A stretch of 44,020 nt of DNA from Methanopyri archaeon (GTDB taxonomy: Archaea; JAADCQ01; Methanopyri; Methanopyrales; Methanopyraceae). The position numbers were made by a program, and so were the translations under genes. Positions within the stretch are counted from its first letter, which is position 1, and each line of letters begins with the position of its first letter. The notes beneath the pieces were generated by a model that saw nothing but the letters and a program-made list of their open reading frames with translations, made no database searches and had not been told where the DNA came from. Of the stretch, positions 1 through 44,020 are shown piece by piece. The stretch is from the NCBI GenBank assembly GCA_013154335.1, contig JAADCQ010000080.1:1-44020 (forward strand), in the 5' to 3' direction.

Positions 1-380
1 ACATCTTCAAGACCGACGCGGTGGCCCAGTACGGTCTACTGATCCCGATACTGGTCAACCCGATCGCCGGTAAGATGATGGACGACAACAAGCTACCGAA
101 CACGGCCGCCATGCTGGCGCTGGGCTCGATGCTGGTGGTGCCGGTGGACATCGCCCTGTACTACGCGTTCGGTGACCAGGTGGCCACCGAGATAGCGCCG
201 GTGTACGGCAGCGCTGAACTGACCTACGCCGGTGCCGCGGCGCTGGCGGTGCCGGTGGTGACGTCGCTGGTGGGTCTGATGGCCGACAAGGGCGTCAAGG
301 CCGTCGAGGCCATCGTGGGCCCGATAGCGAAGGCAGTGGAGTCGCTGTACGCGGCGCTGGGCGAGCTGATCGTCCACTAA
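1..380 (+). CDS. C-terminal part of an unidentified multi-spanning membrane protein (5' truncated by window)
   Basis: The reading frame is already open at the left edge (codons begin at base 3) and ends with TAA at 378-380, so only about 125 C-terminal residues are visible. They contain roughly three hydrophobic stretches: around LLIPILVNPIAG, then AAMLALGSMLVVPVDIALYY, then YAGAAALAVPVVTSLVGLM, followed by an amphipathic Ala/Val/Lys tail. This fits an integral membrane protein. I do not recognise the family from this piece and assign no substrate. A perfect GC-rich hairpin follows the stop directly, so this is probably the last gene of its transcript. Confidence 0.7.
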   Translation, partial: IFKTDAVAQYGLLIPILVNPIAGKMMDDNKLPNTAAMLALGSMLVVPVDIALYYAFGDQVATEIAPVYGSAELTYAGAAALAVPVVTSLVGLMADKGVKAVEAIVGPIAKAVESLYAALGELIVH

Positions 381-384
381 ACCA

Positions 385-404
385 GGGGCCCACCGGTGGG
401 CCCC
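385..404 (+). terminator. GC-rich hairpin after the membrane-protein gene
   Basis: Bases 385-404 form a perfect 20-bp palindrome (arms GGGGCCCACC / GGTGGGCCCC) starting 4 bases after the stop codon. Its location fits an RNA 3'-end or processing hairpin. Archaeal terminators usually rely on T-runs, and only a short one (TTCTTTCCC, 416-424) follows, so a terminator role is inference. Confidence 0.5.
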
Positions 405-426
405 GAACCCTCACGTTCTTTCCCAG

Positions 427-453
427 GTATCGTTACGAGTTTTATAACGATAC
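427..453 (+). promoter_or_regulatory. Inverted repeat enclosing a TATA-like box upstream of ade
   Basis: Arms GTATCGTTA (427-435) and TAACGATAC (445-453) are perfectly complementary 9-mers separated by 9 bases. The TATA-like sequence TTTTATAA (440-447) lies across the loop and right arm. A dimeric repressor bound here would block TBP. The target is presumably ade, although its start at 714 would then leave a leader of over 200 bases. Confidence 0.45.
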
Positions 454-454
454 T

Positions 455-713
455 CGGGATGACGAGCTTGGCCTTCACCGAGGCGTGAGGAGGGCACGAG
501 CTGCGGACCGACATCGTTATGACGCCTTTCCGTCCACGCGGGACACGGCCCGGTCCAACCGACGCGGGCGACGCGGCGTGGGCCGAGGATGACCCCGCGC
601 GGGCTCCGCCGGGCCACAGGTGCGCGGACGAGGGGGCCGACGGGCCCGACCGTGACTCCGCGCGCCTACCTCCCCGCGCTACCTACTTCTCACGCTCACG
701 GAGGGGGTGTCCC
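455..713 (+). other. Long GC-rich leader or unassigned spacer before ade
   Basis: The frame upstream of ade stays open back to an ATG at 519, but the encoded residues are Pro/Arg/Gly/Asp-rich low-complexity and unlike any adenine deaminase N-terminus, so I treat it as non-coding. It could be a structured 5' leader or an unrecognised small RNA. I found no tRNA, RNase P or SRP RNA signature in it. Confidence 0.35.
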
Positions 714-2342
714 TTGAAGGCACTCTCGTGCAGGTTCGTCGACCCTTGGTTCACGGAGATCAAGAAAGGTTACGTGATCCTTAACGGTAGTACCGTGATC
801 GGCGTGACCCGACGAGAGCCGGACGTCGACATCGTGACCGACGTCGAAGGCGTCGTGGCGCCAGGCTACGTGGACGCCCACGTCCACGTGGAAAGCTCCG
901 GTCTAGCCCCTTGGTCCTACGCCGAGATGGTGTCCGAACTTGGAGTCACGTCGGTGGTATGGGACCCCCACGAGGTGGTCAACGTCGCGGGAGACAAAGG
1001 ACTGCGGTGGGCCCTTAGGTGTGCGGAACTCGCGGAACCTTTCAACATGTACGTGGCCCTTCCATCCTGCGTGCCGGCCTTGGGTGAACCGTACGAGACC
1101 TCGGGCGGTGAAGTCGACGAGGATACCGTCGAGAGGTACGCCGCCCACCCTAAGGTCGTGGCGTTGGGCGAGGTGATGGACGTCGGAGGTGTGCTTGAGG
1201 GATCCAAGGAGGACATGATCGACGTGGCGATAAGGTACAACCTAACCGTCGACGGCCACGCTCCCGGCTTGATCGGGGAAGAGGCGGCCCTCTACTTCTC
1301 AAAGGGTCCTGAGACCGATCACGAGGCCTCGATACCGGAGGAGTTCGAAACCAGGCGGGAGCTCGGTGTTTGGACCTTCGTCCGGGAGGGTTCGTCCTCC
1401 AGGGATCTCGATGCGGCGATAGAGGCCCTGGAGGATCTCGTCGGGGTTTGCCTGGTCACCGACGATCTCCACGCGTCAGACCACGGTGAACGGGGACTGA
1501 CCTACATGGCCGACAGGTTGATGGAAGCGGGTTTCGACCCGTTGGACGTTATGAAAACCGTAACGTTGAATCCGAGCCTGTGCTACGGGTTGAGGGACGG
1601 CAGGTTGATCCCGGGTTCACCCGCCAACCTGGTGTTACTCCCGAGCGATCTATCCACGTTCGAGCCCGAAAAGGTGCTGCTCGGGGGGAGGGACAGGGAG
1701 AACGTGTCGTTTGAAGGGCCCAGGATGGAGCTCCCCGATCCGAGACCCGTTGCCGAGGTCCCTCACGCCCCCGAGGGCGAGTTCCTGGTCAGGTGTGTAA
1801 GGGTGTCGGAAGGTACCCTCAGGACCGAGGAAGTCGTCAGAGAGGTCAGGATAGAAAGGGGCCGGGTGGTCGAGGAAGACGTGGCGTTCCTCGTCGTCAT
1901 GGACAGGTACGGTGAGGGACACGCGTCGTTGGCTTTCGTGGACGGTTTAGAGCTCCTGGATTGCGGCGTCGTCACCACCGTCGCGCACGACTCCCACAAC
2001 GTGGTGGCCGCGTCCAGGGACCTGAGGATGATCGAGCGATGTATCGACATGGTCAGGGAGAGGGGCGGTTGCCAGGGAGTCGTGACCCCGGAGGGGGAGG
2101 AGGTGTACGCGAGGTTGGACGTGGCGGGTCTGATGTACTCGGGCGATAGGGGCGACTTCGTCGAGGCGTACGAGAGGGTCCTTAGGGCGGTGTGGGAGTG
2201 GTCGGGTGTGGATTGGAACCCGTTCGACGCGTTGACCTTCGTGACGCTCCCGGTGATCCCGGAGCTGAGGGTCACGGATAGGGGTCTAGTGAGGGTGGAT
2301 CCTGGGGGTGAGGTCAGGTTCGTCGACGTCTTCGTCTCCTGA
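714..2342 (+). CDS. ade: Adenine deaminase
   Basis: This 542-residue protein deaminates adenine to hypoxanthine in purine salvage. It is an amidohydrolase-fold metalloenzyme of the Ade family. Visible signatures are the metal-binding VDAHVHVESS near residue 50, DPHEVVNV about 35 residues later, DGHAPGL in the middle, TDDLHASD, and the second-domain segment VAHDSHN typical of Ade. The start is TTG at 714, just after the purine-rich GGAGGGGGTG (700-709); this gives the usual family length of about 550, whereas the upstream ATG at 519 adds an implausible 65-residue leader. The last 29 bases overlap the 3' end of the convergent tfrA gene. Confidence 0.93.
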   Translation: MKALSCRFVDPWFTEIKKGYVILNGSTVIGVTRREPDVDIVTDVEGVVAPGYVDAHVHVESSGLAPWSYAEMVSELGVTSVVWDPHEVVNVAGDKGLRWALRCAELAEPFNMYVALPSCVPALGEPYETSGGEVDEDTVERYAAHPKVVALGEVMDVGGVLEGSKEDMIDVAIRYNLTVDGHAPGLIGEEAALYFSKGPETDHEASIPEEFETRRELGVWTFVREGSSSRDLDAAIEALEDLVGVCLVTDDLHASDHGERGLTYMADRLMEAGFDPLDVMKTVTLNPSLCYGLRDGRLIPGSPANLVLLPSDLSTFEPEKVLLGGRDRENVSFEGPRMELPDPRPVAEVPHAPEGEFLVRCVRVSEGTLRTEEVVREVRIERGRVVEEDVAFLVVMDRYGEGHASLAFVDGLELLDCGVVTTVAHDSHNVVAASRDLRMIERCIDMVRERGGCQGVVTPEGEEVYARLDVAGLMYSGDRGDFVEAYERVLRAVWEWSGVDWNPFDALTFVTLPVIPELRVTDRGLVRVDPGGEVRFVDVFVS

Positions 2343-3969
2343 CCGGGATCGTGTCCACGGTGCCGTCCGGGTGGTACACGGTGTGCTTCGGTTCCTCCCA
2401 AGTCTCGGGGTGATCCTTCCTGTAGTGCGCGCCTCGACTCTCGGTCCTGTGGAGCGCGGACGCGGCTACGGCTTCCGCCACGGTGACCATGTTCACGGTC
2501 TCCGCCGCGGTCCTTACGTCGGGGGTGGGTGAGAGACCGTTCCCCTCGATGCGTTCCCTCAGTTCCCTTATCCTCTTGAGCGCGTCACGGAGGCCTTCTC
2601 CGTCCCTCTCGACGCCCACCTCGTTCCACATGACGTCGTGCAGTTCGTCCCTAACCTCCAGGGGATCCTCCTCACCGTCCAGGGTGCGCGTCCATCGATC
2701 CCACAGCTCCTCAACGTCCTTCATCCTCAACCTCGGGGGCTCCGCGGCCTTCGAAGCGATCTCGGCAGCCGTTTCCCCCGCTCTCTTGCCGAACACCTGG
2801 GTGTCGGCGAGCGCGTTTCCACCGAGCCTGTTGGCCCCGTGAACGCCGCCCGTGACCTCACCGCACGCCAGGAGACCTGGGGTATCCGTCCTGCACCTGG
2901 TGTCTATGGGGACGCCGCCCATGAAGTGGTGGGCGGTTGGGGCGACCTCCATGGGTTCCTTCCTGATGTCGACGCCGTACCTCAGGAACTGCTTCAGGGT
3001 GGTTTCCAGCTTGGTTTCTATGACCTCATCGGGTAGGTGACTGACGTCTAGGTAGACCCCGCCGTGCTCGGTTCCCCGGCCCTCCTGGATCTCCCTGTAT
3101 ATGGCGCGAGCGACCACGTCCCTGGTGGACAGTTCCATCCTCTCAGGGTCGTACCTTTTCATGAACCGCTCTCCTTCCGCGTTGTAGAGCCTACCTCCCT
3201 CGCCCCTGACGGCCTCGGTCACCAGGATGCCCCTGGCGCTCTCGGGGTAGACCATGCCCGTGGGGTGGAACTGGACCATCTCCATGTCTATGAGGCGTTG
3301 TCCCGCCCTGAGGGCCATGGCGTAACCGTCGCCGGTCTTGTGCACGGGGTTGGTGGTGACGGGGTACACGTGGCCGGCTCCTCCGGTCGCGAGGATCGTG
3401 ACCTTCGCGGATACGGCCAGCGGTTCCTCGTGGATCACGTCCAGACAGAGCGCGCCGACGACGTGACCCTCCCGCTCGACCAGGTCGAGGGCCATCACGT
3501 TCTCGAGTACGGTGATGTTGTCTTCGGATCGGACGGCGTGCGAGAGCGCGGTCATTATCTCGTGACCCGTCCTGTCGCCGGCGTAACACGTTCTGGGCTT
3601 GGATTGGCCGCCGAAGGGTCTCTGATCGGGGTAGCCGTCCTTTCCGCGTGTGAACACGGCCCCCATGTTCTCCAGCTCGACGAGCCTGTCGGGGGCCTCG
3701 GTGACGAGGGTCTCGACGAGGTCCCTGTCGTTGAGGTACGCGCCTCCCTCGACGGTGTCCCTGTAATGGAGTTCGAAGGAGTCTTCCGGGTCCTTGGTCC
3801 TTATGACGGCGTTGTAACCGCCCTCGGCCATGACTGTGCAGCAGCTTCTGCCGAAGGGACCCTTCGAGACGATCACGACGTGGAGATCGTGTGATGCCGC
3901 TTCCAGGGCCGCTCTCGCGGCGGCTCCACCTCCTCCGAGGACCAACACGTCCGTGGTGAGGGTCTCCAA
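2314..3969 (-). CDS. tfrA: Fumarate reductase (CoM/CoB) flavoprotein subunit A
   Basis: This 551-residue member of the SdhA/FrdA flavoprotein family is best read as thiol:fumarate reductase subunit A, which reduces fumarate with coenzymes M and B in methanogens. It shows the FAD dinucleotide motif LGGGGAAARAA (11-21), HPTGMV, TEAVRGEGG, HHFMGG and the C-terminal FAD signature GANRLGGNALAD. The position where SdhA carries its flavin-linked His (SHTVAAQGG) reads SCCTVMAEGG (42-51), so covalent FAD is not expected, in line with Tfr. The protein ends in seven Arg plus Thr, encoded where the gene overlaps ade. It is the last gene of the long minus-strand run, 16 bases after the NTPase. No tfrB lies nearby. 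Confidence 0.88.
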   Translation of the reverse strand: METLTTDVLVLGGGGAAARAALEAASHDLHVVIVSKGPFGRSCCTVMAEGGYNAVIRTKDPEDSFELHYRDTVEGGAYLNDRDLVETLVTEAPDRLVELENMGAVFTRGKDGYPDQRPFGGQSKPRTCYAGDRTGHEIMTALSHAVRSEDNITVLENVMALDLVEREGHVVGALCLDVIHEEPLAVSAKVTILATGGAGHVYPVTTNPVHKTGDGYAMALRAGQRLIDMEMVQFHPTGMVYPESARGILVTEAVRGEGGRLYNAEGERFMKRYDPERMELSTRDVVARAIYREIQEGRGTEHGGVYLDVSHLPDEVIETKLETTLKQFLRYGVDIRKEPMEVAPTAHHFMGGVPIDTRCRTDTPGLLACGEVTGGVHGANRLGGNALADTQVFGKRAGETAAEIASKAAEPPRLRMKDVEELWDRWTRTLDGEEDPLEVRDELHDVMWNEVGVERDGEGLRDALKRIRELRERIEGNGLSPTPDVRTAAETVNMVTVAEAVAASALHRTESRGAHYRKDHPETWEEPKHTVYHPDGTVDTIPVRRRRRRRT

Positions 3970-3985
3970 CGGGTTCCCCCGTGGC

Positions 3986-4525
3986 TTAGTCCTCGAGCCA
4001 CCCGATCAACCTTTCCATCACGGTATCCGGTAACTCGTCACGGTTGGACTCGGTCACCTCGTACAGGATGACGTCTTCCCTACCTCCCCTGAGCTCGCGG
4101 ACCAAGGGATGGTTGGACCTGGCGTGGACGACGAAGAGACAGGGCGTGTCGTGGTCCGCGGCCTCGCGTACGGCGTCGACGAAGGCCTCGGATTTGAGCT
4201 CCATCGGCCCTACCTCGTCGATGATGACCACGTCCCGGGATTCGAGGGCTTCGAGTATGGATCGCGCCGCGCGTTCGAGGTTCTCGACGAACACGCCGTA
4301 CCTTCCTATCCGGGGCCCGGGATGTCCAACGCGTGCCAGGGGGTACCGGTCGTCGCTGGTCAGGTCTACGATGTCGAAACCGATCCGTCTGCGACCTTCC
4401 CTCACCTCGGGGCAGTAGACGCCTCCGACGGTGTAACCGCGCTCCTCGAGGGCCTCGGCCACCTTGAGGCACACGGTGGTCTTTCCGATCCCGGGTCTTC
4501 CGGTGAGGGATATGTTGTGGGGCAG
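3986..4525 (-). CDS. Nucleoside-triphosphatase of the THEP1 family (probable CTG start)
   Basis: A P-loop NTPase related to THEP1, a family that hydrolyses nucleoside tri- and diphosphates; the cellular role is unclear. The Walker A motif GRPGIGKTT lies upstream of the first GTG (4474), so that GTG cannot be the start. Between an in-frame TAG inside rpl10 (about 4730) and Walker A I find no ATG, GTG or TTG. The best start is CTG at 4525, giving LPHNISLTGRPGIGKTT, with a GGGGAGGG Shine-Dalgarno about 10 bases upstream. The Walker B-like VVIIDEVGPMELKS follows mid-protein. About 179 residues, normal for the family. The gene sits between rpl10 and tfrA. Confidence 0.85.
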   Translation of the reverse strand: MPHNISLTGRPGIGKTTVCLKVAEALEERGYTVGGVYCPEVREGRRRIGFDIVDLTSDDRYPLARVGHPGPRIGRYGVFVENLERAARSILEALESRDVVIIDEVGPMELKSEAFVDAVREAADHDTPCLFVVHARSNHPLVRELRGGREDVILYEVTESNRDELPDTVMERLIGWLED

Positions 4526-4541
4526 GGCGCGTACCCTCCCC

Positions 4542-5615
4542 TCAGCCGAAGAGGGCTCCGAGGCCCGCGGCGGCTTCTTCTTCCTCTTCCTTCTCCTCTT
4601 CTTCCTCCTCTTCCTCTTCCTCGGCCTCTTCCTCCTCCTTCTTCTCCTCCTCGGCGGCCTTCGCGGCGGCGGCCGCTCCCCGGACCAGCTCCAGCGTTTC
4701 CTCGTCCAGGGCCTCCTCGTCCACCTCGGCTATGGCGGAGGCGAGACTTAGAGCCTCTCCGTGGGCCTTGGCCAGCAGGGTCTCCGCGACGGTTTCCTCG
4801 GCCACGGGCACGCAGGCGTTCACGGCCAGGTTGAAGGCCTCGAAGTGGGCTTTCGTGACGAGTACGTCCGCGATGTCCGCCACCGGGATGCCCGCGTTCA
4901 CGGCCAGGTTGAACGCGTGCGACGCGGCTTCCTTCACCATCTCCTCGTACTCTTCCACGTCCAGGTGCAGGTCTTCGGCCTCGAATAGCGTGCCCTCGGC
5001 GACTATCGCCACGATCTCGACTCCGACCTCCATGGGTTCGATCTCGAGCTTCTTGAGGATCTCCGCCGTTTTCTCGTCGATCACCTCGCCCTCCTCGACT
5101 ATCACGGTGTCCTGCGTCACGACGACCTTACCGTCCTGGATCTGTGCCGGGATTCCCGCCTCCTGCAGCTCGCTCAGGATCGGACCGGGTTCGAAGGGGG
5201 TCGGTCCTTCGGGTACGATGATGTCCTCGGGGGCGACGTCGCCCGGCTTGGCCGGGGCGGAGGCCTTGCTCTCCTCGAGTATCTTGTAGAGTCTGAACGG
5301 GTCGACGTCGGTGAGGATGAACCCGACGGGTCCTTCGATGTAATCCAGGAGGGGTTCGAGTTCGGGCCTCTCGTCGATTACCTCTTCGAGGGCTATGCGC
5401 ATGAGGGTGTTCCTGGAGACCCTGATGATGGTGTCGTGTTCCCTCAGCTTCGCCCTTATCTCCTGCATCTGGGGGGCGGGGATTCCCTCTATGTCGACGA
5501 GGCCGACGTTCTCGTACTCCTTGAGGAGTTCCTTCAGCTCCTCGACTTCCCTCCTCTTCCACTCCGCGACCTTGGGTTCGTACCCGGCGGGGCCGGTCTC
5601 GGTCTCGACGGTCAA
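4542..5615 (-). CDS. rpl10: Large-subunit ribosomal protein L10 (archaeal P0)
   Basis: This is P0, the base of the ribosomal stalk, which binds 23S rRNA and carries L12 dimers. It is 357 residues, normal for archaeal P0. The N-terminal RNA-binding domain is recognisable (IRVSRNTLMRIAL). Near residues 220-300 are repeated helices of the type HAFNLAVNAGIPV and EAFNLAVNACVPV, the known L12-docking spines. The C-terminus is a Glu/Lys run ending AAAGLGALFG, the hydrophobic tail shared with L12. The start is TTG (5613-5615), 13 bases after rpl1. Archaeal operons usually continue with rpl12, but here the THEP1 gene follows instead. Confidence 0.96.
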   Translation of the reverse strand: MTVETETGPAGYEPKVAEWKRREVEELKELLKEYENVGLVDIEGIPAPQMQEIRAKLREHDTIIRVSRNTLMRIALEEVIDERPELEPLLDYIEGPVGFILTDVDPFRLYKILEESKASAPAKPGDVAPEDIIVPEGPTPFEPGPILSELQEAGIPAQIQDGKVVVTQDTVIVEEGEVIDEKTAEILKKLEIEPMEVGVEIVAIVAEGTLFEAEDLHLDVEEYEEMVKEAASHAFNLAVNAGIPVADIADVLVTKAHFEAFNLAVNACVPVAEETVAETLLAKAHGEALSLASAIAEVDEEALDEETLELVRGAAAAAKAAEEEKKEEEEAEEEEEEEEEEKEEEEEAAAGLGALFG

Positions 5616-5628
5616 GGCGGGACCCCCC

Positions 5629-6270
5629 TCAGTAGACCCTGACCGACGGGCCCATGGTGGTACTGATGTAGATGGAGTCTATCTGGCTCCAGCTCTTGTC
5701 GAGTTCGTCGGTGAGTTCTTTGAGGACCCTCATGGCGTTCTCGGCCAGGTGCTCGGGGGGCATGTTCCTGGCGCCTATCACGGTGTGAACGACGGGCTGG
5801 TCCCTGAGCCTGAGTCTGACCGTCCTGTGGGCCCTCTCGATGAACTGCTTGATGTCGGCGTTGGGGGGTACGGGTCTGGCCATCTTACCCCTCGGTCCCA
5901 GCACCGGTCCCAGGACCCTACCGACGTCGGGCATCAGGTCGGCTTGGGCGTAGAAGAAGTCGTGTCTTCGGGCCAGTTTCTTGGCCTCTCTCCTGTTTTC
6001 GGCGAGTTCCTCCAGGTCGTCGGGTCTTATCACGGTGGCCCCGGCTTCCTCCGCCTCCTTGGCCATGGCTCCCTCGGCTATCACGCACACCTTGACGGGT
6101 TTACCCCTACCGTGGGGTAGGACGACGTCCTTGTCGATCCTCTGGGAGGGATCGCTCAGGTCGATACCCGTCAGGTTGATGGACATGTCTACCGACTCCA
6201 GGAACCTTCTCGGAGGGGAGTACTCGACCACCTTCTTGATGGGTTCGATGAGGTCCTCTTTCGTGAGCAA
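5629..6270 (-). CDS. rpl1: Large-subunit ribosomal protein L1
   Basis: L1 (213 residues) forms the mobile L1 stalk next to the ribosomal E site and in other archaea represses its own operon by binding its mRNA. Family signatures visible: DVVLPHGRGKPVKVCVIAEG, FFYAQADLMPDVGRVLGPVLGPRGKMARPVP, and the C-terminal SIYISTTMGPSVRV. The ATG at 6270 is 15 bases after rpl11 and 13 bases separate its stop from rpl10, consistent with one mRNA. Autoregulation is family knowledge; I did not locate a binding site. Confidence 0.97.
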   Translation of the reverse strand: MLTKEDLIEPIKKVVEYSPPRRFLESVDMSINLTGIDLSDPSQRIDKDVVLPHGRGKPVKVCVIAEGAMAKEAEEAGATVIRPDDLEELAENRREAKKLARRHDFFYAQADLMPDVGRVLGPVLGPRGKMARPVPPNADIKQFIERAHRTVRLRLRDQPVVHTVIGARNMPPEHLAENAMRVLKELTDELDKSWSQIDSIYISTTMGPSVRVY

Positions 6271-6285
6271 GGTATTCCCACCCCG

Positions 6286-6786
6286 TTACTCCTCTTCTTC
6301 CTCGAATTTCTCGAATAGATCGTCCCACTTGCCTTCATCGATCTCTTTCTGCACTTCCTTAGGATCCTTACCTTCCACGGTGACTCCCATGCTTCCGCAG
6401 GTTCCTAGGACCTCTTTAGTGGCTGTCTTTAAGTCGTATGACAGCATATCATCGAACTTCATTTTAGCGATTTTAATGGCCTGCTCCATGGATAGATCTC
6501 CAACGACTTCATGCCTAGGCTCGTGAGCTCCTTTCTCTATTCCTAACTCTGACTTTATTATAGCTGATGTCGGTGGAGTACCTACTTTCACCTCGAATTC
6601 TCCGGTGTCGGTATCTACTATTATCTTGACTGGGACCTCCATGCCCTCGAAGTCTTTCGTCTTCCTGTTTATCTCCTCGACGACTTCTTGGATGTTCACG
6701 CCCAGGGGACCCAGGGCGGGGCCGAGGGGTGGACCCGGGTCCGCCTTGCCTCCCTCGACCAGGACCTCGACCTCCTCTTTCGGCAT
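6286..6786 (-). CDS. rpl11: Large-subunit ribosomal protein L11
   Basis: L11 (166 residues) binds the GTPase-associated region of 23S rRNA at the stalk base. The N-terminal signature [20 protein letters not shown] is intact, and the C-terminal domain has the archaeal [20 protein letters not shown] motif. The ATG at 6786 lies a few bases after a purine-rich stretch. Codon use changes inside the gene: the first third is GC-rich like its neighbours, while roughly 6290-6650 drops to about 38-52% G+C per 60-base line, with codons rich in A/T third positions. The reading frame and protein family are unaffected. Confidence 0.97.
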
Positions 6787-6832
6787 TTTGGAAACACCCC
6801 TGTTTTAAATGGGCGACGGCGAGGTCGTTTCG

Positions 6833-6840
6833 TTTATAAC
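6833..6840 (-). promoter_or_regulatory. TATA-like box for the rpl11-rpl1-rpl10 segment
   Basis: On the minus strand, GTTATAAAC covers 6833-6840 and overlaps the spt5 stop codon; a second AT-rich site, ATTTAAAAC, covers 6802-6810. The 47-base spt5-rpl11 gap is the only roomy spacer in this operon, suggesting an internal promoter. With TATA at 6833-6840, transcription would start near 6810. Confidence 0.45.
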
Positions 6841-7328
6841 TCTTCCTCTTTCTTCAGGACCCTGATCGAGTCCATTTTTACCGTTACGGGGATGGGCACG
6901 GGGGCCTCCAGCAGCTCCACGGTGATCTCCCTCTTGGACTCGTCGACGCTGACCACCTTCGCCTTCTCCCCGCGGAACGGCCCGGAGAGTATCTCGACGA
7001 CCTCGCCCTCTTGGACCTCGACCTTCTCCGGCTTGGGTGCGAAGAAGTGATCTACCTCTTCGAACTTGATGGGTTTCTCGACTATGCCCCTGGTGTCCGG
7101 GATGTCGTTGATGAGTTCTCGGAGCTCGTCCGTGAGTTCCTCGACCTCGATGATGACGTAGCCCTTGAGCTCGTCCGGGGCCAGGGCGGCTTTGAGTCCC
7201 AGGTCCACTCCCTCTTCCCTCATCCTCTTCCTGGCCCTCATCTCGAGGACGTCCAGGACGGTGCGTTCCCTTCCTGTCATGACCCGGACGGCGTAGAGTT
7301 CCGTGTCGTTCCTTTCCTCCTCGGCCAA
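6834..7328 (-). CDS. spt5: Transcription elongation factor Spt5 (NusG homologue)
   Basis: Archaeal Spt5 (164 residues) binds the RNA polymerase clamp with Spt4 and increases processivity. The N-terminal NGN domain starts at LYAVRVMTGRERTV (about 11-24) and includes the LKGYVIIEVE strand. The C-terminal KOW domain begins near VQEGEVVEILSGPFRGEKAKV. It lies between secE and rpl11, the order found in many euryarchaea and paralleled by bacterial secE-nusG-rplK. The TAA stop overlaps a TATA-like sequence that may drive rpl11. Confidence 0.96.
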   Translation of the reverse strand: MAEEERNDTELYAVRVMTGRERTVLDVLEMRARKRMREEGVDLGLKAALAPDELKGYVIIEVEELTDELRELINDIPDTRGIVEKPIKFEEVDHFFAPKPEKVEVQEGEVVEILSGPFRGEKAKVVSVDESKREITVELLEAPVPIPVTVKMDSIRVLKKEEEL

Positions 7329-7335
7329 CGCTTCA

Positions 7336-7530
7336 TCACCCGTACAGCTGGATCAGCTGTACGATTATCCTGATGATGAACCCCACTCCTCCAACGATGA
7401 GTATACCCATGCCGGCTATCTTGGCGGATTCCAGGTACTCCTCCTTGCTGGGCTTCCTGGCGGCCTTGAGGACGTGCGCGCACATGCGGAGGAACTCGCG
7501 GAGGTCCTCCATCCAGGACAATATCCTCAC
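7336..7530 (-). CDS. secE: Preprotein translocase subunit SecE (Sec61 gamma)
   Basis: This 64-residue protein is the small clamp subunit of the SecYEG/Sec61 channel. It has an amphipathic N-terminal helix, the conserved RKPSKEEY segment before the membrane, and a single transmembrane span [22 protein letters not shown]. Size and organisation match archaeal SecE. It is 6 bases after ftsZ and 7 bases before spt5, so it is surely cotranscribed with them. Confidence 0.94.
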
Positions 7531-7536
7531 CCCCGA

Positions 7537-8796
7537 TCACAGGATCCTTTCGAGGTCCTCGAGGGCGGAGCCGGATTCCTCCTCTTCCTCCTCGGTCGTG
7601 GGCTCGGGGGTGGAGGGGCGGGTCTCTACCTCGGAGGACGACGTGGTGGTGGTCGGGGGCGCGGTTTTCTTCCTCTCGGGGGTGGTGGTCTCGGGCCTTC
7701 GAAGGAGGGCCTCTATGTCCGCGTTTTCGATCCCGGTGACTATGACCGTGACCCTCAGAACGTCGTTCATGTCCTCCTCTATCTGCGCGCCCCATATCAC
7801 GGTGGCGTCGTCCGCGAGCTCGGAGGCCACCAGTTCCACGACCTCCTCGGCCTCCTTCAGGGTGAGATCCTTACCGCCCTTGACGTGAACTAGGGCGCCC
7901 TTGGCTCCGCTTATGTCGACGTCTATCAGCGGGTTGTTGAGGGCGTTCTCCACGGCCTTGACGGCCCTGTTACCGCCGTCAGCGTTCTCGGCCTCCCCTA
8001 TGCCTATGAGGGCGTAGCCGCCGCCCTCCATCACCGCTCTCACGTCCGCGAAGTCCAGGTTCATGAGGCCCGGCTTCGTGATCATCTCGGTGATGCCCTT
8101 CACGGCGTTGATGAGGACCTCGTCGGCGACCTTGAACGCGGCGGTGAGGGGTAGGTCCGGGACGACTTCGAGGAGCCTGTCGTTCGGTATCACGATGCAC
8201 GTGTCGGCCGTTTGCTGGAGGCGTTCGAGACCCTTCAGGGCGTTTTCCATCCTCCTCTTACCTTCCACGGAGAAAGGGAGGGTGACGACGGCTATCGTGA
8301 GAGCCCCTTCCTTCTTCGCGACTTCGGCTATCACGGGGGCGGCTCCGGTGCCCGTTCCTCCGCCCAGCCCGCACGTTACGAACACCATATCGGCGTCCTT
8401 GACCACGTCGCGTATCTTCTCGAGGTCTTCCTTGGCGGCTTCCTCCCCTATCTTGGGGTCTCCACCGGCGCCCAGGCCCCGCGTGAGGTCGTACCCGATG
8501 AGGATCTTCCTGTCCGCTTTGGCGGCGAGGAGGTCTTGAGCGTCCGTGTTGACGGCCACGACCTCGGCTCCCTCGATACCGGCCTCCTTGAGTCGGGTGA
8601 CCGTGTTGTTGCCCGCGCCTCCTACCCCTATCACGACTATCCTGGCGCGGGCTTCCTCCAGTATCTTCACGAGCTCCTCATCGTCCTCGGATGGCGGCGT
8701 GTCGCGACCGTGAGGGGGGCGAGGAGCGGTGGGACGCTCCTCCTCGCGTTCGAGGCGCTCCAGGGCCTCCTTAACTATCTGCTCCAAGTTCACCAC
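7537..8796 (-). CDS. ftsZ: Cell division GTPase FtsZ
   Basis: FtsZ (419 residues) polymerises into the division ring. The tubulin/FtsZ GTP-binding elements are intact: [12 protein letters not shown] near 55-66 and the signature GGGTGTG at 145-151, plus NLDFADV of the T7 region. Before the GTPase core is an acidic/Pro-rich extension of about 50 residues; after it (from about residue 368) comes a Thr/Pro/Glu-rich linker ending [10 protein letters not shown], which may be a partner-binding tail. The gene overlaps the end of pheT by 7 bases and is followed closely by secE, which couples division to the translation and secretion operon. Confidence 0.97.
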
Positions 8797-10565
8797 CCGA
8801 CGGCCTTTTTGAGCGCCTCCAACTCGAACTCCGCGGCCACCACGGGCACTTCAAGGTCGAAGTTCTCCAGCACCTCGGGGTGCACCTCCCCGAAAAATCC
8901 CAGACGGTTTCCGTTTACCGTCACGGCGGCGCACCTGCCTTTAATGAATGATGGATGCTCGAACTCCTCAACCTCCGCTCGGTCCAGCAGATCCAACTCC
9001 CTCAGCAGGGCCTCCACCACGGCCTTCACGTCCGCGAACCCCACGTCGGGACCCGCCTCCGCCAGCGCCAGGTTACGACGGTCCACGGCCCCGGTCTCGG
9101 CGTCCGGGTCCCTCCTGACCACCTCCCCCACCTCGAACACCCGCTGCGGGTACGGCCTGTGCTTGTTATCGGACAGGAACAACATCAACGAGGGGAGAAC
9201 CCACGTCCTGAGTATCGTGTACTCCTTCTGGATGGGATTCGCTACGATCACGGGCTCCTCCTCGTCGACCTCCAACCTCATCGCCTCGTAGTTGACGGCG
9301 GGGCTGGTGAGCGTTAGGGAGTTCACCTCGACGAATCCGAGCCTCGACATCACGTCCCTCAGGAAGGACGCGAACTCCACGTCATCGCTGGCCTCCGGTA
9401 GGCCCGGGACCTCGGGCACGCGAGGCTCGAACCTATCGTACCTGTACATGATACCGGCGTCCTCCACGAGATCCCAGACGTGAAGCACGTTGGTCCTCCA
9501 GGGACCGACGAACGCCCTCACCACGTCCTCGTCGTAGAGGACCGGGGGCTCCTCCTCCCAATCCGCCTCGATGTGGTAGTGGGTCGGGGAGGGGAACGTG
9601 GTCACGTCCTCGCCCGCGGGCAGGAAAACCGCCTCGTGCCTCGCCCTGGCGAGGAGATCCTCCAACTCCTCGCCCTTCAACTCGACACCCAGGAGGGAGG
9701 AGGCCTCCCTCACGGGAACGTCCCAAACGTCCAGCTTCATGGTCGGGGTGACGCGCTCGTACGCCCCGAATATCCTGACGGTCCCTATCTTTCCTCCCCT
9801 CTCCGCCAGGTTGCAGACCACCACGTGGAGGGCGTCCAGTACGGGCCTCCACGACGTGCCGGTCACGTCGACCAGGACCCGTTCGGTGTCCAAGGTGACC
9901 TTCGTCCTCTCCGAGTTGATCACCGGTGGCATCGATATCACGCCTTCCTCGTCCGCCAGGATAGGGACGAGGTCGCCGACCAGGTGCCCGTACTCCCTAC
10001 CCTTCTCGTGCTTCCTCAAGACCTGCGAGGGCTTCATGACCTCACCGGGCCTGTCCAACGGTTCGAAGCTCCATGAGTCGTCGTCGGGATCCACGGCCAG
10101 GTACCTCAGGGGTGGCTCGACGGCGTCGAGGTCGTGGATACCTATCGCGGCCTTCTTCCTGTCTCGACCTATGACCCAATGGAGGTGTTCCTGGAACTCC
10201 ATCAGGTGCTCCAGGTCCCTCTCGTCCTCGAACTCGATGCCCTCCACGGTGGCGACGGCGATCACGGGTCTGACCTTGCGGACGGACTCGTCCACCTCGA
10301 CCTCGATGTCCGTGTCGAACACCTCGTACTCGGGCAGCCCCTTCTCGATGCCCATGAACCCCTTTAGAGCGCGTGCCACTCCCTCCACGCTGTACAGGTC
10401 GGGTCTGTTGGGGAAGAACTCGGCGTCTATCCTACCCTCGCGCTCGTCTATCCTTTCCACGTCGCTCCCCAACATGGGTATTAGATCGTGAGCTAGTTCC
10501 TCGAACGACACTTCCTCTCCGATGAGTTCTATCAGCTTGTCGTGGTACAGGGTGACCACGGGCAT
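8790..10565 (-). CDS. pheT: Phenylalanyl-tRNA synthetase beta subunit
   Basis: This 591-residue protein is the archaeal-type PheRS beta chain, partner of the catalytic alpha chain (pheS, not in the window). Recognisable features are the N-terminal segment ending [21 protein letters not shown], a B3/B4 editing-type region with IGIHDLDAV, and the C-terminal synthetase-like domain with [13 protein letters not shown] and [10 protein letters not shown]. The start [16 protein letters not shown] fits archaeal beta chains. It heads the long minus-strand gene run and is divergent from queD; a TTTAAA box shared by both lies at 10648-10653. Confidence 0.95.
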
Positions 10566-10574
10566 GAGCGTGCG

Positions 10575-10588
10575 TCCCCCGCGGGGGA
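10575..10588. promoter_or_regulatory. 14-bp perfect palindrome in the pheT leader
   Basis: TCCCCCGCGGGGGA is perfectly self-complementary and ends 10 bases upstream of the pheT start. If transcription begins about 25 bases downstream of the TATA at 10648-10653, the palindrome lies in the 5' leader. It could be an operator or a hairpin over the ribosome-binding region; no function can be proved from sequence. Confidence 0.35.
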
Positions 10589-10647
10589 TGAGGAGCTACG
10601 GCGGTGGCGGAGGTACCGATGACGGGGGCCTTAACCGCCGACCCCGA

Positions 10648-10653
10648 TTTAAA
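10648..10653. promoter_or_regulatory. Symmetric TATA box in the pheT/queD divergent region
   Basis: TTTAAA, inside GATTTAAAGCC, is palindromic and is the only AT-rich hexamer of the 177-base spacer between pheT (minus) and queD (plus). It lies 82 and 89 bases from the two starts. It may serve either or both directions, leaving leaders of roughly 60 bases. Confidence 0.45.
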
Positions 10654-10742
10654 GCCTCGGCAAAGCCAGGGCTCGTCACGGAGTCAGCACGTCGTCCGGC
10701 TGTTCGTCATCGGCGGGGGGATCCGGGCTGACGCTGAGACGT

Positions 10743-11219
10743 TTGATACTCGACGGCAAGGAGTTGGGGTTCCGTTTCTCAGCGTGTCACGTCATCCCCG
10801 GACACCCCAAGTGCGGTAGACTTCACGGGCACACGTACCACGTGACCGTCGAGATAGAAGGCGAGAGGATGGACCCCGATGGCTTCGTGATCGACTTCGA
10901 CGAGGTGAAGGAGGTACTCAGGAGGATCATCGGTGAGTTGGACCACCGTGTACTAGTCCCCACGGAGTCGGATCTGTTCGACGTCGAGGAGAGGGGTGAC
11001 GAAGTCGAGGTCAAAACCGTTCCGGATGGGAAGAGGTACGTGTTTCCCAGGGAGGACGTGGCCTTCGTCCCGACCCGCACGCTATCGGCCGAAGATCTCG
11101 CCGGCTACCTGCTCGAGGAACTGGTCGACGAGCTGAGCGCCGACAACATCATCGAGGTAAGGGTCAGGGTGGACGAGGGATGGGGACAAGGAGCGGAGGC
11201 GAGGAAACGCCTCCGCTAA
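10743..11219 (+). CDS. queD: 6-pyruvoyl-tetrahydropterin synthase family protein, QueD-like
   Basis: This 158-residue protein of the PTPS/QueD fold probably converts dihydroneopterin triphosphate to 6-carboxy-tetrahydropterin in the 7-deazaguanine pathway to preQ0 and archaeosine. Zinc-ligand and active-site features are visible: FSACHV, then CGRLHGH with the catalytic Cys four residues before HGH, LDHR in the middle, and the C-terminal VRVDEGWGQGA. The start is TTG (10743). Its partner queE follows directly, which favours QueD over a folate-type role. Archaeal PTPS paralogues can have other activities, so the exact reaction is inference. Confidence 0.85.
   Translation: MILDGKELGFRFSACHVIPGHPKCGRLHGHTYHVTVEIEGERMDPDGFVIDFDEVKEVLRRIIGELDHRVLVPTESDLFDVEERGDEVEVKTVPDGKRYVFPREDVAFVPTRTLSAEDLAGYLLEELVDELSADNIIEVRVRVDEGWGQGAEARKRLR
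11192..11217 (+). promoter_or_regulatory. Perfect 10-bp hairpin at the queD stop / queE start
   Basis: Arms AGCGGAGGCG (11192-11201) and CGCCTCCGCT (11208-11217) pair perfectly around a six-base loop AGGAAA. The hairpin includes the last codons of queD and ends 4 bases before the likely queE GTG (11222). It contains the only purine-rich Shine-Dalgarno-like bases near that start, so it could tune queE translation. Confidence 0.5.
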
Positions 11220-11221
11220 CC

Positions 11222-11941
11222 GTGTACGAGGTGTTCGTGTCCGTCCAGGGAGAGGGCCTCTTCGTCGGCCAACCCCAGGTTTTCATCCGGTTCTCCGGGT
11301 GCAACTTGGACTGCAGGTACTGCGACGAACCCGCGTCCAGATCGTGGAGGCGTCACGCCCCCGTCGCGGGACCGACCGGGGAGACGATCTCGACCATCGA
11401 ATCACCGGCGACCGTCGACGAAGTGATCAGGGCCGTCGAGGAGCTGGAGAACGAGTTCGGGTCGCCCGGGGTGGTCTCGTTGACAGGAGGGGAGCCTCTC
11501 CTTCAACATCCCGACTCCCTGCGGGCCTTGGCGACCGTCTTGAGGGAAACGGGATACGAGGTGCTCCTCGAGACGAACGCCTCGATCCCCGAAAAGGCGG
11601 GGCTCGCCTCGCACGTAGCGGACGCGGTATCGGCGGACGTGAAGTTACCCGGCCACGGTCCACATCCCGACGACGTGACCGAGAGATGCATCCGGTTCGT
11701 GGAGAAGATCACCGGTCCAAGGGTTTACGCGAAGATCGTTATCACCGACGCGGAGGACCTGAAAGAGGCACGTTCCGTCCTGGAGGATGTGGTGAAGGCG
11801 GGCGCGGAACCCGTTTACCTCCAACCGGCGACGGGGTTCGATTCGGTCCCGCCGATCGAGGAGATGGTGAAAGTGGCGACGGAGACGGAAGGTGACGTTC
11901 GGGTCCTACCCCAGGTGCACGCCGTGGCCGGTTGGAAGTGA
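11222..11941 (+). CDS. queE: 7-carboxy-7-deazaguanine synthase, radical SAM
   Basis: QueE converts 6-carboxy-tetrahydropterin to 7-carboxy-7-deazaguanine, the step after QueD on the way to preQ0. The N-terminus matches the family (VFVSVQGEG), and the radical SAM cluster motif CNLDCRYC supplies the three cysteines for the 4Fe-4S centre. SAM-binding TGGEPLL and LETNAS also fit. From GTG 11222 the protein is 239 residues and begins exactly where QueE proteins normally begin. An in-frame ATG at 11180 would add 14 residues overlapping queD and cannot be excluded. A perfect hairpin immediately precedes the chosen start. Confidence 0.88.
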   Translation: MYEVFVSVQGEGLFVGQPQVFIRFSGCNLDCRYCDEPASRSWRRHAPVAGPTGETISTIESPATVDEVIRAVEELENEFGSPGVVSLTGGEPLLQHPDSLRALATVLRETGYEVLLETNASIPEKAGLASHVADAVSADVKLPGHGPHPDDVTERCIRFVEKITGPRVYAKIVITDAEDLKEARSVLEDVVKAGAEPVYLQPATGFDSVPPIEEMVKVATETEGDVRVLPQVHAVAGWK

Positions 11942-11970
11942 CCCTCGGGAAGGCCAATCCTCGTCATCGG

Positions 11971-11991
11971 GCCCGGGGCTCGGTCCCGGGC
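11971..11991. terminator. Hairpin downstream of queE
   Basis: GCCCGGG (11971-11977) pairs with CCCGGGC (11985-11991) across a seven-base loop, 30 bases after the queE stop. It is the first of two hairpins in the convergent queE/leuS spacer. Confidence 0.4.
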
Positions 11992-12028
11992 TTCACGTCA
12001 TCGGGTCGGTACCGGAGGCGTTCCCCAT

Positions 12029-12069
12029 CGGGGTCGGGGAAAGGACCGCCGTCATCATCCCCGACCCCG
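12029..12069. terminator. Strong 12-bp-stem hairpin between convergent queE and leuS
   Basis: CGGGGTCGGGGA (12029-12040) and TCCCCGACCCCG (12058-12069) are perfectly complementary with a 17-base loop. It ends one base before the leuS stop codon, so it lies at the 3' end of both convergent genes and could act on both transcripts. No T-run accompanies it. Confidence 0.55.
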
Positions 12070-12070
12070 T

Positions 12071-14962
12071 CTACCCCTCTATCCATATGCCGGGCCTTAG
12101 AGGCCGCGCCCCCGCCTTCCTATCCTCGGGCCCGGGGGCATCCTCCGGGTTCGCGTGAACGACCACGTCGCCCGCCTTGGTCTCCACGGTGAGGTACCTG
12201 GAACCCTCCTCGAGGACCTCGACCAGGACCTCCCTCAGGCGCTCCACGTCCACGTCCTCCGGGACGTCCTCGGACATCAGCTCCCTTACCACCTTCGCCA
12301 CCTCGTCGCCCATCTCCCTCAGGGACTCATCCTTCATCAGCTCCGACATCACATCGCCGAACTCGCGTCCCTCCGTTATCATCTCCAAGGCCCTCCACTG
12401 CCAATCGGGTGCCAGGTACACGTGGAGGGTGTACCCTTCTTCCGCCCCTATCACCTTCTCTACGTCCCTGACGTCCTCCACGAGGGATCGCAGAACGTCC
12501 ACAGCCACCTCCGTCTCCACGTCCTCCGGGTAATCCTCGGGTTCCGGCCACCCTGCCTCCTGGAGGAAACCTTCACGTTCCAGGACGTCCTTCCAGAGTT
12601 CCTCCGTCAGATGGGGTATCACCGGGTGCAGCAACCTCAGCCAATCGGCCACCAAGCGCTCCGGCACGCCGTCTCGGCCGGTCATCCGGGAGTACGCCCT
12701 GACGAGCTTCAACACGCCGTAGAAAGCCTCGTTGTACGCCCTCCTTATCTCGAAACCCTCGAGGGCCTCCGTGGCTTCCTCGATGATCTTCCGGAAAGAC
12801 GACATGAGCCACCTGTCGAACGGATCTTCCTCGTCCCAATCCCTACCCCTCTCGACGGATTCCCTGACGACCTCCTCGAACCTCCTGAGGTGCCTCTCCA
12901 CACCCTCGACGTACTCCCTCCTCCAGTCGAAATCCTGCCACGGTTCCGCCGAGGTGGCGAGGAACAACCTGACCACGTCCGGTCCGTACTCGTCAAGGGC
13001 CTCGGACAGGAGCACAACGTTGCCCTTGGACGAGCTCATCTTCTCCCCTTCGAGAAGACCCATACCGAACACGACGATGCCCTTCGGCCACTTGTCCCTG
13101 GGGAAGAGCGCCGCGTGGTGGAACACGAAGAACGTCAGGTGGTTGGTGACCAGGTCCTTGGCCGATAGCCTCCAGTCGAGCGGGTACCAGTACTCGAACT
13201 CCTCCCTCATCCGCTCTATCTCCTCGGGATCGAGCCCGGTCCTATCGGCTATCTCCTCGGGGTCACCCTCACCCAGGAACACGTAGGAGAACAGCTCCGG
13301 CGGTAGCTCACCTTCGCCCTTGATCCTGTGCGCTATCGTGTAGTAGGCCATGTAAATGGTCGAGTCGCTCAAGGGCTCTACTATCCAGTCGGGGTCCCAG
13401 GGTAACGGGGTGCCCAACCCGACCCTCCTCGCGCACGCCCAATCGTCGAGCCACTCGATGGTGTCCTCGAAGTTGGCCCTCACCTCTTCCGGGATTATCT
13501 CCATCGATTCGAGCAGTTCCCTCGCCTTCTCCTTCCAATCCTCGTCCGAGTACTTGAGGAACCACTGGTCCTCTATGATCTTCACCACGCATTCGGTACC
13601 ACATCTACACACCACGGGTTTCTCCGAGAAGTCGTACATCACGTCTCCGAGGCCCTTCTCGATGAGTTCCTCCTTAACCCTGTCCCTCGCCTCGGCCACG
13701 GGACACCCCTCGAGTCCCTCGACCTTCATGATGCCCTTGTGAAGCTCGTCGCGGTACACCCTCTGGGTGGCTTCCTCCAGTTTGGGGTCCTCTTGATCCT
13801 CGATACCCATCTCCTCCAGCACGTCGTACGCCGGGAACTCGCCGTAACCCTCGACCTCTATCACCTGGACCGGTTCTATCCCTCGAACGATGGACGGGTC
13901 GAGACCGTACCGCTCGAGCTCGGACGGGTCTCTTTTCAGGTCCTCCAACGCGGCCGCGTCGACGGGGGCGTGCGCGGGTACCGAGTACACGATACCCGTT
14001 CCGAAGGCCGGATCGATGAACCTGGCGGGTAACACGGGCAGTTTCTCGCCGGTCAGTGGGTTCTCGACGTGGAGTCCCAGGAGTTCCTCACCCTCGACGG
14101 TACCCACGACCTCGACGTTCTCCTTCTGATGCTCGAGGTTGCGTCTGGCCTCGGGTGATACCACCCACCTCTCCCCGTCGACCTCGACGATCTCGTACTC
14201 CACGTCGGGTTTCACCCACACGTTGGTGGCACCGTAGATCGTCTCCGGTCTGAACGTGGCGGCGACGAGGAACGCGTCCTCCAGCTCCTCTTCCGGCGCT
14301 TCCGCGATCCTGAACTTGACGAGGGTGAGTTCCTCTATGGTGGCGTCCTCTCCCTCGAGTAGGTCGTGGTCCCCTACCGGGTTCTCGCACTTCGGACAGT
14401 ACCTGACGGGGTGTTCGCCCTTGTCCACGAGGCCGAGGTCGCGGAGGCGTAGGTATTGCCAGGTGATGAAGGATCTGTACTCCGGGTCCACGGTGGTGAA
14501 CTTCCTCCTCCAGTCTATGGAGTAGCCCATCCTCTTCATGTTCTCCTCGTACTCGTTGGCGAAGTACTCCACGATGCGCTCGGGATCGGTGAACTTCTCG
14601 AGCTCCTCCTCCGGGACCCCGTAAAGGTCCCTGTAGAGCTTGATAGTCTCCTCGTCACCCTCTCTTATCCTGGCGGCGATACCGACCACGGGGGTTCCGG
14701 TCACGTGGAACGCCATGGGGAACAGGACGTTGTAACCCTGCATGCGCTTGAAGCGGGCGTAAACGTCGGGGACTAGGTATGTCCTGGCGTGACCGACGTG
14801 CATGGAGCCGGAGGGGTACGGGTAGGCCACGGTGATGAAGACGGGTTCCTTGTCCTCGTCGGGATCGGCCTCGAACAGGCCGGCTTCCTCCCACTCCTTC
14901 CAGAGCCTCTCCTCCCTTCGGTCTCCCGACAACGTTTCAGCCCCGACGCGCCGCCACGCCAC
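12071..14962 (-). CDS. leuS: Leucyl-tRNA synthetase
   Basis: Archaeal/eukaryotic-type LeuRS, 963 residues, a class I synthetase charging tRNA-Leu. The HIGH-type motif is HVGH within [14 protein letters not shown], the KMSKS motif is KMSSSKGN, and between them lies the CP1 editing insertion (including [15 protein letters not shown] and [15 protein letters not shown]). Zinc-type cysteines are seen in YCPKCENPV. The C-terminal region ends [14 protein letters not shown]. It starts with ATG at 14962, only 30 bases from the divergent MinD-like gene, and is convergent with queE. Confidence 0.97.
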
Positions 14963-14992
14963 GCGTGGTTAAAGTCGATAGCGGAGCCGGGG

Positions 14993-15766
14993 GTGGTCCC
15001 CTCGAAGGTAGCGGTGGCGGGAGGCAAGGGAGGCGTGGGTAAGACGTTGCTCTCGGTGGCGTTGGCTCACGCCCTGGACGTGCCCTTGGTCGACTGCGAC
15101 GTGACGGAGCCGGACGTCCCGGCTTACCTGCCGCTGGAAGTCAAACGGGAGCTGTTCGACGTGGAGCAGCCCGTGCCCGTCCGGACGGAGGACTGTAAAG
15201 GCTGCGGCGAGTGCGAAAGGAGGTGTCCCTGGGACGCGTTGGACGATCCGATGGCCTGCGACGGGTGCGGTATCTGCGGTGCCGCCTGTCCCGTGGACGC
15301 GATAAAGTTCGAGTCCGAGAGGTTGGGTGCCGTCGTCGAGGCGGTATGCGAACGGTTAGGCCTAACCGTGAGGTACCCGGATGCCGAGCCGTGGGCGCCC
15401 GAGCTGGCTTCCGTCGTCGTGAACAGTTTGGCGGACCTCGACGCGTTCGTGGCCGATTGTCCGGCGGGTCTGGGCTGTCCGGTGATAGCCACCCTGACGT
15501 CGGTGGAGGCGGCGGTGTTGGTAGGTACGCCGGACGAGGCTGCGCTCCGGGATCTCGAGAGGGCGGAGCGGTTGGCGACGGAACTCGACGTACCGTACGT
15601 GAAGGTCCTCAACATGGCGGAAGGACACGTGGGTAAGGGAGACTTCGACGTGGTCATACCGAAGTTACCGGCCCTACACGAGGCCGCTCAGAACAGGGAT
15701 CCGGAGGGCATAGTGAGGGAATTGAAACCGTACGTGGAGACCGTGTTGGAAGCGATCCGGGCGTGA
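14993..15766 (+). CDS. MinD-superfamily ATPase with inserted 2x[4Fe-4S] ferredoxin domain
   Basis: A 257-residue P-loop ATPase of the MinD/Mrp superfamily with a ferredoxin module inserted after the first strands. Deviant Walker A is GGKGGVGKT (10-18). The ferredoxin has two CX2CX2CX3CP motifs at C68/C71/C74/C78 and C89/C92/C95/C99. Such proteins are common in methanogens; roles in Fe-S assembly or redox-coupled ATPase activity are proposed, but the target is unknown. GTG 14993 is chosen because the recognisable protein begins VPSKVAVAGGKGG; the frame is open further upstream only as antisense to leuS. The divergent gap to leuS is 30 bases, so the promoters overlap coding DNA. Confidence 0.88.
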   Translation: MVPSKVAVAGGKGGVGKTLLSVALAHALDVPLVDCDVTEPDVPAYLPLEVKRELFDVEQPVPVRTEDCKGCGECERRCPWDALDDPMACDGCGICGAACPVDAIKFESERLGAVVEAVCERLGLTVRYPDAEPWAPELASVVVNSLADLDAFVADCPAGLGCPVIATLTSVEAAVLVGTPDEAALRDLERAERLATELDVPYVKVLNMAEGHVGKGDFDVVIPKLPALHEAAQNRDPEGIVRELKPYVETVLEAIRA

Positions 15767-15876
15767 GGCCTCCGACCCGCGACTTCTGGTCATCGAGTGT
15801 CCTGCTCCCCAAGGGGAACGGTCTTCATCGGCCGTAAGTCTCCCACGTTCTTAACCAGGAGGACACCCCTCGGATC

Positions 15877-16719
15877 GTGGGGTTGGTCGGCGTGACCGAT
15901 CATCCAGGTTCCATCCACGTCGAGATCGGCGGGGAGAGGGTAGGGTCGTGCCCCGCCGAGGCGGTCGTCAGCAAAGGCACCGGTATATTGGTCGTCCCAC
16001 AGGGTTACGTGGAGTGCGAGCCCAGGAGGGAACTCGAGGAGGTGGTGGAGGCGTTCGAGTCCGCGGAGCTCGATGATCGGGGGTTCGTGCCGCCCACGTG
16101 TAGGACCTCGTTCGGCGTTCACACGGCGTCCGTCTTCCTGGAGTTCGGGACCGTGATCAGGGAGTTCGACGCCGAGGGTCTGTCCGTGCTGACGACGCTC
16201 AGACGTGGTTCCGGCAGGCCGATGATGCGAAGGATCGTCGTGAGGTCATCGGGCGAGCCCGTGTTCATGAGGTTCGAGCCGGAGGATCCACCGGCCTTCT
16301 CCGGGACCCTTACGGTGCTAGCGAGGACCATCGTGAGGGACGCCGTGGAGTCCTCGTTGGGATCCTGCGAGGCGATGAAACTGTGCGACGCGGTGGTCGA
16401 GAAGGATGGAGAGGTCGTCGATCGTGGGACCGTGGAGCTCCTCCCGGACGGTGATTACCTGATAATACGAGGCACATGCGGGGACGACGCGTTGAGGGCC
16501 TCCCTGAGGCTTCACGCGAGGGAGGTCGGGAGGCTCTTGGCCCCCGAGACCAGGATAGCCGGGACGAAAGGGACGCTGGAGGCGGGTTCCGGGTTCAGAC
16601 TGTCGGTTGAGAGGGGTTGGGAGACCGTATCCTATGTACCTCCCAACTACGTGCAGGAGAGTACGGCGAAGGTGTTACTGAAGACCGCGGCGGAGTGGTT
16701 CGTGTCCCGTTACCTCTGA
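15877..16719 (+). CDS. Unrecognised protein, 280 residues
   Basis: I do not recognise the family. The protein is soluble and beta-rich, without membrane segments. Cysteines are scattered (SCPAEAV, VECEPR, PTCRTSF, GSCEAMKLCDAV, GTCGDD) and do not form a clear zinc or Fe-S motif. The GTG at 15877 follows AGGAGGA (15857-15863); TTG 15883 and GTG 15892 are alternatives. A TTCTTAACC element just upstream may be promoter-like. The last 10 bases overlap the convergent DUF39/ferredoxin gene. Codon use is like its neighbours, so it is probably a genuine host gene. Confidence 0.75.
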   Translation: MGLVGVTDHPGSIHVEIGGERVGSCPAEAVVSKGTGILVVPQGYVECEPRRELEEVVEAFESAELDDRGFVPPTCRTSFGVHTASVFLEFGTVIREFDAEGLSVLTTLRRGSGRPMMRRIVVRSSGEPVFMRFEPEDPPAFSGTLTVLARTIVRDAVESSLGSCEAMKLCDAVVEKDGEVVDRGTVELLPDGDYLIIRGTCGDDALRASLRLHAREVGRLLAPETRIAGTKGTLEAGSGFRLSVERGWETVSYVPPNYVQESTAKVLLKTAAEWFVSRYL

Positions 16720-17879
16720 CTGGGTTCCAGGGGTTCCAAGAGACCCTCCTCAACCGCCTCCACGGCTTTTTCCATCAGCTTCTTGGCCTTGAACGCGGAG
16801 GACTCCCTGGCGATCACCTCGACCGTTCCGTCTCCCGTCGGGACCTCCCCGAGATCCGCGCTCACGGCCGGACACACGGAGACGCAGAGCCCGCAGTGGA
16901 AACATTCGCCGTCCTTGATCGTCCCGTACGGGTAGGGGCAGACCTCCTCCAACGCGCAACGGTCGCACCCTTCGCAGGCCCCTGGGTCCCACCGCACCTC
17001 CTCGTCTTTCCAAACGGCACCGTAATCGGTTTCGGTCAACGGGGAGCGATCCTCGATCCTAACGACGGGGAGGGTGCAGTCCTCGTGTTTCACATCCAAC
17101 AGCGGCTCGGTTTCGGGCGTGAGAGCGATGGCCGAGGCGACACCCGCGATGTTCTCGTAGCCCGCTGACGTCCTGAACGCTCCCATGAACCGAGGGTCAC
17201 ATTCCATGAGGTCAGCGGAGAGCGCCAGGTTCGGTTTCTCATGTGAGCTACGTGTTCCTTCCCCCGTGATGACGGCGGGTGCACCGCAGAATAGGACCCT
17301 TCTCCCCGGTCGGTGTAACTCGAGGTTTGGGTCGTGTTCCAACGGGTTGTACCCTCCACACCCGCTGAACGTCGCCTCCCCCGGCCCTAGAGGCTTGGGG
17401 GAGAAGATCGTGTTCACGGGCTCGTCCCCGGTGTTCACGAAGGCGTGGTAGTTGCGGATGCACGTCCGTGTCGATCTCAGCATGGCCCTGTCGACGTCTT
17501 CCGGACCTATCGTCGCCTCGTGCTCCCTCCCTTCATCGTCCACGACCACCAGGTCCACTTCGCGACCGGAGGCGAGCCTTCTGAGGATCTCGGGGGCCGG
17601 AGGGTCGGAGGGTACCGTGGCGGGTAGTAGGAACTCCACCATTCCGAGCCTCTCGTTGGGACAAGGACCCACGGGCAGTCGTGTCTTTCCGAGGATCACG
17701 TGGTCGAACCTTCTCACCTCGCCCGGCTCCGTCACCCGTGCGGATATCACCGCGTAAACACCGCTCATGAGTCCGACGGTGGCGCAGGTGACGGCGTCGA
17801 CGCTCTTCCTCTCCCCCTCGCTCATCCCCCAGAACTCGTCTATCCTCACGACTACGGGTTCTTCACGGGGTTGGGGCAC
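16710..17879 (-). CDS. DUF39 (HcyBio) protein with C-terminal ferredoxin, methanogenesis marker 16-like
   Basis: A 389-residue protein with an N-terminal DUF39/HcyBio domain (SVDAVTCATVGLMSG, RTCIRNYHAFVNTGD, FSGCGGYNPL) and a C-terminal ferredoxin with CX2CX2CX5CP followed by CX2CX2CX3CP. DUF39 plus ferredoxin proteins of methanogens include methanogenesis marker 16 and relatives tied to sulfur insertion during homocysteine biosynthesis. I favour marker 16 from the domain order, but the precise activity is inference. The first ferredoxin motif has an unusual CX5C spacing. The GTG at 17879 lies inside the end of the upstream pilin-like gene (17-base overlap), implying translational coupling. 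Confidence 0.8.
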   Translation of the reverse strand: MPQPREEPVVVRIDEFWGMSEGERKSVDAVTCATVGLMSGVYAVISARVTEPGEVRRFDHVILGKTRLPVGPCPNERLGMVEFLLPATVPSDPPAPEILRRLASGREVDLVVVDDEGREHEATIGPEDVDRAMLRSTRTCIRNYHAFVNTGDEPVNTIFSPKPLGPGEATFSGCGGYNPLEHDPNLELHRPGRRVLFCGAPAVITGEGTRSSHEKPNLALSADLMECDPRFMGAFRTSAGYENIAGVASAIALTPETEPLLDVKHEDCTLPVVRIEDRSPLTETDYGAVWKDEEVRWDPGACEGCDRCALEEVCPYPYGTIKDGECFHCGLCVSVCPAVSADLGEVPTGDGTVEVIARESSAFKAKKLMEKAVEAVEEGLLEPLEPSQR

Positions 17880-19734
17880 CGTCGCTCACCACCTGCTTTC
17901 CGTCTATGTACATGTCGAACGTCAGGTAGGGTGGGAGCATCGAGTTGATGGCGTTCGTCACGTTCTGAAGCGCCGTGGTGAAGTCGTTGGGTTTGCCCTC
18001 TTGGTACCACTCCCACTGGGCCAGGAGGTAGTTCAACACGCCCGTCGCGTTCAGCACGGCGAGGATGTTCTCGGCCATCGACTGCAGGTACGTCGGGGAG
18101 GCCGCGTAACCCGCCTTGGCTTTCACGTCTATCCTAACGGTGTGCGGGTTGCCGAAGCCTCTCGCCGGGGAGACCGTGATCCTGACGTTCGGATCGTTGG
18201 GGCTCAGGCCGTACATCTCCACGATCTTCTGGACGTCGGCTATCGCGTCCTTCCTCGTGGGCTCGAGGGCGGATATCGGGAGCACTATGTGGGTGGAGTA
18301 CGTGTAGAGGGTGAGGAGGTTGTAGGAGAAGGCCATGTTCCTGGGTGGGTTAGCGAGGTCCTTCCCGTTCACGGTCACGTCGACGGATCCGCTCAGGCTG
18401 GATCCCGTCTTCTCCCTGTACAACGTGGAGAGGTCCTCGACCATGGGGAAATCGGGGTTCGGGGTCGTGGAGGATATCCCCCCGGGCCACACCTGGGTCC
18501 CGTTCACGTCCACGTCGAAGTTGTCGGCGTCGTCGTCGGGGGTCCCCACGAGGAACACGGCCTTCACGGAGAGGTTGGGGTTCGTGGAGAACGTTTGGGA
18601 GAATGACTGGGGTGGCGAACCGAACTGGAGGTCGTTCCACGCGAACAGGTCCGACGCCGAGACGTTGACCCCGGGTAGCTGCTTGACCCTCACCCACACG
18701 GAGGCCAGGTAGTACCTCTTCACGTAGAGGGTGTACCTACCCCCGATCACCGTGGACGCTAGGTAGTTCATTTTCCTCCCCGACTCGTCCGTGAGGTACA
18801 TCGAGAGATCCACGGAATCGGGAAGGCTCGAGATCGAGGACGGGTTGAAGGCCAGCAGGTGCTCGTCGTACACGTCGTCCTCCATGTGGTTCACGGTGTA
18901 CGTGATCGTGCCACCGAGGGAGTAGTGTAGGGTCAGGGTGTGACCCGCGAGCTTGGCTCCCCTGGGGTTGATCCCGGAGATCAGCATCCACGCCATGAAC
19001 GGGGTGTACCCGGAGGTGGTCGCCCCGGAGGGGTAGGTGTAGGCCGTGAGGGTCTTCGTCGAGTCCGGGCTCGGGAAGTCGAGTCCCGTCGAGTCCGCCT
19101 TCCAGACCTTGAGTACGGCGTCCATGAGGTACCTGTTGTACGTGAACATGACGAACTCCGAGTTGTTGAGCAGCGTGGGGTCCTCCGGGTTCTCGACGGT
19201 TATCGTCAGCTTGACACCGTCGTTCTCGGTCTTGTCGAACAGGAGCGGGTTGCCGTCGGGATCGACGGTGAGGTCGACGAAGTACTTGTCCAGGAAAGGC
19301 TGCGTGTCGACCGGGGTCGTGGACGACGTCGATGTTTGAACTGTCACGGTCAGCTTCGGCGGGTTGTAGTTGACGGACTTGAACACGTCGTCGATCACGT
19401 TCCCGGCCGTTATTTTCAGAAACGCTGCCAGTATCGCGTTGTTCTTCGGGATGTTACCGCTCACGTCGACCGTGGCCTGGTACTTGCCCGGTGCCACCTC
19501 CTTCCAGTCGTTGATCTTGATGACGACGGGTTCTATGCCGACCTTGAGGTCGAAGGACGCCGTGCCGGTCCATCCCCATTTGACGGGTGGGACCGTGAGC
19601 TGAGCCGTACCGCTAACCCCGAAAACCTCGGAAGCGCGGGGGAAGAGACTGATGGCGGCGGGTAAGGCCATCAAGGCCACCAAGAACGCGACGAGAGCGT
19701 CCAGCGTGAACACCTGACCGCGCCTTCCGAGCAA
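17863..19734 (-). CDS. Large exported protein with type IV pilin-like N-terminus
   Basis: A 623-residue protein whose N-terminus, MLGRRG then QVFTLDALVAFLVALMALP, has the layout of a class III (prepilin) signal: Arg-Arg-Gly, a cleavage-type Gly/Gln junction, then a hydrophobic segment. The remaining roughly 590 residues are Thr/Ser/Pro/Val-rich and look beta-rich and extracellular (many NX[ST] sequons). No enzymatic motif is recognised. It resembles the proteins at 35738 and 36657 in design and is probably a surface or pilus-associated protein processed by the same peptidase. It overlaps the DUF39/ferredoxin gene by 17 bases. Function unknown. Confidence 0.75.
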   Translation of the reverse strand: MLGRRGQVFTLDALVAFLVALMALPAAISLFPRASEVFGVSGTAQLTVPPVKWGWTGTASFDLKVGIEPVVIKINDWKEVAPGKYQATVDVSGNIPKNNAILAAFLKITAGNVIDDVFKSVNYNPPKLTVTVQTSTSSTTPVDTQPFLDKYFVDLTVDPDGNPLLFDKTENDGVKLTITVENPEDPTLLNNSEFVMFTYNRYLMDAVLKVWKADSTGLDFPSPDSTKTLTAYTYPSGATTSGYTPFMAWMLISGINPRGAKLAGHTLTLHYSLGGTITYTVNHMEDDVYDEHLLAFNPSSISSLPDSVDLSMYLTDESGRKMNYLASTVIGGRYTLYVKRYYLASVWVRVKQLPGVNVSASDLFAWNDLQFGSPPQSFSQTFSTNPNLSVKAVFLVGTPDDDADNFDVDVNGTQVWPGGISSTTPNPDFPMVEDLSTLYREKTGSSLSGSVDVTVNGKDLANPPRNMAFSYNLLTLYTYSTHIVLPISALEPTRKDAIADVQKIVEMYGLSPNDPNVRITVSPARGFGNPHTVRIDVKAKAGYAASPTYLQSMAENILAVLNATGVLNYLLAQWEWYQEGKPNDFTTALQNVTNAINSMLPPYLTFDMYIDGKQVVSDGAPTP

Positions 19735-19783
19735 AGACCCCGGGACCCCGCCGGAGAGGATGGCGTCACGGCGGGAAACCCCG

Positions 19784-19793
19784 GTCTAATTAC
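19784..19793 (-). promoter_or_regulatory. TATA-like element upstream of the large pilin-like gene
   Basis: The minus-strand sequence GGTAATTAGAC covers this site, about 50 bases upstream of the ATG at 19734. It is the only AT-rich run in the 70-base spacer and fits an archaeal TATA box with a short leader. Confidence 0.4.
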
Positions 19794-19804
19794 CGATTTC
19801 GGCC

Positions 19805-21247
19805 TCACCCCCCGGGACGACCCAGGACCACGGTCTTCTCCTCGGTGAACTCACGCACCGCGTATGGGACCCCCTCGCGACCGACCCCGCTGCCTTTGAC
19901 ACCACCGAACGGCATGTAATCCGCCCTGAACAGCGTGGGTAGGTTTATCATCACGCCACCGGCTTCCAGCGTCCCGGCGGCCTTCACGGCCCTGCCGAGG
20001 TCCCTGGTGTACACGGCGGCGTGAAGACCGTACCCCGTCTCGTTGGCTATCTCCAACGCCTCCTCGAAGTCCCTGGCCTTGATAACGGGGAGGACGGGCC
20101 CGAACGTCTCCTCCCGGGCCACCAGGGAGTCCCTAGGCACGTCCCTAAGGACCGTGGGTGGGAAGAGTCTCCCCTCCGGCTCGCCGCCGGTGACCACCTC
20201 GGCGCCCCTCTCCACGGCGTCCTTCACGTGCTCCCTGACCTTGTCCACGGCCGCGTCGTCGATCAACGGGCCCACGTCGGTGTCCTCATCGAGCGGATCC
20301 CCCACCTTCAACCCCTCGGCGGCCTCGGCGGCGGCCTCGACGAACTCCTCGTACACGTCCGACACCACGATCGCCCTCTCCACGGCGATGCACACCTGAC
20401 CGGCGTGGTAACAGGCCGCCCTCACGGCGTCCCTCGCGATCCTCTCGACGTCGTCCACGGTCTCGTCCACGATGAGCGGATCGTTACCGCCCAGTTCCAG
20501 CGTCACGCGCGGTATCCTGGTGACCTCCAGGATCGCCTCGCCTACGGCCTTCGATCCGGTGAAGGATAGGGCCTCGAAATCCATCGATACCAGGGCGTCA
20601 CCCAGCTCTCTACCGGGACCGACGACGACCGAGAGGGCCTCCGGCTCCAAACCCGCGTCCAGCAGGATCTCGGCCAGTCTCATGGAGGATAGCGGCGTGG
20701 CGGTGGCGGGTTTGTGAACCACGGAGCAACCGGCCGCTAGGGCGGGACCCACCTTGTGGGCCGGTAGGAGTAGCGGGAAGTTGAACGGGGTTATCGACAG
20801 GACCCTACCCACGGGTTCTCTGAACGTGAGAATGGCTTCGGCGGTCCTGCCCCGTTGAGCGTCCGGGGGAAGGGTTTCACCCCGGATCCTCTCGGCCTCC
20901 GACGCGGAGAGTCTCAACACCTCCGACGTCCTGAAGACCTCGAACCTGGCATCGGAAACGGGCTTCCCACCTTCCAGCGCTAGTAACTCCGCCAGCTCCT
21001 TCTCGTGGGAGGAAACCGCCTCGGAGGCTTCTTCCAGCACCTCCCTTACTCTCCACGTGGGTACGTCCTTCCACGCCTCGAACCCTCTGGTCGCCGTCTC
21101 ATGCACGTCCTCGAGGGCGGAATCGATGTCTTCCGGGATCGACACCGTGCCGACGGTCGAGTCGTCGTACGGACTCCTGACCTCGATGTCGTGGTCCCCC
21201 TCGAGGAACTCGCCGGCCACCAGCCAGCCGTCGTAGGAGTACCTCAA
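19805..21247 (-). CDS. NAD(P)-dependent aldehyde dehydrogenase, lactaldehyde dehydrogenase-like
   Basis: A 480-residue aldehyde dehydrogenase. Catalytic features are the nucleophile Cys in YHAGQVCIAVERA, the general-base Glu in LELGGNDPLI, FNFPL and the C-terminal FGGVKGSGVGREG. It resembles the methanogen lactaldehyde dehydrogenase (CofA type) that makes lactate for coenzyme F420; a glyceraldehyde-3-phosphate role is possible given the neighbouring gap gene. The TTG start at 21247 gives MRYSYDGWLVAGEF, matching where family members begin, with GGGGGA about 10 bases upstream. The frame continues upstream to 21481 but crosses a TATA-like box, so the longer form is rejected. Confidence 0.88.
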   Translation of the reverse strand: MRYSYDGWLVAGEFLEGDHDIEVRSPYDDSTVGTVSIPEDIDSALEDVHETATRGFEAWKDVPTWRVREVLEEASEAVSSHEKELAELLALEGGKPVSDARFEVFRTSEVLRLSASEAERIRGETLPPDAQRGRTAEAILTFREPVGRVLSITPFNFPLLLPAHKVGPALAAGCSVVHKPATATPLSSMRLAEILLDAGLEPEALSVVVGPGRELGDALVSMDFEALSFTGSKAVGEAILEVTRIPRVTLELGGNDPLIVDETVDDVERIARDAVRAACYHAGQVCIAVERAIVVSDVYEEFVEAAAEAAEGLKVGDPLDEDTDVGPLIDDAAVDKVREHVKDAVERGAEVVTGGEPEGRLFPPTVLRDVPRDSLVAREETFGPVLPVIKARDFEEALEIANETGYGLHAAVYTRDLGRAVKAAGTLEAGGVMINLPTLFRADYMPFGGVKGSGVGREGVPYAVREFTEEKTVVLGRPGG

Positions 21248-21286
21248 CGGACCGGTGTCCCCCGGTTTCGGATCGGGTCTCAAACC

Positions 21287-21293
21287 TTTAAGG
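21287..21293 (-). promoter_or_regulatory. TATA-like box for the aldehyde dehydrogenase gene
   Basis: On the minus strand, CCTTAAAGGTTT lies about 40 bases upstream of the TTG at 21247, giving a leader of roughly 10-15 bases. This placement supports the internal start chosen for the gene. Confidence 0.45.
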
Positions 21294-21674
21294 CCGTGGC
21301 GAGACGGGTTCGGTTCGGCACGCTTTCCCCGCCGTCGGCCCCGGGACATCCCGCCGACCCGGGCGGAGCGGGGAGGAGACCCTACGCGATGATGTTCGGG
21401 GTCGAGGCCCGGGGTACACCCGCGCCTGACGGTCCCTCCGGGACCCGGTCGCCACGGCCGGTGGGATGACCGGGCGGTCAACCCCGGCGCGGGACAGGCG
21501 GGGAGAGCGCCCCCCGTGGAGGGTCCCCTCCGGCCCGCGAGGACGGGATGAACCGCTCCGGTGACCCGATGACCGGGGGGTGTTAATCACGGGGGGTACA
21601 ACCTCGCCCTCAAGATCACTTCGAGACGTTCTTAACGGGGACGAGATCGGCCGGGGCACGGGGGTAACGGCCTG
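21294..21674. other. GC-rich divergent spacer between aldehyde dehydrogenase and gap
   Basis: I see no convincing gene here. It contains a perfect hairpin GGTCCC-TCC-GGGACC (21431-21445) and AT-rich TGTTAATCA and GTTCTTAACGG (about 21630), the latter a possible gap promoter some 40 bases upstream of its start. Its length is unusual for this compact window. Confidence 0.4.
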
Positions 21675-22718
21675 TTGGCGGCCAAAGTTCTGATCAACGG
21701 GTACGGTACCATCGGCAAGAGGGTGGCGGACGCGGTAGACGCGCAGCCCGACATGGAGGTGTACGGGGTCGTCAAGACGTCCCCCGACTACCTGGCCAGG
21801 CTCGCCGTGACCGAGAAGGGCTTCGACCTGTACGTGCCGGAGGATCGCGTCGACGCGTTCGAGGACGCCGGCATCGAGGTGGCCGGGACCGTCGAGGAGG
21901 CCGTGGAGGCCGTCGACGTCGTGGTCGATTGCACGCCGGAGGGTATAGGTGCCAGGAACAAGGAAAACCTCTACGAACCGGCCGGTGTGAAGGCGATCTA
22001 CCAGGGCGGGGAGGAGGCCGACGTCGCCGACGTTTCCTTCGTGGCCCAGTGCAACTACGAGGAGGCCCTGGGCGTCGATCACGTGAGGTGCGTGTCCTGT
22101 AACACGACTGCCCTTTGCAGGACCCTCGGGGCCGTGGAGGAGGAGTTCGGCGTCGAGGAGGCGTACGTGACGATAGTGAGACGGGCCGCCGACCCGCACC
22201 AGGTCGGTAAGGGCCCCATCAACGCGATAGTGCCGAACCCGGTGACGGTCCCCTCGCACCACGGTCCCGACGTCAAAACCGTCCTGGGTGACCTCAACAT
22301 AACGACGGCCGCGGTCAAGGTACCGACGACGCTGATGCACATGCACGTGGTGAGGGTCGTCCTCGGGGATGACGGCGTCTCCTCGGACGACGTGGTCGAG
22401 TTGTTCGAGAACACGCGGAGGGTATGGGTCGTTCCTCACGGTGAGGGCCTAGGTTCCACGGCCGAGTTGATCGAGATGGCGAGGGATTTGGGGAGGCCCA
22501 GGTACGATCTTTACGAGATAATGGTGTGGGAGGAGTCAATCAACGTGGAGGACGGCGTCCTGTACTACATGCAGGCCGTCCATCAGGAGGCGGACGTGGT
22601 CCCGGAGAACGTGGACGCCGTCAGGGCGGTGTTGGAGCTCGAGGAGGATGCGGAGAAGTCGATGGACAAGACGGACGAGGCGTTGGGCGTCCTGGAGAGA
22701 CCCCCGTTCCTGGGGTGA
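21675..22718 (+). CDS. gap: Glyceraldehyde-3-phosphate dehydrogenase, archaeal type
   Basis: A 347-residue phosphorylating archaeal GAPDH, acting mainly in gluconeogenesis and glycolysis with NAD(P). Family marks: NAD-binding INGYGTIGKRVADAV at the N-terminus, VVVDCTPEGIG, the catalytic Cys in VSCNTTALCRTLG, and VPTTLMHMHVV. Length and start (TTG 21675, giving MAAKVLINGYGTIG) match archaeal homologues. It is divergent from the aldehyde dehydrogenase across a long spacer. Confidence 0.96.
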   Translation: MAAKVLINGYGTIGKRVADAVDAQPDMEVYGVVKTSPDYLARLAVTEKGFDLYVPEDRVDAFEDAGIEVAGTVEEAVEAVDVVVDCTPEGIGARNKENLYEPAGVKAIYQGGEEADVADVSFVAQCNYEEALGVDHVRCVSCNTTALCRTLGAVEEEFGVEEAYVTIVRRAADPHQVGKGPINAIVPNPVTVPSHHGPDVKTVLGDLNITTAAVKVPTTLMHMHVVRVVLGDDGVSSDDVVELFENTRRVWVVPHGEGLGSTAELIEMARDLGRPRYDLYEIMVWEESINVEDGVLYYMQAVHQEADVVPENVDAVRAVLELEEDAEKSMDKTDEALGVLERPPFLG

Positions 22719-22745
22719 AACCCTCCCCCTCGCACGCGGGTATTG

Positions 22746-22755
22746 TTATTTAATA
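22746..22755 (+). promoter_or_regulatory. AT-rich TATA-like element upstream of dnaG
   Basis: TTATTTAATA sits inside the most AT-rich stretch of the gap/dnaG spacer (22741-22785), about 160 bases before dnaG. A second candidate, CCTTTTAGG, lies near 22818, followed by the small hairpin AGGTG-TTC-CACCT. Either could drive the dnaG operon. Confidence 0.4.
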
Positions 22756-22913
22756 GCTAACGTTTTGTTGGACGTAACCATAACCGATCCCTTCCCCAGG
22801 CGCCGGGCGAGGGCAACCTTTTAGGTGTTCCACCTCAACACCGTGCAACGATGGGGCTCATTCCTCACGTTAACCTCCGCCCCCTTCTCACAATCACCGT
22901 GGGGTAACGTCCC

Positions 22914-24098
22914 TTGGCCGAGAAACGCGGAAACGACAAGGAGACGGGTGCCGTGAAGTACGTCATCAAGGCCAAGTTCAAGGCCGACGGTTACGTGGAA
23001 AGACCCGACGTCGTGGGCGCCGTGTTCGGTCAAACCGAGGGACTCCTCGGCGAGGAGCTAGACCTTAGACGCTTGCTCAAGACCGGTAGGATCGGTAGAA
23101 TAGACGTCAAACTCAGGAGGAACAAGGGCAAGACCGAGGGATACATCATAGTACCCTCGAGCCTGGACAGGGTGGAGACGGCTCTCGTGGCCGCGGCCCT
23201 CGAGGAGATAGATCGGGTGGGACCGTGCCCCGCGGAGGTAGAGGTGGTGAAGATAGAAGACATCCGAAAGGAGAAGAGGAAGAGGATCGTCGAGCGCGCC
23301 AAGGAACTACTCAGGACCATGATAACCGAAGTCACGCCCGACAGCAGCGAGCTCGTCAAGGAGGTTAAGAAAGCGATAGAGGAGGAACCGGAGATCTCGG
23401 AGTACAAGGGACTCCCGGCGGGACCCGACGTCGAGGAGGCGGACGAAGTGATAGTGGTGGAAGGCAGGGCGGACGTTCTCAACCTCCTCAAGTACGGGAT
23501 AACCAACGTGGTGGCCGTCGAAGGCACCAGCGTCCCGGACGAGATAGCCGAACTGTCCAAGGACAAGAAGATCGTCGCCTTCGTCGACGGTGACAGGGGC
23601 GGCGAGCTGATACTGAAGGAACTCATGGAGGTGGCGGACGTCGACTACGTCGCCCGGGCGCCGGAGGGCAAGGAGGTGGAAGAACTCACCCGGAAGGAGA
23701 TCATGGAGGCCCTCGAGAGGAAGGCACCCGCGGAGAAGGTCATGGAGGAATTATCCGGGAAGAAACCCAAGAGACCAAAACCCGAGCGTAAACCCGCACC
23801 CAAGACCGACGAGACCGCCAAACGTCTTCTCGACAGGTTGAAGGAGATCGAAGGCACGTTCAAGGCGGAACTCCTAGACGAGGACTTCAAACCCGTGAAG
23901 AAAGTCGACGTCGACGAGGTCGTGAAGGCCGTCGGGGAGGCCGAGGACGGCGTCAAAGCCGTCGTCGTCGACGGGGTGGTGACGGAGAGACTGGCCAAGG
24001 CCGCGAGCGAGAGCGGTCTGGAGTACGTGGTCGGCGTGAAGAAAGGAGACATCGAGCCGGACGTCGAGGATTCCGTTCGGATCATAACCCTATCCTAA
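22914..24098 (+). CDS. dnaG: DnaG-type primase (archaeal Toprim protein)
   Basis: A 394-residue archaeal DnaG with a central Toprim domain: VIVVEGRADVLNLLKYGI (acidic Glu) and KIVAFVDGDRGGELI (DxD). The N-terminal segment (KYVIKAKFKADGYVERPDVVGA) and the short C-terminal domain after the Lys/Pro linker match archaeal DnaG. In archaea this protein is associated with the exosome as well as priming activity, so its main role is not certain. It starts with TTG at 22914 and heads a plus-strand cluster with the LonB-like ATPase, the UPF0058 protein and a small membrane protein. Confidence 0.94.
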   Translation: MAEKRGNDKETGAVKYVIKAKFKADGYVERPDVVGAVFGQTEGLLGEELDLRRLLKTGRIGRIDVKLRRNKGKTEGYIIVPSSLDRVETALVAAALEEIDRVGPCPAEVEVVKIEDIRKEKRKRIVERAKELLRTMITEVTPDSSELVKEVKKAIEEEPEISEYKGLPAGPDVEEADEVIVVEGRADVLNLLKYGITNVVAVEGTSVPDEIAELSKDKKIVAFVDGDRGGELILKELMEVADVDYVARAPEGKEVEELTRKEIMEALERKAPAEKVMEELSGKKPKRPKPERKPAPKTDETAKRLLDRLKEIEGTFKAELLDEDFKPVKKVDVDEVVKAVGEAEDGVKAVVVDGVVTERLAKAASESGLEYVVGVKKGDIEPDVEDSVRIITLS

Positions 24099-24100
24099 AA

Positions 24101-24112
24101 CACCTCGAGGTG
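24101..24112 (+). promoter_or_regulatory. 12-bp perfect palindrome over the ribosome-binding region of the LonB-like gene
   Basis: CACCTCGAGGTG is perfectly self-complementary and sits between the dnaG stop and the ATG at 24123. Its right arm contains the GAGGTG that would be the Shine-Dalgarno sequence, so folding would hide it. Confidence 0.4.
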
Positions 24113-24122
24113 GGTCGTCGGG

Positions 24123-25658
24123 ATGTCCCCGTTTTCCTCGGGGTTCCTGGACAGGATCCTCCGCCGGGGTTCCGAAGGGGAAGGCTCCAGCAGACCACCC
24201 GAGATCGAGAGCGAGGAGGACCTGATAGACCCCACCAAGGAGGACTTCACCCTGGACGATATCGAAACGACGGCCGAGATCAAGATACCCGAGGATCCCC
24301 TGGACCGGGTTATCGGTCAAGATCACGCCGTCGAGTACGCGAGACTAGCCGCCAAACAGAGGAGACACCTCCTACTCGTGGGTCCTCCGGGCGTCGGTAA
24401 GAGCATGATAGCACAAGGCATCGCCAACCTCCTACCCGAACCCAACGAGCAGATCGAAGTCCACAACAACCCCGCCAACCCAGAGCGTCCCATAGTCAAG
24501 GTCAGAACCAGGAAGGAGATCGAAGCCGAGGAGTCGGGCTCCTTACTTTCCCCCGAGGAAGCCCCGGACCCCGTCGCAGAGCAGCTCGGGTTCAAGTGTC
24601 CACACTGCGGTGAGTACAGCGACCCCGAGGTGAGGTACTGCCCCAGGTGCGGGAATCAGAAACCCTCCTCGGTCACTTACAAGGCGACACAGTACGATAG
24701 AACCCTGGGAAGACAGGTCGCAGTCATATACGAGCGCGTCGGACACAAGATCCGCGTCATCAAGCCCTCCTCCGAACAGGAGGAGAAGAAGGTCCTGGTC
24801 CCGCTCAACAGGAAACCCTTCGTCCAGGCCACCGGCGCGAGCGAGACCGAGCTCCTGGGCGACGTCAAGCACTGCCCATGGGGAGGGGACGAACAGCTGG
24901 GAGAGCCCCCCTACAAGCGTGTCATCCCCGGCGCGGTACACGAGGCGCACGAGGGTGTCCTGTTCATAGACGAGCTCGCCCAACTGGGCCATCTGCAACA
25001 ACACCTGCTGACAGCCATGCAGGAGAAGGAGTACCCGATCACCGGTAAGAACCCACAATCCTCGGGTGCCGCCGTCAGAGTCGAGGGCGTACCCTGTGAC
25101 TTCATACTCGTAGGGGCCTGTAACATACAGGATCTGCCGATGATCCTCTCACCCCTCAGGTCCAGGATCCAGGGCGACGGCTACGAGGTGTTGATGAAGA
25201 CCACGATGCCCGACACGGAGGAGAACAGGGCCAAGCTGGCCCAGTTCGTGGCCCAGGAGGTGGAAAGAGACGGTCGGATACCCCACGCCACGAGGGAAGC
25301 CGTCGAGGAGATAATCAAGGAGGCGAGGAGGAGGGCCAGGGTCATAGACAACGAGCGAGACGCCCTAACCCTCAGATTGAGGGACCTAGCAGGGGTGGTG
25401 AGGCTGGCGGGCGACCTCGCGGTCATGGAAGGGGCCGAGTACATCGAGCCCAAGCACGTAAGAGCCGCCATCAAGAGGGCCAAGCCCGTCGAGGAGCAGA
25501 TAGTGGAGGAGTACGGTTCCCTCGAGGAGGGCCTCAGGAGGGACGTGGCCACCTGCTCGCTATCATCGCCCTCGGCCCAACAGCAGGTCCTCCAGGGAGG
25601 TAGCAACCTGGGTCACGGGACCGGACCCGAGGGTGACGACAAGAAGGGGTACATATAA
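24123..25658 (+). CDS. LonB-like AAA+ ATPase with zinc-ribbon insert and no protease domain
   Basis: A 511-residue AAA+ protein closely resembling the ATPase part of archaeal LonB: Walker A GPPGVGKS (87-94), [22 protein letters not shown], Walker B GVLFIDEL (about 278-285), [10 protein letters not shown] and [19 protein letters not shown] zinc ribbon, C159-x2-C162 and C173-x2-C176, is inserted between Walker A and Walker B. The chain ends soon after the AAA+ lid. I see no membrane segments and no Lon Ser-Lys protease domain, so it is not expected to cleave proteins itself. It may be an unfoldase or remodeller. Its place after dnaG hints at a nucleic-acid context, which is inference. Confidence 0.88.
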
Positions 25659-25678
25659 CGCAGTTCGGGGTACGGGGG

Positions 25679-26020
25679 TTGAGGAAGGACGAGCTTTACC
25701 TCCTCCACTCGGTTCTTTACTACGTCGTGAGGTTCCTGGAACAGGAAGGATACCTCAGCGAGGAGGACCTGGAACCCTACCACGAATTCGAGGTCTACCC
25801 CGGTCACCTACATAAGACGAAGCTCCAGCACAAGTGCGCCGTGTTCATACTAGCCTACATCCTAGCCGACGTCGTGAGCCGTGAAGGCCGCGAGAAGGAC
25901 AGGTCCTTCGGTAAGGCGGAAGGACTCGTCCACAGGATACAGCAGCTACTCGACGAACTGTTCGAAACGCTCGAGATGAGGGGAGAGAAGGTCCCTGAAA
26001 AACTCGTCCGCTCTACGTAG
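25679..26020 (+). CDS. UPF0058 family protein
   Basis: A 113-residue protein matching UPF0058, a small uncharacterised archaeal family: it opens MRKDELYLLHSVLYYVVRFLE and has the YPGHLHKTKLQHKCAVFILA segment. It is helical and soluble. The TTG start at 25679 is 20 bases after the LonB-like gene, consistent with one operon. Function is unknown; conserved His/Lys residues suggest a binding surface but no activity. Confidence 0.8.
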   Translation: MRKDELYLLHSVLYYVVRFLEQEGYLSEEDLEPYHEFEVYPGHLHKTKLQHKCAVFILAYILADVVSREGREKDRSFGKAEGLVHRIQQLLDELFETLEMRGEKVPEKLVRST

Positions 26021-26303
26021 GAAGCGGACCCTCAGACTGGCCGTACTCCTCGCCTCCTCCCCCGTCGCGTTCTACGAGCCCGAACCCACCCTCCTCACGC
26101 TCGCCTGGTTCATGGCCGTGACCCACGTGATAGCCCCGGGAGAGGGTGACGGTTTAGCCCTGGCCGTGGCGTTCACGGCCGCCCTAGCCGCTAGGAACGT
26201 ATTCGGGCCGTACTTCGGGGACGTAGCCGCCTTGATGTGCCTAGGGGGCGCCGGGGCGTACGCCCTGAAGCACCGACTTCTACCTGTCCCTAAACCCTCC
26301 TGA
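25995..26303 (+). CDS. Small hydrophobic membrane protein with probable CTG start
   Basis: The frame is open from a TGA at 25977-25979 to the stop at 26301-26303. The only canonical start is ATG 26112, which has no ribosome-binding site and lies inside a membrane segment. CTG 25995 follows GAGGGGAGAGAAGGT and gives a 102-residue protein with a basic N-terminus (LRRKRTLRLAV) and about three membrane spans (VLLASSPVAFY; TLLTLAWFMAVTHVIA; VAFTAALAARNVF onward). It would overlap the UPF0058 gene by 26 bases. I do not recognise the family. Its 3' end overlaps the convergent gene at 26290 by 14 bases. Confidence 0.55.
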   Translation: MKNSSALRRKRTLRLAVLLASSPVAFYEPEPTLLTLAWFMAVTHVIAPGEGDGLALAVAFTAALAARNVFGPYFGDVAALMCLGGAGAYALKHRLLPVPKPS

Positions 26304-26928
26304 AAGTGACCGCGTCCAACGCCCTGGCTACGGCTTCCCAGGCCCTTCCCTCCCTGAGATCGAACGGAGGAACCGCCCTGAACACGACGGCATCTCCCCT
26401 CGACCCGACCTCCCTGAAATCAACACCGACGGAGAAGTAATCACCCGAACATCTAACCTCCACGTAAGCCACCTGATGACCCTCGGTACCCGATTCCGTC
26501 GCCAACGCCAACACATCCAGGAAAGCCGAGTGCAGATCCGGCTTCTCCCTCCCTTCCACCGCGGGAAGTATATGATCGGGCCCCACCCTGCCCTCCAACT
26601 CCTTGAACGCCGGGTTCTCGAACTTGAACGTGAGGATGGTCTTCCCCTCGAGACCGCCCACCTCGTAGAACGTGGTAGGGTCCGTGTGTATCGTCACGAC
26701 ACCCTCCCTAGGCGATGAGACCCTAGGCACCCCCGGGGGAGAATCGTCACCCACCAGACGTACGTCCACACCCATACCGGACAACCTTCTGACGAGTTCC
26801 ACGTTGAACGGGGACTCCCCGATCACGTCTACCTTGGCCTCGGGGCCGACCTCTTCGTAAACCTTTAACGCAAGTCCGCTGGCGAGCCCACCCACAAGCT
26901 CCATCAACGGAACTCGGAACTCCCTCAC
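26290..26928 (-). CDS. Unrecognised protein, 212 residues
   Basis: I do not recognise this family. The N-terminal half has an alpha/beta pattern (VDVIGESPFNVELVRRLSGMGVDVRLVG) like a Rossmann-type or PIN/receiver core, but without a glycine-rich nucleotide motif. The C-terminal half includes VAYVEVRCSGDYFSVGVDFREVG, probably beta strands. No membrane segments or signal peptide. It starts with GTG at 26928, divergent from map by 35 bases, and is convergent with the small membrane-protein gene. Confidence 0.7.
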   Translation of the reverse strand: MREFRVPLMELVGGLASGLALKVYEEVGPEAKVDVIGESPFNVELVRRLSGMGVDVRLVGDDSPPGVPRVSSPREGVVTIHTDPTTFYEVGGLEGKTILTFKFENPAFKELEGRVGPDHILPAVEGREKPDLHSAFLDVLALATESGTEGHQVAYVEVRCSGDYFSVGVDFREVGSRGDAVVFRAVPPFDLREGRAWEAVARALDAVTFRRV

Positions 26929-26963
26929 CGGTTACACCCCGCCGATCCCGAGGGGCTGACCCC

Positions 26964-27839
26964 TTGGACGATTTCATCGAAGCGGGCAAGGTCGTGAGAA
27001 GGGTCCTCGACAGGGCGTCGAAGGAGATAGACGTCGGAGATAAACTGCTCGAGGTCGCCGAGTACCTCGAGGACTTGATCAGGGACATGGACGCCGAGCC
27101 CGCCTTCCCGGTGAACCTCTCGTTGAACGAGGTGGCAGCGCACTACACTCCCCCTCCCGACGATGAAACCGAGGTCGAACCCGGGGACGTGCTGAAGGTC
27201 GACGTGGGGGCCCACGTGAACGGTGCGATCGGGGACGCCGCGATCACCCTGGTGTTCGACAACGAGTTGGGCGAGAGCCTGGCCGAGACGGCCAGGAAGG
27301 CCTTGAAAGCCGCGATAGAAACCGTGGAACCCGGCGTCAGGTGCAAGGACGTCGGGAGGGCCATCGGGGAAGTCTGCAGGGAGAGAGGACACAAGCCCGT
27401 GATCGGACTCACGGGTCACCAGGTGGAAAGGTGGAACCTCCACGCCGGGGTCTCGATACCGAACGACGACCTGAAGGGGTACGAGCAGAGGATAGAGGAG
27501 GGTATGGTGATCGCCATAGAGCCGTTCGTCACCACGGAGAGGGGAGACGGGGACGTGAGACCCGGCCCGACCGTCGAGATATACTCCGTCCAGGACCCGA
27601 ACGTGAGGTCCCGTGTGAACCTGAGGAGGATTTGGGAGGAGAGGGACGGTCTACCCTTCGCGCGTCGATGGTTGGACGATAGACCGGGGACTAGGCTGGA
27701 GTTAGGGAGGTTATCCAAGCTGGGGGCTCTCAAGGCCTATCCCGAGCTAGTTGAGGCGGCGGGGGAACCCGTGGCGCAGTGGGAACACACGGTCTTCGTG
27801 ACCGAAGACGGGTGCGAAGTGCTCACAGGATCCCCGTGA
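26964..27839 (+). CDS. map: Methionine aminopeptidase, type II
   Basis: Archaeal MetAP2 (291 residues) removes the initiator Met from nascent proteins. The pita-bread metal ligands are in place: the His of AAHYTPPPDD, Asp in KVDVGAHV and IGDAAITLVF, His in TGHQVERWNLHAG, Glu in AIEPFVT and Glu in QWEHTVFVTEDG. The type II insertion before the last domain (LRRIWEERDGLPFARRW) is present. It starts with TTG at 26964. The 3' end overlaps the convergent PPC-domain gene by 17 bases. Confidence 0.96.
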   Translation: MDDFIEAGKVVRRVLDRASKEIDVGDKLLEVAEYLEDLIRDMDAEPAFPVNLSLNEVAAHYTPPPDDETEVEPGDVLKVDVGAHVNGAIGDAAITLVFDNELGESLAETARKALKAAIETVEPGVRCKDVGRAIGEVCRERGHKPVIGLTGHQVERWNLHAGVSIPNDDLKGYEQRIEEGMVIAIEPFVTTERGDGDVRPGPTVEIYSVQDPNVRSRVNLRRIWEERDGLPFARRWLDDRPGTRLELGRLSKLGALKAYPELVEAAGEPVAQWEHTVFVTEDGCEVLTGSP

Positions 27840-28194
27840 GCTCGCGGTAACCGGTCCGCTCGTCCTCCTCTCGTACCAGCCTCACGTCCATCTCACCTAA
27901 CACCCATTCCATCGTGGTGTAAACTTCGAATCCCTTCAGATGGCCGCCGATGGTTTCGCCCGTGTCGTCCGCGAGCACCGCGTGGAGATGGAAGGACCCA
28001 TCGTCGAAGAACACACCGTCCACGGTGATTACCTCGAAGGGACCTTTCAAACCCCGAACGGGACCGTCCCCGAACCTCATCGATACCTCGGTGGCACTGC
28101 CTTTGCATGAAAGTACCACGGCGTTCGAGACGTCGGGGAAGTCCCGTGGGAACCTCTCGCCCGGCTCCATCCTTATCACTCGAAGGGAGGTCAC
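27823..28194 (-). CDS. PPC/DUF296 domain protein, possible DNA-binding
   Basis: A 123-residue single-domain protein matching the PPC (DUF296) fold: SFHLHAVLADDTGETIGGHL is the family's most conserved segment, including the His pair and GGHL. In plants the domain accompanies AT-hook DNA-binding motifs; in prokaryotes it stands alone and its ligand is unknown. The GTG start at 28194 lies 13 bases from a palindrome (28207-28222) that may be its own or its neighbour's operator. The 3' end overlaps map. Confidence 0.78.
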   Translation of the reverse strand: MTSLRVIRMEPGERFPRDFPDVSNAVVLSCKGSATEVSMRFGDGPVRGLKGPFEVITVDGVFFDDGSFHLHAVLADDTGETIGGHLKGFEVYTTMEWVLGEMDVRLVREEDERTGYRELTGIL

Positions 28195-28206
28195 GGAGCC
28201 GCGTCC

Positions 28207-28222
28207 TTCGATCGTGATCGAA
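28207..28222. promoter_or_regulatory. Inverted repeat between the PPC gene and the methylase-like gene
   Basis: TTCGATC (28207-28213) and GATCGAA (28216-28222) are perfect inverted 7-mers with a 2-base spacer in the 93-base divergent region. The geometry fits a dimeric helix-turn-helix operator. A TATA-like CTTAAC near 28245 could serve the plus-strand gene. Confidence 0.4.
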
Positions 28223-28287
28223 CACCCCCTGATCGTTCCAGAAACTTAACATCGGCGTCCTCCGGGACCGCCCGAGGGATCTCGGGG

Positions 28288-30336
28288 GTGAGAGAGGTTA
28301 CCACGCTCGAGGAAGGGGGATCTCCCCCCGAGGCCGCCGTCAGGGAACCCGTTTGGGAAAGGATCCTCGGGGGACCCGCCGACAAGTTACCCGGGTTCTC
28401 GATAACGTTCTCCCTCGCCAGGATCCTAGCGTTCAAAGGACCGTTGGGCGTCGATGAACCCCCAAGGTCCGTGGTGGGAGAACCGTGGCGCGTGGAGACC
28501 GGTGCCAGGGCCGAGGGCGTTCAACTCAGGGTCACGGGCGATCTATCGACGGTCCTGGAAGCCGCGAAGACCGGGATGAACGTGGAGGCGATCCTTGATC
28601 CCGCCTCGGCCGCCCTGCTCAGGGCCCTGTCGGACCCCGAAACGATCGACAGGGCCAGGGAACTCGCCAAAAGGGCTTGGAGGGCCGCCTCCAGGGAACT
28701 TGAGGGGCTGTACTCCAAAAGGGACACCGCGTACCTGTGGGTCAGGGCGGTAAACTGCCCGGGCTGCGGGCTGAAAGTCCCCATAGTGGACGATCCCTGG
28801 GTCGTCGAGGGCGAGTACCTGATCCACTTCGACGTCCCGTCCTCCGGAGCCGAGGTAGAACCCGAGCCAGTGAAGGTTGGGGAAGTGGAGCCCGTCCAAA
28901 CGCTGCGGGATTCCGGCCTCGTCTGCCCGAGATGTGGAAGAAACGTGGGTGAAGCCGAGCTCAGGTCGAGACTGTTGGTCTCCCAGGTCACCGGCGGTCC
29001 CGATCACAGGTACATGGTCGCCGTGGTGAAGGAGGACGGATCCGTCGAACCCCCCTCCGGCGACGATCTGGCACGGGTAGCCGAGGCCGAGGAGGAGCTG
29101 AAAAGACTCGCGGACGGGGTCATAGTACCGTACGGGGAGGAACCCCCAGGTGACGCCCACGCCTACGGGGTACCCGACGTCTCCGTCGCCTTCGACCCCA
29201 GGCAACTCCTAGCCCACGGTATCCTGGCTAAGGCCGTCAAGGGAACCGGCGACGCCCCATCCTCGTCCCTCATCGCCGCCGCCCTGGCCCTGCTCTCCGT
29301 GAGGAACTCCCGGCTATCACCGTGGAATCCCGCCAGGGCCGAGCCCGATCCCGCCGTCGGATGGACGTGGAAGTACGGGGAACTCAACGTGGTCAGGGAA
29401 TGGCCGAGGGCGTGGGATACCGTCGCCTCCATGGTGGAGGAACTCGTGGAGGTCGTCGATAGGTGCAGGGGCGGTGTGGAAGTTAGGACTTCCCATCGGG
29501 TGGGCGCCTGGGACCCCGTCCACTCACTTCACAGGGCGTGGTTCAGGGCGCTGAGGGACACCGTCCCGGACAGGGGCCATCACGACGTTCCGACCCACGT
29601 CGAGGTGTCGTGGGAAGGCGGCGGGTGGAAGGTGGTACCGGGTGACGAGATACCCCATGTCTGGCGCGAGCTCGCGCTGATGGCGTCCGACGCCTGGCCG
29701 GTACCCGGGGACGATGTGGTAGTCGTTGAGGAAGGCTCCGTTAGGAGGGTTCAAGCGGACGAGGTCAGGAAGATAGTGGAGACCAGGGTTCTCCGCATGA
29801 TGAAAAGGACCTTCGACAAGCTGGGAGGGTCGGAGGTGAAGACGCTGAGAACCGTACCCTACGCGGCATCCCTGTCGGTAGTTAAGGTGGGGCCTTCGGG
29901 CGGTGTCTCGCCGCCGGAGGACGGTCCTTTGATCGGATGGCGGGTGTTGATAGGGTACATCGTCAAGTCCTTGGGAACCCCCCTGACCGAGCCCGAGGCC
30001 AGGTTGTACGCAGCCTACAGGTTGATCTGGGGCTACCCCGGACCTTCCGAGTTACCCGACCCGGCCTTCGTCAGGGACGCGGCGGCCGGCTTAGGTCTCG
30101 ACACCGGTGGCGTGAGATTCCTCCGACCCGACGGTGGCGCCAGGACGTACGAGTCGTTCGAAGGTAAGCCCGTGGACGTGGTGGACGGGTTCCACGCGGC
30201 GTTGAAGGAGGGAGAGCCGCTGGAACCGGGGGACGAGAGGGCTTACCTGGCCCTCGCGGTCGTCAGAGCCGCCGAGATAAGGGGAGAGGACCACCCGGAG
30301 GTGGAGGCGGCGAGAAGGGCCCTCGGGGGATGGTGA
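28288..30336 (+). CDS. Degenerate zinc-ribbon DNA methylase relative (COG1743/DUF1156-like)
   Basis: A 682-residue protein aligning by eye with the middle and C-terminal parts of COG1743 adenine-specific methylases: RDTAYLWVRAVNCPGCGLKVPIV (146-168), a second CXXC at C213/C216, HAYGVPDVSVAFDPRQLLAH (291-310) and LSVRNSRLSPWNP (336-348). The usual SAM motif DPFAGGGS is not seen; the equivalent stretch reads LRVTGDLSTVLEAAKTGMNVEAILDP. The catalytic DPPY is also absent; HHDVPTHVEV is the nearest candidate. It therefore looks like a pseudo-methyltransferase that kept its zinc ribbon. It starts with GTG at 28288; the next gene follows after 4 bases. Confidence 0.65.
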   Translation: MREVTTLEEGGSPPEAAVREPVWERILGGPADKLPGFSITFSLARILAFKGPLGVDEPPRSVVGEPWRVETGARAEGVQLRVTGDLSTVLEAAKTGMNVEAILDPASAALLRALSDPETIDRARELAKRAWRAASRELEGLYSKRDTAYLWVRAVNCPGCGLKVPIVDDPWVVEGEYLIHFDVPSSGAEVEPEPVKVGEVEPVQTLRDSGLVCPRCGRNVGEAELRSRLLVSQVTGGPDHRYMVAVVKEDGSVEPPSGDDLARVAEAEEELKRLADGVIVPYGEEPPGDAHAYGVPDVSVAFDPRQLLAHGILAKAVKGTGDAPSSSLIAAALALLSVRNSRLSPWNPARAEPDPAVGWTWKYGELNVVREWPRAWDTVASMVEELVEVVDRCRGGVEVRTSHRVGAWDPVHSLHRAWFRALRDTVPDRGHHDVPTHVEVSWEGGGWKVVPGDEIPHVWRELALMASDAWPVPGDDVVVVEEGSVRRVQADEVRKIVETRVLRMMKRTFDKLGGSEVKTLRTVPYAASLSVVKVGPSGGVSPPEDGPLIGWRVLIGYIVKSLGTPLTEPEARLYAAYRLIWGYPGPSELPDPAFVRDAAAGLGLDTGGVRFLRPDGGARTYESFEGKPVDVVDGFHAALKEGEPLEPGDERAYLALAVVRAAEIRGEDHPEVEAARRALGGW

Positions 30337-30340
30337 CGTC

Positions 30341-31015
30341 TTGGCGGGACTGCCCAGGGGCCTCGCGCGCTTGTTGAGGACGTTCGGGGGTTACGTGATG
30401 GATCCCGGGGTCTTCCTCGCGGCCGTGTCGGCTATGTCGCCCGAACTCGGATCCGGACCGCACCGTAGCGCCGTCCTGGCGTTCACCCTCGAATTATCCA
30501 GGTTGGGGGACCCTCACGTTTTCGAGGCGTTGGAGCGCGAGTACAGACGCGTCGCTAAACACGTGAGCGCCGTCGGGGCGGGTTCCGTCAGGAGGTGTCC
30601 TGCCTTGGACATCGATCATCCCCTTGGCGCCTGTTTGATCCTACGTGAACCGGTCAGGGTCAGCCTCGGGTCGTCCGTGTTGGATCCCTCCCTGAGGCCC
30701 GGAATGGAGCGCCTCCTCCGTGGACTGAAGAACCACCTCGACGGGGTGACCCCGGATCCGGAGGCCTTGGTCAGGGCGTTGGAGACGGGCTCTTACGGCC
30801 TTGACGACGTTCTGGCGGCGTGTCTCGCCCTGGCGGTGGCCGAGGGTCTCGTCCTGGTAACCTCCGACGGGAGGCTTGTGGAAGCCTGCGAGGAACTCAC
30901 GCCGGCCGCGCCCTGTCTCGGGTTGGAACCCGGTGGGCCGGGTTCCGGGGAACTGAGGGTGAAGGTCGTGCCTGAAATACCCGGGGCCCCGGGCGAGTTC
31001 GTTTTCAAACCTTGA
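30341..31015 (+). CDS. Unrecognised protein, possibly with PIN-like C-terminal half
   Basis: A 224-residue soluble protein, TTG start, 4 bases after the methylase-like gene, so almost certainly translated with it. I do not recognise the family. The segment YGLDDVLAACLALAVAEGLV then LVTSDGRLVEACEEL resembles the end of PIN nuclease domains (Asp, then a Thr/Ser-Asp pair), but a matching N-terminal Asp is not obvious, so this is only a suggestion. A Cys pair (RRCPALD, GACLILR) is also present. The last base triplet overlaps a possible moaC start (TTGA). Confidence 0.7.
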   Translation: MAGLPRGLARLLRTFGGYVMDPGVFLAAVSAMSPELGSGPHRSAVLAFTLELSRLGDPHVFEALEREYRRVAKHVSAVGAGSVRRCPALDIDHPLGACLILREPVRVSLGSSVLDPSLRPGMERLLRGLKNHLDGVTPDPEALVRALETGSYGLDDVLAACLALAVAEGLVLVTSDGRLVEACEELTPAAPCLGLEPGGPGSGELRVKVVPEIPGAPGEFVFKP

Positions 31016-31506
31016 ACGAAACAACCGGTGGGGTGCGGACCTTGGCCGAGGAAGAAGGCATGGTGGACGTGACCGATAAGGAAGTCGAAGTTCGCGTCTC
31101 GGAGGCCGTCGGCTTTCTGAAACTCTCGGAGTCCGGCCTCGAGGCCGTGAGGTCCGGCGAATCACACCCGGAGGGTAAGGGAGACCCCCTCGAGACCGCC
31201 AAGATAGCCGCGATACTGGCCGTAAAGAAAACACCCGAACTCGTGCCGCACTGTCATCCTGTGCGTATAACGGGGGTCAAGGTCTCTTTCGATGTCAGGG
31301 ACGACGGGGTTGAGATGAGGGTCAAGGTGAAGTCCATCGGCAAGACGGGGGTCGAGATGGACGCGCTGACTGGGTTGGTGGTGGGTTTGGTCACGCTGTG
31401 GGACATGGTGAAGTACGCCGAGAAGGACGAGGAAGGCCTGTACCCCGAGACGCGGATAGAGGACGTCAGGGTGGTATCCAAGGAGAAGCTCCCTCTAACG
31501 GAATAG
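31012..31506 (+). CDS. moaC: Molybdenum cofactor biosynthesis protein MoaC
   Basis: MoaC completes formation of cyclic pyranopterin monophosphate, the first stage of molybdopterin synthesis needed for the W/Mo formylmethanofuran dehydrogenase. Signatures: MVDVTDKEVEVR near the N-terminus, TAKIAAILAVKKTPELVPHCHPV and the active-site region KSIGKTGVEMDALTGLVVG. As given the protein has 164 residues from TTG 31012; TTG 31042 (MAEEEGMVDV) or ATG 31060 may be the true start. The TTGA overlap with the preceding gene suggests coupling. Confidence 0.93.
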   Translation: MNETTGGVRTLAEEEGMVDVTDKEVEVRVSEAVGFLKLSESGLEAVRSGESHPEGKGDPLETAKIAAILAVKKTPELVPHCHPVRITGVKVSFDVRDDGVEMRVKVKSIGKTGVEMDALTGLVVGLVTLWDMVKYAEKDEEGLYPETRIEDVRVVSKEKLPLTE

Positions 31507-31516
31507 AAAACGTTTT
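31507..31516 (+). terminator. T-containing palindrome after moaC
   Basis: AAAACGTTTT directly follows the moaC stop and is followed by ATCTAAG; a GC hairpin GGGGCG...CGCCCC lies about 25 bases further on (31541-31556). Together they could end the moaC transcript. Confidence 0.35.
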
Positions 31517-31674
31517 ATCTAAGTCGTTAACCAGGGACACGGGGCGCCCGCGCCCCGAGCCGAGGGCCCACCGCCGACCGACCCCCGGTCCGTTCCCCCG
31601 CCCGCGCCCCCGCCCCTCCTCATCCTCCATCCGAGAATCGTTATTCAGATCGAAACTATACCCCGGAGGAGGGA

Positions 31675-32124
31675 TCAGACCTCCTCGTACTCCCTCAACG
31701 CGGCCCTGGTGAACCTTTCCACAGCCTCGTAGAGGCCCACGTCCTCGAGCAGGGAAGTCGCTCCGGCCGTGGGTGTCCCTTCGGACCTTGGGTTACAGAG
31801 CACGTACGCGGGGAACGCGAACAGCGCGAGCACATCAGGGTTCTCCTTCTCCTTGGAGACCTCCAACAACCTCCTGGGAGGGTTCTCCGACATGGACACC
31901 GCCTTCACGGTCACCGAGTTATCCACGACTATCCCCGCGGCCACCCTCATCACCATGTTAGGGGGTCTCGCGCTCTCCCTGAACCTCTCCTCGAATTCCT
32001 TCACGGGGGCGTCTATCCCGAACTTGTACGAGAAGAACCTGGCCATGTCCAGCGTGGTCTCCAGGGTACACTTCATGACCTCGACGGACTTCCTCCCGTA
32101 GGCCGCTCTGATGCCATCCTTCAT
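31675..32124 (-). CDS. Unrecognised protein, 149 residues
   Basis: I do not recognise this family. The ATG at 32124 is chosen because it overlaps the TGA of the upstream DUF1152 gene as ATGA, a typical coupled start; the frame extends to 32148 but would overlap further. The protein is soluble and mixed alpha/beta, with RPPNMVMRVAAGIVVDNSVTVKAVSMS and FAFPAYVLCNPRS as its most distinctive stretches. The stop codon lies inside a small hairpin (GAGGAGG 31666-31672 / CCTCCTC 31680-31686). Its partner in the operon is also uncharacterised. Confidence 0.7.
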   Translation of the reverse strand: MKDGIRAAYGRKSVEVMKCTLETTLDMARFFSYKFGIDAPVKEFEERFRESARPPNMVMRVAAGIVVDNSVTVKAVSMSENPPRRLLEVSKEKENPDVLALFAFPAYVLCNPRSEGTPTAGATSLLEDVGLYEAVERFTRAALREYEEV

Positions 32125-33089
32125 CTGACGCCCCCCTCGCTCTCCCAATCCAGCTCCGTTTTAATGCCGAGACGCTCCCTCACCCTCTCATGAGCCTCCA
32201 ACACGCTCCTGGTCCCCCTCACCGCATCGCACAGCTCGCTATCCTCGGCCACCTTGGCGGGGTCGAAGTAGAAGGTGCACGTGGACGCGGGCTCCAACAC
32301 GACCCTCCTGTGACCGCCCCTTATCTCGAAAGGACCCAGCTCCCCCTCCGAGGCTGCCATCACGGGCAGGGCACTGGCCTCCGTCTCGACGTCCCTGAGT
32401 ATCTCACCCAGGAACTCGACGTCCGACCTCGTGAGGCCGATGGCCCCCAGATAACCACCCTTCGACGCTATCTCGGCGAACCTCTCCCTCAACTCCTCCA
32501 GGGACAACTCCCCGTCAGAACCCCACCCGAAGACCCCCATCACGGTATCGTTCAACTCGGCGAGCGAAGCCGTCATTATGGAGTCGGCCAGCGGTGACTC
32601 CACGCCGGGCTCGTTCCCCTTGGCCAGGGCGTCACCCCCCACGTCCACACCGACGAGCACGTCCAAACCGAACTCCTCGAACATCGCCTCGAGGGCCTCC
32701 ACGGTGCCCTCGAACCCTCCCCCGACGTCCAGCAACACCACCTCAACGTCCTCGAACCCCAACCTCCTCAACGCCCTCCTGACCCGTGATTCCGCGAACG
32801 GCTTCCCCCTCCTCGGCCTGGCCTCCCCCCGCAGCACCCCGACTCTCTCGTGGATCCAAACGACATCGCCCACTATTTCATCCCTCGACCTCGGGCCCGG
32901 CTCCGGGTCCACGACGGACCTCTCCCACGTCAGACCCCCCACAACCAGCACGTCCGGATCCAGCTCATCCCTCACCCACCTGAGCGTGTGACACGCTCCC
33001 ACCACGTCGCCCCCTCCACCGATACCCAGGACGGCGATAGCGTCCGGGTCGCTCACACCCAAGACGTCGGCGAGGTACAACGGTGCCAC
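32121..33089 (-). CDS. DUF1152 family protein
   Basis: A 322-residue protein matching DUF1152, found mainly in archaea: AVLGIGGGGDVVGACHT near the N-terminus is a glycine-rich nucleotide-type loop, then VGGLTWERSVVDPEPGPRS, DVGVD-type motifs (VGVDVGGDALA) and a late TCTFYFDPAKVA. Function is unknown; the loop suggests nucleotide or cofactor binding. GTG 33089 is the longest reasonable start; TTG at 33080 (MYLADVLG) has the better-placed Shine-Dalgarno GAGGGGTGG. It is divergent from the 33106 gene with only 16 bases between. Confidence 0.8.
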   Translation of the reverse strand: MAPLYLADVLGVSDPDAIAVLGIGGGGDVVGACHTLRWVRDELDPDVLVVGGLTWERSVVDPEPGPRSRDEIVGDVVWIHERVGVLRGEARPRRGKPFAESRVRRALRRLGFEDVEVVLLDVGGGFEGTVEALEAMFEEFGLDVLVGVDVGGDALAKGNEPGVESPLADSIMTASLAELNDTVMGVFGWGSDGELSLEELRERFAEIASKGGYLGAIGLTRSDVEFLGEILRDVETEASALPVMAASEGELGPFEIRGGHRRVVLEPASTCTFYFDPAKVAEDSELCDAVRGTRSVLEAHERVRERLGIKTELDWESEGGVR

Positions 33090-33105
33090 CCCTCGGGGGT
33101 GCGAA

Positions 33106-34143
33106 GTGTTGACGATCTTCGTGCTGTCGTTCGATCTCTTCGGGAGGTGCCCTAAGGCCTACATCGAGCACGTGAAATCGATAGAGGAGTACGTGACGGT
33201 GTTCACGGATTACGTCACGTACGCGGCCGGTGAGGACTACATCGGCAAACTGGCGGACGTGAAGGTTCCGACGGTATCCGACGCCCCGCTCCCCTACGTA
33301 CCCGAGATAGACGCGAGGGACCAACTCGATCTGGTCGAAGGGAACGACTTACTCCGGGCACCTCATCTCGCCATGGACGCCGCCACGTTGCTCGGTCTGG
33401 ACGAGTCTTTGGGGATAGAGGTGGACTCCTCGGGGTACTGCAAGAAGGGCGTCACCATGGTCAAGGACGTGCTCGAGGTACCGGTGATGTCCGACGTGCT
33501 CGATATTCCCAACCTGAAGAAGATCTTCAAGAAGATCCACAAGTACAACGTCGTGATACTACGGGGAGGCTCCGAGATCAGCGTCAAGCGATCCGTCACG
33601 ATGATAGACAAGGTCGTGGAGGCCGTAGGGGAAGAGAACGTCGTACCGATGAGGGAGTTCGTGGAGGAGTACCTCAGCGACGACATGGTCACCACGGGTA
33701 GGGTCAAGTTCCTACCCGATGGGATCATGACGGAGGCCGAGGAAGCCGTGGTGAGGGCGGTATCCCAGGTTTGGGCGCTTAACTCCGAGTACGTGAGACA
33801 AACGGACGATGACAAACTACTCATCGCCCACCTGTCGACGGAATCCGTCAGGAACTTGGATAGGCTGGCTCCCTTCTGCGCTAAGATGATAGAAGAGTTC
33901 GGTAGAGAGTACGAAAAGGACTTGGAAATGGTTGTTAAATCTAAGTATTTTGTTAAGCCATTGAAAAAGATACGGAAACGACTAAAATCTAAATTGGATA
34001 AGTTAGAGGTCGACTTAGATGCACCACCTGAGGAAAAAGTAAAGGTTAATAGACAATACAAATTAATTAAAAAAATACTGAAAAAGAAAGAAGATCCGTT
34101 GAAGGCAATATATTACGTTGGGAAGTTTGTTGAGGAGGTGTAG
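33106..34143 (+). CDS. Unrecognised protein heading the pilus locus, Lys-rich C-terminus
   Basis: A 345-residue protein I cannot place in a family. It begins MLTIFVLSFDLFGRCPKAYIEHVKS, has no clear signal peptide, and has an alpha/beta middle (VVILRGGSEISVKRSVTMIDKVVEAVG). The last 75 residues are strongly basic (FVKPLKKIRKRLKSKLDKL, YKLIKKILKKKEDPLKA). That basic part coincides with an abrupt fall to about 30% G+C from around 33925, while the first part is GC-rich. The stop at 34143 is 1-4 bases before the prepilin peptidase start, so the two genes are probably coupled and functionally linked. Confidence 0.75.
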   Translation: MLTIFVLSFDLFGRCPKAYIEHVKSIEEYVTVFTDYVTYAAGEDYIGKLADVKVPTVSDAPLPYVPEIDARDQLDLVEGNDLLRAPHLAMDAATLLGLDESLGIEVDSSGYCKKGVTMVKDVLEVPVMSDVLDIPNLKKIFKKIHKYNVVILRGGSEISVKRSVTMIDKVVEAVGEENVVPMREFVEEYLSDDMVTTGRVKFLPDGIMTEAEEAVVRAVSQVWALNSEYVRQTDDDKLLIAHLSTESVRNLDRLAPFCAKMIEEFGREYEKDLEMVVKSKYFVKPLKKIRKRLKSKLDKLEVDLDAPPEEKVKVNRQYKLIKKILKKKEDPLKAIYYVGKFVEEV

Positions 34144-34147
34144 TTTG

Positions 34148-35170
34148 GTGAATATGGATCTTATATCATTCTTAATAGGAGTACCATTTTTGATTTATGC
34201 CAGCTACACAGACATAAAGGAAGGGATAATACCCAACAAGTTGAACGGTGCCCTCGCGCTGGCGGCGATCGCCATCCTGGCGGCTCAAACGCTGGTCAAC
34301 GGTGGCCACGCGGGTCTCATGGGGCTCGCGGCCGCCGCCATCGGTTTCGCCGCGGCGTTCGGCCTGTACGTCATAGGGGGCATGGGTGGCGGGGACGTGA
34401 AGATGATCCCATCGCTGGCCGTCCTCCTGGGTCACAGGCTGTACCCGTGGTCGGGGATCGACCTGATAATCAACTCGATAATATGCTACGGACCGTTCGC
34501 CCTCGTTTACGCGCTGGCCCTGGCCCTGAAAAGGGATCCGAAGGGAACCGCCTCGATATTGGCGGAGAAGACCGCGAAATCCCTGGCTTGTATCTCCGTG
34601 GCGGCCACCGTGGGCGGTTACTTCAGGGAGATCGGGGGAGGGTACGCGGCCTTCGGGGCGTCGTTGGCGGCGCTCCTCGCGGTTTCCCTAGCGTTGAAGG
34701 GTCGAGGACCGAGGATCGCCGTGCCAGTCGCAACGGTCGGCACAGTGGCATCGTTCCTAGCGGGACCGGGGGTGGGTTTAACGGCGGTTGGGACGTCGAT
34801 CGTTCTGGCTCTCGTGGCCGCGGCCGTGGAGGGGGCGAGGAAGGAGGTTACCGTGGACGAGTTGAGGCCCGGAGACGTGCCGGCGGAGGTCGTGGTTGAG
34901 ATGGACGGGGAGATCGTCAAGGTGGGCAGGTTCAAGGGGTCCCTGTTGATCGCGTCCGGGAGGGCGAAACCGGTGGTTGTGCCCACCGGTGAAGGTTTAA
35001 CCGAGGAGGACATTAAGACCCTGAAGGAGTTAGGAATCGACACGATTAGAGTGGGCACAACCACGCCCTTCGCTCCCGCGATAGCTGTTTCTTACGTCGT
35101 AACCTTCGTGGTGGGGGGTTCGTTGCCGTCTTGGTTTTCCTCGGAATTCCCTCGGTTATTAGGGGGGTGA
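34148..35170 (+). CDS. Archaeal type IV prepilin (class III signal) peptidase
   Basis: A 340-residue A24-family aspartic peptidase that cleaves prepilin leaders at the membrane. The two catalytic Asp are visible: YTDIKEGIIPN (D22) and the GxGD motif in IGGMGGGDVKMIPSL (D83). Several membrane spans follow, then a soluble C-terminal domain (about 230-310) and a final hydrophobic stretch. The start is GTG 34148 or TTG 34145, just after GAGGAGGTG (34131-34139); ATG 34154 is also possible. The first 80 bases belong to an AT-rich patch, then composition jumps to GC-rich. It overlaps the first pilin by GTGA. EppA-like by context, though not proved. Confidence 0.88.
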   Translation: MNMDLISFLIGVPFLIYASYTDIKEGIIPNKLNGALALAAIAILAAQTLVNGGHAGLMGLAAAAIGFAAAFGLYVIGGMGGGDVKMIPSLAVLLGHRLYPWSGIDLIINSIICYGPFALVYALALALKRDPKGTASILAEKTAKSLACISVAATVGGYFREIGGGYAAFGASLAALLAVSLALKGRGPRIAVPVATVGTVASFLAGPGVGLTAVGTSIVLALVAAAVEGARKEVTVDELRPGDVPAEVVVEMDGEIVKVGRFKGSLLIASGRAKPVVVPTGEGLTEEDIKTLKELGIDTIRVGTTTPFAPAIAVSYVVTFVVGGSLPSWFSSEFPRLLGG

Positions 35171-35361
35171 GAGCGGGACGCAGGGGTCAGGGTGGTGTCG
35201 AGATGCTCCTCATCATCGCCGTCGTGATCGCGTTCGTGGCCGTGGTGGCCACGGCCTACCTCGCGGGGGTCAGGAGCCTTGGTTCCAGCGCGTCGGGGCT
35301 CGGGGAAAAGGCCGCGGCCGCGCTCCCTACCTTCGCTCGTACGGTCGCTGGCGGCCTCTGA
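35167..35361 (+). CDS. Small type IV pilin 1
   Basis: A 64-residue prepilin: leader MRAGRRG, then mature QGGVE with the conserved Glu at +5, followed by the hydrophobic helix MLLIIAVVIAFVAVVATAYLAGV. This is the standard euryarchaeal class III signal. The mature pilin would be about 57 residues. The GTG start overlaps the TGA of the peptidase gene (GTGA), so the pilin is coupled to the enzyme that should process it. Confidence 0.88.
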   Translation: MRAGRRGQGGVEMLLIIAVVIAFVAVVATAYLAGVRSLGSSASGLGEKAAAALPTFARTVAGGL

Positions 35362-35545
35362 ATCGGGCCAGGAGAACGTCGAACTCATCCTCATGATTAT
35401 GGTGGTGATAGGTCTCGTGTTCGTGGCCGCCTACTTCTCCCTCCAGGGAACGTCATCAGGGGGTAAGACCGTTGAGGCCCTCGGGAGTGACGAATCGAAC
35501 AAGATCGTGTCCGTTTGCAGTTCGGTCGCGGGATACTGGTATTAA
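35279..35545 (+). CDS. Small type IV pilin 2 (start uncertain)
   Basis: The mature part QENVELILMIMVVIGLVFVAAYF has the pilin signature (Gly before Gln, Glu at +5) and ends SVCSSVAGYWY, about 58 residues. The start is a puzzle: the only canonical codon upstream is TTG 35279, which gives an Arg/Pro-rich 30-residue leader and an 83-base overlap with pilin 1. A CTG at 35348 would give a seven-residue leader MAASESG, the same length as that of pilin 1. The coordinates here use the TTG. Confidence 0.75.
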   Translation: MVPARRGSGKRPRPRSLPSLVRSLAASESGQENVELILMIMVVIGLVFVAAYFSLQGTSSGGKTVEALGSDESNKIVSVCSSVAGYWY

Positions 35546-35741
35546 TCGGGCCGCCGTCTTACGCCCGGGCAGGAGGGGTCAGACCTCGATGGAGGTGGCC
35601 CTTCTGATCCTCGCGGTCCTCGTGATAGCAGCCGTGGCCGCCATAAGCGCCAGCGGGTTCAACCGTACCGTCACCTCGGGTGTAGGGAGCGCTATCGACG
35701 TTATAACCAGCGAAACCATAGCCAGGGCCGGTCAAACATGA
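35487..35741 (+). CDS. Small type IV pilin 3 (start uncertain)
   Basis: Mature part QTSMEVALLILAVLVIAAVAAISASGF follows PGRRG, a textbook class III signal with Glu at +5; the mature pilin is about 53 residues. Canonical starts (GTG 35487 or TTG 35472) require a leader of about 31-36 residues overlapping pilin 2 by some 60-75 bases. A shorter option is ATT 35541, overlapping the pilin 2 stop as ATTAA and giving a 15-residue leader. The 3' end overlaps the next ATG as ATGA. Confidence 0.75.
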   Translation: MTNRTRSCPFAVRSRDTGINRAAVLRPGRRGQTSMEVALLILAVLVIAAVAAISASGFNRTVTSGVGSAIDVITSETIARAGQT

Positions 35742-36652
35742 TCCGAGGGCAGCTAACGATAGACGCGGCCGCGGCCGTGATAATATCCGCTTTCACCGTG
35801 ATGTTACTCACGAACGTGGCTGAGCAGTTGGGAGCCGCCGGTATCTCGTCGTTCAACCTGTTCTCGAAGGAATCCCTGGCGCTTAAGGCCTTTGAACTCG
35901 CTACCTCTCCCTCCGTGCTAGGAACGACCTCCATGACGTTACCGGGCCCCGTGACCCCGATATCGATACCGAGACGCGTCGTGGACGTCGGCAAGCTGAA
36001 ATCGCACGGGGCCACCGACGTGGACTCCCCCGTAACCCTATCGAACCTCATCCAGGGCCACACCGTGGTGTTCGACCTGGAGATGCCGAACGACGACGTA
36101 TCGAACGTCGCAGTCAAAAGGGTGTACGACGTGGCGCTGTACGGGACCGGAAACGTGTCCTCGGCACCCACGCCCGCCGGGATAGGCGACACCAACGGGT
36201 CCTTGGCCCACGTTTCGGTATCCGGCGGCTCGATAACCGTGACGTACTCCCCGACCACTCCCCCACCGGGGAACAACGTGATAGTCGTCGCGGTCTCCGG
36301 GACGGCTCTGAGACAGCTGATAAAGGGCCTCATCTCGGAGTACTACACGGTGCTGAAGACGTCCACGGCGGAGGACGCTTTCTCGTACCTGGCCTCCAAG
36401 TACGTCTCCGTGTCCGCGTCCGGAGGCACCGTGGTGTTCGCGTCTTCGACCGGATGGGCGACCTCGAACCCCACCGATCTCGTCGAGAAACTGATCGCGG
36501 ACGGCGAATCGATCAAGACCCTCTACATCATCTTCATAGGGGGACCGGGGGGTAACTTCACGGTCACCCTGTCCAACCCGAACACCCTGACCCCCGACCT
36601 TGACTTCGCGCTCCTCCAGTACCCGGTCAAGGCCGTGGTAGGGGTTAAGTAA
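35738..36652 (+). CDS. Large pilin-like exported protein (304 residues)
   Basis: The N-terminus MIRG then QLTIDAAAAVIISAFTVMLL is a short class III leader with Asp instead of Glu at +5. The remaining 270 residues are Ser/Thr/Val-rich, beta-type and apparently extracellular, with several NX[ST] sequons. No enzymatic motif. It shares the pattern RGQ-x-x-D-A with the 623-residue protein at 17863-19734. Coupled to pilin 3 by ATGA. Probably a minor pilin or tip/adhesin component; the role is inference from the locus. Confidence 0.8.
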   Translation: MIRGQLTIDAAAAVIISAFTVMLLTNVAEQLGAAGISSFNLFSKESLALKAFELATSPSVLGTTSMTLPGPVTPISIPRRVVDVGKLKSHGATDVDSPVTLSNLIQGHTVVFDLEMPNDDVSNVAVKRVYDVALYGTGNVSSAPTPAGIGDTNGSLAHVSVSGGSITVTYSPTTPPPGNNVIVVAVSGTALRQLIKGLISEYYTVLKTSTAEDAFSYLASKYVSVSASGGTVVFASSTGWATSNPTDLVEKLIADGESIKTLYIIFIGGPGGNFTVTLSNPNTLTPDLDFALLQYPVKAVVGVK

Positions 36653-36656
36653 CCCC

Positions 36657-38294
36657 ATGCGCTTGATCCGAGACGAAAGAGGTTTCATATTCACACCGTT
36701 GGCGGTGTTAGCCTTAGCACTTTTGATTTTAGCCGCTTCTTACCTATCCTTCACCGGAAGGCAAAGCTTTTTCTTAATAAAAGCTGAAAGAATAAAAGGA
36801 ATAATAAATCTAGCGGCCTCATCATTTACATCCAAGAACCTAAGCCTATACGCGTACAAGGGAGTAGTAGACTTTATAAATGGTATCAACCCACCTTACG
36901 ATGGATATAGGTACGGGACAATAACAAAATATTCAGTAGGCTCCGGAGGCTCGTTCACGGACTCTTCCCCACCTACGACATCGGTAGCAGTATCATCATT
37001 ACACGGGGATCCAGCATCCTTAGACAACGTGGAAGAGTCCTTGAGATATTACATTGACAGGTCGTTCTTATCATTAGCACAATCGATCCACTCGCAAACC
37101 TCCTCCATGTATAAGGGTATAGATGTTTGGGTAGTACCCGTGGTGTACAACGGAACCGAGAAAGTGTCCGTATCCCCGAGCGGCACCGTCACGGTATCGA
37201 ATTACTCGCCCTCCAACGTGGCCGCGGGTAAGATCCCGATCAAGCAGGGCGCCGACCCATTCACCCTGGAGGTTTCGACGCTGGTGACCCTACGGGTCTA
37301 CGCCTCACCGACCACGATCCCGGGAGCCGCCACCGCGGCCCTCATAACGGTGTCCTGGACGGAAACCGTGCCCGTGGACCTCTCGGGCATGTACTACTCC
37401 ACGTCCGGTGTGAAACCGATCGCCGACCCGCTTCCCATATGGACGTACTACGTTTCCAAGGATAAGTACGGAGGAGCGCCCCTGAAGTTCATCCCAATGC
37501 TCTCGATAGGTGCCGCTAGGTACTCGGTGGGATACGGTGGAGGCATAGTTACGTCCACCGGAACCCAGTACATCACACAGTCGGATTTCGCCAGGTTCTT
37601 CGACGCGTTCCTAAGGTTCGATTACCTGGGCGAGGCCAACAGCACGGATTCCACCGACGTCACGTCCTTGGGTAAGGTGTTGGTGTCCATCGACGGGATG
37701 CTACCGTGGAACGATAAGACGGTCCAATCCACCGTGGGTTCTAGCCCACTGCAGTCCTCCCCCGTGGTGATCCCCTACTTCCCGGAAAGACACGGCGGTC
37801 CCGGCTTCCTCCTGAGGGCGGCCGGTGCCCTCTACTACGACCCGGACGGCAACTGGTCGGTCTCCTACGACGGTGTCCACACGTTCCCTGTCAAAGTCGA
37901 GGACTCCGGGTTCGAAACGTACATCACCAAGCTACCCTCGGACTACGTGTCAGGAACCTTCAACCCCGGCCCCGGATGGGCAGTTTGGATGCAACTCCTG
38001 GCCCAGTATTCCTCGTCCCTCAAATCGGTCATCGACGGTAAGACGCTGTCGTCGTACTCGGATCAGTACGGCACGCCGTTACACTACTTCTACAGGTACG
38101 GTTTCAACTCCGACGACCCGCTGGTCAAGGAGATACAGACTATACTCGGGTACAGGCTCCTCTCCCTGGCGACGGACACGAACCCGAAGGGTTTCGCGCT
38201 CCCCGGGGTGGAGGTGTACTACTGGTTCCTCGATCCGGGCACGAACACGTCGCTTGTCCTTAAGAACGGGAGTGTGATAAGGGTGTGGCCCTAG
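36657..38294 (+). CDS. Large exported protein with pilin-like N-terminus (545 residues)
   Basis: The N-terminus MRLIRDERG then FIFTPLAVLALALLILAASYL has the charge and hydrophobic layout of a pseudopilin but lacks the acidic +5 residue. The rest is Ser/Thr/Tyr/Pro-rich, beta-type and presumably external. No catalytic motif is recognised. The ATG is 4 bases after the preceding stop. The first 480 bases (36660-37140) are AT-rich (about 35-52% G+C per 60-base line) and use A/T-ending codons, while the rest is GC-rich. The 3' end overlaps the convergent small gene by 4 bases. Confidence 0.78.
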   Translation: MRLIRDERGFIFTPLAVLALALLILAASYLSFTGRQSFFLIKAERIKGIINLAASSFTSKNLSLYAYKGVVDFINGINPPYDGYRYGTITKYSVGSGGSFTDSSPPTTSVAVSSLHGDPASLDNVEESLRYYIDRSFLSLAQSIHSQTSSMYKGIDVWVVPVVYNGTEKVSVSPSGTVTVSNYSPSNVAAGKIPIKQGADPFTLEVSTLVTLRVYASPTTIPGAATAALITVSWTETVPVDLSGMYYSTSGVKPIADPLPIWTYYVSKDKYGGAPLKFIPMLSIGAARYSVGYGGGIVTSTGTQYITQSDFARFFDAFLRFDYLGEANSTDSTDVTSLGKVLVSIDGMLPWNDKTVQSTVGSSPLQSSPVVIPYFPERHGGPGFLLRAAGALYYDPDGNWSVSYDGVHTFPVKVEDSGFETYITKLPSDYVSGTFNPGPGWAVWMQLLAQYSSSLKSVIDGKTLSSYSDQYGTPLHYFYRYGFNSDDPLVKEIQTILGYRLLSLATDTNPKGFALPGVEVYYWFLDPGTNTSLVLKNGSVIRVWP

Positions 38295-38596
38295 CGCAAC
38301 CAGTGCGCCCTCTCGGCCACCACGTACCCGTCGTCTTTCTTCGGCGCGTTCTTCAGCATCTTCTCGCGGAACCCCTCATCCACCTCGGGCTCCCCGTCGG
38401 GTCTCAGGGGCTCCTCCCTCTCTACGGTCGTCCAGGTTCCTTCCTCCTCCTCTACTTCCTTCAACCTCTCGCTGAACTCCTCGAGAAGGGTCATCGTCTC
38501 TTCCAACACCTCCAAAACGTCCAAATCGTCCCTCTCGGCGGCGAGGGACAGGTACGTGTCGGTCTCTATCAGCTCCAGGAGCTCGTCCTTCTTCAT
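38291..38596 (-). CDS. Small acidic protein of unknown function
   Basis: A 101-residue, Glu-rich, probably helical or coiled-coil protein (LDVLEVLEETMTLLEEFSERLKEVEEEE) ending HWLR. No known family recognised. The ATG overlaps the stop of the M29 peptidase gene as ATGA, so it is the last gene of the riboflavin-synthase operon. An accessory or scaffold role is possible but unsupported. Confidence 0.7.
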   Translation of the reverse strand: MKKDELLELIETDTYLSLAAERDDLDVLEVLEETMTLLEEFSERLKEVEEEEGTWTTVEREEPLRPDGEPEVDEGFREKMLKNAPKKDDGYVVAERAHWLR

Positions 38597-39525
38597 ACCT
38601 TCAGCTTCCCCCGCTTGACCACGGTCTTTCCGTCCAGTTTCAAGGTCGGCTTAACGGCTACTACGTCTAGGTGCACGTCCGACTCGATCTCCCCGCCGAA
38701 TGTGTGGTTATCACCGAACGCCACGTGGGCAGTCCCGTACACCTTCTCGTCCTCCAAAACCAGACCGACCAGCTTCGCACCGGGGTTGGTCCCGACCCCC
38801 AGTTCCGCCAACCAGTCCCCGTTCTCGGTCTCCTTCACGAGTAGGGAGAACTCAAGGTTCTCGGGCTCCACGTCGACCAAACGACCCTCCTCCACGGTTA
38901 TGATCACCGGCTCGTCCATGAGACCGTCCGGCGCCACGCTCCTGACGGCTATCTGACCCTCCGCCGTCCCCTCCACGGGTGCGATGAAGGCCTCCCCGGC
39001 CGGTAGGTTACCGAACGAACCCGGTTCGGACAGGTCGCCGTCGTCGGGTATCGCCTCCCTACCCTCCAACTCCATCGTGATCCTGTGACCATCCTCGGTT
39101 ATCAGCTCGGCTTCGGAGGCCTTCGTCAGCGCTTCGGCGAGCCTCCTCGTCACTTTGCGCATGGGGCGAGGGTCGATGTCTATCGCCCTCCTGGCGGTGC
39201 CCTCCGTCAGACCGGGCATCGTGGCCACGCGGGCCCCTTCCTCGCAAGCCCTCTTCCTGGCATCCGTGTGGGTTATGGACCAACTCGTGATGGCGGCGAC
39301 GACGTCCGATCCCCGCATGGCCTCGGCCGCGTGCCTGGGCGGTTCCTCCCCATGCCTGTGCCGGGCCCGAACCACCATGAGGGCCGCATCGAGATGCTCG
39401 TGTCGCGCGGTTTCGTACAGCTTCCTGGCGAGGTCTTCCTTTCGAGGATCCGTGAGGACCAAGAACTCCTCACCTTGGGACACCCTGAAGTAGTCGTGGA
39501 GGATGCGGTACGTCCAATCCACCAT
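38593..39525 (-). CDS. M29-type aminopeptidase (COG2309 family)
   Basis: A 310-residue protein resembling the thermophilic M29 aminopeptidases: LPAGEAFIAPVEGTAEGQI in the middle, then ELGVGTNPGAKL, YGTAHVAFGDNHTFGG and SDVHLDVV near the C-terminus, which hold the expected Glu, His and Asp metal ligands. It is shorter than classical AmpS/AmpT (about 400), being trimmed at the N-terminus. The substrate is unknown. The ATG at 39525 lies 6 bases after ribC, and the stop overlaps the next gene. Confidence 0.8.
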   Translation of the reverse strand: MVDWTYRILHDYFRVSQGEEFLVLTDPRKEDLARKLYETARHEHLDAALMVVRARHRHGEEPPRHAAEAMRGSDVVAAITSWSITHTDARKRACEEGARVATMPGLTEGTARRAIDIDPRPMRKVTRRLAEALTKASEAELITEDGHRITMELEGREAIPDDGDLSEPGSFGNLPAGEAFIAPVEGTAEGQIAVRSVAPDGLMDEPVIITVEEGRLVDVEPENLEFSLLVKETENGDWLAELGVGTNPGAKLVGLVLEDEKVYGTAHVAFGDNHTFGGEIESDVHLDVVAVKPTLKLDGKTVVKRGKLKV

Positions 39526-39531
39526 ACCGCA

Positions 39532-40982
<1,451 letters not shown>

Positions 40983-41009
40983 TACCCACCACCCGGGGGT
41001 GCGCACGCC

Positions 41010-41954
41010 GTGATAGACCCGGAGGAGTTCGTCGAAGAGGCCGTCGAGAAGTTGAAGCGTGAGATAGGTGACAGGAAGGCGATCATCGCCGTTTCGGGCG
41101 GCGTCGACAGCACCACCGCCGCCGTCCTCACCCACAGGGCCATAGGCGACAGGCTGGTCTCCGTCTTCGTGGACCACGGGTTCATGCGGAAAGGGGAACC
41201 CGAAAGGGTAGTCCGGATACTACGGGACGAGCTCGGGTTGAACCTCAGACACGTGGACGCCTCCGACGAGTTCCTCGAGGCGATAAAGGGGGTCACGGAT
41301 CCCGAGGAGAAGCGTCGCATCATAGGGGAGAAGTTCATCGAGGTATTCGAGCGGATCGCGGAGGAGGAGGGCGCCGAGGTTCTGGTCCAGGGCACGATCG
41401 CACCGGACGTCATAGAGTCGGAGCGAGGGATAAAATCCCACCACAACGTGGGAGGCCTCCCGGAGGAGCTCGGACTCGACGTGGTGGAGCCCCTGAAGGA
41501 CCTCTACAAGGACGAGGTGCGCGAGGTCGCTAGGTACCTGGGTCTCCCGGACGAGATCGTCGAGAGGATGCCGTTCCCGGGCCCGGGACTCGCCGTGAGG
41601 GTAGTCGGGGAAGTGACACCCGAGAAACTCGAGATCGTCAGGGAGGCCAACGCCATCGTCGAAGAGGAGGTGGAGAAGGCCGTCAAGGAGGGCCTCATGG
41701 AGAGACCGTGGCAGGCCTTCGCCGTCCTGCTGGACTGCAAGGCGACCGGGGTCAAAGGAGACGAGAGGGACTACGGTTGGGTCGTCGCCGTCAGGATAGT
41801 GGAATCCATCGACGCGATGATAGCGGACGTTCCCGAAGTCCCCTGGGAGGTCTTGAAGAGGATACAGGACAGGATAACCAGCGAGGTGCCGGACGTCACC
41901 CGGGTACTCTTCGACCTGACCCCGAAGCCCCCGGCCACCATCGAGTTCGAGTGA
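41010..41954 (+). CDS. guaAB: GMP synthase subunit B (ATP pyrophosphatase)
   Basis: A 314-residue synthetase subunit of archaeal split GMP synthase, adenylating XMP and transferring ammonia from the separate glutaminase subunit (not in this window). The PP-loop is [14 protein letters not shown] (27-40); [32 protein letters not shown] and the C-terminal [13 protein letters not shown] are typical. It starts with GTG at 41010, only 27 bases from the divergent Cys-rich gene. hisA follows 12 bases after its stop. Confidence 0.96.
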
Positions 41955-41966
41955 GGTGATACGGTC

Positions 41967-42695
41967 GTGCCGCTGCTCGTGATACCGGCCGTGGACGTGT
42001 CCGAGGGACGCTGCGTCCAACTCGTGGGAGGGGACCCGAGCGAGAGGATTTTCGAGCACCCTGACCCGGTCGAGGTGGCGAGGAAGTGGGCCGAGGATTT
42101 CCCGGTGATCCACGTGGTGGACATCGACGCCGCCAGGGGCGAGGGAGACAACCTCGAAGTTATCGAGAAGGTGTGTGAAGCGTGCGCCGAGGAGGGCGCG
42201 GAGGTTCAGGTGGGAGGAGGGGTTAGGGACCTACACAGAGCGCTAAATCTCGTCGACGCGGGCGCCGCGAGGGTGATAGTGGGAACCTTGGCCCTCAAGG
42301 ATCCCGAGGGATTCGAACGCCTCGCGAATAGGGTGAGGAACGAGGGTGCGGAGGTCTTCGCTGCGCTGGATGTTACCGAGGACGGTCGCGTGCTCGTGGA
42401 AGGATGGAAGAGGAGCACCGAGGTGACCCTCGAGGAAGCGGCTCGGATGCTCGCCGACGTCGTCGACGGGTACCTGGTCACCGCGGTTCACGTCGAAGGT
42501 AGGATGAAAGGGGTGGATCCAAGGCTCGCGTCGGAGGTCGCCTCCCTGGAACCCAAGGCGATCTACTCGGGGGGTGTATCTTCGGTCGACGATCTGGAGA
42601 TCCTGGAGGAGGCCGGGGTCTGGGGTACCGTCGTAGGGAGCGCCCTTTACACGGGCAGGCTGAGCGTGGAGGATGCCCTCTCCTTCCTCCCCTAA
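41967..42695 (+). CDS. hisA: ProFAR isomerase HisA
   Basis: A 242-residue TIM-barrel isomerase of histidine biosynthesis (fourth step). Catalytic and phosphate-binding features are visible: IPAVDVSEGRCVQLVGGD at the N-terminus (first Asp), VVDIDAARG, EVQVGGGVRD, the second Asp in ALDVTEDG and YSGGVSS. It starts with GTG at 41967 just after guaAB, and it overlaps convergent hisG by 4 bases, so the two his genes are tail to tail rather than in one operon. Confidence 0.96.
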   Translation: MPLLVIPAVDVSEGRCVQLVGGDPSERIFEHPDPVEVARKWAEDFPVIHVVDIDAARGEGDNLEVIEKVCEACAEEGAEVQVGGGVRDLHRALNLVDAGAARVIVGTLALKDPEGFERLANRVRNEGAEVFAALDVTEDGRVLVEGWKRSTEVTLEEAARMLADVVDGYLVTAVHVEGRMKGVDPRLASEVASLEPKAIYSGGVSSVDDLEILEEAGVWGTVVGSALYTGRLSVEDALSFLP

Positions 42696-43540
42696 GGTAT
42701 CATCCGCTCGATAGGGAGGACCAGGATACCCTCGGCCCCGAGCTCCTTCGCCTTCCTTATCACCTCGGCCACGTCCGATTCGTCGACGACGGCGTAGACG
42801 TCCACGAAATCCTCCCTGTCCAGGATCTCCGACACCGTTGGCCCCGTGACCCCCGGGAGCACTTCCCTCACCTCGTCGAGGACATCCTTCGGGACGTTCA
42901 TCATCACTATCTTCTTACCGCGGGCGTTGACAACGCCCTCGATCGAGAGCACCACGCGTTCCTCCACCTCGTCGGAGGGCTCCTCGGAGGCGATCAACCT
43001 GGCCGTGGTTTCGAACAACTCGTCGACGACCCTGAGCCTGTTGACTTCCAGCGTAGTTCCGGTGCTGGAGAGATCAACGATGGCGTCGGCGACACCTATT
43101 CTCGGCATCAGCTCCGTGGCGCCGCTGACCTCGACGACGTCCACCTCTATCCCCAATCCCTCGAAGTACTCCTTCGTCACGTTGGGGAACTCCGTGGCCA
43201 CGACGGCGCCCTCTAGATCCGTCGGTTTCTCGACGTCGGACTCCTCCGGGACCGCCAGCACCATCCTGGCCCTTCCGAACCCCAGGTCGACGAGTTCCAC
43301 CACATCGGAGCCGCTCTCCAGGACCATGTCGTGCCCGGTCACACCCATGTCGGCGGCGCCTTCCTCGACGAGCCTAGGTATGTCCGCGGCTCTCGCGAAC
43401 ATGACGTCCACGTCCGGATCGGACGTCCCCACCCTCAACCTCCTACCGGGTTCCTCCTCGACTCCCATGCCAGCCTTCTCGAGGAGTTTGAGCGTAGGCC
43501 TGTGGAGTCTCCCCTTGTTGGGTACCGCGATGGTTATCAC
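42692..43540 (-). CDS. hisG: ATP phosphoribosyltransferase HisG, long form
   Basis: First enzyme of histidine biosynthesis, 282 residues, the long (HisG-L) form with a C-terminal regulatory domain (from about residue 205, KKIVMMNVPKDVLDEVREVLPG) that binds His as feedback inhibitor, so no HisZ is needed. Signatures: ITIAVPNKGRLHRP at the N-terminus, ADMGVTGHDMV, EVSGATELMPRIGVADAIVDL. GTG 43540 is chosen because it gives the family N-terminus; the frame extends to 43627 but would cover the start of mtaD. Confidence 0.95.
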   Translation of the reverse strand: MITIAVPNKGRLHRPTLKLLEKAGMGVEEEPGRRLRVGTSDPDVDVMFARAADIPRLVEEGAADMGVTGHDMVLESGSDVVELVDLGFGRARMVLAVPEESDVEKPTDLEGAVVATEFPNVTKEYFEGLGIEVDVVEVSGATELMPRIGVADAIVDLSSTGTTLEVNRLRVVDELFETTARLIASEEPSDEVEERVVLSIEGVVNARGKKIVMMNVPKDVLDEVREVLPGVTGPTVSEILDREDFVDVYAVVDESDVAEVIRKAKELGAEGILVLPIERMIP

Positions 43541-43577
43541 GGAAAGACACCCCCGAACCGGCGGGGTCGGTGCTTCA

Positions 43578-44020
43578 ATGAGATTAGCCCTGTTGGGAGG
43601 GATCGCGGTAACCCCTAAGGTCGTCATCGAGGACGCCGGTATCCTCGTGGAGGACGACGAGATAGCGTTCGTAGGGGAGCGGGAGGAACTCGAAGAGGAA
43701 CACGATTGGGAGGACGAGGTGGAGCTGGGCGATCACGACGTGGTGATACCGGGACTCGTGAACGCTCACACCCACGGTCCCATGACGCTGTTCCGGGGCG
43801 TCTCCGACGATAAGCCGCTCATGGAGTGGCTCATGGAGGATATCTGGCCGCTGGAAGCGGGGTTGGACGCGGACCTGTGTCGGCTCGGGGCCTACGCGGC
43901 GGCGATCGAGTCGGTCAGGTGTGGGGTCACGTGCCTGTACGACATGTACTTCTACATGGACGCCGTGGCGGAGGCGTACGCGGACGTGGGGATAAGGGCC
44001 TCGGTTTCGCACGGCATGAT
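43578..44020 (+). CDS. mtaD: Amidohydrolase of the MTA/SAH deaminase family (3' truncated by window)
   Basis: An ATG at 43578 opens a frame that runs off the right edge, giving about 147 residues: MRLALLGGIAVTPKVVIED, then a metal-binding NAHTHGPMTLFRG, DDKPLMEWLMEDIWPLEA and YDMYFYMD. These match the 5'-methylthioadenosine/S-adenosylhomocysteine deaminase group (in methanogens also 5'-deoxyadenosine deaminase), which recycles SAM by-products. It is divergent from hisG with 37 bases between starts. Substrate choice among MTA, SAH and 5'-deoxyadenosine cannot be made from this fragment. Confidence 0.88.
   Translation, partial: MRLALLGGIAVTPKVVIEDAGILVEDDEIAFVGEREELEEEHDWEDEVELGDHDVVIPGLVNAHTHGPMTLFRGVSDDKPLMEWLMEDIWPLEAGLDADLCRLGAYAAAIESVRCGVTCLYDMYFYMDAVAEAYADVGIRASVSHGM

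Follow-up and report, generated by a model that had tools for sequence, protein, structure and literature searches.

In naturally competent bacteria, as exemplified by Helicobacter pylori and by penA of Neisseria, mosaic genes arise by homologous import. The AT-rich tracts of Methanopyrus described here resemble these mosaics in lying within genes, in spanning a few hundred bases putatively contributed by a relative and in keeping the reading frame. They differ from them in occurring in an archaeon, at about 75 places per Mb, in being recognised by base composition and in that no donor was identified. Another process, kataegis or APOBEC-type deaminase mutation, produces short local clusters of GC-to-AT change. 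The Methanopyrus tracts are also short local GC-to-AT clusters but, unlike those of kataegis, they show altered transversions and an altered codon dialect, both strands are hit and the protein is conserved. In archaea, short-patch, discontinuous recombination tracts have been reviewed for Sulfolobus acidocaldarius (PMC4471258). The resemblance to the Methanopyrus case lies in short gene-conversion tracts that give patchy mosaics in a hyperthermophilic archaeon (PMC4471258). However, the S. acidocaldarius donor was near-identical DNA carrying silent markers in transformation experiments (PMC4471258), whereas the Methanopyrus tracts are natural, genome-wide composition scars whose putative donor would differ at about a quarter of the bases. 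As for Methanopyrus itself, the comparison of SNP6 and KOL6 with AV19 describes large islands and makes no use of the word recombination (PMC5504354). A search of the literature found no description of AT-rich tracts in Methanopyrus.

The window, that is, the whole stretch of 44,020 nt that was analysed, has a G+C content of 62%. It belongs to a genome (G000) available as 93 contigs, 1.37 Mb in all, which was compared with four relatives (G001 to G004), all of one genus. G001 is a single-contig genome of 1,694,969 bases. The features first considered are the following.

33882 to 34245, no strand assigned: focal AT-rich tract, identical interval by ML changepoint and by HMM
33106 to 34143, forward strand: protein of 345 aa with no assigned function, its last quarter inside the focal tract
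34148 to 35170, forward strand: EppA-like prepilin peptidase, its first 33 codons or so inside the focal tract

The focal tract has 33.2% G+C, and its limits are those of the best two-level changepoint searched in 33000-35200 (log-likelihood gain of 49.8). They agree to about 45 bp with the AT-rich patch that a preliminary description had placed at 33925-34230. The contrast with the surroundings that it had reported is recovered in 300-bp windows, where G+C goes from about 0.56-0.63 down to 0.32 (33900-34199) and back to 0.62 (34200-34499). The 240-bp window with the lowest G+C, 30.8%, is at 33938-34177 (z = -7 relative to the window as a whole). Within the 345-aa gene, the tract starts near codon 260; it then crosses the stop/start junction and ends near codon 33 of the prepilin peptidase. 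The first frame ends with TAG at 34141-34143 and the second starts with GTG at 34148 or ATG at 34154. Thus, the tract takes in the 3′ part of the first gene and the 5′ part of the second, and both reading frames are uninterrupted, as had been described. Whole-gene horizontal transfer, already dismissed on these grounds, would give boundaries coinciding with genes; here the tract limits do not match genes, the focal tract straddling two of them and 21 other tracts being intragenic.

Three other Methanopyrus genomes have an ortholog of the 345-aa protein at the corresponding position, with 37-38% identity, and no Pfam or NCBIfam family was matched above cut-off. The prepilin peptidase, 38-41% identical to its relatives, carries the Pfam domains Peptidase_A24 (PF01478, 4e-13) and archaeal PepC C-terminal (PF06819, 2.7e-8); its top NCBIfam match is the EppA model, at a score far under the model cut-off. 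These pilus genes evolve too fast for separate trees of the patch and of its flanks to be resolved, and the focal patch by itself, being short as well, does not yield an informative tree. No tRNA was found in the window.

The location of the patch in a pilus locus, to which the preliminary description had drawn attention, is correct, but it reflects no peculiarity of that locus. A census with a two-state HMM, run on 81 pieces of the G000 assembly (994 kb), gave 75 AT-rich tracts with a median length of 285 bp (quartiles 190-439 bp), making up 2.6% of the bases and lying mostly within long open reading frames. Twenty-one of them are entirely within one gene having an ortholog. The genes concerned include those of the CO dehydrogenase alpha subunit, SelB, glutamyl-tRNA synthetase, Elp3 and phosphosulfolactate synthase. 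The Elp3 tract lies at L091:11656-12366 and the CdhA tract at L064:5878-6356. When 603 real proteins were recoded by resampling synonymous codons according to genome-typical usage, the HMM found 0, 0, 0 and 1 tracts, whereas the real genes have 40; amino-acid content is therefore not the cause. A test for clustering found none, the tracts being scattered over the genome, which favours many separate events and argues against the import of several tracts from one donor molecule. Two further tracts are found in the window.

36676 to 37128, no strand assigned: second AT-rich tract, 42% G+C, found by the HMM
36657 to 38294, forward strand: pilus-locus open reading frame of 545 aa holding the second tract, with an ortholog in G001 and in G004
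6286 to 6627, no strand assigned: third AT-rich tract, 45% G+C, found by the HMM, codons 54-166 of ribosomal protein L11
6286 to 6786, reverse strand: gene of ribosomal protein L11, which is 88-93% identical in amino acids to its counterpart in each of the four relatives

In the 545-aa gene, third-position G+C (GC3) is 0.44 in the tract and 0.80 elsewhere, the aligned codons of G001 giving 0.85 and 0.81, respectively. In the L11 gene, GC3 is 0.81 in codons 1-53 and 0.49 in codons 54-166, where amino-acid identity is 91%.

Comparison with the relatives shows that the tracts are lineage-specific. The overall GC3 of G000 drops to 0.44 in tracts from 0.83. Genes of G000 were then paired with their orthologs, taken from 0.3 Mb of G004 and from the initial 0.8 Mb of G001. 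In those with 25 codons or more both inside and outside the tract, GC3 of G000 is 0.45 in the tract and 0.80 outside. At the codons aligned to the same tracts and flanks, it is 0.73 and 0.73 in G001 and 0.89 and 0.89 in G004. Hence, these two genomes have no dip of GC3 at these positions. The preliminary description had held recent segmental replacement to be unlikely if other strains carried the same patch and if residues inside and outside gave the same tree; the focal patch is absent from the three relatives with a match to the locus (all but G003), so that the comparison does not speak against replacement. At tract edges, GC3 changes from about 0.78 to 0.48 over 5-10 codons, a step sharpened somewhat by the placement of the edges by the HMM. 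Amino-acid identity inside and outside tracts is 0.62 and 0.65 with G001 and 0.60 and 0.64 with G004, differences that are not significant.

The tracts are also written in another codon dialect. Isoleucines conserved with a relative are encoded by ATA at a frequency of 0.67 in tracts and 0.40 outside (p = 6e-13), while conserved glycines move toward GGA and arginines toward AGA. The shifts of isoleucine to ATA and of glycine to GGA require transversions, beyond what transitions alone can give. Residue changes private to G000 involve AT-directed transversions 2.1 times and AT-directed transitions 1.6 times as often in tracts as outside. At fourfold sites, the purine/pyrimidine agreement with G001 is lower in tracts (0.46 vs 0.54), while no drop is seen with G004, a point against an imported origin.

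Two origins had been put forward in the preliminary description, replacement of a DNA segment by recombination with an AT-rich relative and a local mutational process. The first is favoured here: the tracts were probably produced by homologous replacement of short segments, the donor being a Methanopyrus-like lineage that is AT-richer and unsampled. At the focal locus, about 360 bp of resident GC-rich sequence would have been replaced by the homologous stretch of such a lineage. As to the route, which like the donor lineage we infer, the DNA of the relative would enter the cell and pair with the chromosome at conserved stretches, and short-patch gene conversion would then fix a few hundred bases. 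Because the exchange would be homologous, the frame would be preserved, and only the codon dialect and a few residues would be altered. Import accounts together for a composition distinct from that of the flanks, the disregard of gene boundaries, the intact frames, the codon dialect, the absence of the tracts at the same positions of G001 and G004 and a step in divergence. The donor half of the proposal found no match: nucleotide and protein searches at class and phylum level, which covered five genomes for the phylum, all Methanopyrus, did not find an AT-rich donor, scans of genome contigs recovered no Methanopyrus relative, and one well-conserved tract gave nucleotide matches of no more than 69%.

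Since G000 is without a close relative, its tracts cannot be set beside an unreplaced sister copy. The other genomes allow this to some extent. The first 0.8 Mb of G001 hold their own set of 50 AT-rich tracts, longer than those of G000 (median 498 bp), for instance at 489755-491072, 465074-465676 and 783256-783651. In contrast, G004 has four weak tracts in 0.3 Mb, and a strong low-GC tail, present in G000 and G001, is nearly absent from it. Nucleotide identity between G001 and G002 is about 0.82 around the G001 pilus genes. For one tract found only in G001 (668670-669097), a step in divergence is seen exactly over the tract, where identity to G002 is 0.72, as compared with 0.80-0.87 in the flanks. 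The G+C of G002 across this interval, 0.51-0.53, is near that of its surroundings, with no comparable dip. A converse but weaker case occurs at 660514-660963 in G001 coordinates, where G002 has the lower G+C and identity is 0.71-0.72. The comparison of tract divergence with a near relative covers this G001-only tract and this weaker G002-only dip. On the other hand, G001 and G002 both have an AT-rich L11 gene, and the L11 tract is shared by them at normal identity (0.93-0.95), so that it predates the split of these two genomes.

Local mutation is an unlikely alternative. It would suppose that stretches of 200-500 bp underwent clustered or sustained GC-to-AT change, for instance through deamination of exposed single strands or error-prone gap filling, selection maintaining the protein. 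The excess of differences in the G001-only tract would fit this idea if taken alone: most of it is made up of GC-to-AT transitions, 33 C>T and 32 G>A, so that both strands are concerned. Transitions reach 0.201 per site vs 0.116-0.132 in the surroundings, whereas transversions, at 0.077 vs 0.063-0.067, differ little. Within the gene carrying it, transversions occur at the same rate in the tract (24/363 sites) and outside (41/606). Tracts are also somewhat richer in residue changes found only in G000 (odds ratio 1.5, p = 0.0009), an increase that a mutational process would give just as import would. However, a process restricted to transitions cannot change isoleucine ATC to ATA or yield purine-ending glycine codons, nor can it double AT-directed transversions or quadruple A<->T transversions, which number 12 in the G001-only tract where the surrounding sequence predicts about 2.9 (hand-computed from the same table). 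A single burst of mutation would harm the protein, yet its identity is almost unchanged. A slow AT-directed mutational process is weakened and retains a small probability.

Polarisation by outgroups bears on the same question. In seven genes, G000 has the outgroup residue at 35 of 66 sites in tracts and 55 of 139 outside (p = 0.07), figures that may be inflated in tracts by the AT-rich organisms among the outgroups. Derived residues are therefore not in excess in tracts, which argues that these are not accumulated new mutations; accelerated mutation predicts the opposite. In L11, by visual inspection, four of the nine residues separating the G000 tract from G001 are those of the outgroup (5col), against all four other Methanopyrus. 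One site beyond the tract also matches the outgroup against the other Methanopyrus. Because this site behaves like those of the tract, G000 is probably a deep branch in any case.

Clustered deaminase mutation, raised by the presence in Methanopyrus of the tRNA C-to-U editing enzyme CDAT8, was dropped in view of the transversions and of the codon dialect. Such mutation, of the kataegis type, would leave transitions only, on one strand per cluster; the tracts show transversions and a codon dialect, and both strands are affected in the G001-only tract.

A rewriting of about 300 bp of Methanopyrus genes into an AT-rich codon dialect, tract by tract and with no donor, may also be envisaged, for example by repeated error-prone resynthesis of short gaps by an AT-biased polymerase; this seems distinctly improbable. 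Slightly less credit still is given to the idea that the ancestor was AT-richer and that the tracts are relics, stretches still short of the GC-rich codon usage. Such relics would be in keeping with the longer tracts of G001 (60% G+C) and their near absence from G004 (68%), with the AT-rich L11 gene of G001 and G002 and with the leaning of G000 tract residues toward outgroup states. Yet tract positions are unshared, GC3 at the aligned codons is the same inside and outside in G001 as well as in G004, and the edges are sharp. Moreover, relics predict no local excess of divergence, whereas the G001-only tract has one.

It is very doubtful that the tracts are chimeras, pieces of a co-assembled AT-rich strain joined into a fragmented assembly. 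The 93 contigs of G000 and tract lengths of the order of paired reads would suit such an origin, as would the ends of these contigs, which are AT-rich (<47% G+C over the terminal 120 bases) in 9 cases against 3.1 expected. However, frames and synteny are intact, including in L11, and G001, a single contig, holds 50 comparable tracts of its own in 0.8 Mb, so that a purely assembly-made origin is unlikely. The AT-rich ends, such as those of L085 (3′), L047 (3′), L058 (5′) and L070 (3′), look as though AT-rich tracts had been favoured breakpoints of the assembly. Finally, selection for AT-rich sequence at tract sites, linked to translation start, chromatin or regulation, is hardly credible: the focal tract does include a start codon, but most tracts are within open frames, their positions are not conserved between genomes, and no RNA family was matched in 33400-34700.

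If homologous replacement is indeed at work, recombination in Methanopyrus would bridge sequences that differ at about 20-30% of their nucleotides, the exchanged pieces being about 300 bp long, and exchange would reach even the genes of CO dehydrogenase and of ribosomal proteins. Every tract would then be the fossil of an unsequenced AT-rich Methanopyrus-like lineage, and gene trees of the much-debated Methanopyrus lineage would blend two histories within single genes. Should the tracts have arisen without import, they would point to a local mutational process that has yet to be described.

Two other observations may be added. Directly 3′ of the prepilin peptidase, at 35279-35741, two small open reading frames of 88 and 89 aa carry GQENVEL and GQTSMEV ahead of a hydrophobic stretch, which, from their sequence, resemble archaeal class III prepilin signals. 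Elsewhere, in the gene at L080:6310-7476, similarity between G000 and G001 is 0.59 in the tract vs 0.35 outside, while that between G000 and G004 is about 0.6 throughout, which may reflect a different type of mosaic history.
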